Assembly (NCBI RefSeq): GCF_003336245.1
Contig: NZ_QPHM01000001.1
Location: 1,302,001-1,366,000 of the forward strand
Origin: Haloplanus salinus
GTDB taxonomy: Archaea; Halobacteriota; Halobacteria; Halobacteriales; Haloferacaceae
Length of the DNA: 64,000 bases
Direction of reading: 5' to 3'
In this document: positions 1 through 64,000 of the stretch, piece after piece
Position numbering within the stretch: position 1 is the stretch's first letter
Layout: every line of letters begins with the position of its first letter
Position numbers and translations under genes: made by a program
The notes under the pieces: generated by a model
What the model was told of the DNA's origin: nothing
The model's database searches: none
The model's input: only the letters and a program-made list of their open reading frames with translations

Positions 1-2205
1 ACCGACGGCGACGAGGCGGTCGGCGGCGCGGATACAGGCGGCCGTCGCCCACGCGACGAGTCGGGAGAGCCACGTCGCCGCCGCCCGTCCCGCGCTTCGG
101 GGCGCGAGCCCACGCCGTCGGGCCGCGCGGCCGAGAACGGCGAGTACCCCCAAGGCGACGCCGCCGACGACGGCGGCGTTGCGGGCGAGCGGCAGGGTCG
201 TCCGCGCGCTCGCCCCGTCGGGGGCACGGGCGACGACAGTCGTCGACCCCGCGACCGGTAGGGACACGTCGAGCGTGCCGTTCGCGGCCGTCGTGCCCGC
301 CGTGGCGCCGCCGACCGTCACCCGCGCCCCCTCGACGGGCGTCCCGTTCCGCGTCGTCGTCACCGCTGCCGGCCCGCCGGGTAACGGGAGCAGCGGCGTC
401 GACACCGAGAGGGTCACCGGCGGCGGTGCGGCGGGCGTCGGGGTGGTGTCCGCGGCGTAGACGCGGATCGTCGTCGTCGTGTCGACCGCCTCGCGACGGG
501 CCGCGAGACGGTAGGTGCCGGGGGAGACGTCGGCGAGCGAGACGCCGAGTCGGCCGTCCGGCCCCGTCGTCCCGACGCGCTCGCCGTCGAGCGTCACCGT
601 CGCCCCACGGACGGGCACGTCACGGATCGTCGCTCGGACGGTCGTTCCGCCGCCCGCGACGGGCGTCCCCTCGACGGAGAGCGTGACGTTCGTGTCGCTC
701 CGGTAGGTCCGCGAGGAGCCGTTGGGCGCCGGGGCGGCGCGCTGGGGGCGGGTCGGCGACGCGGCGCGGTCGGCGTAGATCGATGCCCCGCCACGAGCCG
801 GCAGTATCGGGCCGTCGGCCCACCGGTCGGCGGCCGTCTCGGTCGCCCCGTCGTCGTACTTCGTCGTCGCGTCCGGCGGCCGCGCGGTGACGGTGAGATT
901 GGCAGTGTAGGGGAGCCGCGTCGTCACCGTGCCCTCGGCGTCCGTCCAGCCGACGCGTTCGCCGTCGAGTTCGACCGGCGCGCCGACGACCGGCGTCCCG
1001 TTTTTCGCGACGCTGATCGAGACGGGTGCGCCCGCAACCGCCGAGCGGTTGAGCGAGATGTCGTACGGCGGCTGTGGGTTCCGCACCGGGAGCCGCCCCG
1101 AGCCGGTCGGGTCGAAGCGCACCCAGCCGGTGCCGGGGAAGAACGCCTCGACCCACGCGTGCCCCCGGTCGCTGGTGACGAGATACTGGTTCTCGCCGAC
1201 CCGCTCGCCGGGCGCGTAGCCGACGACGTAGCGGGCCGGAATCCCCTGTGTCCGTAGCATGGCGACCATCGACGTGGCGTAGTACTGGCAGTAGCCCGAC
1301 TCCATCTCGAAGATGAACTGGTCGGCGACCGGCTCGCCAGCCTCGTGGCTGGCGTTCAGCGAGTACGGCTTCTGCCGGAGCCAGTCGCGGATCGTGACCG
1401 CCTCGTCGTACGGCGTTTCGTCGCCCGCGGTCAGGTCGTCGGTGAACGTGCCCACCCGGTCCGGCGTCGCCTCGGGGAGCTGTGTGTACCGCTCTTCGAT
1501 CCGATCGGGGTAGTCGGTGCCGGCGGCCCGAAGCGTCGACGGGTCCGAGGGCGGCGCCGAACTCCGGGCGAGGTAGTCCGTCCCCGCGGGGAGTCGGGTC
1601 GTCGCGCGGACGCCGCCGACCGTCGACGCCTCGACGCCCGCACTCGCGCTCGCGTTCGGCAGTTCGACGCCGCTCGGCTGCCAAGCGGTCGGGAGCGACG
1701 ACGAGGGTACTAGGAGGGTGACGCGGTAGTCCATCGCTCGTCCGTCGACGGTTCGGGCGTCGTTGGGGACGCCCTCGTCGATGGATCGCCAGCCCGGCGA
1801 ACTCGCCCACGACGAGCCGGTGTACGTGGCATAGGCCGTCTGTCGCCAGTAGGCGTTCTCCGGACCCTCGACGACGAACTGCGGGGTCTGGGGGAGTCTG
1901 CCCTCGAACCCCTGGGTGGACCCGATGCGCGTCCGTTCGGGGGGCTCCGAGAGCGGGACGCCGCTCGGTGAGCCGCCGGGAAGCTGACCGCCGGTAGCGC
2001 CTCCCGGCCGCTCGCCGCCCCCGGGCGCCGCCGTCGCGTCCGGCGTTCCGGCCGCCGCAGGTGTCCCGCGCTCGCCGCCGCCCATCCCGCTGCCGAGACC
2101 GGCACCCGGCAGGAGCGCCGCGGCGACGACGAGCGCCGCGATGGCCGCAAGCGCAAGCGCCACCTCGCCGTACTCGGCGCCCCCGGAGCCGTCGGACTCA
2201 CTCAT
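1..2205 (-). CDS. Transglutaminase-like membrane protein, C-terminus outside window
   Basis: The frame is open for all 735 codons from ATG at 2205 to the window edge, so the C-terminus is missing. A hydrophobic segment lies at about residues 13-38, followed by a Gly/Pro-rich linker. The transglutaminase core carries the catalytic Cys in GYCQYYA (about C306) and the His in RGHAWVEAFF (about H349), followed by a FDPT motif. After the core come several Ig-like or carboxypeptidase-regulatory-like repeats (patterns such as V.GA.V..DG..VG.T) and a second membrane segment near residue 690. Related haloarchaeal proteins usually end in a DUF4129 domain, which would lie beyond the edge. A TATA-like element (2233-2243) sits about 30 bp upstream. 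The substrate is unknown, but the core is probably outside the membrane. Confidence 0.85.
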   Translation of the reverse strand, partial: MSESDGSGGAEYGEVALALAAIAALVVAAALLPGAGLGSGMGGGERGTPAAAGTPDATAAPGGGERPGGATGGQLPGGSPSGVPLSEPPERTRIGSTQGFEGRLPQTPQFVVEGPENAYWRQTAYATYTGSSWASSPGWRSIDEGVPNDARTVDGRAMDYRVTLLVPSSSLPTAWQPSGVELPNASASAGVEASTVGGVRATTRLPAGTDYLARSSAPPSDPSTLRAAGTDYPDRIEERYTQLPEATPDRVGTFTDDLTAGDETPYDEAVTIRDWLRQKPYSLNASHEAGEPVADQFIFEMESGYCQYYATSMVAMLRTQGIPARYVVGYAPGERVGENQYLVTSDRGHAWVEAFFPGTGWVRFDPTGSGRLPVRNPQPPYDISLNRSAVAGAPVSISVAKNGTPVVGAPVELDGERVGWTDAEGTVTTRLPYTANLTVTARPPDATTKYDDGATETAADRWADGPILPARGGASIYADRAASPTRPQRAAPAPNGSSRTYRSDTNVTLSVEGTPVAGGGTTVRATIRDVPVRGATVTLDGERVGTTGPDGRLGVSLADVSPGTYRLAARREAVDTTTTIRVYAADTTPTPAAPPPVTLSVSTPLLPLPGGPAAVTTTRNGTPVEGARVTVGGATAGTTAANGTLDVSLPVAGSTTVVARAPDGASARTTLPLARNAAVVGGVALGVLAVLGRAARRRGLAPRSAGRAAATWLSRLVAWATAACIRAADRLVAVG

Positions 2206-2303
2206 TGCGGATAGTGTGAATCCGCCGTCAGCAACAATAACCCTGTTCCCGTCCACGCCGGCGAAGCCGAAACCCACCTGTCGCCGGCGGCCGTACGAAG
2301 CGT

Positions 2304-3053
2304 ATGGACAAGGCGACGCTCCGGGAACGAATCTGGGACGACTTGGAGGCGAGCGGTGAGGCGCGGTTCCCGTTTCCCCCACACGGCCGCATCCCCAACT
2401 TCGCGGGGGCGAGCGAGGCGGCCGGCCGCCTCGCCGAAACCGAGGCGTGGCAGGCGGCGACGACGGTCAAGGCGAACCCCGACGCCCCGCAGTTGCCGGT
2501 GCGACGGGCCGCGCTCCGGGCGGGCAAGACGCTGTACGTCGCCGTTCCCCGCCTGCGCGACGAGCGGTGTTTCCGGCGGCTCGTCCCCGACGTCGACGAT
2601 GGCGAGGGACGCCCTCCCTCGGGCAGTCGGCTGCAGGCCGACGACTACGACGCCGCGACCACGGTGAGTGGCATCGACGAGTACGGGGACCCCGTCGGCC
2701 CCGACGAGATGGCGGGCGTCGATCTGATCGTCAGCGGGAGCGTCGCGGCGACCGCGGCCGGCGCTCGAATCGGCAAGGGCGAGGGGTACAGCGACCTCGA
2801 ATTCGCCGTCTTGCGTGAGTTCGGACTGGTCGACGACGACACGGCCACCGCGACGACGGTCCACGAGCGACAGGTGGTCGACGACGCCCCGTCGCCGGAC
2901 GACCACGACGTGCCGATGGACCTGGTCGTGACGCCGGAGCGGGTCGTGCGAACGGATGCGTCGGGGCGGGGGAAGCCGTCGGGAATCCGGTGGGCGGAAC
3001 TGGACGGACGCGTCGCGGAGATGCCCGTGTTACGACGGCTGCGGTCCGAGTGA
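2304..3053 (+). CDS. 5-formyltetrahydrofolate cyclo-ligase family protein
   Basis: This is a 249-residue soluble protein. The family converts 5-formyl-THF to 5,10-methenyl-THF using ATP. The family signature appears as GARIGKGEGYSDLEF (about residues 151-165), matching the usual G-R-[IL]-G-x-G-x-G-Y pattern. An N-terminal helix of the MDKATLRERIW type and the segment NPDAPQLPVRR also fit the haloarchaeal members. It is divergent from the transglutaminase gene, with 98 bp between the starts. Assignment rests on family-level motifs. In haloarchaea the exact folate substrate is not proven. Confidence 0.85.
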   Translation: MDKATLRERIWDDLEASGEARFPFPPHGRIPNFAGASEAAGRLAETEAWQAATTVKANPDAPQLPVRRAALRAGKTLYVAVPRLRDERCFRRLVPDVDDGEGRPPSGSRLQADDYDAATTVSGIDEYGDPVGPDEMAGVDLIVSGSVAATAAGARIGKGEGYSDLEFAVLREFGLVDDDTATATTVHERQVVDDAPSPDDHDVPMDLVVTPERVVRTDASGRGKPSGIRWAELDGRVAEMPVLRRLRSE

Positions 3054-3168
3054 TCCGCCGATCCGTTCGGAACGTTCCGGGGGCGACCTGAAGTAGTCGG
3101 TGAGGCTAGCGGCGACGCGGCCGACGAAGTAGATAGCTTTTTCGACCGTTGGACACGGATCGGACGAC

Positions 3169-4152
3169 GTGAGCGTGACCGACACCCTTTCTCGTGTAAG
3201 TCGTTTCGTGAGTAAATACTTCGTCGTCTGGGTCGTGCTGGCGTCGGGGGCGGCGCTGGCGAACCCCGCGCCGTTCGTGCCGGTTCTGAACTACGTCACA
3301 CCGTTGCTCGGGCTCATCATGCTGGGCATGGGGCTGACGCTCCAGCCCGCTGACTTCGGGCGGTTGGTCGACCGGCCGGTCGACGTCGGTATCGGCGCCG
3401 TGACCCAGTGGATCGTGATGCCGCTTGTGGCGTACGGGCTGTATCTCGCCCTCGACCTCCCCGAGGCGGTCGGGCTGGGTTTGGTGCTCGTCGGGGCGGC
3501 GCCCGGCGGCACCGCGTCGAACGTCATGACGTACCTCGGCCGGGGTGACGTGGCGCTCTCGGTCGCTATCACGACGCTGACGACGCTGGCCGCGCCCGTC
3601 GTGATGCCGGCGTGGACGCTGTTCGTCCTCGGTGAGGGCGTCGACGTGACCTTCGCGGAAATGTTCGTCAGCATCGTCCAGATCGTTATCGTCCCGGTCG
3701 TCCTCGGGTTCGCCGTTCGGTATCTCCTCGACCGGAGAGCGCCGCGGGCAGCCGCGGTTGGCGTCGACGTGTTCCCGGTCGTCAGCGTCGCCGCCATCGT
3801 GGCCATCGTCGCCGGCGTCGTCGGCGCGAACGTGGAGAACATCCTCACCGCCGGAGCGCTCGTCATCCTCGCCGTGGTCGTCCACAACGGCATCGGGCTG
3901 GGTGCGGGCTTCGCCGTAGGACGCGCCGCGGGGATGTCCGACGACCGTGCGCGGACGTGCGCCTTCGAGGTGGGGCTCCAGAACAGCGGGCTGGCGGTCG
4001 CGCTCGCGACGTCGTTGTTCTCGCCCGCGGCGGCGCTGATCCCCGCGCTATTCAGCGTCTGGCACAACGTCAGCGGCCCGGCGCTCGCGAGCTATTTCAC
4101 GTGGCGTGACGACGCGGCGCCGAGCGCCGACGACGCCGTAGCGGCCGACTGA
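3169..4152 (+). CDS. BASS-family (bile acid:sodium symporter-like) transporter
   Basis: This 327-residue protein has about nine or ten hydrophobic segments. Family-type features are the GLIMLGMGLTL stretch after the first helices, the GAAPGGTASNVMTYL motif (about residues 110-124), and the late FEVGLQNSGLAVALA segment, which resembles the conserved ExGxQNxxLA region of BASS carriers. Family members carry out Na+-coupled uptake of organic acids such as pyruvate, pantothenate precursors or 2-keto acids. The substrate cannot be told from sequence. The start is GTG at 3169, with a T-rich element (gcttttt) about 30 bp upstream, consistent with a leaderless mRNA. Confidence 0.85.
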   Translation: MSVTDTLSRVSRFVSKYFVVWVVLASGAALANPAPFVPVLNYVTPLLGLIMLGMGLTLQPADFGRLVDRPVDVGIGAVTQWIVMPLVAYGLYLALDLPEAVGLGLVLVGAAPGGTASNVMTYLGRGDVALSVAITTLTTLAAPVVMPAWTLFVLGEGVDVTFAEMFVSIVQIVIVPVVLGFAVRYLLDRRAPRAAAVGVDVFPVVSVAAIVAIVAGVVGANVENILTAGALVILAVVVHNGIGLGAGFAVGRAAGMSDDRARTCAFEVGLQNSGLAVALATSLFSPAAALIPALFSVWHNVSGPALASYFTWRDDAAPSADDAVAAD

Positions 4153-4199
4153 CGCCGATCCGACGCAGGCTATTTGACCGCGCGGATGGATGTCCGCCC

Positions 4200-5585
4200 G
4201 TGCGACTCGTACAGGTCATGGTCCCCGCGGGCAAACGCGAGTCGATCCTGCGGGCGCTCGACGACGAAGGCATCGACTACGTCGTCACCGACGAGACCAG
4301 CAGCCGCGAGTACACGGCGACGGTGACGTTCCCCCTCCCGTCGGCGGCGGTCGAACCGGTGCTGGAGCGACTCCGGGAGGCGGGTCTCGACCGTGAGGCG
4401 TACACCGTCGTCCTCGACGCCGAGACGGTGATCTCGAGCCGGTTCGACGACCTCGTCGAGCGCTACGAGGAGGGGGAGGAGAACGGCGACCGGATCGCCC
4501 GCGAGGAGCTCGCGGCGCGGGCACGCTCGCTCGCGCCGACGTGGCGGACGTTCGTCGTCATGACGGCGGTGAGCGCCATCGTCGCCACCGCGGGGCTGCT
4601 GCTCGACTCCGCCGCGGTGGTGGTGGGCTCCATGGTCATCGCGCCGCTGATCGGCCCGGCGATGGCGACGAGTACGGGATCGGTCGTCGACGACCGCGAA
4701 CTCCTGCTTCGCGGGGTGAAACTCCAGATCGCCGGCGGGGTGTTGGCCGTCGTCGCCGCCGCGGGCTTCGCTACGCTCCTCCGGACCGCCCACGTCGTCC
4801 CCCTCGAAGCGGCCGACGTGTTCGCCATCGACGAGGTGCGCGAACGCCTCGTTCCCGACGTGCTCTCCCTAGTCATCGCGCTCGGCGCGGGCGCCGCGGG
4901 AGCGCTCTCCCTCTCGACCGGCGTCTCGACGGCGCTGGTCGGCGTCATGATCGCCGCGGCGCTCGTCCCGCCGACGGCCGTCGTCGGCATCGGCCTCGCG
5001 TGGGGGTCGCCCCGCACCGTCTCCGGGGCGTTCGTGCTCGTCCTCGTCAACTTCCTCTCGATCAACTTCGCGGCGCTGGCCGTGCTGTGGGCCACAGGCT
5101 ACCGGCCCGAGAGCTGGTTCCGACAGGAGGAGGCGCGAGTGGCGACGCTCCAGCGCATCGCCACCCTCGGCGTCGCCTTACTCGTCCTCTCTACCTTGCT
5201 CGCGGGCGTCACCTACGGCACCTACCGGACCGCGACGTTCGAGGAGGACACCCGAGTGGCCGTCGACGACGCCCTCGCCGGCTACGAGGACCTCGAACGC
5301 CTCTCGCTCACCGTCGCCTACGAGGAGACGTTCCCCTTCTCCCGTCCGAAGCGAGTGACGGTCACCGTTGGCCACCCGCCGGGCCGGGAGACCCCCGAAC
5401 TCGCCGGCCGTCTCGCCGACCGGATCGAAGCCCTCGACGACCCGCTGCTCCGTGACGGCGGTCCCATCACCGTCGAAGTGCGATACGTCGCCGTCGACGT
5501 GGGGACGAGCGCCGACCGCACGGCGGCCGCGACGGGCGTCCGGGCGACCGGTGCGGCCCGATCGGCACCCGCAGCCGTCACCTGA
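4200..5585 (+). CDS. DUF389 (TIGR00341-type) membrane protein
   Basis: This 461-residue protein has three parts: a soluble N-terminal ferredoxin-like domain of about 85 residues (MRLVQVMVPAGKRESIL), a central membrane region (about 110-345) with the family-typical VGSMVIAPLIGPAMA motif, and a soluble C-terminal domain. The family is widespread in haloarchaea and its function is not established. The start is GTG at 4200. A TATA-like element (ctatttga, near 4173) lies 27 bp upstream, which supports this start and a leaderless transcript. Confidence 0.85.
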   Translation: MRLVQVMVPAGKRESILRALDDEGIDYVVTDETSSREYTATVTFPLPSAAVEPVLERLREAGLDREAYTVVLDAETVISSRFDDLVERYEEGEENGDRIAREELAARARSLAPTWRTFVVMTAVSAIVATAGLLLDSAAVVVGSMVIAPLIGPAMATSTGSVVDDRELLLRGVKLQIAGGVLAVVAAAGFATLLRTAHVVPLEAADVFAIDEVRERLVPDVLSLVIALGAGAAGALSLSTGVSTALVGVMIAAALVPPTAVVGIGLAWGSPRTVSGAFVLVLVNFLSINFAALAVLWATGYRPESWFRQEEARVATLQRIATLGVALLVLSTLLAGVTYGTYRTATFEEDTRVAVDDALAGYEDLERLSLTVAYEETFPFSRPKRVTVTVGHPPGRETPELAGRLADRIEALDDPLLRDGGPITVEVRYVAVDVGTSADRTAAATGVRATGAARSAPAAVT

Positions 5586-5618
5586 CGGGTTGATATAGCC
5601 ACAGCTCGTGTCTGTGAC

Positions 5619-6329
5619 ATGAAACGTTCGATAGCCCTCACACTCGTTTCCGTCGTCCTCCTCGCCGGCTGTACCGCTCCGCTACAGACCGGATCGAGCG
5701 ACGGCGGGACGGTCGGGCCGACCATCTCGGTGTCCGCCACGGGGACGGCGAGCGCCGACCCCGACTTGGCGGTCGTCCACGTCGGCGTCGAATCGACGGC
5801 CGACAGCGCGAACACGGCCCGCGGGCAGGTCGCTCGGACCGTCGGGCGCGTTCGGACTGCCCTCTCGGACGCCGGCGTCCCCGACGCGGACGTGACGACG
5901 ACGTCGTTCGGCATCGCGCCCGTCTACGACTACGGTCGCGGCGAACGCGAACTCGTCGGCTACCGTGCAGTCCACGCGTTCGCCGTCGAAGTCGGGCCGG
6001 ATCGGGCCGGCGAAATCGTCGACCTCGCCGTCGGTGCCGGGGCGACGAGCGTCGATGGCGTCCGCTTCACCCTGAGCGACGACCGGCGCGCCGAACTGCG
6101 GGCGACGGCGCTCGACCGCGCGATGGACGCCGCCCGCGCCGATGCGGACGGCATCGCCGACGCGGCGGCGCTCTCGGTGACCGGCGTCCGGCGGGCCTTG
6201 ACCGGCGCGGAGTTCGTCCCCGTCCCGATCGCACGGGTCGAGAGCGCCGCCGACGGCGGCGAGACGGTCGTCCGGCCCGCGCCCGTGACGGTCACGGCCA
6301 CCGTCGACGTGACGTATTCGGCCCGTTAG
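5619..6329 (+). CDS. SIMPL-domain (DUF541) lipoprotein
   Basis: This 236-residue protein starts with a short lysine/arginine-plus-hydrophobic signal and a lipobox LAGC (Cys at about residue 20), so it is predicted to be lipid-anchored outside the membrane. The mature part begins with ISVSATGTASADPDLAVVHV, the classic SIMPL/DUF541 opening. The family is linked to oxidative stress tolerance and periplasmic roles in bacteria, but no archaeal function is known. A TATA-like ttgatata (near 5593) is 26 bp upstream. Its stop codon overlaps the stop of the convergent NOG1 gene by 4 bp. Confidence 0.88.
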   Translation: MKRSIALTLVSVVLLAGCTAPLQTGSSDGGTVGPTISVSATGTASADPDLAVVHVGVESTADSANTARGQVARTVGRVRTALSDAGVPDADVTTTSFGIAPVYDYGRGERELVGYRAVHAFAVEVGPDRAGEIVDLAVGAGATSVDGVRFTLSDDRRAELRATALDRAMDAARADADGIADAAALSVTGVRRALTGAEFVPVPIARVESAADGGETVVRPAPVTVTATVDVTYSAR

Positions 6330-7330
6330 CGCGACGGCAGGTCGGGCTCCCAGTCGACCGTCTCGACTGCCAGGTCGAGCACCGCGTCGACGTTCGCGTT
6401 CTCGCTGACGCTCATGTAGGCGTCGGCATCCACGTCGCGGGAGCGGTCGCTCTTGTTACACACCGCCAGCACGGGGGCGTCGAAACGCTCGGCGACGGCG
6501 TCCCGCAGGTCGAGTTGTGCGTCGAGGGGGTACCCACACGCCTCGCTCGCGTCGACGACGAACAGGACGGCGTCGGCGAGGTGGGCGAGCGCACTCACCG
6601 CCTGGCTCTCGATGTCGTTGCGGTCCGCCTCCGGCCGATCCAGCAGCCCGGGGGTATCGATGATCTGGTAGCGGACGTGGCCACGCTCGAAGTGACCGAT
6701 CTGGATGCCGCGCGTGGTGAACGGGTAGCGCGCGATTTCGTTGTCGGCGCGGGTGACCGCGTTCACGAACGACGACTTGCCGACGTTCGGGTAGCCCGCG
6801 ACGACGATGGTCGGTTCGTCCGGGCGGATGTCGGGCAGATCACGCAGGGCGTCGCGGGCTTCGCCCACCCGTAACAGGTCGGCCTCGATCTCCTCTACCA
6901 CGTCCGCCATGCGGGCGAACGCCTGTTTGCGGTGTTTGCGTGCCGTCTCGGCGTCCGTCTTGCGGAGTTTCGCGTTGTACTCCCGCTGGATCTCCTCGAC
7001 CTGGCGGCTCGCCCACGTCACCTCCGAGAGGCTGGCACGGAGGGCGTCGAGCCCCGTCTGTTCGGTGCCGTCGTCGGCGGTTCGGGTGCCCATCTCCCGG
7101 CGCAACACCGCGTCGGCGAGTTCACGATAGAACGGATCGACGACGCCGAAATCCGGCCACTCGGTCACCACGTTCTCCAGGTTGTCCGAGAGGATGTTGC
7201 CCGCCGTCTGCAGCATGGACTGCTGGGCCTCCACCCCGGACTTCGCGCGCCCGGTGCGGGCGGCCCGCGAGAACGCCTTGTCGATGAGTTCCTCCGACCG
7301 GGGTGTGGTCGGCAGGGCTTCGAAAATCAT
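6326..7330 (-). CDS. NOG1-family GTP-binding protein
   Basis: This is a 334-residue Obg/NOG1-type GTPase. The N-terminal helical half (about 1-165) matches the NOG1 N-terminal domain (SEELIDKAFSRAARTGR). The G1 motif is GYPNVGKSSFVNA (about 177-189), G3 is DTPGL and G4 is NKSD. NOG1 proteins act in large ribosomal subunit assembly. I chose ATG at 7330 over a longer reading frame because a TATA-like ccttttatcc sits 28 bp upstream and the protein then begins MIFEALPTTPRSEEL, the usual start. It shares a TTAG stop overlap with the SIMPL gene. Confidence 0.92.
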   Translation of the reverse strand: MIFEALPTTPRSEELIDKAFSRAARTGRAKSGVEAQQSMLQTAGNILSDNLENVVTEWPDFGVVDPFYRELADAVLRREMGTRTADDGTEQTGLDALRASLSEVTWASRQVEEIQREYNAKLRKTDAETARKHRKQAFARMADVVEEIEADLLRVGEARDALRDLPDIRPDEPTIVVAGYPNVGKSSFVNAVTRADNEIARYPFTTRGIQIGHFERGHVRYQIIDTPGLLDRPEADRNDIESQAVSALAHLADAVLFVVDASEACGYPLDAQLDLRDAVAERFDAPVLAVCNKSDRSRDVDADAYMSVSENANVDAVLDLAVETVDWEPDLPSR

Positions 7331-7554
7331 TGTCGGCGCTTCGACACGCGCGGATAAAAGGTCGTCCGTTCGCGACGGCGGCGGGCGGCCGCTCCGACGG
7401 TCACGCGGCGGCTGGCCCACCGTCGTCGGCCCGGTGGGGGCGAACGCGCTATCCGACGACGCCGACGACGACCGTCACGAGACCGGCGGGAATCGCCCGT
7501 CTCGGGCGTAAGCGTCCGACTTCGTGGGCGGCTTCACTCGAGGCTGGAACCCAG

Positions 7555-8043
7555 TTATCGGTCCAGATACTCCCCCTGCACCGACACCACGTCCGCCGAG
7601 TCGTCACAGGCGGCGTACCGCCGCAACGGTTCGTCGTTGAGTTCGAGGAACGTCTCGCCCCACGTGAACTTCGACAGGATTCGCTCGGCCGCGGGTCGGT
7701 CACCGAGGACGACCAGCCCCGCCGCCAGCGCCTCCACGGTCGTCAGCCGGAACGGCTTGCCGAAGTTGACGGGGTTGGCGGCGACGAGGTAGGGGAGCGC
7801 GCGGTGTTCGCCGGGGAGCGAGAAGCGTGCTTCGCCGGCCGACTCCCACGAGCAGTCGAGGGCGACGAGCGCGTCCGCGTCGTCCGCGGGCGAGAGCGCC
7901 CGCTCCGCGTGGGGGTTGAGGACGACCCCGTACGGCGTCGCCCGATCCGACCGGTGTAGCTCGACGAGGTCGAACCGCGCGAGTTTGCGGGCCGTACACT
8001 TCTCCGGGTCGTCGTCGCCCGCGTAACGCACGTGCAGGTCCAC
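7555..8043 (-). CDS. tsr3: Tsr3-type 16S rRNA aminocarboxypropyltransferase (DUF367)
   Basis: This 162-residue protein matches the Tsr3/DUF367 family from end to end, with blocks such as [34 protein letters not shown] and [11 protein letters not shown]. Tsr3 transfers the acp group from SAM to a hypermodified base of small-subunit rRNA. The archaeal proteins carry the same SPOUT-like fold. The start is GTG at 8043, with a TATA-like catttatcc 27 bp upstream, which indicates a leaderless transcript. Neighbouring NOG1 also belongs to ribosome biogenesis. The 224 bp between the two genes hold no clear gene. Confidence 0.92.
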
Positions 8044-8087
8044 AAGCGGGGGCAGGCGGGCACCGGATAAATGGGTTCGGAACCCGC

Positions 8088-9188
8088 TCAGGCCGGGCCA
8101 AGCAGGCGGTGGGCGTCGCGGTCCGCGAGGAACTCGTCGGCCTGCCGCTCGCCGAGGGCCATGAGATCCTCGAGGAAGCTCGCCCGCCGGTCGAATTTCG
8201 ACGCCGTTCGAAGGGGTCGGTCGCCGTCGAGGCGGCTCTCGTCGAGTTCGATCTCTCGAACCGTGACGGGTTTGTACCGCTCTCGCGGCAGGACGCCGTC
8301 CTCGATCCAGCCGTTCACCTGCTCCACGAAGTGGAGTTCCTGTGCGAGCGAGAGGCTACCGGCGAGTTCGTTGCGCCGGTCGGCGATTGCCGCGAGCGTG
8401 GAGAAGTCGCCACGTTTGACCCGCGGGTTGATGCGGACCAGCCAGATTTCGTCCGGCTTCGCCCCCGCCCGATCCGGGCCGTCGAGCAGGTTCCGGACGG
8501 GCGGGTTCTGGGAGAAGAGGCCGTCCCAGTACTCGTGGACCGGCCCACCGGGGTCGTCCGGCAGCCGAACCCCCTCGAACACCGTCGGCACCGCCGCCGA
8601 CGCGAGGACGGCATCGACGGAGAGGGGCTTCGGCCGCTCTTCGAGCCACGCCGTCTCGGGGTCGACGGCCGGCGACTCGGCCGGCCGATCCGTGAATATC
8701 TCGAACGTGCCGTCAGTCGCGTCGACGGCGCTCACGAGGAGCTTGGGCGACGGCGGGTCGTCCTCGGCCACGAGGTCCGCGAGGACCGCGGGATCGACCT
8801 GCGCCTCGATGGCGTTCCGGAGGCGACGGGTCGCCATCCGGGCGCCGGCGTTGTACGCCGGGCTGATCTGTGCGACCGGGAACCCGCCGTCGAGGAGGCG
8901 CGCGAGACTCACGACGCCGAAGTTGACGAGCGAGTCGACGGGGCCGCGCGTCCCGACGTCGGTCCACAGGCCGGCGAGACCCCGCCGCGCCGTCGCCGCG
9001 TCCGCGGTTCGAAGCCCGTACCACGCCACGAGCGCACAGAGCGCGCCGCCGGACGTACCGGTGAACGCCGTCAGGTCGTAGTCGGGGGCCGGTTCGTCGA
9101 GGAGGCGCCGCAGGACACCCGCCGTAAAGGCCGTATGGCTCCCCCCGCCCTGACAGGCGACCGCCACGCGCGTCGGAACGTCGCTCAT
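8088..9188 (-). CDS. Patatin-like phospholipase family protein
   Basis: This 366-residue protein carries the patatin catalytic set: oxyanion-hole glycines in [10 protein letters not shown] (residues 12-21), nucleophile Ser46 in GTSGG, and the dyad Asp in [11 protein letters not shown] (about D220; a D-G motif). There is no signal peptide, so it is probably cytoplasmic or at the inner face of the membrane. The family hydrolyses acyl esters. Archaeal membrane lipids are ethers, so the substrate here is unclear (perhaps free acyl esters or imported lipids). A TATA-like cgtttagc lies 26 bp upstream of ATG 9188. Confidence 0.88.
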
Positions 9189-9271
9189 ACCACCCCCACG
9201 CGCCGTTCGTGCTAAACGGTTGTCATTAGTGGGACCGAACGGTTCATCGGCCCGGCGACGGAAGAACGGGT

Positions 9272-9607
9272 ATGGACCGCCGCGACGCCGTTCGGGGCTA
9301 CTACGACGCCATCGACACCGGCGACTACGACCGCTTGCGTGACCTCCTCGCGCCGGGATTCGTCCAGCGCCGGCCGGATCGGACCCTCGACGGCCGGGAT
9401 CGGTTCGTCGAGTTCATGCGGGACGGGCGGCCGCGGACCGACACCGAACACGTCGTCGAGGCGGTGGGCGTCGACGGCGGCGAGGTGTCGACCGTCTTCG
9501 TCGAGGGTCGCCTCCGAACCGCCGACGGCAACGACCTGTTCGGCTTCGTCGATGTCCACCGCGTCGGCGACGCGGGCATCGAGTCGCTCCGGACGTACAC
9601 CACCTAG
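9272..9607 (+). CDS. SnoaL/NTF2-like small protein
   Basis: This 111-residue protein has the NTF2-like pattern of an N-terminal helix followed by strands: AVRGYYDAIDTGDYDRLRDLLAPGF, then DGRDRFVEFMR, then FGFVDVHRVGDAGIESLRTY. Family members are small enzymes or ligand-binding proteins, and no specific substrate can be inferred. It is convergent with the amphi-Trp gene and shares a CTAG stop overlap of 4 bp. Confidence 0.75.
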   Translation: MDRRDAVRGYYDAIDTGDYDRLRDLLAPGFVQRRPDRTLDGRDRFVEFMRDGRPRTDTEHVVEAVGVDGGEVSTVFVEGRLRTADGNDLFGFVDVHRVGDAGIESLRTYTT

Positions 9608-9894
9608 CCGAGCGACGGCGGCGAGTCGCTCCCGTCCGCGGCCGACAGTTCGAGTTCGAGTTCGAGTTCCGGGTCGTCGCCACCGGCGTGTTCGACCCAC
9701 AGTTCGACCGAGTCGCGATACGCGAACTCCAAGGTCCAGTCGTCGCCGGAGAGACTCACGTCGTCGCCGGCCCGCAGGCACTCGCCGACGGCGATCAGAA
9801 ACTCGCCGGCCTCGGCGGCGGTGACGTGATACTCCTGCTCGAAATGGTCGCCGGTGCGGATCGTCGAGTCGTCGTCGGCGGGCGTCTCGGTCAT
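9604..9894 (-). CDS. Amphi-Trp domain protein
   Basis: This is a 96-residue acidic protein. The core, HFEQEYHVTAAEAGEFLIAV followed by a short strand pair and SVELWVEHAGG, matches the haloarchaeal amphi-Trp domain (TIGR04354-like), whose function is unknown. ATG 9894 (MTETPADDD) was chosen over an upstream start because the domain begins directly after it and a TATA-like element lies about 29 bp upstream. A low-complexity (EL)n stretch precedes the C-terminus. Confidence 0.75.
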   Translation of the reverse strand: MTETPADDDSTIRTGDHFEQEYHVTAAEAGEFLIAVGECLRAGDDVSLSGDDWTLEFAYRDSVELWVEHAGGDDPELELELELSAADGSDSPPSLG

Positions 9895-9937
9895 GCCGTG
9901 GCTTTCGCGGGCCGGTATGGTAAGTAAGGGGTCGCTA

Positions 9938-10076
9938 CGCGAGGCCGCCCCGACGCTCACGACGCCCGCCGTTCACTCTCGCTCGCCCGCGCCGACGGCC
10001 ACCGCCGCCGGCGCGAGGCCGCCCCGACGCTCACGACGCCCGTCGTCGTTCACTCTCGCTCGCCCGCGCCGACGGC
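9938..10076. repeat. Imperfect direct repeat copying the 3' end of serS
   Basis: Copy 1 spans 9938-9999 and copy 2 spans 10012-10076. They differ by a 3-bp indel and one or two substitutions and are offset by 74-77 bp. Copy 2 contains the last codons and the TGA stop of serS. Copy 1 lies downstream of it and repeats the same C-terminal codons (GAGERE and stop) outside the gene. It looks like a local duplication of the serS terminus. Confidence 0.85.
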
Positions 10077-11435
10077 GCTCTCCCCGACCTTCTCGTGACC
10101 CTCGATGACCGCCGTGCCGCCCATGTAGGGACGCAGCGCCTCGGGGACGGTGACGGTCCCGTCCTCGTTCTGGTAGTATTCGAGGATGGCGACCATCACG
10201 CGGCCCACCGCAGTGCCCGAGGCGTTGAGCGTGTGGAGGTACTCCGCCGACTCGTGGCGCTCGGGCCGGTAGCGGAGGCCGGCGCGCCGCGACTGGAAGT
10301 CCTCGAAGTTCGAGGCGCTGGAGACTTCGAGCCACCGGCCACCCCGTTCGGGACCGTCGGCGGCGTCGGTGCCGGGCGCCCACACCTCGATGTCGTAGGT
10401 CTTCGCGGACGCGAAGGTTAGGTCGCCGGTACAGAGCGTGAGAATGCGGTACGGGAGGCCCAGGCGGCGGAGGACCTCCTCGGCCTCGTCGACCAGCGAT
10501 TCGAGACGGTCGTAGCTCTCCGACGGCTCGACGAAGTTGACGAGTTCCACTTTGTTGAACTGGTGGACGCGGACGATGCCGCGGGTTTCGGTCCCGTGTT
10601 CGCCCGCCTCGCGCCGGAAGTTAGGGGTGTACGCCTGGTGTTTCAGCGGCAGGTCGTCCCGAAGGAGGATGTCGTCGGCGTACATGTTGGTGACGGGCAC
10701 CTCGGCGGTGGGGCAGAGCCACAGGTCGTCGTCGTCGTAGTCCTCGGTCTCCCCGCCGCCGATACGGTAGGCGTCCTCGGCGAACTTCGGCAACTGGCCG
10801 GTCCCCTCCATCGACGTGGACTTGACCGGAATCGGGGGAAAGAGGTCGACGTAGCCCTGCTCGCGGTGGACGTCCATCATGAACTGAATGAGCGCGTGTT
10901 CGAGGCGGGCGCCGTCGCCTTTCAGGAAATAAAAGCCCGCGCCGGTCGTCTTCGCGCCGCGCGCCTCGTCGATAACGTCGAGGTCCTCACCGAGGTCGTA
11001 ATGCGGGGTTACCGGGTCGGGCAGGTCGCGCAGGTCGTCGAAGCCCTGACGGCGCTCCTCGACGTTGTCGCTCTCGTCCTCGCCGACGGGCACGTCCTCG
11101 TGGGGGACGTTCGGGAGTTCCAACAGCTTGGCTTCCAGTTCGGCCTCCAGTTCGTCGGCACGGCCCTCGACTTCTTCCAGTCGCGTCTTGAGGGTCTGGG
11201 ACCGCTCGATGGCGTCCTCGGCCTCCTCGTCCTCGCCCTCGGCTTTGAGGCGGCCGATCCGGTCGCTCACTTCGTTGCGCTCGTGGCGCAGGTCGTCGCC
11301 GTCGCTTTTGAGCGACCGCCACTCGTCGTCGATCTCCAGTAGTCGGTCGAGGTCGACGTCGTCTGCCATTCCCCGCTCCTCGAGGCTCCGGCGAACCGCG
11401 TCGGGGTTCTCGCGGAGATACTGCCTGCTGAGCAT
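10050..11435 (-). CDS. serS: Seryl-tRNA synthetase (bacterial/eukaryal type)
   Basis: This 461-residue class II synthetase charges tRNA-Ser with serine. It starts MLSRQYLRENPDAVRRSLEE and has the long N-terminal coiled-coil arm (about residues 35-110) that grips the long variable arm of tRNA-Ser. The core carries motif 2, HQAYTPNFRREAGEHGTETRG with FNKVEL next to it, and motif 3, NASGTAVGRVMVAILE. It is a full-length single-chain enzyme, not the rare methanogen type. A TATA-like ggttttgt is about 27 bp upstream of ATG 11435. Its 3' end is duplicated downstream. Confidence 0.97.
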   Translation of the reverse strand: MLSRQYLRENPDAVRRSLEERGMADDVDLDRLLEIDDEWRSLKSDGDDLRHERNEVSDRIGRLKAEGEDEEAEDAIERSQTLKTRLEEVEGRADELEAELEAKLLELPNVPHEDVPVGEDESDNVEERRQGFDDLRDLPDPVTPHYDLGEDLDVIDEARGAKTTGAGFYFLKGDGARLEHALIQFMMDVHREQGYVDLFPPIPVKSTSMEGTGQLPKFAEDAYRIGGGETEDYDDDDLWLCPTAEVPVTNMYADDILLRDDLPLKHQAYTPNFRREAGEHGTETRGIVRVHQFNKVELVNFVEPSESYDRLESLVDEAEEVLRRLGLPYRILTLCTGDLTFASAKTYDIEVWAPGTDAADGPERGGRWLEVSSASNFEDFQSRRAGLRYRPERHESAEYLHTLNASGTAVGRVMVAILEYYQNEDGTVTVPEALRPYMGGTAVIEGHEKVGESAVGAGERE

Positions 11436-11518
11436 TTAGCCCACCTTCTCGCGGCCGCGACAAAACCGTGTCGGGACGGGGTGGGAAGGCTTTTCACCGA
11501 CGCCGACGGGCTTCGACC

Positions 11519-12415
11519 ATGGCTATCGGCGACCTCACTGCGGTCGACGGCACCGATCTCTACTACGTCGACGTGGGCGCGTACGACGTGCAGGGCTACG
11601 GCTCGGTCTACATCCTCGATTCGGACCGACCGGCGGTCGTCGACACCGGCCTCGGGACGAACGTCGACGTTCTGCTCGACGCCATCGACGAGGTGGGGAT
11701 CGACTCGTTGGACGCGATCCTGACGACGCACATCCACCTCGATCACGCGGGCGGCGCGGGCTTGTTGGCCGAGGCGTTCCCCGACGCGACGGTGTACGTC
11801 CACGACATCGGCGCCCGTCACCTGGTCGATCCGTCCAGACTCGTCGCGGGGACCAAGGCGGCCGTCGGCGACCAGTGGCAGTACTACGTCGAGCCGACGC
11901 CGGTGCCCGAAGAGCGCATCGAGTCGGTCGAGGGCGGGGACGAGGTCGATCTCGGCGACCGGACCATCGACGTGATTCACGCCCCGGGCCACGCCCCCCA
12001 CCAAGTCGTCTTCCACGACCGGACCGACGGCGTCCTCTTTTCGGGCGACGCAGGGGGAATCCGCCCGGAGGGTGCCGACGACCTCTTTCCCACCTCACCG
12101 CCGGTCAACTTCGATCTGGAGGCCTGCCTCGCGGACGCCGAAACCATCGCCGAGCGGAACCCCGCGTACATCTGTTTCGGCCACTTCGGCCACGCCGCGT
12201 TCAGCCCCGACCTGATGGCCGAGTACGGGGACGTGCTCACCGCGTGGGTCGAACGGGTGCGCGAGAAGCGCGCGGAACTCGACGACGACGAGGCGGTGAT
12301 CGAGTATTTCGCGGAGACGGCCGAGACGGTCGAGCCCTGGGGCGAGCGCAAGACCCGAGCGGAGAACCGACTCAACGTCAAGGGCGTGCTGGGCTACCTC
12401 GACGAACGGGACTAA
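11519..12415 (+). CDS. MBL-fold metallo-hydrolase
   Basis: This 298-residue metallo-beta-lactamase-fold protein has the HxHxDH metal motif as THIHLDHAGG (about residues 70-79). Further ligands are a His in HAPGHAPHQ, an Asp in LFSGDAGG, and a C-terminal His in CFGHFGHA. It therefore has a complete two-metal site. The protein resembles hydroxyacylglutathione-hydrolase-like or general MBL hydrolases. The substrate cannot be called. ATG 11519 was chosen because a TATA-like ggcttttc is 26 bp upstream. A T-rich stretch (12458-12463) follows the gene and could end transcription. Confidence 0.85.
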   Translation: MAIGDLTAVDGTDLYYVDVGAYDVQGYGSVYILDSDRPAVVDTGLGTNVDVLLDAIDEVGIDSLDAILTTHIHLDHAGGAGLLAEAFPDATVYVHDIGARHLVDPSRLVAGTKAAVGDQWQYYVEPTPVPEERIESVEGGDEVDLGDRTIDVIHAPGHAPHQVVFHDRTDGVLFSGDAGGIRPEGADDLFPTSPPVNFDLEACLADAETIAERNPAYICFGHFGHAAFSPDLMAEYGDVLTAWVERVREKRAELDDDEAVIEYFAETAETVEPWGERKTRAENRLNVKGVLGYLDERD

Positions 12416-12538
12416 TCGGTCGTCGAGCGCTCCGCCGGGAGCGGTGTCGGGGGCTATTTTTCAACCGTGATCGGGGGGCGAAAAGGCTGCTTTTATCGGT
12501 GTCGCCCCCGTCGTCGCGCACACATGGGGGTGGATTGA

Positions 12539-14404
12539 GTGGCCGGCGGCGGGAATCTCATCACGCTGGTCGCAGCTCTGATCGGAGTTGGCGTCGTCGC
12601 CCAGATCCTCTCCGATCGGTTCCGGATCCCGAGCGTCGTCTTTCTACTGGCCTCGGGCGTCATCCTCGGACCGGAAGTACTCGGCGTCGTCGGTCCCGAC
12701 TCCTTCGGGAACGCGCTCTCGGCCATCGTCGGCCTCTCCGTCGCGATCATCGTCTTCGAGGGCGCCTTCCACCTGCGGATCGACCGGCTCCGACAGGCGC
12801 CGACGGCGACGGTCAAACTCGTGACCGTCGGGGCAGTCATCGCCTTCGTCGGAACGACCGTCGTCGTCCACTACGCCCTCGGGGCGGAGTGGGCCGTCGC
12901 CGCGCTGATCGGTGCGTTGCTCGTCGCCACCGGCCCGACCGTCATCACCCCGATCCTCGAAGTCGTACCGGTTCGAAGCCGGGTCGGTGCCGCCCTCGAA
13001 ACGGAGGGCATCGTCAACGACGTGACCGCGGCCATCCTCGCGGTCGTCATCTTCGAGGCGATCAGTCAGGACGTACGGGCGCCGGGCGAACTGTTCGCGC
13101 TCTTCACCGAGCGCCTCGGGACGGGTATCGTCGTCGGCCTCGCCGTCGCGGCCGTCGTCTTCTACGCGCTGCGCTACGTCGACCTCTCGCCGGGGAACGC
13201 CCCACAGAACGCGCGGCTCCTCGTTCTCGGTGGCGCACTCGTCGCCTACGGGGCCGCCGACGCGGTGGCCACCGAAGCCGGCATCGCCGCCGTCGCCACC
13301 GCAGGCATCCTCCTCGGTAACGCCGACGTGCCGTACGAGGAGGAGATCACGGATTTCAAAGGCGACGTGACGCTGATCGTCCTCTCCTTCGTCTTCATCG
13401 CGCTCGCGGCGCTACTTCAGTTCGAGTACTTGCTCGGTCTGGGCTTGGGTGGCCTGATCGTCGCCGCCGTCGTTGCGGTCCTGTTGCGACCGTTGCTCGT
13501 GTTCGTCAGCACCCAAGGCGACCGGTTCACCCGGGAGGAACGGCTGTTCATGAGCTTCGTCGGCCCACGTGGGATCATTCCCGCCTCTGTCGCGACACTC
13601 TTTGCCGTCGAGTTTCGGGCCGAAGGGATGCCCGAGGCCGCGAGCATCCTCGTCGGCACCGTCTTTCTCGTCATCTTCCTGACGGTCGCGCTCGAAGCCG
13701 GCTTCGCCAGGCAGATCGCCGAATTCCTCGACGTGATACCCATGCGTGTGATCATCATCGGCGCCGGGAACGTGGGTCGAACCCTCGCCCGTCGCCTCGA
13801 AGGCCGTGGAGAGAACGTCGTCCTGATCGAACGGGACGTGAACAACGTGGAGAAAGCCCGCAACGCGGGCCTCACCGTCCACCACGGCGACGGCACCGAC
13901 ACCGAGGTGCTCAGGTCGGCGGGCGCGGAGAACGCCAAAATCGTCGCCACGACGACGGGCGACGACGACGTGAACCTGCTGGTGGCCCAGTTGGCCGAAT
14001 CGAAGTTCTCGCCCGAGACCATCCTCGCCCGCGTGAACAACCCCGACAACGTGGACGCGTTCGAGGACCTAGGGGTGCGGGCCATCTCGTCCGTCGACGC
14101 GACGGCGATGGCCTTCGACGACTACATCGAGCGGCCGTCGCTCGTCAACTGGATGAGCGCGATCGGCCACGAGGGCGAAGTGCAGGAGATCGAGGTCACC
14201 TCCGACGAACTCGTCGGGAAGACCATCGCGGATATCGGACCGAAACTGCCGCCACGGTGTCTGATCGCGCTGGTATCGCGGGATGGAGAGACCATCGTCC
14301 CCGACGGGGGCTGTACGCTCGAACGCGGCGACCGGATCACGTTCATCGGCGACAACGAGTCCGTGGCCGAGGCGCTCGACTTCGCCCACCCCAGCAAAAA
14401 CTGA
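12539..14404 (+). CDS. CPA1-type Na+/H+ antiporter with TrkA-N and TrkA-C domains
   Basis: This 621-residue protein begins with about 390 residues of membrane-spanning CPA1/NhaP-type exchanger (GVILGPEVLGVVG, ETEGIVNDVTAAILAVV with the ND pair, and FVGPRGIIPASVA). A cytoplasmic Rossmann TrkA-N domain follows (MRVIIIGAGNVGRTLARRL from about residue 402), then a TrkA-C domain (about 545-615). The fused regulatory domains suggest that NAD(H) or a nucleotide controls ion exchange. The start is GTG at 12539. A TATA-like gcttttatc (12489-12497) gives a short leader of about 15-20 nt. Role: salt and pH homeostasis. Confidence 0.88.
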   Translation: MAGGGNLITLVAALIGVGVVAQILSDRFRIPSVVFLLASGVILGPEVLGVVGPDSFGNALSAIVGLSVAIIVFEGAFHLRIDRLRQAPTATVKLVTVGAVIAFVGTTVVVHYALGAEWAVAALIGALLVATGPTVITPILEVVPVRSRVGAALETEGIVNDVTAAILAVVIFEAISQDVRAPGELFALFTERLGTGIVVGLAVAAVVFYALRYVDLSPGNAPQNARLLVLGGALVAYGAADAVATEAGIAAVATAGILLGNADVPYEEEITDFKGDVTLIVLSFVFIALAALLQFEYLLGLGLGGLIVAAVVAVLLRPLLVFVSTQGDRFTREERLFMSFVGPRGIIPASVATLFAVEFRAEGMPEAASILVGTVFLVIFLTVALEAGFARQIAEFLDVIPMRVIIIGAGNVGRTLARRLEGRGENVVLIERDVNNVEKARNAGLTVHHGDGTDTEVLRSAGAENAKIVATTTGDDDVNLLVAQLAESKFSPETILARVNNPDNVDAFEDLGVRAISSVDATAMAFDDYIERPSLVNWMSAIGHEGEVQEIEVTSDELVGKTIADIGPKLPPRCLIALVSRDGETIVPDGGCTLERGDRITFIGDNESVAEALDFAHPSKN

Positions 14405-14468
14405 TCGGCGGACGGCGGCAGTGGGGAATCCGACGGTCTTAAACGGATGCCACGAGAACACGGGAGGG

Positions 14469-15845
14469 ATGAGTGATCCGGCTCTCGAAGTCGTCGAGTT
14501 TCTGCTGACGGCCCACGTCTATACGGACGATCGGAGCCTCGACGAGAACGATCTCCCGCCTCGCTACCGACGCGTGTTCTGGGCCGACACGGACGACGGC
14601 GAGGACGGCGACGGCGACAGCGACGAGATCACGGGCGGGATCGAACGCCCCCTCGTCGTGACCGAGCGGACCGCACGCCAAGCGACGGGAGTCGAACACC
14701 CGTGGGAGGCGGTGTCCGACCTACTGTTCACCGAGAAGGAGAACTTCTCCGGACGCATCTCGCTCACGCAGTCGGACATGGCGGCCGACTGGGTCGTCGA
14801 GCGAGCCGACCGGGACCGGATCGCGACCAACCCCACGCTCGCCTCGGTCGTCGCCGACCGTGACGACGTGGACGTGACGCTCGCCGAGGCGCGAGAACAG
14901 ACCCGCCCCATCCACGCCGACCGCGTATGGATCGACAGTCTGCTCGACGCCTACTTCGACGAGGACGACGACGCCGAGATGCTCGATCTAGTGCAGGTGC
15001 GGGCGCCCGAAGAGATCGAGATGACGCTCGACGACCTCGTGCTCACCGCGGATCAGGAAGGCGAGATCCAGAAGATCGTCAAGGCGATCGAACACCGCGA
15101 GTATCTCGCCGAGATCGGCCTGCGCGAGATCGGCAAACTCCTCTTGGTCGGTCCGCCGGGGACCGGCAAAACGACCGCCTCACGGGCGCTCGCACACGAA
15201 CTCGGGCTGCCGTTCGTCGAGGTGAAGCTGTCGATGATCACCAGCCAGTACCTCGGGGAGACGGCGAAAAACGTCGAGAAGACCTTCGAGGTGGCCAAGC
15301 GGCTCTCGCCGTGTATCCTCTTTATCGACGAGTTCGACTCCGTGGCCAAGACCCGCCGCTCCGACGAACACGCGGCGCTGAAGCGCGCGGTCAACACCTT
15401 GCTCAAAAGCATCGACGACATCAGCCTCATTCGGGACGAGGTGCTCCTGATCGGCGCGACCAACCACCCCGATCAACTCGACGCCGCGGCGTGGCGACGC
15501 TTCGACGAAATCGTCAACTTCCCCAAGCCGGATCGGGGGATGCGCTCCGACATCCTCCACGTGATCACTCGGCGGATGGACATCGCGGAGTTCGATCCCG
15601 ACGAGGTAGCCGAGCGGACCGAGGGGCTGACCGGGAGCGACCTCCGGATGGTGCTCCGGGAAGCGGTGCTGGAGGCGCTCACCGAGGAACGCACCACGCT
15701 GACCCAAGAGGACGTGTTGGACGCCGTCGAGGACTTCGAGGAACGGGACAACCTGAAGAACATGGACATGATCGACGGCGACTCGGACGCGTTGGTCGCG
15801 GGCGACGGCGGACACGCGGATCACGACCACGACCACGACCACTAG
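14469..15845 (+). CDS. AAA-type ATPase (CDC48-like) with His-rich tail
   Basis: This 458-residue protein has an N-terminal region of about 200 residues with an acidic insert (DTDDGEDGDGDSDE), then one AAA module: Walker A GPPGTGKT (about 228-235), Walker B LFIDEFDS (about 284-291), sensor ATNHP, an arginine-finger-like AAWRRFDE, and a sensor-2 segment, GLTGSDLRMVLREA. It ends in alternating Asp-His residues. AAA ATPases of this group remodel protein complexes, and the target is unknown. ATG 14469 is preceded by gggaggg; a TATA-like cttaaac lies about 30 bp upstream. The gene follows the antiporter by 64 bp but seems to have its own promoter. Confidence 0.85.
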   Translation: MSDPALEVVEFLLTAHVYTDDRSLDENDLPPRYRRVFWADTDDGEDGDGDSDEITGGIERPLVVTERTARQATGVEHPWEAVSDLLFTEKENFSGRISLTQSDMAADWVVERADRDRIATNPTLASVVADRDDVDVTLAEAREQTRPIHADRVWIDSLLDAYFDEDDDAEMLDLVQVRAPEEIEMTLDDLVLTADQEGEIQKIVKAIEHREYLAEIGLREIGKLLLVGPPGTGKTTASRALAHELGLPFVEVKLSMITSQYLGETAKNVEKTFEVAKRLSPCILFIDEFDSVAKTRRSDEHAALKRAVNTLLKSIDDISLIRDEVLLIGATNHPDQLDAAAWRRFDEIVNFPKPDRGMRSDILHVITRRMDIAEFDPDEVAERTEGLTGSDLRMVLREAVLEALTEERTTLTQEDVLDAVEDFEERDNLKNMDMIDGDSDALVAGDGGHADHDHDHDH

Positions 15846-16474
15846 CGACCCGGGATGTTCGTCGAACGAGGCGCCGCGCACCCGACGCGGATCGCCACGT
15901 CGCTACCACGGCCCCATCACCGTCAGCGAGGCCGTGCTCACTCCGAGGGAGAACGCGCGGGTGTCGGCGCTCCGCCCCCACTCGACCTAGTCCGGGCGAT
16001 AGGAGGGGTCGGGCTGCTCCGCGCCCGGTCGAAGGAGTGCCAGGAAGCGGCCGCAGCGGCGACAAACGGGAGCACCGGCCGGACGGTCGGAAAGCACGGC
16101 GCACCCGCGGCGTGACCGATCCGGACCGTCATCAGTTCCGAAGACGACCTCCCGGGGGTCGTTCCGTGGTTCGTGACCGGTCGTTCGTGACAGGTGGCGG
16201 ACGGTGGATTCGTCTCGTATCGGGCCGGGCCGCCGCGCTAGTCCCGGTCGACTCCGCGACGGCGTCGTTCCACGGGACCGCCTCTGGTCCGCGTCGGGGA
16301 TGAAGGCGGGCACACCGATACGGCCGGGGATCCGGTCGGGCGACGGGAGAGGTTCGGCCGTCGGGCGCCCGAATTCGTGAGAGACGGCCGTGGTCGTCGT
16401 GACCAGCGTCGGGACTCTATGTCCACGGAAGGGAGCTAGCGGGCACCGTCTCTCGACTGATAGCGGACGTCGGC
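15846..16474. other. Intergenic region without a convincing gene
   Basis: These 629 bp separate the AAA ATPase from the convergent alcohol dehydrogenase. Open frames exist on both strands but none has haloarchaeal protein character (they are Arg- and Pro-rich shadows). One minus-strand frame ending near 15988 contains a single Cys pair (CRRCGRF) with a Cys upstream. It has no good start and I do not call it. No repeat, tRNA or IS element is visible. Confidence 0.6.
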
Positions 16475-17491
16475 TTACACGTCGAGGACGGCCCGGAAGC
16501 GCGCCTCGTTTTCGAGCATCCGGTCGTACGCCGCGCGCACCTCGTCGAGGCCGAACGTCTCGACGACGGGCGTGATGTCGCGAAGGTCGCTGAACTCGAG
16601 GGTGTCCTGGGAGTCGCGGGCGTGACCGGACCCCCACCCGGAGACGGCACCGCGCGTGCCCACCAGATGCTGGACGTCGACCGGCACCGGTTCCCCGGGG
16701 ATGCCGACGACGATCACCTCACCATCGGCGCCGAGCCCACCCACGACGGACTCGACGGCGTCGGCCGACGGCGCCGTCGAGAGGACGACCCGCGCGCCGC
16801 CGAGACCCTGTAACGCCTCGGCGGGGTCGGCCTCGCTCGCGTCGACGAAGTGATCCGCACCGAGGTCGAGGGCGAGATCACGCTTGTCCGGACTCCGCGA
16901 AATCGCGACGGTCTCGAACCCCGCGGCGCGGGCGTACTGGACGCCGAGGTGACCGAGACCACCGACGCCGACGACGGCGACGACGTCGCCGGGGCGAGCG
17001 TCGCTGTTCCGCAGGGCGTTGTAGGTGGTCACGCCCGCACAGAGGAGGGGTGCGGCGTCGACGGCGTCCAGGCCGTCGGGAACCGCCGCCAGCGCCTCGC
17101 TCGGGACGGTCGCGTACTCGGCGTAACCGCCGTCGAAGGTGAGTCCCGTGATCTCTGCGTTCTCACACCCGAGGAAGTCGCCGCGGCGACACGGGTCGCA
17201 GGTGAAACAGTGGCCGCCGTGCCACCCGGCGCCGACGCGGTCACCCTCGCTCCAAGCGGTCACATCCGCGCCGACGGCGTCGACCCGGCCGACCACCTCG
17301 TGCCCCGGCGTCCGGGGGTAGGAGACGCCGGGGAAGGTGCCCTCGGCGACGAACACGTCGCTGTGACAGATGCCGCAGGCGTCGACCGCGACCCGGACCT
17401 CGGTGGGATCGGGGTCCGGAATCGGTCGCTCGACGAGTTCGAAATCGGCGCCAGCCTCGGGGATTACCGCCGCACGCATCGTGTCGGTCAT
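16475..17491 (-). CDS. Zinc-dependent alcohol dehydrogenase (MDR family)
   Basis: This is a 338-residue medium-chain dehydrogenase. Catalytic zinc ligands are in ACGICHSD and TPGHEVVG. Structural zinc cysteines lie in CFTCDPCRRGDFLGC. The NAD(P)-binding glycines are in VVGVGGLGHLG. The CHSD and GHCFTC features place it near the AdhP/cinnamyl-alcohol-dehydrogenase group that interconverts alcohols and aldehydes. The natural substrate is unknown. ATG 17491 is favoured: a TATA-like ggctttttg is centred 26-27 bp upstream, which makes an upstream in-frame ATG unlikely. Confidence 0.9.
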   Translation of the reverse strand: MTDTMRAAVIPEAGADFELVERPIPDPDPTEVRVAVDACGICHSDVFVAEGTFPGVSYPRTPGHEVVGRVDAVGADVTAWSEGDRVGAGWHGGHCFTCDPCRRGDFLGCENAEITGLTFDGGYAEYATVPSEALAAVPDGLDAVDAAPLLCAGVTTYNALRNSDARPGDVVAVVGVGGLGHLGVQYARAAGFETVAISRSPDKRDLALDLGADHFVDASEADPAEALQGLGGARVVLSTAPSADAVESVVGGLGADGEVIVVGIPGEPVPVDVQHLVGTRGAVSGWGSGHARDSQDTLEFSDLRDITPVVETFGLDEVRAAYDRMLENEARFRAVLDV

Positions 17492-17869
17492 ACGTACCGA
17501 AGCAACGGGCCGCGGCAAAAAGCCCGAGGGTTCGCGGGGCGGCCCACACGGTGGAGATGCGAGCGAACGAGCCCACTACCGATGGGGTCAGGTGACGGTC
17601 GTGACCGGACCAGTATGCCCACTGGGTCGGCCGACACCGGCACGGGCGTCCCGACTCGCGTAAGCGCGGGGTGGTCGACCGCGGCGAGAAGCGCTTAGAG
17701 AGCGGCTCCGGACGCTACCCCGTCGACACCCTCGTCGGGGCGTACGACGGCCCGGTCCGGATCGAGGGCAACGAGCCGAAAGGTGCCCTCTTCCGTGTCG
17801 AACCGCGGCGGGCCGACGCCGAGCAGCGAGGCGCAAGGTACGTTACGCTCCCCCGACTATCACGCCCGA
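17492..17869. other. Intergenic region between divergent genes
   Basis: These 378 bp hold the promoter of the alcohol dehydrogenase (TATA-like ggctttttg near 17517, minus) and that of the ABC exporter (acgttacg near 17842, plus). The part from about 17690 to 17850 has codon-like periodicity on both strands. One short minus frame ends at a TAA near 17696, but it lacks an ATG or GTG start after its upstream stop, so it may be a fragment of a lost gene. Nothing firmer can be said. Confidence 0.5.
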
Positions 17870-19768
17870 ATGCCGGACTCGGACGATCACGGCGGCTTCG
17901 AGGACGTTCGCGAGACGCTCGACGGTCACCCGATGGTGAGCCTGCTATCCTACGCTCGCCCGTACTGGCCGCGACTCACGCTCGGCGTCGTCGCCGCGTT
18001 CTGTACGCGCTTCGCCCGACTTCTCCCGCCGATTCTCGTCGCGACGGCCATCGACCGGGTCATTCTCGGCCCGTCTGACCCGGGCCTGCTCGCACGGGCC
18101 GGCCTCCTGCCGGCCGAGGTCATCGTCGGCACCGCGGCGCGGACGGCGCTGCTCGAACGTCTGGTCGCCATCGCGGTGCTCGCGTACGTCGTCCGGTCGC
18201 TCACCCGCTTCGGCTCGCGATACCTCCTCCAGTCGGCCGCCCAGAAGATTCAACGGGACCTCCGCAACGACACGTACGACCACCTCCAGCACCTCTCGAT
18301 GGACTTCTTCGTCGACCACCAGACCGGCGGCATGATGTCTATTCTCAATAGCGACGTGAATCGACTGGAACAGTTTCTCAACACCGAGTTCCGACAACTC
18401 ATCCGGGTGGTCGCCACCGTCGGCGGCATCGCCGTCGTCCTCTGGACGTACTCGCCGAAGCTCGCCGCCATCGCGCTCGCGCCCGTCCCGGTCATCGGCG
18501 TCGCGAGCGGGCGCTTCCTGACGTGGATCGAACCCCGGTACAAGTCGATCCGCGAGTCCGTCTCCCGGCTCAACACCCGACTGGAGAACAACCTCGGCGG
18601 CGCGGCGGTGATCAAGACGTTCAATCGCTACGCCTTCGAGCGCGACCGCGTCGCCGAGCGGAGCCAGGACTACCACGACGAGAAGGTGGCCGCCCTGCGC
18701 ATCCGCCGGGCCTTCTTCGCCGCGCTCCGCCTCCTCACCGGCGTCGTGTTCGTCCTCGTCCTCTACGTCGGCGGCATGGACAGTATCACCGGCGCCGAGG
18801 GGGCGCTCACGGCGGGCAGTTTCGCGCTCTTCTTTCTCTACCTGCGACGCCTCTACTCTCCGATGCGGCGGGTAGGAAAGTCCGCGAACAAGTATCAACT
18901 GGCGAAATCGAGCGCCGAGCGCGTCTTCGGCCTGCTGGGTCGGGAGCCGACGATCACCTCCCCCGACGACCCGTATCGACCCGACGCCGTCGACGGCGCG
19001 GTGACGTTCGACGGCGTGACCTTCGGCTACGGCGACCGTGACCCGGTGCTTCGAAACCTCTCGCTCGACGTGCCTGCGGGGACGACCGTCGGCCTCGCCG
19101 GACCGACCGGCGCCGGCAAGTCGACGCTCGTGAAACTCGTCTCGCGGTTCCACGACACGGATGCGGGTGCGGTCCGCGTCGACGGCGTCGACGTCCGCGA
19201 GTTCGACCTCGACGCCCTCCGGGAGGAGGTCGCCGTCGTCGAACAGAACCCCTACCTCTTCTCGGGCACCGTCGCCGAGAACATCGCGTACGGGGATCGG
19301 GCGGCGTTGGCGGCCGAACGGAGCGAGGACGGCGCGGCGCGTGACCGCGTGATCGAGGCCGCGAAGGCGGCCGAGGCCCACGCGTTCGTCAGCGACCTGC
19401 CCGCGGGCTACGACACCCTCGTCGGCGAGCGCGGCGTCAAACTCTCCGGCGGCCAGCGTCAGCGCCTCGCTATCGCCCGCGCGCTCCTCAACGACCCCGC
19501 GATCATCGTCTTCGACGAGGCGACCAGCGACGTCGACACCGAGACCGAGGAGCTGATCCAACAGAGCCTCGACCGCCTCATCGAGGACCGCACCGCGTTC
19601 GTCATCGCCCATCGCCTCTCGACGATCCGGGACGCCGACCGTATCGTCGTCCTCGACGACGGCGAACTCGTCGAGACGGGGAGCCACGCCGACCTACTGG
19701 CCGCCGGCGGCGACTACGCCGACCTCTGGAACGCACAGGCCGACGTACGGACGGTCGCCGACGACTGA
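17870..19768 (+). CDS. ABC transporter, fused permease and ATP-binding domains (exporter type)
   Basis: This 632-residue half-transporter should work as a dimer. The N-terminal permease (about residues 25-350) has six membrane helices and the exporter-type [20 protein letters not shown] coupling segment. The nucleotide-binding domain has Walker A GPTGAGKS (about 410-417), a Q-loop in [13 protein letters not shown], signature [14 protein letters not shown] (about 525), Walker [11 protein letters not shown], and the H-loop IAHRLST. It is similar to MsbA/lipid or multidrug exporters, and the substrate is unknown. I chose ATG 17870 over an upstream start because a TATA-like element lies 28 bp before it and the upstream residues look non-coding. 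Confidence 0.92.
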
Positions 19769-19905
19769 AGCCCGGCGGCTCGGCCGACGGCGGACGCTGC
19801 TTCGGTTACCGACCGACAGTCACGGGCCGAGCACCTCCGGACGGCGGTCCGAACACCGGCCGCCACGAGGACTCGACCCACGTCGAGAACCCCCGGCCGA
19901 ACTGA

Positions 19906-20160
19906 CCCGAGGCACGCGAACTCGCCGAAAAAGTGAGAGACGCTTGCATCGCGACGTTTGGGGCGGCTGCTTCCGTCGTCGAATGAGATATCCGGGTCGG
20001 CGTCGACGTCGAGAAGGACAACGTCAGCCCGTAGAGGCCGGATTCTACGGCCGAGACGCCGGACACGTTGGGGACGTTCGGGAAGCCGACTCTCACCGTC
20101 TTCGACGCGCAGATGTCCATCGCCTCGTCCAGCATATCGATTGCCAACGAGGTCAGCGAA
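19906..20160 (+). pseudogene. Possible decayed gene fragment with in-frame stops
   Basis: The 572 bp between the ABC exporter and tRNA-Cys contain no intact gene. In one plus frame, segments with protein-like character are joined across stops: ARELAEKVRDACIATFGAAA, stop TGA, DIRVGVDVEKDNVSP, stop TAG, then a stretch with LTVFDAQMSIASSSISIANE. The minus strand also has an open frame across the same DNA with ordinary-looking composition, so the direction is uncertain. I read it as a relic at low confidence. The family is not recognised. Confidence 0.2.
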
Positions 20161-20340
20161 CTGCCGGGCGTGCGGTGCGGGGGTCCGCTTCGGCGGGCAT
20201 TCGAACCGCGCGTATCGTCTCTCCCCGATCGTCGCCGCTCCGTCGCGGAATGCCACGGGCCCGTTCTGACCACGGTCGCTTCGCTTTCCGCTTCGAATCA
20301 CGGCGACCCGACTCGTCGCCCTTGCGTTCCCCGTTAGAAG

Positions 20341-20416
20341 AGCCAAGGGCCGGATTTGAACCGGCGATGGGCGGCTCTGCAGGCCGCTGCGTTAGGCCGG
20401 ACTCTGCCACCTTGGC
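20341..20416 (-). tRNA. tRNA-Cys (GCA)
   Basis: The minus strand folds as a standard 76-nt tRNA without CCA. The acceptor is GCCAAGG with CCTTGGC and discriminator U. The D arm contains GGCCTAA. The anticodon stem is GCGGC/GCCGC around the loop CTGCAGA (anticodon GCA), and the T arm is GCCGG-TTCAAAT-CCGGC. It lies about 130 bp downstream of 5S and has its own TATA-like box 25-34 bp upstream, so it can be transcribed without the rRNA operon. No intron. Confidence 0.95.
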
Positions 20417-20440
20417 GCACCGGATAGTACCGGCGTCCCG

Positions 20441-20450
20441 CGCTTAAGCC
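20441..20450 (-). promoter_or_regulatory. TATA-like box of tRNA-Cys
   Basis: On the minus strand this reads GGCTTAAGCG, centred about 29 bp before the first base of tRNA-Cys. The distance predicts initiation at or 1-2 nt before the tRNA 5' end. It is also a near-palindrome, typical of haloarchaeal stable-RNA promoters. Confidence 0.6.
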
Positions 20451-20542
20451 TAGCGGTCGGCGGTGACGCCGCCGCTCACGGGCGGCGAACCAAGCCGAGC
20501 CGAGATGGCTGTCGCTCGGCAGGATGACTGTAGTATGAGTGG

Positions 20543-20664
20543 TGAGGCGGCGAATCGGGTCTCCCAGAGGCTCGCGCACTCCAGTACTGGCCGATACGCA
20601 GGCGGGCTTAACGTCCGTGTTCGGGATGGGTACGGGTGTGTCCCCGCCGCTCTGGCCGCCTTCA
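20543..20664 (-). rRNA. rrf: 5S rRNA
   Basis: This stretch of about 122 nt on the minus strand holds the haloarchaeal 5S core: CCCGTACCCATCCCGAACAC, then AGTACTGGAGTGCGCGA and CTCTGGGAGACCCGATTCGC. Helix I pairs AGGCGGC near the 5' end with GCCGCCT near the 3' end. The 5' end is set at 20664 on the assumption that tRNase Z cuts directly after the tRNA-like element upstream. The 3' end is uncertain by a few bases. Confidence 0.93.
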
Positions 20665-20705
20665 TGCCGACCGACGGAATCGAACCGTCGTGACGCCAAC
20701 GTCGG
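20665..20705 (-). other. tRNA-like processing element before 5S rRNA
   Basis: The transcript upstream of 5S folds into a T-arm mimic, GACGG-TTCGATT-CCGTC (plus positions 20673-20689), stacked on a short acceptor-like helix, CCGAC (20701-20705) with GTCGG (20667-20671), then a single C and an A discriminator (20665). No D or anticodon arm exists. In Haloferax volcanii a comparable element lets tRNase Z create the 5S 5' end. This one is placed exactly for the same reaction. Confidence 0.75.
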
Positions 20706-20720
20706 TCACGGGTCGAACTG

Positions 20721-20772
20721 CCGTATGTACGTGCGATCCAGTTTGCGCCTGGACCCGACAGCATCGGGTCAC
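20721..20772 (-). other. 23S processing stem, 3' strand with bulge-helix-bulge half
   Basis: This is the 3' flank of 23S and pairs with 23720-23773. Three perfect helices are visible: 20721-20741 (21 bp), 20749-20761 (13 bp) and 20766-20772 (7 bp). Between the first two, the RNA reads GCGC then bulge AAA (plus 20742-20748). GCGC pairs with GCGU on the other strand, giving a 4-bp helix flanked by 3-nt bulges on opposite strands. That is a canonical BHB substrate for EndA. Confidence 0.85.
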
Positions 20773-20789
20773 AGTGCGAATTCAATGAA

Positions 20790-23701
<2,912 letters not shown>

Positions 23702-23719
23702 TTGATGGATGTCACACTA

Positions 23720-23773
23720 GTGACCCGGATAACTGTCGGGTCCAGTGGACGCCTGGATCGCACGTACATACGG
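23720..23773 (-). other. 23S processing stem, 5' strand with bulge-helix-bulge half
   Basis: This is the 5' flank of 23S, complementary to 20721-20772. The RNA reads a 21-nt outer strand (23753-23773), then GCGU plus bulge CCA (23746-23752), then the 13-nt inner strand (23733-23745) and a 7-nt strand (23720-23726). GCGU pairs with GCGC across the stem, completing the BHB motif. Confidence 0.85.
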
Positions 23774-23915
23774 TGTCATCACGCTCTCGTGGACGCGAGT
23801 GCGTTCGACCCTTCCCATCCGCGCTTACGCGGGATGGTGCATCGGTCTTGCGTGACTCAATCGAACGCCGTCTTGCACTTAAGGAGTGCGATTCGGGCGT
23901 GCGAGTGAGTCGGCA

Positions 23916-23987
23916 TGGACCCGCTGGGATTCGAACCCAGGGCGTCCTCCTTGCAAAGGAGGTGCTCTACCGCTGAGCTACGGGCCC
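23916..23987 (-). tRNA. tRNA-Ala (UGC) in the 16S-23S spacer
   Basis: This 72-nt tRNA has no encoded CCA. The acceptor is GGGCCCG with CGGGTCC (one G-U pair). The D arm has GCTCAGCGGTAGAGC, the anticodon stem is CCTCC/GGAGG with loop TTTGCAA (anticodon TGC), and the T arm is CTGGG-TTCGAAT-CCCAG. The spacer position between 16S and 23S is the usual one in haloarchaea. No intron. Confidence 0.97.
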
Positions 23988-24024
23988 GGTCCCGTCGGTG
24001 GGACGCGGGGCGAGTGTCCTGTGG

Positions 24025-24057
24025 TGTGAGCCTCGGTGGGTCGTAGGTGCCCGGTCG
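24025..24057 (-). other. 16S processing stem, 3' strand with bulge-helix-bulge half
   Basis: This is the 3' flank of 16S and pairs with 25701-25733. A 15-bp outer helix uses 24025-24039. After one mismatch there are 2 more pairs (24041-24042), a 3-nt bulge UAC (24043-24045), a 4-bp helix CACC/GGUG (24046-24049) and the inner helix (24050-24057). The geometry matches a BHB. Further matching blocks (GCCCG, GGTTCG, CCAAGG) extend the stem inward. Confidence 0.8.
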
Positions 24058-24133
24058 CGCGGGCGGTCGAACCGTTTCCTTGGAGTCGTGGTCGCTACGT
24101 GGTGGGCCTCCCGTGTGGGAGGTCCCGGTCAGT

Positions 24134-25603
<1,470 letters not shown>

Positions 25604-25700
25604 GGGCTCACTCCATGTGGAGTGAGGGGTGGCGGGAAACGTAATGTTTCCGCGTCGTAAAGACCACTGAGGTCCAAGGTGGTGGTTCGGGTCGCCCGAT

Positions 25701-25733
25701 CGACCGGGTGTCACCGAACCACCGAGGCTCACA
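25701..25733 (-). other. 16S processing stem, 5' strand with bulge-helix-bulge half
   Basis: This is the 5' leader strand of the 16S stem: outer helix 25719-25733, a mismatch at 25718, 2 pairs at 25716-25717, GGUG (25712-25715), a 3-nt bulge ACA (25709-25711) and the inner helix (25701-25708). The bulges fall on opposite strands on either side of the 4-bp GGUG/CACC helix, as EndA requires. Confidence 0.8.
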
Positions 25734-25809
25734 TCAGATTCCGTCTTACGGCGGACCGCAGGGGGGGAATCCTCATCTTTCGTCCGGACCTGAACCGAGG
25801 CGGGCGACC

Positions 25810-25826
25810 CATATAAGCCCGTTGAT
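25810..25826 (-). promoter_or_regulatory. rRNA promoter candidate P3 (nearest 16S)
   Basis: The minus strand reads ATCAACGGGCTTATATG, with a TATA box CTTATA about 200 bp upstream of 16S. It has the same layout as P1 (CGACGG or CAACGG before a TTATA-like box). Transcription would start near 25788 and still include the whole 16S processing stem. Confidence 0.5.
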
Positions 25827-25910
25827 CGAGCGTGGGGTCGCTCCGCGTCGGCGTTCCGGTCCGGGGCCGAGGGCATCGTCGCCCTCGCCGCCTTCGCATT
25901 ACCACCGAGC

Positions 25911-25935
25911 GCCCTTAATCACTTAAGGGCGTCGG
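25911..25935 (-). promoter_or_regulatory. rRNA promoter candidate P2, inside a palindrome
   Basis: The minus strand reads CCGACGCCCTTAAGTGATTA followed by AGGGC. It contains a perfect inverted repeat, GCCCTTAA-N4-TTAAGGGC (25911-25930). The TTAAG core resembles TATA boxes of haloarchaeal rRNA promoters that carry GACGCCCTTAAGT. Confidence 0.55.
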
Positions 25936-26033
25936 AAGCGTCCCGCCGCCGGCCGTCGATTACCTGTCGGCCGGAACGGGTCCGGTCGACGAGTCGACAC
26001 CGGCGACGCGCGTACTATCACGGAAGCCGGTGT

Positions 26034-26052
26034 CATAAATAAGGCCGTCGAA
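26034..26052 (-). promoter_or_regulatory. rRNA promoter candidate P1 (distal)
   Basis: The minus strand reads TTCGACGGCCTTATTTATG, a close match to the TTCGACGG-plus-TATA pattern of known haloarchaeal rRNA promoters. Initiation would fall about 25 bp downstream, near 26012, giving a leader of about 410 nt. Confidence 0.6.
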
Positions 26053-26349
26053 GTAGTTCCCCTCACGTCAATGGATTCCACGGGAGAAGGACCAACACAC
26101 CACGTGGGAGCGTCTCGACTCGCCGGTGGCGAACGTGAAGAGGACGGTATCGCGCGGCTGGAGGCCGGTCGGTCATCCCTCGCTCGTACGGTCGGTCCCG
26201 CCGGGGAGCGGCCACGCGGGCGGAGGTGGTGGGTGGACGGACAAAGCCCTGTCGGCACTCGAGGCGGTGATCGCGCGTGCGGGCTACAGTGTAGCCGCGG
26301 ACGGGAGTCCAGTCGCTGTCCGCGGCGCGGTGCCTAACGCGCGTGCGAT
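26053..26349. other. Upstream flank of the rRNA operon, no gene seen
   Basis: These 297 bp lie between the distal rRNA promoter and the end of the MC1 gene. Open frames here are Arg-rich shadows. I see no RNA gene or clear further promoter. Confidence 0.55.
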
Positions 26350-26661
26350 TCACTCCTCGAGGTGTTCGATGCCCTTCTTCGAGACGTTGCCTTTCGTGAT
26401 CCGATCCCCCATCCAGTCCGGTTTGTCGTCCGGGGCGTCCTCCTCCCACGCCCAAGCGTCGAAGATGTGGACCTTGTCGGTTCCCTTCTCCCGAAGCCTG
26501 ATCTCGATCGGATTGGCCTCGGCGTCGCTCTCCGAACTCGCCGGATCCAGTCGACGGGCCGCCTTGAGCGCGGCCTGGCGTGGCATGTTCCCGGAGAACA
26601 CGCTGTCCTCTTGTCCGTCCTCGCGCATCACGAAGTTCCGCTTACCATCCTCGCGTACCAT
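26350..26661 (-). CDS. Non-histone chromosomal protein MC1
   Basis: This 103-residue protein matches the MC1 family along its length: KRNFVMREDGQEDSVFSGN, PRQAALKAARRLDP, EIRLREKGTDKVHIFDAW and PDWMGDRITKGNVSKKGIEH align with Methanosarcina MC1. MC1 bends and compacts DNA and is an abundant architectural protein in haloarchaea and some methanogens. Acidic inserts (SSESDAEAN, WEEDAPDD) fit high-salt adaptation. A strong AT-rich TATA element lies at 26702-26713. It is transcribed in the same direction as the rRNA operon, just upstream of its promoters. Confidence 0.93.
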   Translation of the reverse strand: MVREDGKRNFVMREDGQEDSVFSGNMPRQAALKAARRLDPASSESDAEANPIEIRLREKGTDKVHIFDAWAWEEDAPDDKPDWMGDRITKGNVSKKGIEHLEE

Positions 26662-26701
26662 GATTTTGCACCTCTATGAGGATCGAACACATGGCACAAC
26701 A

Positions 26702-26713
26702 TAAATATATCGG
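26702..26713 (-). promoter_or_regulatory. TATA box of the MC1 gene
   Basis: The minus strand reads GATATATTTATG. Expected initiation near 26680 gives a leader of about 20 nt before ATG 26661. It is one of the most AT-rich boxes in the window and fits a highly expressed gene. Confidence 0.6.
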
Positions 26714-26846
26714 CAAAATGAGGCCTCCGACGGGGATCGTACATAAACGCGGGGCGGCGCCGCCTCGGACGCGGCCCTCGTCGAGAGCGTGCGACAGTAG
26801 ACAGCCTTATGTGTATCCTCGGGCGAGACAGGGCTAGACACCCCCG

Positions 26847-27044
26847 ATGGTCCGGAAAAAGAAGCTCAGTCCAAGCGGCGCGAAGGACGAAGACGGCGAG
26901 TACCACAACGTCCACGTCAATCTACACGAGGACGAACTCGCCGTGGCTGGTATGGAGATTGGCGACGAGGTGTTCGTCCGGGTACGCGACGGCAAGATCA
27001 TCATCCAGAAGGCCGACCCGGACGACGTGGAACACGACTTCTGA
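26847..27044 (+). CDS. Small AbrB/SpoVT-like protein upstream of pyrD
   Basis: This 65-residue protein begins with a basic MVRKKKLSPSG and continues with a short swapped-hairpin-like pattern, LHEDELAVAGMEIGDEVFVR followed by VRDGKIIIQKADP. That resembles the AbrB/MazE DNA-binding fold, in which two subunits make one barrel. It could be a regulator or an antitoxin-like protein, but no toxin gene lies next to it. It ends 37 bp before pyrD and may be co-transcribed. Confidence 0.7.
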   Translation: MVRKKKLSPSGAKDEDGEYHNVHVNLHEDELAVAGMEIGDEVFVRVRDGKIIIQKADPDDVEHDF

Positions 27045-27081
27045 GTCCTATGACCGCCTGTGACTGCGATGGAGGTGACGG

Positions 27082-28137
27082 ATGAAGGCCTACGACCTGC
27101 TGAAACCGGCGCTGTTCGCGTTTCCCGCCGAGACGGCCCATCGAGCCATCCACCGACTCCTCCAAGGTGTTCAGCACACACCCGTCGAGGACCTGCTACG
27201 TGACCGCTACGTCGTCGACGACGAACGGCTCCGGACCGAAACGTTCGGGGTAGAGTTCGGCAACCCCGTCGGCGTCGCAGCGGGCTTCGACAAGAACGCC
27301 GAACTCCCGAGCGTCCTCACCGCCCTCGGATTCTCACACGTCGAAGTGGGCGGCGTCACCGCCGAGCGACAGCCGGGCAATCCCCGGCCTCGCCTCTTTC
27401 GGCTCCCCGAGGACGGCGCGCTCGTCAACCGGATGGGGTTCAACAACGAGGGCGCGGATCGGATCGGCGCCCGCCTCGACGGCGCCGACTTGCCGGACGC
27501 GCCCGTCGGTATCAACATCGGAAAGTCGAAATCGACCCCGCTTTCCGAGGCCGTGGACGACTACCGCTACACCTACGAGCGCGTGGCGGACGCCGGCGAC
27601 TACTTCGTCGTGAACGTCTCTAGCCCGAACACACCCGGCCTGCGCGAACTCCAGAACCGGGCGTCGCTCGAACGCATCCTCGGCGGCCTCGTCGACGCGG
27701 GCGCCGACCCACTCCTGGTCAAACTCTCGCCCGACCTGGCGGCCCCGGCTATCGAGGAGGCCCTCGCGGTCGTCGACGACTTAGACCTGGCTGGCGTCGT
27801 CGCCACCAACACGACGACCGATCGCCCGACCGGCCTCCGGAACCCCAACAAGGCCGAGCGTGGTGGTCTGTCCGGCAAGCCCATCGAGGAACGGGCGACG
27901 GGCACGATCAAGTTCATCGCGGAACGGACCGACGTCCCCGTCGTCGGCGTCGGCGGCATCACGGACGCAGCAGGCGCGTACCGCAAGATCCGGGCGGGCG
28001 CGAGCGTCGTCCAACTATACACGGGCCTGGTGTACGAGGGGCCGGGCCTCGCACGCGACATCAACCGTGGCCTGCTCGACTTGCTGGAACGGGACGGCTT
28101 CGACTCGGTCGAAGAGGCGGTCGGCGCCGACCTGTAG
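27082..28137 (+). CDS. pyrD: Dihydroorotate dehydrogenase (quinone), class 2
   Basis: This 351-residue FMN enzyme oxidises dihydroorotate to orotate in pyrimidine synthesis and passes electrons to membrane quinones. Class 2 features are the N-terminal helical membrane-contact region (KPALFAFPAETAHRAIHRLL), GFDKNAELP, the catalytic serine loop NVSSPNTPGLRELQ (about residues 177-190), and the FMN phosphate site GVGGI with ASVVQLYTGL. A strong ribosome binding site, ggaggtga, lies 4-5 nt before ATG 27082, unusual here because most genes look leaderless. Its stop codon directly abuts the stop of the convergent stress protein gene. Confidence 0.96.
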   Translation: MKAYDLLKPALFAFPAETAHRAIHRLLQGVQHTPVEDLLRDRYVVDDERLRTETFGVEFGNPVGVAAGFDKNAELPSVLTALGFSHVEVGGVTAERQPGNPRPRLFRLPEDGALVNRMGFNNEGADRIGARLDGADLPDAPVGINIGKSKSTPLSEAVDDYRYTYERVADAGDYFVVNVSSPNTPGLRELQNRASLERILGGLVDAGADPLLVKLSPDLAAPAIEEALAVVDDLDLAGVVATNTTTDRPTGLRNPNKAERGGLSGKPIEERATGTIKFIAERTDVPVVGVGGITDAAGAYRKIRAGASVVQLYTGLVYEGPGLARDINRGLLDLLERDGFDSVEEAVGADL

Positions 28138-28566
28138 TTAGACGACGACGACCGGAACCGGCGCGGTGTTGGCGATTCGGGTCACGTCGTCGGCGACGAC
28201 GTAGGAACTGAACGCGTCGCGATCGGCGGTGCCGACGACGACCGTGTCGACCGAGTTGTTCGCGCAGTACTGGCGGATGGCGTCGGGGAAGTGACCGAAG
28301 GCAACCTCCGTCTCGATGCTGGCGTCGTGATCCGCGGCGGCGTCGCGGGCCGCCTCGAACGCGCGGTCGGCTTCGGAACGGTGAGTACGCAGCCAGTCCT
28401 CGATGGATCCGCCCGACTCCTCGAGGTGGATCGGGGCGACGTCGGCCGCCGCGGTGTCGACGTAGATGGCCGTGATCGTGTCTTCCGGGAACGTCTCACA
28501 GGCGTAATCCATCGCGCTCCGCAGGTTGTGGCCGTCGTTGACGACGACGAGGTGGGTTCGTGACAT
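28138..28566 (-). CDS. Universal stress protein (UspA family)
   Basis: This 142-residue single-domain Usp begins MSRTHLVVVNDGHNLRSAMD and has a C-terminal nucleotide-loop segment, VVVGTADRDAFSSYVVADD, followed by a final strand NTAPVPVVVV. The usual ATP-binding G-x2-G-x9-G-S/T motif is degenerate (GTADRDAF), so ATP binding is doubtful. It starts 2 bp after the stop of the second Usp gene, so the two form an operon and probably arose by duplication (ACETFPED against ACSTFPED). Confidence 0.9.
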   Translation of the reverse strand: MSRTHLVVVNDGHNLRSAMDYACETFPEDTITAIYVDTAAADVAPIHLEESGGSIEDWLRTHRSEADRAFEAARDAAADHDASIETEVAFGHFPDAIRQYCANNSVDTVVVGTADRDAFSSYVVADDVTRIANTAPVPVVVV

Positions 28567-28568
28567 AG

Positions 28569-29003
28569 TTACTTGACGAGGGCGACCGGAACGTCCGAGG
28601 TCCGGACGAGGCGTTCGGAGAACTCACCGGCCAGATACGCGGAGAGCCGTGATCGTGGATGGTAGCCCATCACGACCAGATCGACGTCGGCGTCCTCGTA
28701 GAAGTCGATGAGAGCCCGGTGGACGCGCCCGATCGCGATGATGGTCTCGACGGTGGCGTCGTACTCGGCCGCAATCTCCCGAGCGTGCGCTAGCAGTTCG
28801 TCGCCGAACTCGCGTCTGGATTCCACCCACCGCTCGTACTCGTCGGTCGTATTTCCCCACCCGGTCGCCGCCGTGTCGTCCGTGTGCGAGTCGATGACGA
28901 ACATGACCGTGATGCGGTCCTCGGGAAACGTCGAACAGGCGAACTCGAGCGTCCGTTCCGACAGTTCCGTGTCGTCGAACGCGACGAGCAAGTGACGAGT
29001 CAC
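28569..29003 (-). CDS. Universal stress protein (UspA family)
   Basis: This 144-residue Usp is the first gene of a two-gene operon. It contains HLLVAFDDTELSERTLEFAC and VVMGYHPRSRLSAYLAGEFS, a partly degenerate nucleotide motif. I chose GTG 29003 over the in-frame ATG codons at 29036 and 29030: those ATGs lie inside the likely TATA box (TGTTTATGTT), which is the right distance (about 28 bp) for a leaderless start at 29003. The resulting N-terminus also aligns with that of the downstream paralogue. Confidence 0.85.
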   Translation of the reverse strand: MTRHLLVAFDDTELSERTLEFACSTFPEDRITVMFVIDSHTDDTAATGWGNTTDEYERWVESRREFGDELLAHAREIAAEYDATVETIIAIGRVHRALIDFYEDADVDLVVMGYHPRSRLSAYLAGEFSERLVRTSDVPVALVK

Positions 29004-29026
29004 ACGACCTTCGTCATCGTGTGAGA

Positions 29027-29038
29027 ACATAAACATTT
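29027..29038 (-). promoter_or_regulatory. TATA box deciding the start of the Usp operon
   Basis: The minus strand reads AATGTTTATGTT, centred about 29 bp before GTG 29003. It contains two ATG codons that would otherwise be taken as starts. Confidence 0.5.
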
Positions 29039-29109
29039 CTTCGGCTACAGGTCGTCGCCGATACTCGCGGGGTGGTCCGTCGGAAGCTACCGACAGGGAC
29101 GGCGCCCCC

Positions 29110-31722
29110 TCAGTTCCGCACGATGACGACCGTCTCGTCGGCTTCGATCATCTCGCCGTCGCCCGTGTACTGGCGCTCCTCCTCGACGGCGAACATCTCG
29201 GCGTCGAGTGCGACGCTCGCGGCGTGAAGGCGGCCGTCCTCGAGGTCGTAGTTGCCTTCGGCGATGGCGGCCTCGATGTCCGAGACGCGATTTCCGAACT
29301 CGGGGCCGACGAGGGCGTAGTCGAGGTCGATACCCGTCACGACGGATTCGACCGGCGGTTCCGCGTCGACCGACTCCAGTTCGTCGACGTGCATCACGCG
29401 CCGGATGTCGTCGGCGAAGGCGGAGACGTCGCCGTACACCCGGACGGCGTCGACGTCGGCGTTCATCGACAGCTGGTGCTCCGTCTTGTACTTCCGGAGC
29501 GCGGCGACGACGGCCATCGCCCGTTCGCCTGCCGGCAGGTCCGCCTCGACGCCGAGCGGGGCGGGCCAGTCGGCCGTGTGGACGCTCCCGTCGCCGTACA
29601 TGTCGCGCCAGAGTTCCTCGGTGACGTGGGCGAGGATGGGCGCAAACAGTTTACAGAAGCGCCGGTGAGCGGTCTGGAGCGTGTACGCCGCCGACGGGTC
29701 CTCGCCGTCGCGGAGCCGTTGTTTGGCGATTTCGAGGTAGTCGTCGCAGAAGGTGTGCCAGAAAAAGGAGCGGAGCGTGTCGCGGGCCTTCGAGAACTCC
29801 CGACGCTCGAAGTGGTCGGTGACCGTCTCGATGAGGTCGTCGAGTTCCGCGAGCAGCCAGCGGTCGATCTCCCGAAGGTCGGGTCGTGGGAGCCGTTCCT
29901 CGGGCGTCAGGTCGTCGACGAGTTTCGACGCGTTCCAGAGCTTCCGCATCAGACGCTCGCCCGCGCGCAGCCCTTTCTCCTTGTACGGCAGGTCGTCGCC
30001 GACGGCGCTCCCGGCGGCCCAGTAGCGCGCGGCGTCGACGGGGTACTGCTCCAGCACCTCGTCCGGCGAGACGATGTTGCCCAGCGACTTCGACATCTTC
30101 ACCCGATTCTCGTCGAGGACCATCCCGTTGATCATCACGCTGTCGAAGGGGACCTCGCCCGTGTGCTCGTAACACTTGACGACGGTGTGGAACAGCCAGA
30201 AGGAGATGATATCGTGGCCTTGCGGGCGCACGTCCATCGGGTACAGTTCGGGGCGCTCGATGACCATCTCTTCACGCTCCGTGTCCCAGTCCCACCCGGC
30301 GTTGATCAGCGGCGTCAACGAGGAGGTGGCCCACGTGTCGAAGACGTCGTCCTCGGGGGCGAACTCGTCGTGCCCACAGGCGGGGCAGGCGTCGACCGGC
30401 GGGTCGTCGGAGAGCGGGTCGACCGGCAACTGATCGCGGTCGGCGACGACTTCCTCGTCACACGCCGCGCAGTACCAGACCGGGAAGGGGATGCCCGAGG
30501 AGCGCTGGCGGGAGATGGCCCAGTCCCACTGGAGCCCCTCGATCCAGTTTTTGTACCGCGTGAACATCTTCTCCGGATACCAGTCCATCTGCCGGCCCGC
30601 TTCGAGGTACTCCTCGGTCTTGTCGAGGAGTTCGACGTACCACTGCTCGGTGACGAGGAACTCGATGCTCGTGCCACAGCGCTCGTGGACGTTGACCGTG
30701 TGGGTGATGGCCCGCCGGTCGAGCAAGGCGTCCGCGTCGTCGAGGTCGGCGACGATGGCCTCGCGGGCCTCGTCGCGGCCGAGTCCCGCGTACTCGCCCG
30801 CCAAGTCGGTTAGCGTCCCCGACTCGTCGATGGCGATGCGCAAATCGAGGTCGTGGGCCTGATACCACTCGATGTCCGTCTGGTCGCCGAAGGTACAGCA
30901 CATCACGACGCCCGACCCCGTCTCCATGTCGACGCGTTCGTCCTCGATGATGGGTACTTCCTGGCCGAACAGGGGAATGCGGGCGTGGTTGCCGACGAGG
31001 TCCTCGTTTGCCTCGTCGTCGGGGTGGACGAACACCGAGACACAGGCTGGGAGCAGTTCGGGCCGCGTCGTCGAGATGGTGAACGTCTCCGGGAGGGACG
31101 CGTCGTCCTCGACCACCTCGAAGGCGATGTCGTGGAAGTGGCTGTCCTGTTCGTCGTCTTCGGTCTCGACCTGTGAGATGGCCGTCTCACACTCCGGGCA
31201 CCAGATGGCGGGGGCACGCTGGCGGTACTCTCGCCCCTGCTCGTAGAGGTCGACGAAGGAGAGTTGTGAGGTGCGCTGCACCTCGGGGGAGATGGTCTGG
31301 TACGTCTCCGACCAGTCGATGGAGATGCCGAGGTTCTGCATCTTCTCGGTGAACTCCGACTCGTACTGGGCGCAGACCTCGCGACACTTCTCCTGAAACT
31401 CCCGGCGGCCGAAGTCCTGGTGTCGGATCCCGAGTTCGTCCTCGGCGAGCCGTTCGGAGGCGATGCCGTTGTCGTCGTAGCCGAACGGGAAGAACACGTC
31501 CTTACCCTGCATGCGGTTGTAGCGGGCGACGAAGTCCTGGAGGGTGAACCCGTAGACGTGACCCCAGTGGAGGCTGCCGGAGACGGTCGGCGGCGGCGAA
31601 TCGATGGCGAAGACGGTGTCCGGGTCTACGGCGCCGTCACCGTAGGCGTACAGCTCCTCTTCGACCCACCGATCCTGCCACTGCCGTTCGACCGTCTCCG
31701 GGTCGTATTCTCCGCTCGGCAT
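29110..31722 (-). CDS. valS: Valyl-tRNA synthetase
   Basis: This is an 870-residue class I synthetase. The HIGH motif is HWGH in SGSLHWGHVYGF (about residues 51-54), followed by the editing domain (STTRPELLPACVSVFVHPDD) and the KMSKS loop in KMSKSLGNIVSP. Zinc-knuckle-like Cys pairs appear in WCPEC, YCAAC and CPACG. The C-terminal anticodon-binding helical domain is complete. A TATA-like cgtttaac lies near 31755, about 30 bp before ATG 31722. It is the first of several tRNA-related genes on this strand. Confidence 0.97.
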   Translation of the reverse strand: MPSGEYDPETVERQWQDRWVEEELYAYGDGAVDPDTVFAIDSPPPTVSGSLHWGHVYGFTLQDFVARYNRMQGKDVFFPFGYDDNGIASERLAEDELGIRHQDFGRREFQEKCREVCAQYESEFTEKMQNLGISIDWSETYQTISPEVQRTSQLSFVDLYEQGREYRQRAPAIWCPECETAISQVETEDDEQDSHFHDIAFEVVEDDASLPETFTISTTRPELLPACVSVFVHPDDEANEDLVGNHARIPLFGQEVPIIEDERVDMETGSGVVMCCTFGDQTDIEWYQAHDLDLRIAIDESGTLTDLAGEYAGLGRDEAREAIVADLDDADALLDRRAITHTVNVHERCGTSIEFLVTEQWYVELLDKTEEYLEAGRQMDWYPEKMFTRYKNWIEGLQWDWAISRQRSSGIPFPVWYCAACDEEVVADRDQLPVDPLSDDPPVDACPACGHDEFAPEDDVFDTWATSSLTPLINAGWDWDTEREEMVIERPELYPMDVRPQGHDIISFWLFHTVVKCYEHTGEVPFDSVMINGMVLDENRVKMSKSLGNIVSPDEVLEQYPVDAARYWAAGSAVGDDLPYKEKGLRAGERLMRKLWNASKLVDDLTPEERLPRPDLREIDRWLLAELDDLIETVTDHFERREFSKARDTLRSFFWHTFCDDYLEIAKQRLRDGEDPSAAYTLQTAHRRFCKLFAPILAHVTEELWRDMYGDGSVHTADWPAPLGVEADLPAGERAMAVVAALRKYKTEHQLSMNADVDAVRVYGDVSAFADDIRRVMHVDELESVDAEPPVESVVTGIDLDYALVGPEFGNRVSDIEAAIAEGNYDLEDGRLHAASVALDAEMFAVEEERQYTGDGEMIEADETVVIVRN

Positions 31723-31920
31723 TGCTCGGGTGACGCTACCGGAGGATTGGTGTTAAACGCCTCGGTTAGCGGGCCGTGACGCGGCGTCGCAGGGACGGCC
31801 GAGCCGTCGGTCCGCCGCGTCCCGACCGGGCAGGCGACGGACCGCACGCAGCCGTCGCTGTATGGCCGCTCGACCGGGGTACACGCCCGGAGCGTACGCG
31901 ATCCGTCGCGGTCGGCGGAA

Positions 31921-33639
31921 CTACGCCAGCGCGTCCAGCCGGAACTCGAACGCCGCCACCGGCAGTTCGAGGTCGTGTTCGACCAGCACGCGCGGATGCA
32001 CCTCGCCGATGACGCCAACGGGCTCGCCGTCGATCACCACCGCGGCCGCGCGGCCGTCGATGAAGGTCGGATGCTCGGTCGCGGGCGTTTCGAGGTCGGC
32101 GTCGAAGTCGTCACACAGCGACGCCAGCCGCGACTTGGCGTCCTCGTAGGTGGCGTCGTGGCGAGCGAGGACGGCCGCGACGGTGCGGCGTTCCGCGACG
32201 CCCGTGTTCTCGTCGTCGTCCGCGCCCGCGGCCAGCCCAATCTCGGCGAGGTCCTGCGGGTACGCCCGATGGGTGTTGTTCTCCAGCACCATCGTGAGCG
32301 AGGGCAGCGCCCACGTCCGGAGCATGGTGTAGTCCTCGCTGTACGGTTCGGTGATCGTCACCGGGGCCGCGCCGCCGACGACGGGCGTGCCGGGGGCGAC
32401 GCCCATGCGTTCGTAGTTCTCCGCCTCGGAGATCATGTGGAAGTTGAGCAGGTCCTCGAAGCCGAGGCCGACGAGGGACGTGCGCGCCGCCGCTTCGAGT
32501 GTCGACCGCTCGTGCCGGCCGCCGACCGTCGCCACGTCCGGATACCGCGGGTCGAGTTCGTTGAACCCGTACGCCCGACCCACGTCGTCGATCAGGTCGA
32601 GGGGGTGGAGAACGTCGGTCCGGTATGGAGGGATGGACACCTCGTAGGCGGTCGTGCCGTCGCCGTCCTCGACATCGACGTCCAGCCCCGACCGCTCGAA
32701 CAGGTCGACCGTCTCCTCGACGTCCAGATCGATTCCGAGCATCCCCTCGATCCGCCCGTGGGCGACGGTCTTCGTCTCCACCTCGAAGTCGGGACGGCGG
32801 AGCGTGCCCTCCGGATAGGCCACCTCGACCGCTTCGACGGTCGCCCCGCGGGCGTCGAGAGCGTAACAGATCACGTTACACATCCGGTCGATGGTCCACT
32901 GATCCGTCCCGGTCAACTCGACGAACAGGTCACGGGAGTCGGTCGACACCTCGGTCCGGCGACCGTTGATCACCGGCGGGAACGAGAACAGGCCGATCTC
33001 GTCGTAGATGGCCGGATACCGGCCGTACTCCGCGACGATGGGGGCGTACGTCTCGCCGGTCGGGTGCTCGTCGAGCACCTGTGCGGGCGTCATCTCCGCG
33101 TCCGAGTCGAGGGGGACGAACCGGTCGCCCTCGGGGTCGACGCCGCGGTAGGTGATGGCGTGCCCGTCACGGCCGTCCTCGCGCAGCATCTCCCCTTTCA
33201 GCATCGTGAGGTCGTGGATGCCGATGGCGCCTTTCGCCCGTTTGCGTCCCATCGTCGCGTGGAGCTTCTCCTGCAGTTGGATCAGGGAGTCGAGGGCGGC
33301 GTCGTCCAGATCGACCCCGCGGATCACCGCGCCGGTGACGTACGGCCGCTCGTCGGGCACCGACTCCTCGACCTCGATGGTCCAGTCGGGGTCGTTCGTG
33401 GTCGGCACGTAGACGCCGCGGTCGTCGCCGTACTGGTAGCGAAGCGAGCGGGCGACACCCTCCACCGAGAGGCGGTCCAGTCGGTCGGGACCGAACTCCA
33501 GTTGGAGGTCGCCGTCCTCCGTCTCGCCCTCGTACTCGAGGCCGAGGGCGAACAGGTCGTCGATCAACTCGTCGTCGTCTTTCTCCTCGTGACCAGTCAG
33601 CCGCCGGAGTTCGTCGGCGTCGACGTCGACGACGGGCAT
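31921..33639 (-). CDS. pheT: Phenylalanyl-tRNA synthetase beta subunit
   Basis: This 572-residue archaeal/eukaryal-type beta subunit starts MPVVDVDADELRRLTGH. It includes the B5-like region with YRTDVLHPLDLIDDVGRAYG and the catalytic-like core (LEAAARTSLVGLGFEDLLNF). It lacks the bacterial EMAP and anticodon domains, as expected. It pairs with PheS in an (alpha-beta)2 enzyme. The start overlaps the pheS stop as ATGA, which indicates translational coupling. Confidence 0.96.
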   Translation of the reverse strand: MPVVDVDADELRRLTGHEEKDDDELIDDLFALGLEYEGETEDGDLQLEFGPDRLDRLSVEGVARSLRYQYGDDRGVYVPTTNDPDWTIEVEESVPDERPYVTGAVIRGVDLDDAALDSLIQLQEKLHATMGRKRAKGAIGIHDLTMLKGEMLREDGRDGHAITYRGVDPEGDRFVPLDSDAEMTPAQVLDEHPTGETYAPIVAEYGRYPAIYDEIGLFSFPPVINGRRTEVSTDSRDLFVELTGTDQWTIDRMCNVICYALDARGATVEAVEVAYPEGTLRRPDFEVETKTVAHGRIEGMLGIDLDVEETVDLFERSGLDVDVEDGDGTTAYEVSIPPYRTDVLHPLDLIDDVGRAYGFNELDPRYPDVATVGGRHERSTLEAAARTSLVGLGFEDLLNFHMISEAENYERMGVAPGTPVVGGAAPVTITEPYSEDYTMLRTWALPSLTMVLENNTHRAYPQDLAEIGLAAGADDDENTGVAERRTVAAVLARHDATYEDAKSRLASLCDDFDADLETPATEHPTFIDGRAAAVVIDGEPVGVIGEVHPRVLVEHDLELPVAAFEFRLDALA

Positions 33640-35168
33640 CAGTGCAGCACCTCCGTGTCCCGCAGGAGGTCCAGATCACAGAGCGTTCCGTGCACGTCGC
33701 GGATGTCGTCGAAGCCGTACATGAGCATCAGGAGTCGTTCGAGCGCCAGTCCCCACGCCATCACGTCACAGTCGACGCCGAGAGGGCGGAGAACTTCCTC
33801 GCGGAACATGCCGCTGTTGCCGATTTCGATTAACTCGCCCGTCTCGGGGTGGGTGCCGAATAGCTCGAAGCTCGGTTCGGTGTAGGGGTTGTAATGCGGC
33901 TTGAACTGCAGGTCGGTGATGCCGAACTGCTCGTAAAACTCCTCGAAGGTACCCATCAGGTCCCGCACCGAGAGATCCTCGGCCATCACCCAGCCCTCGA
34001 TCTGGAAGAACTCCAGCAGGTGTGTCGGGTCGAGCGTGTCGTTGCGGTACACCTTCTCGACGCTGAAAAAGCGCTCCGGCGGGTCGAGGTCGCCGATCTC
34101 GTTCCCCGACAGGTAGCGCATCGAGAGCGACGTGGTGTGGCCCCGCAGGTCGATTTCGCGGGCCACCGCCTCGGTCCACGGCGAGTGGTAGCCGTCGCCG
34201 TCCTCGCCGACGCCGTCCAAGTGGGCCGAGCGGACACGCTCCAGCAGATCCGCGGGGATGTCACGCATCGGCGGGACGTCGAGGGCGAACTGGTCCCAGT
34301 GGGTGCGCGCCGGGTGGTCCTGGGGCATGAACAGGCAGTCGTTGATCCAGAACTCCGAGTCGGCGTGGGGACCGTCCATCTCCCGGAAGCCCATGCCGAC
34401 GAGCGTGTCCTTCACGCGCTCGGCGGTCTGTCGCAGGATGTGGACCTTGCCGCCACGGGTTTCGGGCGCGTCGGCCTCGACGTTGTAGGCGGCGAACTCC
34501 ACGTCGTCCCACTCGCCGGAGGCGAGCAGTTCGGGCGTGAGACGGTCGACCGTCTCGGCGGCCTCGACGCCCTCCATCAGCGCGGTCACGCCCTCGTCGG
34601 TGAGCGTGACCGAGCGGACGGCACGCTCGCTCCGCTCGACGAGTCCGCGGCGGTCGAGTTCGGCGAGTGCGTCCTCGTCGGCGGTTGCGGTGGCGGTGGC
34701 GGTGGCGGTGGCTGCACCCGAAATCAGGGCGTCGAGAGCCGTCGCCTCGTCGTCGGCCTCCGGGTCGGTCTCCGGGTCGGCCGTGATCCGTCCCGACTCG
34801 ACCTCGCCGTACCCCTTCCGGGCGTAGTTGGCGAGGGCGATGTCGACTTCGGGGCCGTCGAGGTCGGCCGCGCCGACGACCTCACCCATCGGGACGGGGG
34901 CGTCGGCGGCGCCGGCATCGGCGGCGGCGCGGTAGAGGCGCACTTCGGGCAGGCCGGCCTCGGCGTAGGCGTCGCCCTCCTCGGTGACCGTATAAGAGAC
35001 CGTCTCGGTGGCCGACACCGCGACCAGTCCCGCGTCTTCGAGGTCGAACGCGGCGCCGGTCACCGTCGCTGGCTTCAGGCCCGTCGCCTCGCTCAACTGT
35101 TCGATCGTCCGTTCGTCCGTCGCGCTCGCGGCTTCCAACACCGCGACCTGTGAGTCCGGGAGTCGCAT
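33639..35168 (-). CDS. pheS: Phenylalanyl-tRNA synthetase alpha subunit
   Basis: This 509-residue class II catalytic subunit has an N-terminal winged-helix region (LPDSQVAVLEAASATDE, about 1-65) that contacts tRNA, a linker with an Ala-Thr dipeptide repeat (about residues 151-163), and the catalytic core: MDGPHADSEFWINDCLFMPQ, the motif 2 region FFSVEKVYRNDTLD, and FKPHYNPYTEPSFELFG with GNSGMFREEVLRPLG. It is co-transcribed with pheT. The repeat linker is unusual and is listed separately. Confidence 0.96.
   Translation of the reverse strand: MRLPDSQVAVLEAASATDERTIEQLSEATGLKPATVTGAAFDLEDAGLVAVSATETVSYTVTEEGDAYAEAGLPEVRLYRAAADAGAADAPVPMGEVVGAADLDGPEVDIALANYARKGYGEVESGRITADPETDPEADDEATALDALISGAATATATATATADEDALAELDRRGLVERSERAVRSVTLTDEGVTALMEGVEAAETVDRLTPELLASGEWDDVEFAAYNVEADAPETRGGKVHILRQTAERVKDTLVGMGFREMDGPHADSEFWINDCLFMPQDHPARTHWDQFALDVPPMRDIPADLLERVRSAHLDGVGEDGDGYHSPWTEAVAREIDLRGHTTSLSMRYLSGNEIGDLDPPERFFSVEKVYRNDTLDPTHLLEFFQIEGWVMAEDLSVRDLMGTFEEFYEQFGITDLQFKPHYNPYTEPSFELFGTHPETGELIEIGNSGMFREEVLRPLGVDCDVMAWGLALERLLMLMYGFDDIRDVHGTLCDLDLLRDTEVLH
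34681..34716 (-). repeat. 6-bp microsatellite in pheS (Ala-Thr repeat)
   Basis: Six near-perfect copies of the hexamer gcggtg or gcggtt (plus strand) encode alternating Ala-Thr residues in the linker between the N-terminal and catalytic domains of PheS. Changes in copy number would keep the frame and only change linker length. Confidence 0.85.
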
Positions 35169-35292
35169 GCTCTGTGTCGTTCTTGTTCAGGTCCATCCAA
35201 GCTGGCCAGTTAGCAGTTCCGAAGGCCACCGTCGCCGGCGACCGACCGAACGGGTCGATTTCGTCCGCCCACCGCGGGCGGAGTCCGCCGAC

Positions 35293-35379
35293 CTAGCGGT
35301 GCGAAAAGAAGCCGAAGCCGAACCCGAGCGCGGTCGCTTCGCGGGCGAGCGAGTCGGTCGTGGCGGGTTCGGTCGCCAT
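35293..35379 (-). CDS. Possible 28-residue microprotein
   Basis: ATG 35379 opens a 28-codon frame beginning MATEPATTDSLAREA and ending GFGFGFFSHR. An AT-rich element (35401-35411, CGTTTTTGATT on the minus strand) sits 22-32 bp upstream, where a leaderless promoter should be. The sequence has an acidic start and a glycine/phenylalanine tail, with no known family. It lies in the 271-bp gap between trpS and pheS, on the same strand. Alternatively the AT-rich element serves a longer pheST transcript and the frame is chance. Confidence 0.4.
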   Translation of the reverse strand: MATEPATTDSLAREATALGFGFGFFSHR

Positions 35380-35439
35380 GTAAGCCCACTACACGCCGCG
35401 AATCAAAAACGTTCTGACGGCGTCTCGGTCGCCGGGGCG

Positions 35440-37029
35440 CTAGTGCCCGTCGCCGGGGATCCCCCGGCGGTCCGAGTCGAGGTCGATGTCCAAGTCCTCG
35501 AGTACGGCTTCCATCTCCGCGCGTTTCTCCTGATGGTCTTCGAGGAACTCGCGCATGAGTTCGGCCGCCTGCTCCTTACAGCCGCCACAGAGTCGCTCGC
35601 CGCCGACGCACTCCTCGTACACCTCGGTCGCGAACTCGTCGTCGTCGCCGGCGAGGAGGTAGGCGTACAGTTCGTAGACCGGGCAGTCGTCGGCCTCGCC
35701 GCCGAGTTCGCGCTGGAGGTCGGCCGTCTCGCGCCCGCCGGTCGTCGCCGACTGCACCTTGTCGTAGCCGTCCTCGGGGTCGTCGAGCAGGGAGATGTGG
35801 CTCGCCGGAACGGAGGAGGACATCTTCCCGCCGGTCAGGCCGGTCATGAACCGGTGGTAGATGGACGAGGGAGGGAGGAAGCCGTAGCCACCGTTGTCGA
35901 CTTCCACCTCGCGGGCCAGTTCCTCCGCGGCCTCGTGGTCCATCTCGAAGGCGTCGACGTGCTCGTCGTAGCGGCGTTTCTCGCCCGGCACCGCCTCGAC
36001 GAGGGCGTCGAAGGCCTCGTCGGTGGCGTTGCGGTCGAGGAAGCGCACGCGGGGGCGAAGCGGCTCCGCCCCCGCAGCCCGGAGTTTCTCCATCGCGGCG
36101 TCGCGGGCGGCGTCGGGCGCCATCTCGGCGTCGAGCCAGTCCGCCGCGTCCGCACAGCGGACGGTCTCTACGTCGTCCTCAAGGGCCGCGTACGCCGCCG
36201 CGAGATGGTCGCGCTCCGCGTCGTCGGCCTCGAAGCTCGCGTACGCTTCGGTCACCTTGAAGTAACGCATCCGCGCGGCCACGTCGCGCGAGAGACGCAT
36301 GTGCGGGTCCTGATCCGGGCCGACGGGGATGACCGTCGGCTTCGGTTCGTCCAGTTGCGGGGAGAGGATGTCCGCCATCTGTGTGACCACGGACTGCATG
36401 TGGGAGACGGAGGTTTCCCCGTCGAAGCCGTAGATGCCCTCGAACTCCGCGAAGCGGGCGTTCGATCCGAGTTCGAACGCGAGGTCCTGCACCTCGCGGT
36501 TGGTGGACTGCCGGTACAGCTCGCCAGCCTCGGGGTCGAAGCCCAACGCGAGCAGGGAGAGCAGGTAGTCGCGGGCGTGGTCGTCGATTTCGTCCCACGA
36601 GAGGCCGCGGGCGCTGTGGGCTTCGAGGTCGGCGATGAGGCCGTAGGCGTCGGCACCCTGCTCCTGGTGCCAGATGATCTCGTCGAAGACGAGTTTGTGG
36701 CCGATGTGGGGGTCGCCGGTGGGCATGAACCCCGAGAGGACGGCGGCGTCCTCGCCCTCGCGGAGCGCCCGCGCGACGGGCCGGTAGTCGCGGTGGCCGA
36801 AGATGACGCCCCGGCGCATCAGGTAATGCGGGTTCGGCACCTCGTCGAGCACTTCGTCGAAGGCCTCGATGCCGAACTCCTCGAACAGTTTGCGGTAGTC
36901 GGAGACGGTCGAGGAGCCCCACGGGTCGAGCGCCACGTCGTCGGCACCGGCGGCGGTGTCGCTCCCGCCGTCGGCGACGGGGCGGTCATCCTGCGTGTCC
37001 TCGGCGTCCTCGGGAGTGTCTCGTGTCAT
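35440..37029 (-). CDS. trpS: Tryptophanyl-tRNA synthetase
   Basis: This is a 529-residue class I synthetase. The HIGH-like motif is GDPHIGHK in SGFMPTGDPHIGHKLVF. The KMSKS-like motif is GGKMSSSVP, and VIPVGPDQDPHMRLSRD forms part of the active site. A highly acidic N-terminal extension of about 35 residues precedes the eukaryal/archaeal-type core. A C-terminal Cys pair (LCGGCKEQAAELM) is typical of archaeal TrpS. It begins one base after the endA stop (TAA-C-ATG), so the two are one operon. Confidence 0.97.
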   Translation of the reverse strand: MTRDTPEDAEDTQDDRPVADGGSDTAAGADDVALDPWGSSTVSDYRKLFEEFGIEAFDEVLDEVPNPHYLMRRGVIFGHRDYRPVARALREGEDAAVLSGFMPTGDPHIGHKLVFDEIIWHQEQGADAYGLIADLEAHSARGLSWDEIDDHARDYLLSLLALGFDPEAGELYRQSTNREVQDLAFELGSNARFAEFEGIYGFDGETSVSHMQSVVTQMADILSPQLDEPKPTVIPVGPDQDPHMRLSRDVAARMRYFKVTEAYASFEADDAERDHLAAAYAALEDDVETVRCADAADWLDAEMAPDAARDAAMEKLRAAGAEPLRPRVRFLDRNATDEAFDALVEAVPGEKRRYDEHVDAFEMDHEAAEELAREVEVDNGGYGFLPPSSIYHRFMTGLTGGKMSSSVPASHISLLDDPEDGYDKVQSATTGGRETADLQRELGGEADDCPVYELYAYLLAGDDDEFATEVYEECVGGERLCGGCKEQAAELMREFLEDHQEKRAEMEAVLEDLDIDLDSDRRGIPGDGH

Positions 37030-37030
37030 G

Positions 37031-38068
37031 TTAGGGCGTGAGTCGGGCGACCGAGAGCCAGTCTATCCCCTCGTTCACGTCGGTCAGCGCAAAAACCATT
37101 CGTTTCCGGACCCCACCAGCCAGCCGGACGTCGAGGGAGAGATCACGGGGGAGAAACGTATGCGCGGGCGAGACGACGCGGATCAGGCGGGTGGAGTGGT
37201 CCATCTCGTCGACCGTGGTGAAGGTGTCGTAGGTGCGAAAGTCGGCGCCGAACTTGAACCCGCTTTTCGGAACGCTCCCCGCCGCCCGGAGCGCCGCGTA
37301 GGCGCGCAGCCGGCGGTCGAAGCGCTCGCCCTCCACCTCCCGGCCACGCTCGACGGCGCGGGGTTCGGGCAGGTCGAGCGCGCCCCGGCGGGCGAGATAC
37401 GCCGCCTCCACGAGCGACAGCTGGAGCGGCCCGGATTCGGCGTTGCGGCCGTGGAGGCGCTGGCCGTAGAACCCGCGGTCGTGGAGGTCGGCGGGCGGGT
37501 CCCACGCGACCGCCCGGTCGGCGAGCAGGGCGGCGTCGAGGCCTGTGGGTGGATCGTACCGGTCGGTCTCGGCGTCGCCCGCCGCCCCCGCCCGCTCCGT
37601 CTCGAAGTACGTGAGCTCCCCCTCCTCGTCGACGACGGCGAGGACGACGTCCCCGAGCGTGGCGGCGGCGATTTCCTCGCGCTCGCCGGCGACGCGGACC
37701 CGATGGGCCACCTCGTCGTCGGCCGGCCCCTTCCCGCGGGGGTAGACCACGAAGTCCGCGCCCACGGGGTCGGTAACCCACGGCTCGCGGGCGGGCGAGA
37801 GGTAGAAACCTCGGTCGCGGAGGTCCTTGTAGACGACGAACGCGAGGGCGGCGTCGCTGGCGACGAGGAAGGCCCGGAAGTCCATCGTCTCGCCGTCGGG
37901 ATCGACCACGGCGTCGAGGTCACCGCGAAAGAGGAGGTGGGCGGCCTCGACCGGCGCGAGTTCGATCCGGTTGCCATCGAGCGGCCGGCCGTAACCGCGG
38001 GCGTCGTAGAAGCGCTGGCGGGCGTCGCCGCCGACCCGAACGGTGCCGCCCTCGAACGTCCCTTGCAT
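37031..38068 (-). CDS. endA: tRNA-intron (splicing) endonuclease
   Basis: This 345-residue EndA is the long form, with two tandem endonuclease repeats in one chain, as in Archaeoglobus and haloarchaea. The N-terminal repeat (RQRFYDARGYGRPL ...) is structural. The C-terminal repeat carries the catalytic triad: Tyr280 in DFRTYD, His291 in MDHST and Lys322 in VRKRMVF, with the same spacing as the Archaeoglobus enzyme. EndA cuts bulge-helix-bulge RNA: intron tRNAs (haloarchaeal tRNA-Trp and others) and pre-rRNA stems. A TATA-like cctttacc lies 27 bp upstream. It is followed by trpS. Confidence 0.95.
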   Translation of the reverse strand: MQGTFEGGTVRVGGDARQRFYDARGYGRPLDGNRIELAPVEAAHLLFRGDLDAVVDPDGETMDFRAFLVASDAALAFVVYKDLRDRGFYLSPAREPWVTDPVGADFVVYPRGKGPADDEVAHRVRVAGEREEIAAATLGDVVLAVVDEEGELTYFETERAGAAGDAETDRYDPPTGLDAALLADRAVAWDPPADLHDRGFYGQRLHGRNAESGPLQLSLVEAAYLARRGALDLPEPRAVERGREVEGERFDRRLRAYAALRAAGSVPKSGFKFGADFRTYDTFTTVDEMDHSTRLIRVVSPAHTFLPRDLSLDVRLAGGVRKRMVFALTDVNEGIDWLSVARLTP

Positions 38069-38116
38069 ACCCGAGTGGGGGCGGGGCGTCGGTAAAGGGT
38101 CTGCGGTGAAGCGACG

Positions 38117-39343
38117 TCAGTCGATGCGGGAGGCCGTCCCGGGGCCACCGCCGACGAGCAGCGTGTCGTCGATAGCGCCGAGGTCGACGAGATCGGAGTT
38201 CCGCTCGGATTCGTAGACGACCGTGCCGTCCTCGCGGTCGTAGCCGGCGAGCGTCGATCCGACGGCCCACGCCCAAACGTGATCCTCGGAGGCCGCGAGC
38301 CCACGCACCGTCCGGTCCAGACGCGAGGTCCATCGCACGGCCCCGGTGTCGGCCTCGATGGCGTAGACGTAGCCCGTCTGTGTCCCGACGATCACGAGGT
38401 CGTCGTCGACCTCCGGGGGGATTCGGGCGTCGGGTGCGTCGGGCACCGACCACCGCGTCCCGTCGCCGTCGAGGCGGTAGGCGGTGATCTCGTTGCCCGA
38501 GACGTCGAACAGCGTCCCGTCGCGGGGCGTCCCGCCCCACACCGACACTTTCATGCCCTCGCGGTAGTCGGTCACCGCCCCCGTCCCCGGATCGAGGAGG
38601 TAGGTGCCGTCGTACGTCTGCGTGACGAACACCGTCCCGTCGTGGGCCGCCACTCCGGAGATGAACCCCGTGGTGAGGTCGGGGGCGCCCGTCTCCCAGC
38701 GTCGCTCGCCGGTCTCCACGTCGACGCCGTAGACCAAGGGTTCCTGATCGGTGTCCGAACCGATATCGTCCGACGCGACGACGGCCGTGTCGCCGACGAC
38801 CGTGATGCCCTTGGCCCGGGCGTGGATTCCGTCGTCGGGCATGTCGGCGCGCCACAGTCGCTCGCCGCTCGCCCGGTCGTACGCGAGGAAGGTCGCGCCC
38901 GCGTCGGGGGCGTCGTCGTCTCCACCGCCGAAGCCGAAGAGCAGACGGTCGTCCGTGGCGGCGAACGCCTTGGAGGGCGCGGCGCTGGGCACGCCGTTAT
39001 CTCCGGGATCGGTGCTCCACACCACGCCGTCCGTCGGCGAGGCCAGCGACACCCCATCGTACCCGCTCGTGGCGAACTCCCCGTCGTCGACCCAGACGTA
39101 TCTGACCTGTTGGTCGGTGCGCCAACGTTCCGAGAGCGTGACGGGCGACGCGCCGTCGCTCCCGTCGCCCCCGTCGTCGGCCGCCGTGGTGCCCGCAGTC
39201 GACGTCGCTGCGGCCGTCTCCCCGTCCGATTCGGCTTCGGTCGCCGTCGCGTCCGCGTCGCCGTTCGATTCCTCCGCGGTGAGTCGAAGGCAACCACTCG
39301 TCCCGACGGCACCGAGCGTCGCCAACATAGTTCGTCGCCGCAT
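38117..39343 (-). CDS. PQQ-like beta-propeller lipoprotein (Tat-exported)
   Basis: This 408-residue protein has a twin-arginine signal with lipobox, MRRRTMLATLGAVGTSGC, so it is probably exported folded and anchored by lipid. A Ser/Thr/Asp-rich linker (about 25-60) leads to PQQ-like repeats with AxDxxTGxxxW-type cores (for example GVDVETGERRWETG and AIEADTGAVRWTS). The propeller is probably a protein-binding or scaffold domain. PQQ use is not implied. ATG 39343 lies 25 bp after a TATA-like gctaagtg, which excludes the upstream in-frame start. Confidence 0.85.
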   Translation of the reverse strand: MRRRTMLATLGAVGTSGCLRLTAEESNGDADATATEAESDGETAAATSTAGTTAADDGGDGSDGASPVTLSERWRTDQQVRYVWVDDGEFATSGYDGVSLASPTDGVVWSTDPGDNGVPSAAPSKAFAATDDRLLFGFGGGDDDAPDAGATFLAYDRASGERLWRADMPDDGIHARAKGITVVGDTAVVASDDIGSDTDQEPLVYGVDVETGERRWETGAPDLTTGFISGVAAHDGTVFVTQTYDGTYLLDPGTGAVTDYREGMKVSVWGGTPRDGTLFDVSGNEITAYRLDGDGTRWSVPDAPDARIPPEVDDDLVIVGTQTGYVYAIEADTGAVRWTSRLDRTVRGLAASEDHVWAWAVGSTLAGYDREDGTVVYESERNSDLVDLGAIDDTLLVGGGPGTASRID

Positions 39344-39387
39344 GATCGGTACTGTTTGCCGTTCCACTTAGCCCTTCGTGACCGACC

Positions 39388-39807
39388 TCACGGGCCGCGC
39401 CGTCGGTGTCGGTCGAATAGCCGACCGAGTACGCCGACGCCGGCGGCGAGGAGCCCACCGAGGACGACCGGAATCGCCGGTGCGTACCGCGCGACTGGGT
39501 GCTGTCCGGCCACGGGGCCGAGCCGAATCCAGACGTAGCCGCCCAGGGCGAGGCCGGCGACGAGGAGTGCCGGCGCGACGACGGTTGCGCAGCGAACCAC
39601 GACGGCGCTCGGCGACGACCGTCGCGCGCCGTCGACGGCCACCGCGAGGCCGGCGACGCCCGCGACGGCGGCCGTAGTTGCGAGGGGGATCTGCGGCGGC
39701 GTGATCGCGTCGACGAGACCGACGAGAAGCGTGAAGACGAACGTGGAGGCGCCACCGGCGAGGAGACCGACGCCGACCATCGACGCCCGCGACGGACCGG
39801 CCGTCAC
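39388..39807 (-). CDS. Small multi-pass membrane protein, unknown
   Basis: This 139-residue protein with four probable membrane helices (for example GVGLLAGGASTFVFTLLVGL and ATVVAPALLVAGLALGGYVW) ends in a basic RHRRRGP tail. No family is recognised. The start is GTG at 39807; an ATG nine codons later is possible. It follows the PH-domain gene by 51 bp on the same strand and may belong to the same operon. Confidence 0.65.
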   Translation of the reverse strand: MTAGPSRASMVGVGLLAGGASTFVFTLLVGLVDAITPPQIPLATTAAVAGVAGLAVAVDGARRSSPSAVVVRCATVVAPALLVAGLALGGYVWIRLGPVAGQHPVARYAPAIPVVLGGLLAAGVGVLGRLFDRHRRRGP

Positions 39808-39858
39808 CGGCGGTCACCCCGTCGCGCCGGCGGGACGGGTATCTCGTGCACCGTCGGC

Positions 39859-40440
39859 TCACTCCCGTTTCGTCCGCCGTCGAACCAACTCGCGGATGCG
39901 CTCCGGCTTGGCGACGTTCTCGAACGCCAGAAACCCGAGGCTTCGGTTCGTGCCGCCGGTGAGAAAGCGAACGGTTCCGAACCCGAGAAGCGACTGGACC
40001 CGGCTCCGCGTCGTCTCGTGACCGCGCAGCTCCGAAAGTGGGAGTTCCCGGGCTCGGGAGCGGTACAACAGCGTGTACTCCCACCTGATCGCGTCGTCGG
40101 TGACGACGTATCGATAGCGGGTGAGGAGGTAGACGCGGAGGAGCAACCGCGCGACGACGAGGAGGGCCACGAGGCTGACGATGTAGATGCCGATGCGCGT
40201 CGCCTCCGGCGAGCCGAGTAGCTCCGGGTTCGCGAACAGGATGGCCTCGATCAGGAGGCCGACGACGACCGCCGCACCGAGTTTGACCGCAGTCGGCCGC
40301 GGCGACGGGCCGGTCGAGAAGCGGACGTGCTCGCGGCCGTCGGCGGACTCGGCGTGGCTCTCACCCGGCGTCGGCTGGGTCGACGGCCGTGGATCGGGCG
40401 CTTGTGCGTCGTCGAGCGATGTATCGGTGTCGGGGGTCAT
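39859..40440 (-). CDS. PH-domain (bPH2, YdbS/YdbT-like) membrane protein
   Basis: This 193-residue protein has a disordered Asp/Pro-rich N-terminus (about 1-48) and two membrane helices (about 50-100). A bacterial-type PH domain follows: YRYVVTDDAIRWEYTLLYRS, ELPLSELRGHETTRSRVQSL, and FLTGGTNRSLGFLAFENVAKP, ending in the typical RIRELVRRR helix. Its start overlaps the stop of the upstream membrane gene (ATGA), so the two are coupled. Function unknown; YdbT-like proteins sit in the membrane and may sense or organise it. Confidence 0.85.
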   Translation of the reverse strand: MTPDTDTSLDDAQAPDPRPSTQPTPGESHAESADGREHVRFSTGPSPRPTAVKLGAAVVVGLLIEAILFANPELLGSPEATRIGIYIVSLVALLVVARLLLRVYLLTRYRYVVTDDAIRWEYTLLYRSRARELPLSELRGHETTRSRVQSLLGFGTVRFLTGGTNRSLGFLAFENVAKPERIRELVRRRTKRE

Positions 40441-41225
40441 GGTATGGGGAGGCTGCCGAGCGAGAGGGCGATGGACCCGAGGACGAAGACGACGGGCGTC
40501 AGCCCGACGGTCAGGACGGTCAGCGTCGCGGTCAGCCGCGAGGCGCCGTGGTTGATGCGGGAGCCGAGATACAGCGAGTAGACGAAGTACCCGAGGATCA
40601 CGGCGAGCGTGGCGAGCGCCGCCTGATCCGCCGGGGTGGCGTCGGCGAGCGAGACGGGCGTTGGCCGTCCGGAGGGAAGGACGAGGGAGGCACCGGTCGC
40701 GTCGATGATGGTGTAGACGAACCGTTTCTGTGCGTTGAGGACGAGTGCATCCGCGACGGCGATGGAGGCCGAGGTGGAGAGCAACCAGACCACCGAGAAG
40801 ACGCCGGCGAGATACGCGCTCGTGCTGTAGACGACGGTGTGAAGCGACGGGACGACGCCGGTCGAACTCCGGGTGAATTGGACGCTCCCGTGGAACGCGG
40901 CGAAGGTCAGGGCCGCCGCGAGGGTGATGTACAGCGAATTCTGGACGAACCGGCGCAGGAAGTCCCACGTCCACGTCGGCGAGAGGCCGAGCGGCGTCGA
41001 CACCGCGGCGAGGGACCGTGGCGCGGCGGCGGCGGGCGCCGTCCCGAACCCCGCGAGCGTCAGCGGGACGGCGTAGATGACCAGATTGCCCGCGAACACC
41101 ACGAGGAGGCGGCTCACGGCCGCCACGTCCTGGACGGCCCTGCCCTGCATCCGGTTCACGTTCGCACCGACGAACCGTGAGGGACGGAAGATGGCGTCGT
41201 AAACCTGCGTGAGTGTCCGTCGCAT
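40437..41225 (-). CDS. Multi-pass membrane protein, Yip1-like at best
   Basis: This 262-residue protein has a short cytoplasmic start (MRRTLTQVYDAIFRPSRF) and about five or six hydrophobic segments. The layout resembles Yip1-domain proteins, but no motif proves it. ATG 41225 is preceded by a TATA-like gtattatac (41264-41272), giving a leader of about 16 nt; an upstream TTG is less likely. It is translationally coupled to the PH-domain gene. Confidence 0.7.
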   Translation of the reverse strand: MRRTLTQVYDAIFRPSRFVGANVNRMQGRAVQDVAAVSRLLVVFAGNLVIYAVPLTLAGFGTAPAAAAPRSLAAVSTPLGLSPTWTWDFLRRFVQNSLYITLAAALTFAAFHGSVQFTRSSTGVVPSLHTVVYSTSAYLAGVFSVVWLLSTSASIAVADALVLNAQKRFVYTIIDATGASLVLPSGRPTPVSLADATPADQAALATLAVILGYFVYSLYLGSRINHGASRLTATLTVLTVGLTPVVFVLGSIALSLGSLPIP

Positions 41226-41317
41226 GTGTCGCCGCCGACTCAACCTGGGTTACCCGGTAACCGGTATAATACTTTTCGGCCGGCCGAACCCGCCGCTCGG
41301 GGACGCAAGCGGCCGTC

Positions 41318-42046
41318 TCACGCCCCCTCGAAACGGTCACACGTCCCGTCCAGACACCGCCGGCCAGTCGCCGTCTCGAAGACCGGAAGGCCACAGGAGC
41401 ACCCGTCGACGACGACGCCAGCCGGGACGGTAAACGCCGTCTCGCAGTCGGGGTAGGCGTCGCAGCCGGCGAGCAGGCGGCCGTTGCGGCGGATGATCCG
41501 CAGGGCCGACCCACAGTCCGGGCAGGTCCACGCGCGGTCGAATCGGTCGCGTACCGCGTCGTCGAGTGGGTCACAGGCGCGGTCGATACACACCTCGAAG
41601 GTGGCGCCGCGGTCGACACGCATGGTCGGGAGCCCGCAGTCCGGACAGCGAGCGTCGAGCACCGTCGCGCCGGCGACCAGCGGGTAGCGCGCCCCGGAAT
41701 CGAGGTCGACCACGGCGCCGCCGGTCCGGACCAGCGGCCCGCCGGTCTCGGGATGGGTGCCGACCGGCATACCGGCCTCGGTGACCGGGTAGACGGACCG
41801 ACGGATGCGGTCACCGGTCACTCGGAGCCGACGGTCGTCGAGGTGGGCCGTGAGGCCGAAGCCCTCGCCCGTCTCGACGGTGACGCTATCGGCGCGGGTG
41901 AGCCACGCGACCGGCTGGTAGCCGTCGGCGTCGTGAACGAGAACGGTCCGGTCGGGTTTGACGAGGACGAGCACCCGGCCGCGGTGGGTTCGGTCGTCGG
42001 TTTCGACGGTGCAGTCGCCGGCGAAGGCGCGGATGGCGTCTGCCAT
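41318..42046 (-). CDS. NucS N-terminal-like protein with topoisomerase-type zinc ribbons
   Basis: This is a 242-residue two-part protein. Residues 1-110 resemble the N-terminal domain of NucS/EndoMS (AGDCTVETDDRTHRGRVLVL followed by DADGYQPVAWLTRADS), a beta-barrel used for dimerisation and DNA binding. The C-terminal half holds several Cys4 ribbons of the topoisomerase I tail kind: CPDCG..C..AC, CPDCG...CDAYPDC and CSCG...C..TC. The nuclease domain of NucS is absent. It is probably a DNA-binding protein. ATG 42046 is divergent from the HAD gene. Confidence 0.78.
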   Translation of the reverse strand: MADAIRAFAGDCTVETDDRTHRGRVLVLVKPDRTVLVHDADGYQPVAWLTRADSVTVETGEGFGLTAHLDDRRLRVTGDRIRRSVYPVTEAGMPVGTHPETGGPLVRTGGAVVDLDSGARYPLVAGATVLDARCPDCGLPTMRVDRGATFEVCIDRACDPLDDAVRDRFDRAWTCPDCGSALRIIRRNGRLLAGCDAYPDCETAFTVPAGVVVDGCSCGLPVFETATGRRCLDGTCDRFEGA

Positions 42047-42121
42047 GGCGCGGGGTGGCCCCGTTTCCGGGTGAAAATCCTCGGACGAAGACCTTTCGGC
42101 GATGGCCCGCGGTCGGTCCGT

Positions 42122-42760
42122 ATGGACGCGGTCCTCTTCGACATGGACGGGGTGATCGTCGACACCGAGGAGTTCTGGCGCGCCCGCGAGGCGGAGGTCA
42201 TCCTCCCGGCAGCCGTCGCGGACGGCGACCCCTCACAGGACGAGATTCGAGGCGTCAACTACCGCGAGACCTACGACTATCTCGCCGACACCTACGAGAT
42301 GGCGCTGAGCCGCGAGGAGTTTCTCGACCTCTACGAGTCGGCGGCCGCGGACCTCTACGAGACGACCGACCTGATGCCGGGCTTCGAGGACTTGCTCGCA
42401 GCCCTGCGTGCGCGGGGCTGTCGCATCGCCGTCGTCTCCTCCAGCCCCCGCGAGTGGATCGACCGCGTCGTCCAGCGGTTCGGCCTCGACGTGGACGTAC
42501 TGTTGAGTACGGAGGACGTGGACGGCCCGGGCAAGCCGGCGCCGGACGTGTACGCCGTCGCCGCGGAACGGGTGGAGGCCGTCCCGGCCGACTGCGTCGC
42601 CGTCGAGGACTCCCCGAACGGCGTCCGGGCGGCGACGCGGGCCGGGGTTCTCACGGTCGCGTACGGCGGCGACGCCGAGGCCGTCGAACTGGCGGACCGC
42701 CGGGCCGACGACCCCGAGGCGCTCCGGACGCTGTTCGACGAGTTGCTGGCCGAGGGATAG
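42122..42760 (+). CDS. HAD-family hydrolase (phosphatase/phosphonatase type)
   Basis: This 212-residue HAD phosphatase has motif I FDMDGVIVDT (nucleophile at about D8), motif II VVSSSPREW, the motif III lysine in GPGKPAPDVY, and motif IV VAVEDSPNGVRAA. A helical cap domain lies between motifs I and II, as in beta-phosphoglucomutase-like members. The substrate is unknown. ATG 42122 is about 27 bp after a TATA-like element. Downstream lie the 110-bp tandem repeats. Confidence 0.9.
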   Translation: MDAVLFDMDGVIVDTEEFWRAREAEVILPAAVADGDPSQDEIRGVNYRETYDYLADTYEMALSREEFLDLYESAAADLYETTDLMPGFEDLLAALRARGCRIAVVSSSPREWIDRVVQRFGLDVDVLLSTEDVDGPGKPAPDVYAVAAERVEAVPADCVAVEDSPNGVRAATRAGVLTVAYGGDAEAVELADRRADDPEALRTLFDELLAEG

Positions 42761-42772
42761 CCGAGTCCGCCC

Positions 42773-43096
42773 CTCGACGACGACACCACCCGAACCGTCC
42801 GCTCGACCACGAACGGCCGAATCGGCAGATCCGAAAACGCCACTTCCACCCGGAAGTCGAGTTCGTCCGCGTTCGCGGAGAACTCGACGACTACACCACC
42901 CGAACCGTCCGCTCGACCACGAACGGCCGAATCGGCAGATCCGAAAACGCCACTTCCACCCGGAAGTCGAGTTCGTCCGCGTCCGCGGAGAACTCGACGA
43001 CTACACCACCCGAACCGTCCGCTCGACCACGAACGGCCGAATCGGCAGATCCGAAAACGCCACTTCCACTCGGAAGTCGAGTTCGTCCGCGTCCGC
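42773..43096. repeat. Three tandem 110-bp repeats copying the 3' end of the helicase gene
   Basis: The period is exactly 110 bp (for example, the same ccacccgaacc block begins at 42786, 42896 and 43006). The copy at 42991-43096 is the actual 3' end of the helicase gene, including TAG at 43001-43003. The two copies at 42773-42990 are nearly identical but lie outside the gene. In the outermost copy the stop position reads cga instead of cta. Each copy can encode ADADELDFRVEVAFSDLPIR and following residues. Confidence 0.95.
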
Positions 43097-45340
43097 ACCA
43101 AAGACACCTACGGGCACCGTCGTCACGTCCGAGAGGTAGGTCTCCTTCTCGTGCATCTCGACGCCGTTGACGGTGACGCGGACGCCGACGCGGGCGCCGC
43201 CGCCCGCGTTCCGGACCCGCACCTCGCACATCTGGCTGTCGCCCGCGGCGACGACGTCGGGCACGTCACCCCAGTCGACCGAGATAGCTGGCAGGTCGGC
43301 GGCGGCGTCGGCGACGCGTTCGGCGACGCCCGCCGCGAGGCCGGCGCGTTCGAGTTCGTCGGCACCCGCGTCGACGACGTCGGCGGGACGCGAGAGGCCG
43401 CCGGCGGCGAGGTTGCGCGCGCGACCGGCGCCGACGCCGTCGACGGCGGTCAGGGAGACGGCGTCGCGACTGACGCCGTGTTCGATCCGGGCTTCGAGGC
43501 GGCGGGCGAGGTTGGCGGCCCGCGGCCCGGCGAAGCGGGCGAGAAACTCCCGGTGCGCGGCGAGGAGGCGGAGCGCGTTCCGGCGGATGATCCACGCGTC
43601 GCTCCGCAGGTCGGCGGGCACGGAGTCGCTCATCGAGGCCCGGAGGATGGCGAGGACCTTGCGCCCACCGTCGTCGAGGGCCGACGCGTCGCTCCCGAGG
43701 ACGGCGTCGACGGCGTCAGCCTCGGACTGCCGGGCGGAGACGGAGTCGAACTCCGCCGCGGCGGCGACGGTTTCGAGGATGGCGTCGACGTCGATGCGGT
43801 CGCGGGCCGCGAGGGCGTGGAAGGCCTCCGCCGTAGAGAGTCGGAGGTAGTACTTCGAGGCGAGGCGACCGAGCGGCGTCGACTCGACGGCGAGGTCCGG
43901 GCCCATCTCCACGAACCCCCGATCGACGAGGGAGTCGAGCGTGTCGCGCACCCGATCACGGAGGCCCTCGAAGTCGTAGGCGGCGGGTTCCGAGGCGGCG
44001 CGGACGTAGTAGTACGTCGTCTCCAGCCACGAAAGCACGTCGTCCAGGTCGTCGATGGTCCCCATGGCGACTTCGGCGTTGAGGTGGGCGTCCAAGTCGG
44101 CGGCGAGGTGGGACTCGATCTCGGTCCCCTCGCGCAGGAGACGGCGGTAGCGGTCGGCGTCGGAGCGGTCACAGACGACCCAGCCGTAACCCACGTCGTC
44201 GTACCCCGGCCGCCCGGCGCGCCCGAGCATCTGCAGGAGGTCGAGAGGGCTGATGTCCACCTCGCCTTCCAACGGGTCGTGATATTTTGTGTCGCGGACG
44301 ATCACGCAACGGGCGGGGAGGTTAACCCCCCACGCGAGCGTCGAGGTGGAAAACAGGATGTCGATGGTTCCCCGCTTGAACCACTCCTCGATCCGGTCGC
44401 GGTCGGCCTTCGAGAGGCCGGCGTGGTGGAAGGCGACGCCGTCGAGGACGGCCTTGTGGAGGCGGTCGTCGCTCAGTTCGCTCGCCTCGTTGTGGAAGTC
44501 GTAGTCGCCGCGGGCGCCGATGGGGACGTCGCGCTCGGCGAGTTCGTCGCGGGTCTTTGCGGCGGCGCTGACGGCGTCCTGCCGGGAGGCGACGAAGACG
44601 AGGGCCTGCCCGTCGTCGCGGACGTGGGGTTCGGCGAGGTCGAGGGCGCGGTAGAGCCGGCGATACTTGTCGGCGAAGGAGTTCTCGCCGTGGGTGTAGG
44701 TTTTGACCCCCGTCTGGAGGTCGACGGGGCGGTAGTCGTCGCCGAAGGCGAAGGTGGCTTCGGCCGGGGCGTCGAGCCACGCGGCCACGTCCTCGACGTT
44801 GGGCATCGTCGCGGAGAGCGCGACGAAGCGGGGATCACAGAGGCGACGGAGGCGGGAGACGGTGACTTCGAGGACGCCGCCGCGACGCTCCGAATCGAGG
44901 AGGTGGACCTCGTCGATGACGACGCAGTCCACGTCGGTCACGAAGTCGTAGCGCCGTGAGTCGTGCTTGCGGGTGGCCGAGTCCACCTTCTCGGGCGTCA
45001 TGACGAGCACGTCGGCGTGGCGGGCGCGCCGTGGGTTCAGGTCGCGTTCGCCGGTGACGACGTAGACGGAGTAGCCGAGGTCCTCGAAGCGCTCCCACTC
45101 GCTCTCCTTCTCGTTGGTCAGGGCGCGCATGGGGGCGACGAAGAGCGCGGTCCCCCCGTCGCCGAGCGTCTTGCAGATGGCGAGTTCGGCGAGGGCGGTC
45201 TTGCCGCTCGCCGTCGGCGCCGACGCGACGACGTTGTGGTTCGTCTCGACGAGGACCGGGAGCGCTTCCCGCTGCATCGCGTTGAATTCGTCGAAATCGA
45301 AGGCGGCGGCGAACTCCGGGACGGCGTCGGCGACCTTCAC
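43001..45340 (-). CDS. Ski2-like superfamily 2 helicase (Hel308 type)
   Basis: This 779-residue ATP-dependent helicase has a Q-motif-like FNAMQREALP, motif I APTASGKT, motif II DEVH, motif III SATMPN, motif IV VFVASRQD, and motifs V-VI in FSTSTLAWGVNLPAR and QMLGRAGRPGYD. A winged-helix/Sec63-like helical ratchet domain and a helix-hairpin-helix (LTAVDGVGAGRARNLAAGG) follow, then a beta-rich C-terminal extension of about 85 residues absent from minimal Hel308. Role: probably replication-fork repair or RNA unwinding. GTG 45340 is supported by a ribosome binding site. Its 3' terminus is triplicated downstream. Confidence 0.9.
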   Translation of the reverse strand: MKVADAVPEFAAAFDFDEFNAMQREALPVLVETNHNVVASAPTASGKTALAELAICKTLGDGGTALFVAPMRALTNEKESEWERFEDLGYSVYVVTGERDLNPRRARHADVLVMTPEKVDSATRKHDSRRYDFVTDVDCVVIDEVHLLDSERRGGVLEVTVSRLRRLCDPRFVALSATMPNVEDVAAWLDAPAEATFAFGDDYRPVDLQTGVKTYTHGENSFADKYRRLYRALDLAEPHVRDDGQALVFVASRQDAVSAAAKTRDELAERDVPIGARGDYDFHNEASELSDDRLHKAVLDGVAFHHAGLSKADRDRIEEWFKRGTIDILFSTSTLAWGVNLPARCVIVRDTKYHDPLEGEVDISPLDLLQMLGRAGRPGYDDVGYGWVVCDRSDADRYRRLLREGTEIESHLAADLDAHLNAEVAMGTIDDLDDVLSWLETTYYYVRAASEPAAYDFEGLRDRVRDTLDSLVDRGFVEMGPDLAVESTPLGRLASKYYLRLSTAEAFHALAARDRIDVDAILETVAAAAEFDSVSARQSEADAVDAVLGSDASALDDGGRKVLAILRASMSDSVPADLRSDAWIIRRNALRLLAAHREFLARFAGPRAANLARRLEARIEHGVSRDAVSLTAVDGVGAGRARNLAAGGLSRPADVVDAGADELERAGLAAGVAERVADAAADLPAISVDWGDVPDVVAAGDSQMCEVRVRNAGGGARVGVRVTVNGVEMHEKETYLSDVTTVPVGVFGADADELDFRVEVAFSDLPIRPFVVERTVRVV

Positions 45341-45348
45341 GCGGTCGA

Positions 45349-45355
45349 CACCTCC
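45349..45355 (-). promoter_or_regulatory. Ribosome binding site deciding the helicase start
   Basis: The minus strand reads GGAGGTG, 8 nt before GTG 45340, and complements the CACCTCC at the 3' end of the 16S rRNA in this window. It argues against the longer open frame, which runs upstream to 45526. Confidence 0.65.
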
Positions 45356-45446
45356 GAGCGGGGGCGAGCGGCGTGGACGCCGGACGGAAACATAGATGAG
45401 TCCGGGGACCGGGGCGTCAAAGGCGTTTCCGTCGGGAGCCACGCGA

Positions 45447-46904
45447 TCAGTCGGTGGGGTCGGCGCTTCCGTCGTCGTCCGCCGCCGTCTCCACGTCCGC
45501 CGCCGCGTCGACGAACAGGCCACCACGAACGGCGGACGCGTAGTACGCGCCCACGCCGACGGCGGCGACCACGTTCGATCCCGTGACCGCCCAGAAGACG
45601 GCGGGCATCCCCAGATCGAGACCGGGGGCGACGGTCACGCCGAGCAGGGAGGCCGACGCGGTAGCAGGGAGTGCGAGGGCCGCGACGGGAAGGCGCACCA
45701 CCCAGTACTTCAGCAGGTCGGCGACGAAGCTGGTCCGGGTGCGGCTCGCGCCGTTGAAGCCCGCGAGCAGGGCGTCGACGGCGCCGATTGCGGGGTAGCC
45801 GTACGCGAGGATCGTGAGGTACTGGACGGTGAGCGAGAGGCCGTCGCCGGCGAGGCTCGGGACGAACAGCCGCGCGACGGGGGCGGGGACGAGCCACTGG
45901 GCGGCGCCGAGGCAGGCGAGCGAGCCGGCGGCGACGACGACGCCGACGCGGGTGGTCCGTCGCGCGCGGTCCGGCCGGTCGGCGCCGACGTTCTGGCCGA
46001 CCATGCTCTGGGCCGCCTGCCCGAGGCCGCGGGAGGGGAGGACGGCGACGCTGGCGACGCGGGCGCCGATGGTGTAGGCGGCGAGGCCGGGCGCGCCGCC
46101 GGCGAGGGCGACGACGCCGACGAGGAGGACGCGGACGGACTGGCTGACGACCTGTCGGCCCGTGATGGGTGCCCCGACCGAGAGCAGGTCGCGGAAGTCG
46201 GCGGCGGTAAGCGACAGGTGCCGGCGAGCGAGATGCATGCGCGGGCCGAGCGCGAGGGCGAGGGCGAGCGAGAGACCCGCGGCGTAGCCGCCGACCGTCG
46301 CGAGCGCCGCGCCGCGGACGCCCATACCTCGGATCGGGCCGACGCCGAAGATGAGGATCGGATCGAGGACGACGTTGACGGCGACGGTGGCGACGTTGAT
46401 CCAGAGGGAGGCCCGGGAGTCGCCACGGCCGACGAAGCCGGCCTCGATGGCGTCGCTCGCGCCGGCGAGCGGGAGACCGAGGCCGACGACGGCGAGATAG
46501 AGGGCGGCGAGGGGCGCCACGTCGGGGCCGGCGCCGACGAGACGGACGACGGGGGCCGCGCCGAGAAAGACGGCGCCGCCGACGAGGGCGCCGACGAGGA
46601 GCGCGAGGACGAACCCGTGGACGACCATCCGGTGTGCGCCGGCGTCGTCGTCGGCGCCGACGCGCTGGGAGACGAGGATCTGCGTGCCCACGAAAGGCGT
46701 GACGAGGAGGGCGAAACAGACGCCGAGGACGGGGATGGTGAGTCCGACGGCGGCGACGGCCGTCTCGCCGAGGCGACCGAGCCAGAAGGTGTCGACCACC
46801 TGCTGGGCGACGCGGACGACGTTTTGGGCGACGAGCGGGAGGGCGAGGCCCACGAGCGTCCGCGGAATCGATCCCTCGACGATAGCCGCTCGCCGGTCGC
46901 TCAT
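45447..46904 (-). CDS. MATE-family efflux transporter
   Basis: This 485-residue protein has twelve hydrophobic segments in two similar halves. Typical MATE parts are the N-terminal GSIPRTLVGLALPLVAQNVV, VVDTFWLGRLGETAVAAVGL, the mid-protein DFRDLLSVGAPITGRQVV, and GQAAQSMVGQNVGA in the second half. It exports cationic compounds in exchange for Na+ or H+. The acidic C-terminal tail (ETAADDDGSADPTD) is a halophile trait. ATG 46904 (MSDRRAAIVEG) is preferred to an upstream start because the family begins there. Confidence 0.9.
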   Translation of the reverse strand: MSDRRAAIVEGSIPRTLVGLALPLVAQNVVRVAQQVVDTFWLGRLGETAVAAVGLTIPVLGVCFALLVTPFVGTQILVSQRVGADDDAGAHRMVVHGFVLALLVGALVGGAVFLGAAPVVRLVGAGPDVAPLAALYLAVVGLGLPLAGASDAIEAGFVGRGDSRASLWINVATVAVNVVLDPILIFGVGPIRGMGVRGAALATVGGYAAGLSLALALALGPRMHLARRHLSLTAADFRDLLSVGAPITGRQVVSQSVRVLLVGVVALAGGAPGLAAYTIGARVASVAVLPSRGLGQAAQSMVGQNVGADRPDRARRTTRVGVVVAAGSLACLGAAQWLVPAPVARLFVPSLAGDGLSLTVQYLTILAYGYPAIGAVDALLAGFNGASRTRTSFVADLLKYWVVRLPVAALALPATASASLLGVTVAPGLDLGMPAVFWAVTGSNVVAAVGVGAYYASAVRGGLFVDAAADVETAADDDGSADPTD

Positions 46905-47047
46905 CCGTGCGCCGCGTTTACCAACCACTGGCATAGACGTGTCGGTCGCGGGGACTGCTCGGGCGTCTCACAGACGGGCGGACGACGCGGCTGCCGGCCA
47001 CGACGCCGACACGGAAGGCGTAAATCGCCCGGGCGTCTACAGTCGGT

Positions 47048-48049
47048 GTGGCACGACCGCTCCGTTTTCGGCACGCCCCCGGACGCTGGACCGAGGGTCG
47101 CGTTCGCGCCGAGGTGTTCGACCCGCTCGACGCCAACCTCGGCGCGGCGTGGAATCACCCGTGGTTCAAACCGCCCGAGGGGTACGACGCCCGGCGGTTC
47201 GACGTCGACAACGGCGACACCGCGCTCTTCTGCTGGACCGACGAGGAGGCGTACTGGCTGGGCAACACCGAGACGCCGTCGAGCCTCTGGCGGACCGACA
47301 AGTACGGCTTTGAGGAGGTGCCCACGCCCGTCGCGGAGTGGGCCGAGCGCGAACTCCGCGCCGAACTCCACGAGCAGTCGCCGTGGCTGACGGAGTATCC
47401 GCACCTGTCGTGGTTCTTCCTCCCCGTCTTCCTCTCGAAGGACGGCCGGTGGACGACCCGCGAGTTCTTCGACGACCACGCCGGCGGGTTCCCCGACGCG
47501 GACCGTGACGGCGCCCTGGCGTTTTACGAGTCCTTCCTCTCGACGGGCGTCCTCGACGACTACCGGGAGACGATGGCGGGCAAACTCGGCACCTCGGAGC
47601 GGTTGGACCTGACGCGGATGGCGGCGACGATGGGCGAGTTCCACGCCGCGAAGCTCCTCGTCGACGCCGGCTACGACGTGGAGCCCGAAATCGAGGTGAC
47701 GACGGGTCACTCCATCGACTTCCAGGCGCAGGCGCCGGACGGTCAACAGCCGCTGGTGGAGGTGACACGCCCGCTGCCGCCGAACCGTCGGTCGGCAGGG
47801 ACCCCCGTCGCCGCCGTGCGCGACACGGCGAAGACGAAGACGGACGGTCAGCTCTCCGCCCACGCGGGCGGGGTCGTGCTGTTCGTCGACTGTTCGTCGT
47901 TCCCGGACGACGACTGGTACGCGGTCAGGGACGCTCGTCCGGAGGTAGGTCATCGGCCGGCGGTCGTCTACCGGATGCGGCCGGACGGCCGCGTCGCTGG
48001 GTACGCGAACGGGTCGGTGCCGCTAGAATTAGAGTCGGTGTTCGATTAG
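47048..48049 (+). CDS. DUF5784 family protein, haloarchaeal, unknown function
   Basis: This is a 333-residue soluble protein. I recognise it as a haloarchaea-specific DUF5784-type protein from its start, MARPLRFRHAPGRWTEGRVR. The segment MGEFHAAKLLVDAGYDVEPE, then GHSIDFQAQ, then PLVEVTRP, resembles the helix-strand-strand order of PD-(D/E)xK nucleases (Asp in SIDF, Glu in VEVT), with Thr where Lys is usual. GTG 47048 is 26 bp after a TATA-like cgtaaatc. Its stop overlaps the convergent DUF5789 stop by 4 bp. Confidence 0.8.
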   Translation: MARPLRFRHAPGRWTEGRVRAEVFDPLDANLGAAWNHPWFKPPEGYDARRFDVDNGDTALFCWTDEEAYWLGNTETPSSLWRTDKYGFEEVPTPVAEWAERELRAELHEQSPWLTEYPHLSWFFLPVFLSKDGRWTTREFFDDHAGGFPDADRDGALAFYESFLSTGVLDDYRETMAGKLGTSERLDLTRMAATMGEFHAAKLLVDAGYDVEPEIEVTTGHSIDFQAQAPDGQQPLVEVTRPLPPNRRSAGTPVAAVRDTAKTKTDGQLSAHAGGVVLFVDCSSFPDDDWYAVRDARPEVGHRPAVVYRMRPDGRVAGYANGSVPLELESVFD

Positions 48050-48330
48050 AGCGACAGCGGCGTCGGGCCGGACTCGCCGAGAGCCGTCGGGTCACGGTCG
48101 CTGTAGAAGCGTCGGCCGATAGCCTTGTGACCGACCGCGGAGCGAACGGAGAGGCGGACGTCCTCGGGGGAGTCGAACTCCTCGGTGCCGAGGCGCTCGA
48201 GGATTTCGCCGACCTGTTCGGTGCCGCGCTGCAGTTCGAGTTCGTGGTCGCCGTGGTCGGCGATGATTTCGTCGGTGGTGATCGGGAATTCTAGAGCGTC
48301 GATCATTTCGCCAGTGCCGTTGAACTTCAT
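48046..48330 (-). CDS. DUF5789 family small protein
   Basis: This 94-residue acidic protein matches the haloarchaeal DUF5789 family: EFPITTDEIIADHGDHELEL, a GEILERLGTEEFDSPEDV segment, and AIGRRFYSDRDP followed by a Pro/Ser tail. Function unknown. ATG 48330 (MKFNGTGE) was chosen over an in-frame ATG 21 bp upstream because a clear TATA box lies 27 bp before it. Confidence 0.8.
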   Translation of the reverse strand: MKFNGTGEMIDALEFPITTDEIIADHGDHELELQRGTEQVGEILERLGTEEFDSPEDVRLSVRSAVGHKAIGRRFYSDRDPTALGESGPTPLSL

Positions 48331-48352
48331 CAACAGGTCCAACACGGTCAAG

Positions 48353-48362
48353 AACTATAATG
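48353..48362 (-). promoter_or_regulatory. TATA box deciding the DUF5789 start
   Basis: The minus strand reads CATTATAGTT, centred 27 bp before ATG 48330. An upstream in-frame ATG at 48351 would lie only a few bases from the box and upstream of the expected transcription start. Confidence 0.55.
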
Positions 48363-48474
48363 GTTTTCCATGCATGACCTAAAACACCGAGCAATCTCTA
48401 ATCATCCTTAATTGAGAATCGGTGACACGGGGCGTGGTCGCAAGGCATATCGGCGGGGGTATCGACGGGGGTGT

Positions 48475-49266
48475 ATGGACGTGGTCGCCGACCTGCACGT
48501 ACACACGACCGCCTCCGACGGTCGGCTGACGGTCCCCGAACTCCCCGCCGCAGCGCGACGCGCCGGGGTCGGCGTGGTCGCGGTAACGGATCACGACCGC
48601 CTCCACCCCGATCTGGAGGCGCCGGTGACGACGCGGGAGGGCGTGACGGTGATCCGCGGGATCGAGCTACAGGTCGAGACGGCCACGGGGCGGGTCGATC
48701 TGTTGGGCTACGGCGTCGCGGAGACGTCGGCGCTCCGGGCGGAGTTGGATCGCATCCAAGCCGATCGGGCCGAGCGCGCCCGGCGCATGACCGAGCAGGT
48801 CGAGGACCGACTCGACGTGTCGCTCGACGTGGCGTTCGAAGCCGGCGTCGGGCGCCCCCACGTCGCCCGCGCCGTCGACGCGAGCGACGCCGACTGCGAC
48901 TACGCGGGCGCGTTCGAGCGGTTCATCGGCGACGACGGACCCTGTTACGTTTCTCGAACTGTGCCGAGCGTCGAGCGCGGCCTCGACCTCCTCGCCGACG
49001 CGGCGGCGGTCGTCTCGCTCGCGCACCCGTTCCGGTACGCCGACTCCGAGTCGGCGCTCGACCTCGCGCCACGTCTCGACGGACTCGAGCGGTACTACCC
49101 GTACGGCCGCCCGGTCGACGAGGGGCGACTCGACGCGGTGATCGACCGGCACGGCCTGCTGGCGACCGGGGGGAGCGACGCCCACGACGACCGACTCGGA
49201 CTCGCCGGCCTCGGCGGGGACGAATACGCCCGTATAGCGTCACATCTGCCGGATGCGCAGGGTTAA
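48475..49266 (+). CDS. PHP-domain metal-dependent phosphoesterase
   Basis: This 263-residue PHP protein has metal-binding motifs in order: DLHVHTTASDG (HxH), VVAVTDHDRL, GIELQVE, LAHPFRY, and GGSDAHDDR near the C-terminus. The set matches the YciV/TrpH-like group, which hydrolyses nucleotide phosphates such as 3',5'-bisphosphates or short oligonucleotides. The exact substrate is unproven. ATG 48475 is 27 bp after a TATA-like gcatatcg. Confidence 0.9.
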   Translation: MDVVADLHVHTTASDGRLTVPELPAAARRAGVGVVAVTDHDRLHPDLEAPVTTREGVTVIRGIELQVETATGRVDLLGYGVAETSALRAELDRIQADRAERARRMTEQVEDRLDVSLDVAFEAGVGRPHVARAVDASDADCDYAGAFERFIGDDGPCYVSRTVPSVERGLDLLADAAAVVSLAHPFRYADSESALDLAPRLDGLERYYPYGRPVDEGRLDAVIDRHGLLATGGSDAHDDRLGLAGLGGDEYARIASHLPDAQG

Positions 49267-49291
49267 ACCGGGGGGAGCACCAAGGATTCGT

Positions 49292-49456
49292 ATGAAGTGC
49301 CACTACTGCGATCGCGAGGCCGCCTACGCCGCGGAGAAGGAGGGCATTCGCGTCGGCCTCTGCGAGAGCCACTTCCGCGAGCGGCTGGAGGAACTCGCGG
49401 AATCCGACGATCTCGCCGCCCTGCGCGAGAGAATCGACATCGACCGCACCGAGTAG
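49292..49456 (+). CDS. DUF6757-type small zinc-ribbon protein
   Basis: This 54-residue protein has a probable zinc site made by CHYC near the start and C-x2-H (LCESHF) later, followed by an acidic helix (ERLEELAESDDLAALRERID). It resembles haloarchaeal DUF6757 proteins of unknown role. ATG 49292 is 26 bp after a TATA-like gttaaacc. It follows the PHP gene by 25 bp but with its own promoter signal. Confidence 0.75.
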   Translation: MKCHYCDREAAYAAEKEGIRVGLCESHFRERLEELAESDDLAALRERIDIDRTE

Positions 49457-49515
49457 TTCTCTTTCGACCCTCGTTCACGCCGCCGACGTCCCCGATCGGT
49501 GCCGACCCGTGTGGA

Positions 49516-50064
49516 TCACAACACGGTTCCGAACCAGAGATACAGCGCCGCGAGAATCGACTCGAACGAGAGCGTACCGAGCGCCGACAGGAGCACGAAC
49601 CGGCGGTCGTCCATCCCGGCGAGACCGGCGGGCACCGTCACCATCCCGCGAGTGAACAGAAGCGTGTTGCTCACGGGGACGACGACCGGCCCCCAGCGGT
49701 CGAACCAGCCCTCGAATCGGTCGAGGGCGTCGTCGCTGATCCGGAACCACCGCGACCGGAGCAGGCGCTCCCGGCCGGCGCGTTTGGCGACGGTGAACAG
49801 CGCGAACTGGCCGACCGTCGCGCCGGCGACGGCGACGCCGACGACGAGGATGGCCGTCTCGACGGACCCCCCGAGGAGGGCGAGCGCACCCGGGACGACG
49901 AGTTCGCTCGGGACGACGTACAGCAACATCGCCCCTTCGAGGACGAACACCCCGAACAGGACGAGGAGGCCGTAGTCGGCGGCCAGTAGGTCCCGGAGAG
50001 CGTCGGGCAACTGCGAGACCTGGAGCGGGGAGAGCACGGGTCGGGGTGGAGCGTGCGGGATCAT
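49516..50064 (-). CDS. DedA/VTT-domain membrane protein
   Basis: This 182-residue membrane protein has the DedA layout: an EGAMLLYVVPSELVVPGALA re-entrant segment near the N-terminus, a central FTVAKRAGRERLLRSRWF, and a late GPVVVPVSNTLLFTRGMVTV, the usual R-containing motif, followed by the final helix. DedA proteins are linked to lipid flipping and membrane homeostasis. It is divergent from hemB, with 59 bp between the starts. Confidence 0.85.
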   Translation of the reverse strand: MIPHAPPRPVLSPLQVSQLPDALRDLLAADYGLLVLFGVFVLEGAMLLYVVPSELVVPGALALLGGSVETAILVVGVAVAGATVGQFALFTVAKRAGRERLLRSRWFRISDDALDRFEGWFDRWGPVVVPVSNTLLFTRGMVTVPAGLAGMDDRRFVLLSALGTLSFESILAALYLWFGTVL

Positions 50065-50123
50065 ATGGGTTACTCATCGACCGGAACGACGGGGTTTTGA
50101 GCGTTCCCGACGACGCGTGCGGT

Positions 50124-51101
50124 ATGAACGTCGACCGCCCGCGCCGGCTCCGCCGCGACGGCGTACGCTCGCTGGTCAGCGAAACCGAACTCCGGGCGAC
50201 GGACCTGATCGCCCCCGTCTTCGTGGACGCGACGACCGACGAACGGGTGCCCATCGAGTCGATGCCGGGGCACGAACGCGTCCCCGTCCACGACGCGGTG
50301 GCGCGCGTCGAGGAAGTGCTGTCGACGGGTGTCGAGGCCGTCATGCTCTTCGGAATTCCGGAGTCGAAAGACGACGAGGGGTCGCGGGCGTGGGCCGAGG
50401 ACGGCGTCGTCCAGCGGGCGACCCGCGCCATCGGCGCCGAGACGGACGCGGCGGTCATCGCCGACGTCTGTCTCTGTGAGTACACGGATCACGGCCACTG
50501 CGGCGTCTTGGAACCGGACGCCCGCGAGGAACCGACGTTGACCGTCGACAACGACGCGACCCTCGACCGCCTCGCGCGGACCGCGGTGTCCCAGGCCGAA
50601 GCGGGCGCGGACGTAGTCGCCCCCTCCAGCATGACCGACGGGATGGTCGGGGCCATCCGGGCCGCACTCGACGACGCCGGCTTCGAGGACGTGGCGATCA
50701 TGTCCTACGCCGCAAAGTACGAGAGCGCGTTCTACGGCCCGTTCCGCGACGCTGCCGACGGGGCGCCCGCCTTCGGCGACCGGCGCCACTACCAGATGGA
50801 CCCCGCGAACGGCCGGGAGGCGCTCCGGGAGGTCCGTCTCGACGTGGAGCAGGGCGCGGACGTGCTGATGGTCAAACCCGGCCTCCCCTACCTCGACGTG
50901 GTGAGCGCCGTCCGCCGGGAGTTCGACCGCCCCGTCGCGGCCTACAACGTCAGCGGCGAGTACGCGATGCTCCACGCCGCGGCCGAGAAGGGATGGCTCG
51001 ATCTAGACGCGGTGGCGCGGGAGTCGTTGCTCGCGCTCAAACGCGCCGGGGCCGACGTGATCGTGACGTACTTCGCGGAACGGATCGCAGCCGACCGCTG
51101 A
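50124..51101 (+). CDS. hemB: Delta-aminolevulinic acid dehydratase (porphobilinogen synthase)
   Basis: This 325-residue enzyme condenses two 5-aminolevulinate molecules to porphobilinogen. Active-site lysines appear in MSYAAKYESAFYGPFR and LMVKPGLPYLD. The cysteine zinc site is present as DVCLCEYTDHGHCG, so it is a Zn-type enzyme. It starts at ATG 50124 ([13 protein letters not shown]), with a T-rich box (gggttttg) about 27 bp upstream. It lies in a haem cluster with hemL, hemC and hemD, but separated from them by the ammonium transporter gene. Confidence 0.96.
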   Translation: MNVDRPRRLRRDGVRSLVSETELRATDLIAPVFVDATTDERVPIESMPGHERVPVHDAVARVEEVLSTGVEAVMLFGIPESKDDEGSRAWAEDGVVQRATRAIGAETDAAVIADVCLCEYTDHGHCGVLEPDAREEPTLTVDNDATLDRLARTAVSQAEAGADVVAPSSMTDGMVGAIRAALDDAGFEDVAIMSYAAKYESAFYGPFRDAADGAPAFGDRRHYQMDPANGREALREVRLDVEQGADVLMVKPGLPYLDVVSAVRREFDRPVAAYNVSGEYAMLHAAAEKGWLDLDAVARESLLALKRAGADVIVTYFAERIAADR

Positions 51102-51201
51102 CCCGCGGGGCGCGGCGGCGCCTCGCAGTAAATATCGTATTTTTGTGACTACAATCGTCCAATTATCCGGCGATACTGCCTAGTGGACTGGACGACTTAC
51201 G

Positions 51202-51309
51202 TCCTTATACAACCCTTATCTACTATTAAATCGGACGAACATCCACGGTAGCGGCCTTATTCGTTGATCTGTAAACGCCAATCCTTATACTGTGTCGTAA
51301 CGGTACGTT
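51202..51309 (+). promoter_or_regulatory. Upstream region of the ammonium transporter: duplicated TATA motif and palindrome
   Basis: The 305-bp gap after hemB is much more AT-rich than its surroundings. The 9-mer TCCTTATAC occurs twice, at 51202-51210 and 51282-51290, both placed as possible TATA boxes. Directly after the second is a perfect palindrome, AACG-GTA-CGTT (51299-51309), between the box and the expected start near 51312. That position suits a repressor site, which would fit nitrogen control. This is inference only. Confidence 0.45.
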
Positions 51310-51332
51310 CTATCGCAATACGGAGAACGAGC

Positions 51333-51413
51333 ATGCACCAATCGTCACATAACACGAACATCTGTCCAAGCACTGACCACGAATCGTCCCGCAGCGAGGT
51401 GAGCGTATGCTGA
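51333..51413 (+). CDS. Possible 26-residue leader ORF overlapping the amt start
   Basis: ATG 51333 opens a 26-codon frame ([20 protein letters not shown] ...) that ends at TGA 51411-51413, overlapping the first codons of the transporter gene (ATG 51407). It starts about 20 nt after the predicted transcription start. Composition (Ser, His, Asn) is unlike typical halophilic proteins. It may be a leader peptide coupling translation, or simply a chance frame in the leader. Confidence 0.25.
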
Positions 51414-53068
51414 CGCCGCTCCAGATCGATCCGGCGGCGCTCGCCTCGGGCGTGAACAACGTCTGGGTGCTCACCGTCACCTTCCTGATTTTCTTCATGC
51501 ACGCCGGCTTCGCCATGCTGGAGGCGGGGCAGGTACGCTCGAAGAACGTGGCGAACCAGTTGACCAAGAACATGCTGACCTGGAGCATCGGCGTCATCGT
51601 CTACTTCCTGATCGGTGCCGGCATCTCCAGCATAGTCGGCGGCGGTGCGGACCCGTTCGGCTACATCACCGGCGGCTCCGACGTCTGGATCGGCTGGCTC
51701 TTCGGCGCCGTGTTCGCCATGACGGCGGCGACCATCGTCAGTGGGGCCGTCGCCGGCCGTGCGAAGCTCCGCGCGTACGTCACGTACACCATCGTCCTCT
51801 CGGCGGTCATCTACCCCGTCGTGACGGGACTGACCTGGGGTGGCGGCTTCCTCTCGTCGGTTCTGGGCGTCGGGTTCAGTGACTTCGCGGGCGGCATGAT
51901 CGTCCACGGCATGGGCGGTATCGCCGGCCTCACGGCCGCGTGGGTCCTCGGGCCCCGGATGGATCGCTACAACGAGGACGGGTCGGCGAACGTTATCCCC
52001 GGTCACTCGATGACCTTCGCCGTCCTCGGGACGCTCATCCTCTGTTTCGGCTGGTACGGCTTCAACGTCGGCACCGCCGCCTCGGTGTTCATCGTCGAGG
52101 AGGGCTCCGTCGCCCTCGGCGCCTTCGCCGAGACGGTCGGTCGCGTGGCGCTGACGACGACGCTGGCGATGGGTGCGGGCGCCATCGGCGCCGCAGGCGT
52201 CTCGCTGCTGCAGACCGAGAAAGTCGACACGCTGTACGTCGCCAACGGGATGCTCGCCGGTCTCGTCGGGATCACGAGCATCCCCAACCTCTCGACGTGG
52301 TGGGGGGCGCTCGTGGTCGGCCTGCTGGCCGGCGGACAGCTGCCCCTCGTCTTCAAGTTCGTCGAGAAGCGGCTCAAGATCGACGACGTCTGCGCCGTCT
52401 ACCCCGTCCACGGGAGCGCCGGCGCGATGGGGTGTATCCTACTCCCTTTCGTCTCGATCAACGGCTTCTCGACGCAGGTGCTGCTCGCACAGATCGTCGG
52501 CGTCAGCGTCATCGGCGCGTGGACCATCGTCGCGACGGCGCTGGTTTTCGGCGCCCTCAAGATGATCGGCCAGGCCCGCGTCTCCCCGGATCACGAGCGT
52601 GAGGGGCTGGACGTCGCCGAACACGGCGTCGACACCTACCCCGAGTTCGGCGACCAGCCCGAGGCAGTGCCGGACGGGGGCGACCGCGAACTCCGGACCG
52701 ACGGCGGCGAACCCGATCCCGACCGCGAGATCAAGATGATCATCGCGTACATCCGCCCGGAGAAACTCGGCGACGTGAAACAGGCCGTCGCGAGCGCCGG
52801 CGCCCCCTCGATCACCGTCACGAACGTCTCCGGTCGCGGCTCCCAACCCGCGAAGAAGGGCCAGTGGCGCGGCGAGGAGTACACGGTGGATCTACACCAG
52901 AAGGTGAAAGTCGAGTGCGTCGTCGCGGACGTCCCCGCGTCGAAAGTCGTCGACGCGATCCGCGAGGGTGCCAACACCGGCGAACCCGGCGACGGCAAGA
53001 TATTCGTCATGCCCGTCGAGAACGCCATCCAGGTTCGCACCGGGAAGCAGGGCCCCGACGCGGTCTGA
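51407..53068 (+). CDS. amtB: Ammonium transporter fused to a P-II (GlnK) domain
   Basis: This is a 553-residue fusion. Residues 1 to about 400 are an Amt channel with eleven membrane helices, the [13 protein letters not shown] segment, and the twin-histidine pore in [13 protein letters not shown] and [13 protein letters not shown] charged linker (about 401-440) leads to a complete P-II domain (444-553): [18 protein letters not shown], a T-loop GRGSQ...RGEEYTVDL with Tyr492 at the position of bacterial Tyr51, and the C-terminal [18 protein letters not shown]. GlnK normally is a separate protein that plugs Amt. Here the blocker is tethered. An internal ATG (52736) begins the P-II domain but has no ribosome binding site or TATA box. 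Confidence 0.93.
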
Positions 53069-53136
53069 TCCCGGCGCGACGCGAGCACCACGCCTTTTCC
53101 CGTACATTCTTTCCGCAGCGGCCCACAGCGGTAGGT

Positions 53137-54471
<1,335 letters not shown>

Positions 54472-54488
54472 CGGGGCTTTTCACCTTC

Positions 54489-54503
54489 GGGGGCGTCGCC
54501 CCC
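54489..54503. promoter_or_regulatory. GC-rich hairpin directly before hemC
   Basis: An inverted repeat, GGGGGCG-T-CGCCCCC, lies 3 bp before ATG 54507 and 18 bp after the hemL stop, preceded by a T-run (gcttttc). It may act as an hemL terminator or hinder ribosome access to hemC. Neither can be decided from sequence. Confidence 0.4.
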
Positions 54504-54506
54504 AGT

Positions 54507-55612
<1,106 letters not shown>

Positions 55613-55616
<4 letters not shown>

Positions 55617-56353
55617 GCGACCCCGAGCGCCCTCGCGTCGCCGTCTTCCGCCCCGACGACGAACGGCTCGGCGCGGCCCGGACGCTACTTACGGACCTCG
55701 GCGTCGACCCGGTGGCCGACCCCATGCTCGCCGTCGAGCCGACGGGCGCGACGCCCCGGGACGCCGAGTACGTCGTCTTCACGAGCAGGACGGGCGCGGA
55801 ACTCGTCGCGGCGGCGGGGTGGGAGCCCGGCGACGCGACGCTGGTCGCCATCGGCCCGAAGACGGCCGAGGCGCTGGAGACGGCGGGCTACGCGGTCGAT
55901 CTGACGCCCGAGAACTACTCCTCGACCGGGCTGGTCGACCTGCTGGGCGACCGAACCGACGGAGCCAGCGTCGAGGTGGCCCGCAGCGACCACGGCAGCC
56001 CCGTCCTGCTGGAGGGGCTGCGTGACGCCGGCGCGGCCGTCCACGAGACGGTGCTCTACCGCCTCGTGCGACCCGAGGGCGCGGGCGACGCCGCGGAGCT
56101 CGCCGCAGCGGGCGACCTCGACGCCGCCTGTTTCACGTCCTCGCTGACCGTCGAACACTTCCTCGACGCCGCGGACGTGCGGGGCGTCCGCGCCGCCGCG
56201 GTGGTGGGGTTGGACGCGGCCGTCGTCGGCGTCATCGGCGGGCCGACGCGGGAGACGGCCGAATCGCTCGGGATCGACGTAGACGTGGTGCCCGCGGAGG
56301 CGACGTTCGAGGCACTGGCCCGCGAGACGGTCGCGGCGCTGCGGGAGCGGTAG
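55613..56353 (+). CDS. hemD: Uroporphyrinogen-III synthase
   Basis: This 246-residue protein closes hydroxymethylbilane into uroporphyrinogen III. The family is poorly conserved. Recognisable parts are the start RPRVAVFRPDDERLGAA, VVFTSRTGAELV, VAIGPKTAEALETAGY with the following ENYSSTGLVDLL, and CFTSSLTVEHFLDAAD with VVGVIGGPTRETAESLGI. GTG 55613 overlaps the hemC stop (GTGA), so translation is coupled. Confidence 0.93.
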
Positions 56354-56360
56354 TTTATCA
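56352..56360 (+). promoter_or_regulatory. TATA-like box deciding the DHH gene start
   Basis: agtttatca overlaps the hemD stop codon and lies 28 bp before ATG 56385. An earlier in-frame ATG at 56364 is only about 8 bp from the box, too close to be on a transcript that starts from it. Confidence 0.5.
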
Positions 56361-56384
56361 CCGATGGCGACCGACTCCGAAGTC

Positions 56385-57848
56385 ATGGACGTACCGGTTC
56401 CCGAACTCGCGGACCGGGCGGCGGCGTGTGCCGATCGCCTCCGTGCGGCCGACTCCGTCCTCCTCGCGTCCCACATCGACGCCGACGGCCTGACGAGCGC
56501 CGCCGTCGCCGCGACGGCGCTCGAACGCGCCGGGATTCCCTTCGACGTCGTCTTCGAGAAGCAACTGGACGAGGCGGCGATCCGATCCATCGCCGCGACG
56601 GAACACGAGACGGCCCTCTTCACCGACTTCGGGAGCGGCCAACTCGACGTCGTCGTCGAATACGCCGACGCCGTCACGCCCGTGGTCGCGGACCACCACC
56701 AGCCGGCGGACGCGGCGATCGAGTGCCACTGCAATCCCCTGCTGGAGGGGATAAACGGCGCGAGCGAACTGTCGGGTGCGGGAGCGGCCTACTGCGTGGC
56801 GCGGGCGCTCGGCGGCGTCGACAACCGCGACCTGGCGGCCCTCACCGTCGTCGGCGCCGTCGGCGACATGCAGGCGGGGGTCGACGGCCTCACGGGCGCC
56901 AACGAGGCCATCGTCGCCGAAGGCGTCGAAGCGGGCGTCCTGCAGGCGGGGACCGATCTGGCCATGTACGGCCGGCAGACGCGCCCGCTCCCCAAGCTGC
57001 TGGAGTACGCGAACGACGTGCGGATTCCGGGGATCAGCGGCGACGAGTCCGGCGCCGTGCGCTTTCTCGCCAGCCTCGACCTCGACCTCCGGGCCGACGG
57101 CGAGTGGAAGCGATGGGTCGACCTCACCGACGACGAGCGCCGGACGGTGGCGAGCGCCCTCCTCAAGCGGGCGGTGGCGAGTGGCGTCCCCGCCGACCGC
57201 GTGAACGACCTGATCGGGACGACCTACACCCTCACCGCCGAGGCCGAGGGGACGGAGCTACGCGACGTGAGCGAGTTCTCGACGCTCCTGAACGCGACGG
57301 CGCGGTACGACCGCGCGGACGTGGGGCTGGCGGTCTGTCTGGGCGACCGGGGCGCGGCGCTCGACCGCGCGCGGACGCTCCTACGTAACCACCGCAAGAA
57401 CCTCTCGGAGGGGTTAGAGCTCGTGAAATCGGAGGGTGTCCGGGTCGAGGAACACGTCCAGTGGTTCGACGCGGGGACGCGAATCCGGGAAACCATCGTC
57501 GGCATCGTCGCCGGGATGGCGTTGGGTGTAGACGGCGTCCGGCGGGACCGGCCGATCATCGCGTTCGCGAGCGCGGGGCCGCGCTCCACGGGGCGTCGGG
57601 CGGAGGCCGACGGCGGCGACGACGGCGGCGACGACGACGGCGACGGCGAGGTCAAGGTCTCCTCTCGGGGGTCGCACACCCTCGTTCGGCGGGGTCTCGA
57701 TCTCTCGACCGTCATGCGGGAGGCGGCGCGGGCGGTCGGCGGCGACGGGGGCGGTCACGACGTGGCCGCGGGGGCGACGATTCCCGCCGGCGAGCAGGCG
57801 GCGTTCATCGATGCGGCGGACGACGTCGTCGCGACCCAGTTGAAGTGA
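56385..57848 (+). CDS. DHH-family phosphoesterase, archaeal RecJ-like
   Basis: This 487-residue protein has DHH motifs SHIDADGLTSAAV, FTDFGSGQ and VADHHQP, and a C-terminal DHHA1-like domain with GGDGGGHDVAAGATIP. An Asp/Gly-rich loop (about 415-430) separates the two. Archaeal RecJ homologues degrade single-stranded DNA or RNA from one end; some associate with the GINS/MCM replisome. Which kind this is cannot be told. The start at ATG 56385 (MDVPVPELADRAAACADRL) is set by TATA spacing. Confidence 0.87.
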   Translation: MDVPVPELADRAAACADRLRAADSVLLASHIDADGLTSAAVAATALERAGIPFDVVFEKQLDEAAIRSIAATEHETALFTDFGSGQLDVVVEYADAVTPVVADHHQPADAAIECHCNPLLEGINGASELSGAGAAYCVARALGGVDNRDLAALTVVGAVGDMQAGVDGLTGANEAIVAEGVEAGVLQAGTDLAMYGRQTRPLPKLLEYANDVRIPGISGDESGAVRFLASLDLDLRADGEWKRWVDLTDDERRTVASALLKRAVASGVPADRVNDLIGTTYTLTAEAEGTELRDVSEFSTLLNATARYDRADVGLAVCLGDRGAALDRARTLLRNHRKNLSEGLELVKSEGVRVEEHVQWFDAGTRIRETIVGIVAGMALGVDGVRRDRPIIAFASAGPRSTGRRAEADGGDDGGDDDGDGEVKVSSRGSHTLVRRGLDLSTVMREAARAVGGDGGGHDVAAGATIPAGEQAAFIDAADDVVATQLK

Positions 57849-57900
57849 GCCGAAGCTGTGCGGCCGAAGCCTTACGCGTCGCTTCGGGGTAGGGGCGGAC

Positions 57901-58815
57901 GTGAGCGAGACGGTCAATCGGAACGTCGTGGAGTCGGTCGAGGGGTTGATCGGTGACACCCCGCTTCTGCGGCTGGACGGAGTCGCGGGGAACCTCCTCG
58001 GGAAGGTGGAGGCGGCGAACGCCTACTCGGTCAAGGATCGGATCGCCCGCGAGATGATCGACGCGGCCGAGGACGCCGGCGCCCTGCCGCCGGGCGGAAC
58101 GGTCGTCGAGGCCACGAGCGGCAACACCGGCATCGGCCTGGCGACGGTCGCGGCGGCCCGTGGCTACGACTGCGTGTTGACCATGCCCGAGTCGATGTCC
58201 GAGGAGCGGCGGACGATACTCGCCGCCCTCGGCGCCGACGTGGAGTTGACGCCGGCCGAGGAGGGGATGGGCGGGGCGAACCGTCGCGCGGAGGAGTTGG
58301 CGACGGCGGACGACGCGGTTCTCGTCGGGCAGTTCGAGAACGAAGCGAATCCGCGCGCCCACCGGACGACGACCGGACCGGAGATACGGCGGGCGACGGG
58401 CGGCGACGTGGACGCCGTCGTCGCCGGCGTCGGCACCGGCGGCACCATCACGGGTCTCGGGGAGTATTTCGCGGACCGCGGCGACGACGTGACCACTGTC
58501 GCCGTCGAACCCGCGTCGTCGCCGACGGTCACCGACCGGTGTCGCGACGGGCACGACATCCAGGGCATCGGCCCGGGCTTTCTTCCCGACGTGCTGCGGA
58601 CTGGCCTGATCGACGAGGTACGGAAGGTGACGGCCGACGAGGCGCGGACGGCCGCGCGGCGACTGGGCCGGGAGGCCGGCCTCCTCGTCGGCATCTCCTC
58701 GGGCGCGGCGCTCGCGGCGGCGACGGCGTACGCGACCGAGCATCCGGCGGAAACCACGGTCGTCGTCCTCCCCGATACGGGCGAGCGCTACCTCTCGACG
58801 GGTCTGTTCGAGTGA
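57901..58815 (+). CDS. cysK: Cysteine synthase (PLP-dependent beta family)
   Basis: This 304-residue enzyme has the PLP lysine at about Lys45 in NAYSVKDRIAREM, the substrate loop TSGNTGIGLA, the PLP phosphate loop GVGTGGTITG, and C-terminal ISSGAAL with LPDTGERYLSTG. It replaces the acetyl or phospho group of an activated serine with sulfide. O-acetylserine is the usual substrate, but O-phosphoserine is possible in archaea. GTG 57901 has a TATA-like gccttacg about 29 bp upstream. Confidence 0.92.
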   Translation: MSETVNRNVVESVEGLIGDTPLLRLDGVAGNLLGKVEAANAYSVKDRIAREMIDAAEDAGALPPGGTVVEATSGNTGIGLATVAAARGYDCVLTMPESMSEERRTILAALGADVELTPAEEGMGGANRRAEELATADDAVLVGQFENEANPRAHRTTTGPEIRRATGGDVDAVVAGVGTGGTITGLGEYFADRGDDVTTVAVEPASSPTVTDRCRDGHDIQGIGPGFLPDVLRTGLIDEVRKVTADEARTAARRLGREAGLLVGISSGAALAAATAYATEHPAETTVVVLPDTGERYLSTGLFE

Positions 58816-58937
58816 TGGCGAGCATCGGAACCGTGGACCGACGTGTCGCCACCTCCGTTCGACGCTCCGTCGGTGGTGGCTCACGACGCGCACGGTGAGT
58901 CGGCCGTGTGGCGCGGCCGACCCGTCATCTATCGATC

Positions 58938-58951
58938 AAAAATATAAATCT
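58938..58951 (+). promoter_or_regulatory. TATA box of the pilin-signal surface protein
   Basis: aaaaatataaatct is the clearest TATA box in the right half of the window. It is centred about 26 bp before ATG 58971, which selects that codon over an upstream in-frame start. Confidence 0.6.
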
Positions 58952-58970
58952 ACAAATCGTTCCGCGCCCT

Positions 58971-61049
58971 ATGAGTATCATAGATGAGAATAGGGCCGGT
59001 TCGCCCGAACGACTCACGGAGCCACGCCCCCAAAGGGGGGACTCCGTGAACGCCCGCGATGGCCGCCGGGCGCAGAGTTCGGTTATCGGCGTCGTGTTGA
59101 TCGTCGCTCTCGTCGTCGCCGGGACGACGGGCGTGTTAGTGTTCGGGAGCGATGCGCTCGGGGACGTGCAGGACCGGGCGAGCGCCGGGCAGGCCGAACT
59201 CGCCATGTCGACGGTCGATTCGGAGGTGAGCGAAGTCGCGCTCGGCTACGCGAGCGCCCGGCGCGTATCGCTCGGGGGCCAGGGCCAGGCGACGCTCGAC
59301 GAGGACGCGGGCCGGATCACGGTCGAGCGGGTCGGCGCCAACGCCACTGGGCCGCCACTCGTGAACACGACGATGGGCGCCATCGAGTATCGGGCCGGCG
59401 GGGCGACCGTCGCGTACCAGGGTGGTGGCGTCTGGCGGGGCGAGCGCGGACGGACGCGAATGATCTCGCCGCCCGAGTTCCACTATCGGTGGGGTACCGG
59501 CGCCGGGAGCGATCCGACGCTGACGTTCCCGCTGGTCGTCCTCCGCGGGTCGGCATCGTCGTCGGAGGCGCTGCGATTCAGCGACGGCCCGACGCGGGCG
59601 GCGTTTCCGAACGCCAGCGCGGGGCTGGAGAACCCACTCGACGCCGGGAGCGTCCGGGTAACGATCCGGAGCGACTACTACCGGGCGTGGGCCGACTACT
59701 TCCGGACGCGCACGGACGCGGACACCGTGACGGTGGTCGATGCGAACCGGTCGGTGGAGGTCCTCCTCAGCGTCCCGACGCGGGGCCGGGAAGTTCGGAA
59801 CTCCATCGCCGCCCGGTCGCCGACGGTCACCGTACGGGGCGGGGCGACGGTCGACAGCTACAACTCCTCGGAGGGCACCTACGCCGCGACCCGCGGCGAG
59901 AACGGTAGCGTCTACGTCGGCGAGGATCTGGTCAACGCGGGGAGCGGCACCATCTACGGCGACATGCGCGTCGACGGCGACTTCGAGGCCGGCGGCGGCA
60001 TCGACGTGGAAGGCGAGTTGCTCGTCGACGGCGACGCGGACCTCTCCGGCGGCGGCGTGAGCGTCGACGAGAAGGTCGTCGCCGCCGGCGACCTCCTGCT
60101 CGGCGGTGGTGGGGCGCTAGATAGTCCGGCCGTCGTCGGCGGCCGAGTGGTCGAGACGGGCGGCGGCGTGACGGTGAACGGCGACGTGCGGGCAGGGGGG
60201 GATTATCTGAGCGCCGACGGCAGCACGCTCGACGGCGACGCCCACGTCGCCGGCGACTTCCACCCCGGGAACGGGCAGAACATCGACGGCGACGTGACGG
60301 CCGCCGGATCGTTCGCCGACGCCGGCGTCTACCCCAACGTGAACGGCAACGTCGTCGAGAACGGACCGGCGCCGGATCTGAGCGACGTATCGGCGGCGCG
60401 GGACCTGCGGCCGCCCGACCTCCGTCCCATCGACCGGACCATCGACGCACGGGTGGCGACGGCGGCAGGGTCGAACGACAACGCCGGGAGCGACGCCGCC
60501 CGGATCGAGGCCGGGAACTGCGGGGGCGCCGACCCCGCCTGCACGCTGACCAACGGGACCTACTACCTCGACGAGATGGCCCTCTCCGGCGGCGACAGTC
60601 TCACCTTCGACACGAGCGGCGGACCGATATACCTCGTCGTCGACGGTGACGTGTCCACGACGGGCGGATCGCCGGTCGACGTGACCGGATCGAACCGGGT
60701 CCACGTCTACGCCGCCGGCGACTACGAGCTTCGGACCGACTGGACGAGCGTGGGCGACCGCGGCGACCAAATCTGGCTCTACGGTACGAGCGGGTCGACG
60801 GTCACGCTCCAGGGCGGGGTCGACTTCTACGGCGTCGTCTACGCCCCCGGGAATCAGGACATCGCCGTCCGTGGCGGTGCGGAGGTGTACGGCGGCATCG
60901 TAGGGGGCGTAAGTGACGTCCAGGGTGGGACGGCGGTCCACTACGACACGGTGCTCGCGGATCAGCGGCCGGTTCTCACCGACGGCGGGGGAGCGCCGGT
61001 CACCTTCCTCCACGTCAGCGTCAACGAGATTCACGTCAAGGACGCGTAA
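58971..61049 (+). CDS. DUF7289/DUF7305-type surface protein with pilin-like N-terminus
   Basis: This 692-residue protein has an N-terminal archaeal prepilin-like signal, DGRRAQSSVIGVVLIVALVV (cleavage expected before Gln), so it may be processed by PibD and anchored like a pilin. Residues about 70-300 match the haloarchaeal DUF7289 pattern (VALGYASARRVSLG and ISPPEFHYRWG). The centre (about 310-450) repeats short G-D-V or V-x-G-D strands, as in bactofilin or polymer-forming beta-helices. The C-terminal part, TYYLDEMALSGGDSLTFD to VYAPGNQDIAVRGGAEVYGG, resembles DUF7305. Function unknown; cell-surface structure is likely. Confidence 0.82.
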   Translation: MSIIDENRAGSPERLTEPRPQRGDSVNARDGRRAQSSVIGVVLIVALVVAGTTGVLVFGSDALGDVQDRASAGQAELAMSTVDSEVSEVALGYASARRVSLGGQGQATLDEDAGRITVERVGANATGPPLVNTTMGAIEYRAGGATVAYQGGGVWRGERGRTRMISPPEFHYRWGTGAGSDPTLTFPLVVLRGSASSSEALRFSDGPTRAAFPNASAGLENPLDAGSVRVTIRSDYYRAWADYFRTRTDADTVTVVDANRSVEVLLSVPTRGREVRNSIAARSPTVTVRGGATVDSYNSSEGTYAATRGENGSVYVGEDLVNAGSGTIYGDMRVDGDFEAGGGIDVEGELLVDGDADLSGGGVSVDEKVVAAGDLLLGGGGALDSPAVVGGRVVETGGGVTVNGDVRAGGDYLSADGSTLDGDAHVAGDFHPGNGQNIDGDVTAAGSFADAGVYPNVNGNVVENGPAPDLSDVSAARDLRPPDLRPIDRTIDARVATAAGSNDNAGSDAARIEAGNCGGADPACTLTNGTYYLDEMALSGGDSLTFDTSGGPIYLVVDGDVSTTGGSPVDVTGSNRVHVYAAGDYELRTDWTSVGDRGDQIWLYGTSGSTVTLQGGVDFYGVVYAPGNQDIAVRGGAEVYGGIVGGVSDVQGGTAVHYDTVLADQRPVLTDGGGAPVTFLHVSVNEIHVKDA

Positions 61050-61086
61050 CCGTCCGACTTTTGGCCGGCGGGGAGCAAGGGCCGCC

Positions 61087-61422
61087 ATGACCGACTTCGA
61101 CCCCGAGAAGTTCGAGGACAAGTACGCCAACTACTTCACCGAACTCCAGCGGGCGTACAAGAACGCCTTCGAGACGATGAACGACCAGTTCGACTCCGAA
61201 CTCGTCCACGCCATCGACCAGCAGGTGCTCAACGAGTCGGAGCCGTTCTACGAGGACGGCGCGTTCCGGATCGAACTGCCCGAGAACCCGACCGAACGGG
61301 TGACGGCGGTAGTCGTCGACGAGGGGAAACTGGAGGCGACGCTCGACCGGTACGTCACGGAAATCGAGGGCGAACTGCGAGCCGTCTTCGGCCTCGGCGA
61401 ACGTGACGAACCAAAGGCCTAA
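61087..61422 (+). CDS. DUF5783 family protein
   Basis: This 111-residue acidic protein begins MTDFDPEKFEDKYANYFTEL and continues with YKNAFETMNDQFDSELVHA and GELRAVFGLG. I recognise it as the haloarchaeal DUF5783 family, of unknown function. A TATA-like gacttttgg lies 27 bp upstream of ATG 61087. Confidence 0.8.
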   Translation: MTDFDPEKFEDKYANYFTELQRAYKNAFETMNDQFDSELVHAIDQQVLNESEPFYEDGAFRIELPENPTERVTAVVVDEGKLEATLDRYVTEIEGELRAVFGLGERDEPKA

Positions 61423-61447
61423 ACCCGTCGGTATCCTTGTCACGCCT

Positions 61448-61831
61448 ATGAGTACCGACGCTCAGGACGCCGACGGCGACGCCGAGGACGAACTCCGCGA
61501 GCGCGTGACGAACTTCCTCCGGCGCAACTTCCCACAGATTCAGATGCACGGCGGGAGCGCCGCCATCCAGCATATCGACATCGAGACGGGCGAGGTGAGC
61601 ATCCAGCTCGGCGGCGCCTGCTCCGGCTGTGGCATCTCCCCTATGACGATTCAGGCGATCAAGAGCCGAATGGTCAAGGAGATTCCCGAAATCACGAAAG
61701 TCCACGCCGACACCGGCATGGAGGGCATGGGCGGCGAGGGCGGCCACGGCGGCGGCATGGAGCCGTCGTTCCCCGGCGAAACGACGGACGGCGGCGAGAG
61801 CAGCGACGAAGGACCGCAGGCCCCCTTCTGA
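61448..61831 (+). CDS. NifU C-terminal-type Fe-S cluster scaffold protein
   Basis: This 127-residue protein has a NifU-like domain (about residues 12-85) with the cluster cysteines in GACSGCGISPMT (C-x2-C). It ends in a Gly/Met/Glu-rich tail (EGMGGEGGHGGGMEPS), unusual for the family. Nfu-type proteins carry Fe-S clusters to target enzymes. The gene begins 25 bp after DUF5783; a TATA-like gcctaaac overlaps the DUF5783 stop and lies 27 bp before ATG 61448. Confidence 0.88.
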   Translation: MSTDAQDADGDAEDELRERVTNFLRRNFPQIQMHGGSAAIQHIDIETGEVSIQLGGACSGCGISPMTIQAIKSRMVKEIPEITKVHADTGMEGMGGEGGHGGGMEPSFPGETTDGGESSDEGPQAPF

Positions 61832-61890
61832 ACGACGTGTCGCCGCGGTGTTTTTTATCACCCGCCAGCGACGCCACCGATGGAAGAACG

Positions 61891-61897
61891 TTTAATT
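61891..61897 (+). promoter_or_regulatory. TATA box deciding the PPC-domain gene start
   Basis: tttaatt is centred 26 bp before ATG 61920. An in-frame GTG at 61899 abuts the box and is excluded. Confidence 0.5.
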
Positions 61898-61919
61898 CGT
61901 GGCCGCCCGTCTCGCGTCC

Positions 61920-62321
61920 ATGGACGCTCGTGAACTCGCCGTGAGCGCGGAGTACCGCGTCGCCATCGAGGCGGGCGACGACTGGCGGGAGGCCATCGAG
62001 CACGCCGCCGACGCGGAGAACGTGGCGTCGGCGTGGTTCACCGGGACGGGAACGGTCACGGACGCCGACCTGTGGCACTACGATCCGGAGCGCGGTGACC
62101 ACCGCGCCGCCGGGTTCGACGAGTCGCTGACGGTCGCCGTCTGTGTCGGCGGGGTCGGGGCGGACGCGGACGGGGCGTTCGCCCGCCCCTACGCCGTCCT
62201 CACTCGCCCGAGCGGGCAAGCCGTCGGCGGCTACCTCAACGCCGCGACGGCCGTCGAGGGGACGGTCCACCTCCGAGCTTTCGAGGACCCGGTGATCGAT
62301 CGCCAGACGGACGCCCCATGA
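61920..62321 (+). CDS. PPC/DUF296-domain protein
   Basis: This 133-residue single-domain protein has the PPC pattern: EYRVAIEAGDDWREAIEHAA, ASAWFTGTGTVTDADLWHYD, a missing or weak central strand, and GQAVGGYLNAATAVEGTVHL before the final strand. PPC domains occur in AT-hook DNA-binding proteins and in stand-alone trimers of unknown role. The stop overlaps the DNA polymerase gene start (ATGA), so the two are coupled. Confidence 0.82.
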   Translation: MDARELAVSAEYRVAIEAGDDWREAIEHAADAENVASAWFTGTGTVTDADLWHYDPERGDHRAAGFDESLTVAVCVGGVGADADGAFARPYAVLTRPSGQAVGGYLNAATAVEGTVHLRAFEDPVIDRQTDAP

Positions 62322-64000
62322 CGCCCGACGACGAACGCTACTTCGAGCGGATGGAAGAGCGGTTGGACGAGGCGTTCGACCGCGCGGAGCGGGCACGGAA
62401 CCGTGGCGCCGACCCGACCACCGAGGTGGAGATTCCGGTCGCCCGCGACATGGCCGACCGGGTGGAGAACATCCTCGGCATCGACGGCGTGGCGGAGCGG
62501 GTGCGCGAACTCGACGGGCGGATGAGCCGCGAGGAGGCGGCGCTGGCGCTCGTCACCGACTTCGTCGAGGGGACGGTCGGCGACTACGACACCGACGCCG
62601 GCAAGATCGAAGGGGCGGTCCGGACCGCCGTCGCCCTCCTGACCGAAGGGGTCGTCGCCGCGCCCATCGAGGGCATCGACCGCGTCGAGGTGCTCCCGAA
62701 CGACGACGGGACCGAGTTCGTCAACGTCTACTACGCCGGCCCGATCCGCTCGGCGGGCGGGACGGCACAGGCGCTCTCGGTGCTCGTCGCCGACTACGCC
62801 CGCTCGCTGCTCGGCATCGACGAGTTCAAACCCCGGGACGACGAGGTGGAGCGCTACGCCGAGGAGGTGGGGCTCTACGACAAGGAGACGGGGCTCCAGT
62901 ACACGCCGAAAGACAAGGAGACGAAGTTCATCGCCGAGCATATGCCGATCATGCTGGACGGCGAGGCGACTGGCGACGAGGAGGTGTCAGGGTTCCGGGA
63001 TCTGGAACGCGTCGACACCAACGCGGCCCGCGGCGGGATGTGTCTCGTCCTCGCGGAGGGCATCGCGCTGAAGGCGCCGAAGATCCAGCGGTACACCCGC
63101 GACTTGGAGGAGGTGTCGTGGCCGTGGCTACAGGACCTCATCGACGGCGCCATCGGCGGGGACGAGGCGGCCGACGACGCCGGGGACGACGACGCGGAAG
63201 GCGGCGACGACGCCGAGGACGACGACGCCGAACCGGCCGGGCCGCCCCGCGTCGACCCCTCGACGAAGTTCCTGCGCGACCTGATCGCCGGGCGGCCGGT
63301 GTTCGGTCACCCGTCCGAAGCGGGGGGCTTTCGCCTCCGTTATGGCCGCGCACGCAACCACGGCTTCGCCACCGCGGGCGTCCACCCTGCGACGATGCAC
63401 CTCGTCGACGACTTTCTCGCGACGGGCACGCAGATCAAGACCGAACGACCGGGGAAGGCTGCGGGCGTCGTCCCCGTCGACACCATCGAAGGGCCGACGG
63501 TCCGGCTGGCCAACGGCGAGGTCCGGCGCATCGACGACCCGGCGGAGGCGCTGGCGGTCCGCAACGGCGTCGAGGAGATACTCGACCTCGGCGAGTATCT
63601 CGTCAACTACGGCGAGTTCGTCGAGAACAACCACCCTCTCGCGCCCGCCTCGTACACGGTCGAGTGGTGGGTGAAGGAGTTCGAGGGGAGCGACGCGGAC
63701 GTACAGGCGCTGCGGGACGACCCGCGGGTCGACCTCGACGAACCGACTCCCGACGAGGCGCTCCGCTGGGCGATCGAGTTCGACTGCCCGCTCCACCCGG
63801 CGTACACCTACCTCTGGCACGACGTGAGCGTCGCGGCGGTCGACGAACTCGCGGCCGCCGTCGCGGACGGCGACGTGGTCGCACTGGAGAGCGACGGGGG
63901 CGTCGGGCGAACGACGGCCGGGCGGATCGAAGCGGGCGCCGACGCCCTCCTCGTCGAGGCGAGTGGCGACGTGCGTCGGACGCTCGAAACGCTCCTCGTC
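62318..64000 (+). CDS. polC: DNA polymerase D large subunit (DP2), N-terminal part
   Basis: The frame is open for 561 codons from ATG 62318 to the window edge. The start MTPDDERYFERMEERLDEAF and blocks such as NVYYAGPIRSAGGTAQALSV, KDKETKFIAEHMPIMLDGE, and FRLRYGRARNHGFATAGVHP match archaeal DP2, the catalytic subunit of the replicative family D polymerase. An acidic linker (about residues 285-305) is rich in Asp, Gly and Glu. The active-site region lies outside the window, so inteins, common in this gene, cannot be assessed. Confidence 0.95.
   Translation, partial: MTPDDERYFERMEERLDEAFDRAERARNRGADPTTEVEIPVARDMADRVENILGIDGVAERVRELDGRMSREEAALALVTDFVEGTVGDYDTDAGKIEGAVRTAVALLTEGVVAAPIEGIDRVEVLPNDDGTEFVNVYYAGPIRSAGGTAQALSVLVADYARSLLGIDEFKPRDDEVERYAEEVGLYDKETGLQYTPKDKETKFIAEHMPIMLDGEATGDEEVSGFRDLERVDTNAARGGMCLVLAEGIALKAPKIQRYTRDLEEVSWPWLQDLIDGAIGGDEAADDAGDDDAEGGDDAEDDDAEPAGPPRVDPSTKFLRDLIAGRPVFGHPSEAGGFRLRYGRARNHGFATAGVHPATMHLVDDFLATGTQIKTERPGKAAGVVPVDTIEGPTVRLANGEVRRIDDPAEALAVRNGVEEILDLGEYLVNYGEFVENNHPLAPASYTVEWWVKEFEGSDADVQALRDDPRVDLDEPTPDEALRWAIEFDCPLHPAYTYLWHDVSVAAVDELAAAVADGDVVALESDGGVGRTTAGRIEAGADALLVEASGDVRRTLETLLV

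Follow-up and report, generated by a model that had tools for sequence, protein, structure and literature searches.

The window analysed here is a stretch of 64,000 nucleotides from the genome of the haloarchaeon Haloplanus salinus. Within its haem-synthesis cluster, among hemB, hemL and hemC, lies a gene that encodes an ammonium channel (Amt) and a P-II (GlnK) regulator as one polypeptide (Table 1). The frame comprises 553 codons and, as the preliminary description of this DNA had stated, runs without a stop from the channel through the linker into the P-II part. Pfam finds only two domains in the protein: Ammonium_transp (PF00909; residues 19-411, 310 bits, profile positions 1-399 of 399, above the curated cut-off) and P-II (PF00543; residues 443-547, 92 bits, profile positions 2-102 of 102, above the cut-off). 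The claim that the P-II domain is complete is borne out by this near full-length match, together with the presence of the T-loop tyrosine Y492 and the nucleotide-site residues.

Table 1 Position of the Amt-P-II fusion gene, its parts and its neighbours in the window.
Feature	Position	Strand	Description	Basis
hemB	50124-51101			
TATA-like box	51284..51289	+	CTTATA; function inferred	alignment, conserved in 11 same-genus loci
Leader ORF	51333..51413	+	26 codons, TGA overlapping amt ATG	position conserved in relatives
Shine-Dalgarno of amt start	51396..51402	+	GAGGTGA	sequence; aligned in relatives
Amt-P-II fusion gene	51407..53068	+	553 aa, ATG 51407, stop TGA 53066-53068	open frame and two Pfam domains
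Amt channel domain	51461..52639	+	residues 19-411	PF00909; aligned to E. coli AmtB; Foldseek matches AmtB, Af-Amt1
Amt cytoplasmic C-tail, conserved	52577..52651	+	residues 391-415	invariant columns
Linker	52652..52729	+	26 residues, 416-441; acidic and glycine-rich, xTDGG repeats	pLDDT, length, composition
P-II (GlnK) domain	52730..53065	+	residues 442-553, betaalphabeta-betaalphabeta	PF00543; DSSP on model
ATG of M444	52736..52738	+	within beta-strand 1; not supported as a start codon	no Shine-Dalgarno (-3.0 kcal/mol)
T-loop	52838..52894	+	residues 478-496; R488 = GlnK R47, Y492 = Y51	alignment with E. coli GlnK
hemL	53137-54471			
hemC	54507-55616			

Residues were compared with E. coli AmtB and GlnK from the MG1655 record. 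The Amt domain of the window protein keeps the residues of a conducting pore, namely the twin histidines H167 and H335, the phenylalanine gate F103 and F219, D159, W144 and W216, and the canonical pore residues are present in all or nearly all of 122 aligned fusions. Many columns of the cytoplasmic C-tail are also invariant among the fusions (R391, V392, H396, E397, G400, L401, D402, E405, H406, G407, and Y411-F414). In the P-II domain (GlnK numbering), Q39, R47, Y51, K58, T83-G-x-x-GDGK90, and R103 are kept, among them all of the ATP and 2-oxoglutarate site residues examined (Q39, K58, GDGK90, R103), while R101 is replaced by glutamine, as in almost all separate haloarchaeal GlnKs. Arg47, which corresponds to R488 in the window, is invariant in 119/119 haloarchaeal fusions and in three of three fusions from Firmicutes. 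Across the haloarchaeal fusions K58, G37, T83 and GDGK90 are likewise invariant, and Q39 is found in 118/119. The preliminary description had emphasized the T-loop tyrosine, an emphasis that the alignment does not support: residue 51 is tyrosine in 109/119 haloarchaeal fusions, phenylalanine in the other 10, and valine or isoleucine in the Firmicutes fusions, while Arg47 never varies. Judging by this alignment, Tyr51 appears to be dispensable in the fusions. The phenylalanine variants come from Halorubrum and Halobellus (L130, L133, L135, L136, L141, L153-L155, L157, and L022), and the substitution makes uridylylation at that residue impossible in them. Because Arg47 is kept in the Firmicutes fusions that lack Tyr51, the shared function would appear to be plugging and not covalent modification.

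An AlphaFold2 model of the fusion, calculated as a monomer from an input alignment of 41 fusion sequences (mean pLDDT 78.6), has a helical Amt domain and a ferredoxin-like P-II fold, in which the secondary-structure elements follow one another as expected. Its T-loop is flexible, like that of a free P-II. Residues 411-435 of the linker are predicted to be disordered (pLDDT < 50). Among relatives the linker, measured from the YPEF motif to the P-II domain, is 22-78 residues long, and its sequence is poorly conserved across the fusions. Foldseek matches the model to the sensor Amt 6eu6, to Af-Amt1, and to AmtB from its complexes with GlnK (2ns1 and 2nuu); by both sequence and fold, 6eu6 is the closest solved Amt. 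The best PDB sequence match of the P-II domain is the haloarchaeal P-II 4ozj (E 3e-54). This protein, also solved as 4ozl and 4ozn, which we take to be GlnK2 of H. mediterranei, is the closest solved P-II and has a T-loop identical in sequence to that of the fused domain; however, it is a free protein with its own N-terminal extension. The topology of the P-II fold places the N terminus on the same side as the T-loop, a position well suited to a linker arriving from the membrane. The earlier picture of a P-II domain tethered by a charged linker beside a canonical channel is thus supported by the sequence, its conservation, the individual residues and the two-domain predicted structure.

Full-length, one-frame matches without a stop are present in 29 loci of other genomes (L006-L034; 66-92% identity), fetched from among 60 relatives. 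Since a long open frame can mislead in high-GC DNA, as in L058, where a P-II frame of 599 codons does not encode Amt, we required both domains in one frame, which gave 43 fused loci. In a scan of named genomes, 76/80 loci were fused and the four exceptions were all Haloferax; the genera with a fusion include Halorubrum, Natrinema, Natrialba, Haloterrigena, Halorussus, Halobaculum, and Natronomonas, and the best match was that of Haloplanus ruber (88%). The search for long Amt proteins with a C-terminal P-II domain that had been proposed for this gene therefore returned 119 haloarchaeal loci with an uninterrupted frame, some species being counted twice because the two sets share species, and three records from Firmicutes (Monoglobus, Enterococcus raffinosus, and Ruminococcus albus). 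The Firmicutes proteins (570-601 aa, annotated as 'ammonium transporter' only) have both domains at full length and in the same order as the window protein. In contrast, they are 32-36% identical to it, lack Tyr51 and lie outside the Archaea, and presumably represent an independent fusion.

In an even draw from the phylum, 39/65 Halobacteria genomes (~60%) carry the fusion, 35 by a single full-length match and four by two matches within one frame. Among the matches listed from the same phylum outside Halobacteria none is fused, and the full-length ones have a stop between the parts. The earlier statement that Amt and GlnK are normally separate proteins has to be qualified, in that within Halobacteria fusion is the commoner state in our sample. 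In many genomes, a search with the window protein recovers no Amt besides the fusion. A P-II search identified the fused domain as the only P-II match in 37 of the 39 fused genomes. The window genome is one of the two with an additional P-II: a check for free glnK genes found an unfused amt-glnK pair as well, on the minus strand at C1:310626-312285, whose GlnK shows 71% identity. One or two extra free P-II genes directly follow the fused gene in four other loci (L059 in G032, L066 in G206, L067 in G150, and L095 in Halohasta), which would fit a soluble P-II having been acquired anew once the genes had fused. A P-II match is absent altogether from a few near-complete Halobacteria genomes (14/292 genomes).

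Trees were built by quick search. Mapped onto a tree of 75 Amt domains, the fused state requires 11 changes, at least six of which are forced by well-supported branches, and one fusion with a 78-residue linker (L050, G030:C8:99000-102100) falls within a distant clade of Amt paralogues that is otherwise split in the sample. From these sequence relationships, the amt/glnK pair appears to have switched repeatedly between the fused and split states. A single ancient, vertically inherited fusion in the main Amt clade was rejected: forcing the fusions into one group costs 364 log-likelihood units even on the best such tree (p-AU 0.0003). Whether fused or split, amt genes in many Halobacteria adjoin hemB and/or hemL, with a hemB match within the flanks examined in 76 loci and a hemL match in 96. 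Such a common neighbourhood is what recurrent fusion or fission at a fixed site would leave. In sequence, the linker resembles a split Amt tail, with its xDGG repeats, continued by the N-terminal extension seen on split GlnKs (EPNDGGIK), and so loss of the short overlap between the two genes would suffice for fusion.

Upstream, the stop of the leader ORF and the start codon of amt overlap (ATGCTGA). Leader ORFs that overlap in this way and have 12 codons or more were counted at 90/142 haloarchaeal amt starts, compared with 20.6 in dinucleotide shuffles (maximum 28); at hemL starts, used as a control, the count was 4/25 compared with 3.3 in shuffles. Peptide motifs recur within genera (N-x-NVCPS in Haloplanus and MD[KI]RLQ in Natrialbales relatives). 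However, the three codon positions vary equally and the peptide is not clearly under selection, so the leader is more likely to serve translational coupling or as an RNA element than to encode a functional peptide.

We propose, with a probability of roughly 0.7, that the fusion is a single-chain ammonium channel with an on-board P-II gate that would plug it under metabolite control. The sequence analysis itself establishes the single frame, the presence of both domains, the conserved pore, ligand and plug residues, the predicted disorder of the linker, the lost internal start signal described below, and the recurrence of the fusion. Trimer docking, plugging and release by 2-oxoglutarate we infer from the literature on AmtB-GlnK and Af-GlnK3. 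In haloarchaea, GlnK binds AmtB following ammonium shock (PMC3831643). In Af-GlnK3, the channel is entered by Arg47, and the fit is lost when binding of ATP and 2-oxoglutarate splays the T-loops (PMC3198391). By analogy, three fusion chains would build a membrane-embedded Amt trimer. Directly beneath it, tethered by flexible acidic linkers, the C-terminal P-II domains of the three chains would come together as a P-II trimer. When nitrogen is plentiful, with ATP/2-oxoglutarate low and ADP bound, the T-loops would insert and place Arg47 (R488) into the three pore exits, stopping uptake. Binding of 2-oxoglutarate and ATP at the base of the T-loops (Q39, K58, and the GDGK loop) would splay the loops out of register and open the pores, while the P-II trimer would remain beside the channel. 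It is a sound inference that each Amt trimer would carry its own P-II trimer and could not lose it. The separate GlnK of the window genome makes mixed trimers possible there, and this protein could join or compete with the fused P-II.

Alternatively, the fusion could be a precursor that ensures 1:1 production, with P-II mainly freed by proteolysis in the linker. The long, acidic linker, predicted to be disordered, would permit this, and its poor conservation is what motif-free cleavage would allow. Cleavage of such tails is possible, given that C-terminally Flag-tagged AmtB1 of Haloferax mediterranei was mostly cleaved and detected predominantly as a 20-kDa C-terminal fragment (PMC3831643). 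However, the published cleavage lies before the last transmembrane helix and not in the tail, the Amt in that work is not fused, and we found no conserved cleavage motif across 43 linkers. We consider release by proteolysis unlikely. It appears distinctly unlikely that the P-II domain works mainly as a platform on the membrane, recruiting or activating glutamine synthetase where the channel opens to the cytoplasm, and that plugging is only a secondary role. This reading draws on the in vitro activation of glutamine synthetase by Haloferax mediterranei GlnK (PMC3831643), on the lack of another P-II for this task in most fused genomes, and on a GS III gene directly upstream of the independent Monoglobus fusion (L075:733-4707). 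Against it, no fusion departs from Arg47, the residue that a pore plug requires, and the only Gln-synt_C gene of the window genome is distant (C1:1649765-1650772) in a genome that also has a separate GlnK.

The preliminary description had left it undecided whether the P-II part is additionally made by internal translation from ATG 52736. An in-frame ATG near the P-II boundary does occur in 39/43 fused genes. However, this methionine is part of the conserved strand-1 motif IKM[VI], and numerous split glnK genes have it too, after their true start codon; in the window it is M444, which aligns with GlnK residue 3 and not with the GlnK start. In 32 split pairs the glnK start codon overlaps or adjoins the amt stop, the overlap being 4 or 8 bases in most, and a strong Shine-Dalgarno in front of it pairs with the 16S tail at a mean of -12.7 kcal/mol (all 32 below -6). 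In contrast, when in-frame starts from the YPEF motif to the beginning of P-II are compared in the 43 fused genes, the best one averages -5.0 kcal/mol and the strand-1 methionine -3.9, compared with -2.9 for internal ATG and GTG codons of amt, and the small excess over internal codons fits a G-rich linker. ATG 52736 itself scores -3.0 kcal/mol, while the separate pair of the same genome has both the start/stop overlap and a glnK Shine-Dalgarno of -12.3 kcal/mol. We conclude from these pairing energies that the initiation signal of glnK was lost upon fusion. Translation without a Shine-Dalgarno is possible, and internal production of P-II from this codon is very unlikely. It is highly improbable that the fusion is an ammonium receptor in which Amt senses and does not transport: receptors with fused output domains exist (PMC5764959) and the nearest solved Amt is the sensor 6eu6, but P-II is an input or plug domain and not an output enzyme, the conduction residues are intact, and in many genomes the query recovers no other Amt. 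A sequencing or assembly error that deleted a stop, for which we found no point in favour, is effectively excluded, since the frame recurs uninterrupted in 119 haloarchaeal loci of numerous assemblies.

With the AmtB-GlnK pairs of E. coli (2ns1/2nuu), Archaeoglobus (Amt-GlnK), and Haloferax mediterranei (AmtB1/GlnK), the single-chain channel has its families and its pore, plug, and ligand residues in common. It differs in being one polypeptide from which P-II cannot dissociate, mostly in genomes with no other P-II. The Ks-Amt5 sensor histidine kinase (6eu6) and the Sd-Amt1 receptor (8qj3/8qj4) likewise join Amt to a cytoplasmic C-terminal domain in one chain. However, the output of Ks-Amt5 is a histidine kinase and it does not transport (PMC5764959), whereas the part fused in the window is the channel's own regulator. 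The fusion sequences themselves are not new, being widespread in public genomes, and we found no description of an Amt-P-II fusion in the open-access literature. As cited in PMC5764959, a review by Tremblay and Hallenbeck (2009) notes Amt proteins with extra domains, and an earlier mention of Amt-P-II there is possible.

In principle, then, the Amt-P-II fusion, real and recurrent as it is, amounts to a known regulatory pair made covalent. P-II is usually viewed as a soluble messenger that shuttles among several targets, and the surprising part is a membrane-tethered P-II as the sole P-II across much of an archaeal class. Because the only P-II is part of the channel in most of the fused genomes sampled, activation of glutamine synthetase, the other task known for haloarchaeal P-II (PMC3831643), would take place at the membrane or not at all. 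It is conceivable, although rather doubtful, that in much of Halobacteria one protein is both the only Amt and the only P-II, and that its signal is confined to the membrane, where the same T-loop switch would gate uptake and recruit glutamine synthetase to the exit of the pore, with no soluble P-II. As the fused genes are mostly annotated 'ammonium transporter', inventories of P-II by gene name miss them. A permanently tethered complex would be a practical sample for studies of gating without loss of the regulator, and recurrent switching between fused and split states at one locus provides ready-made comparison strains. The fused genomes offer a clean natural test of which P-II functions require the free protein.
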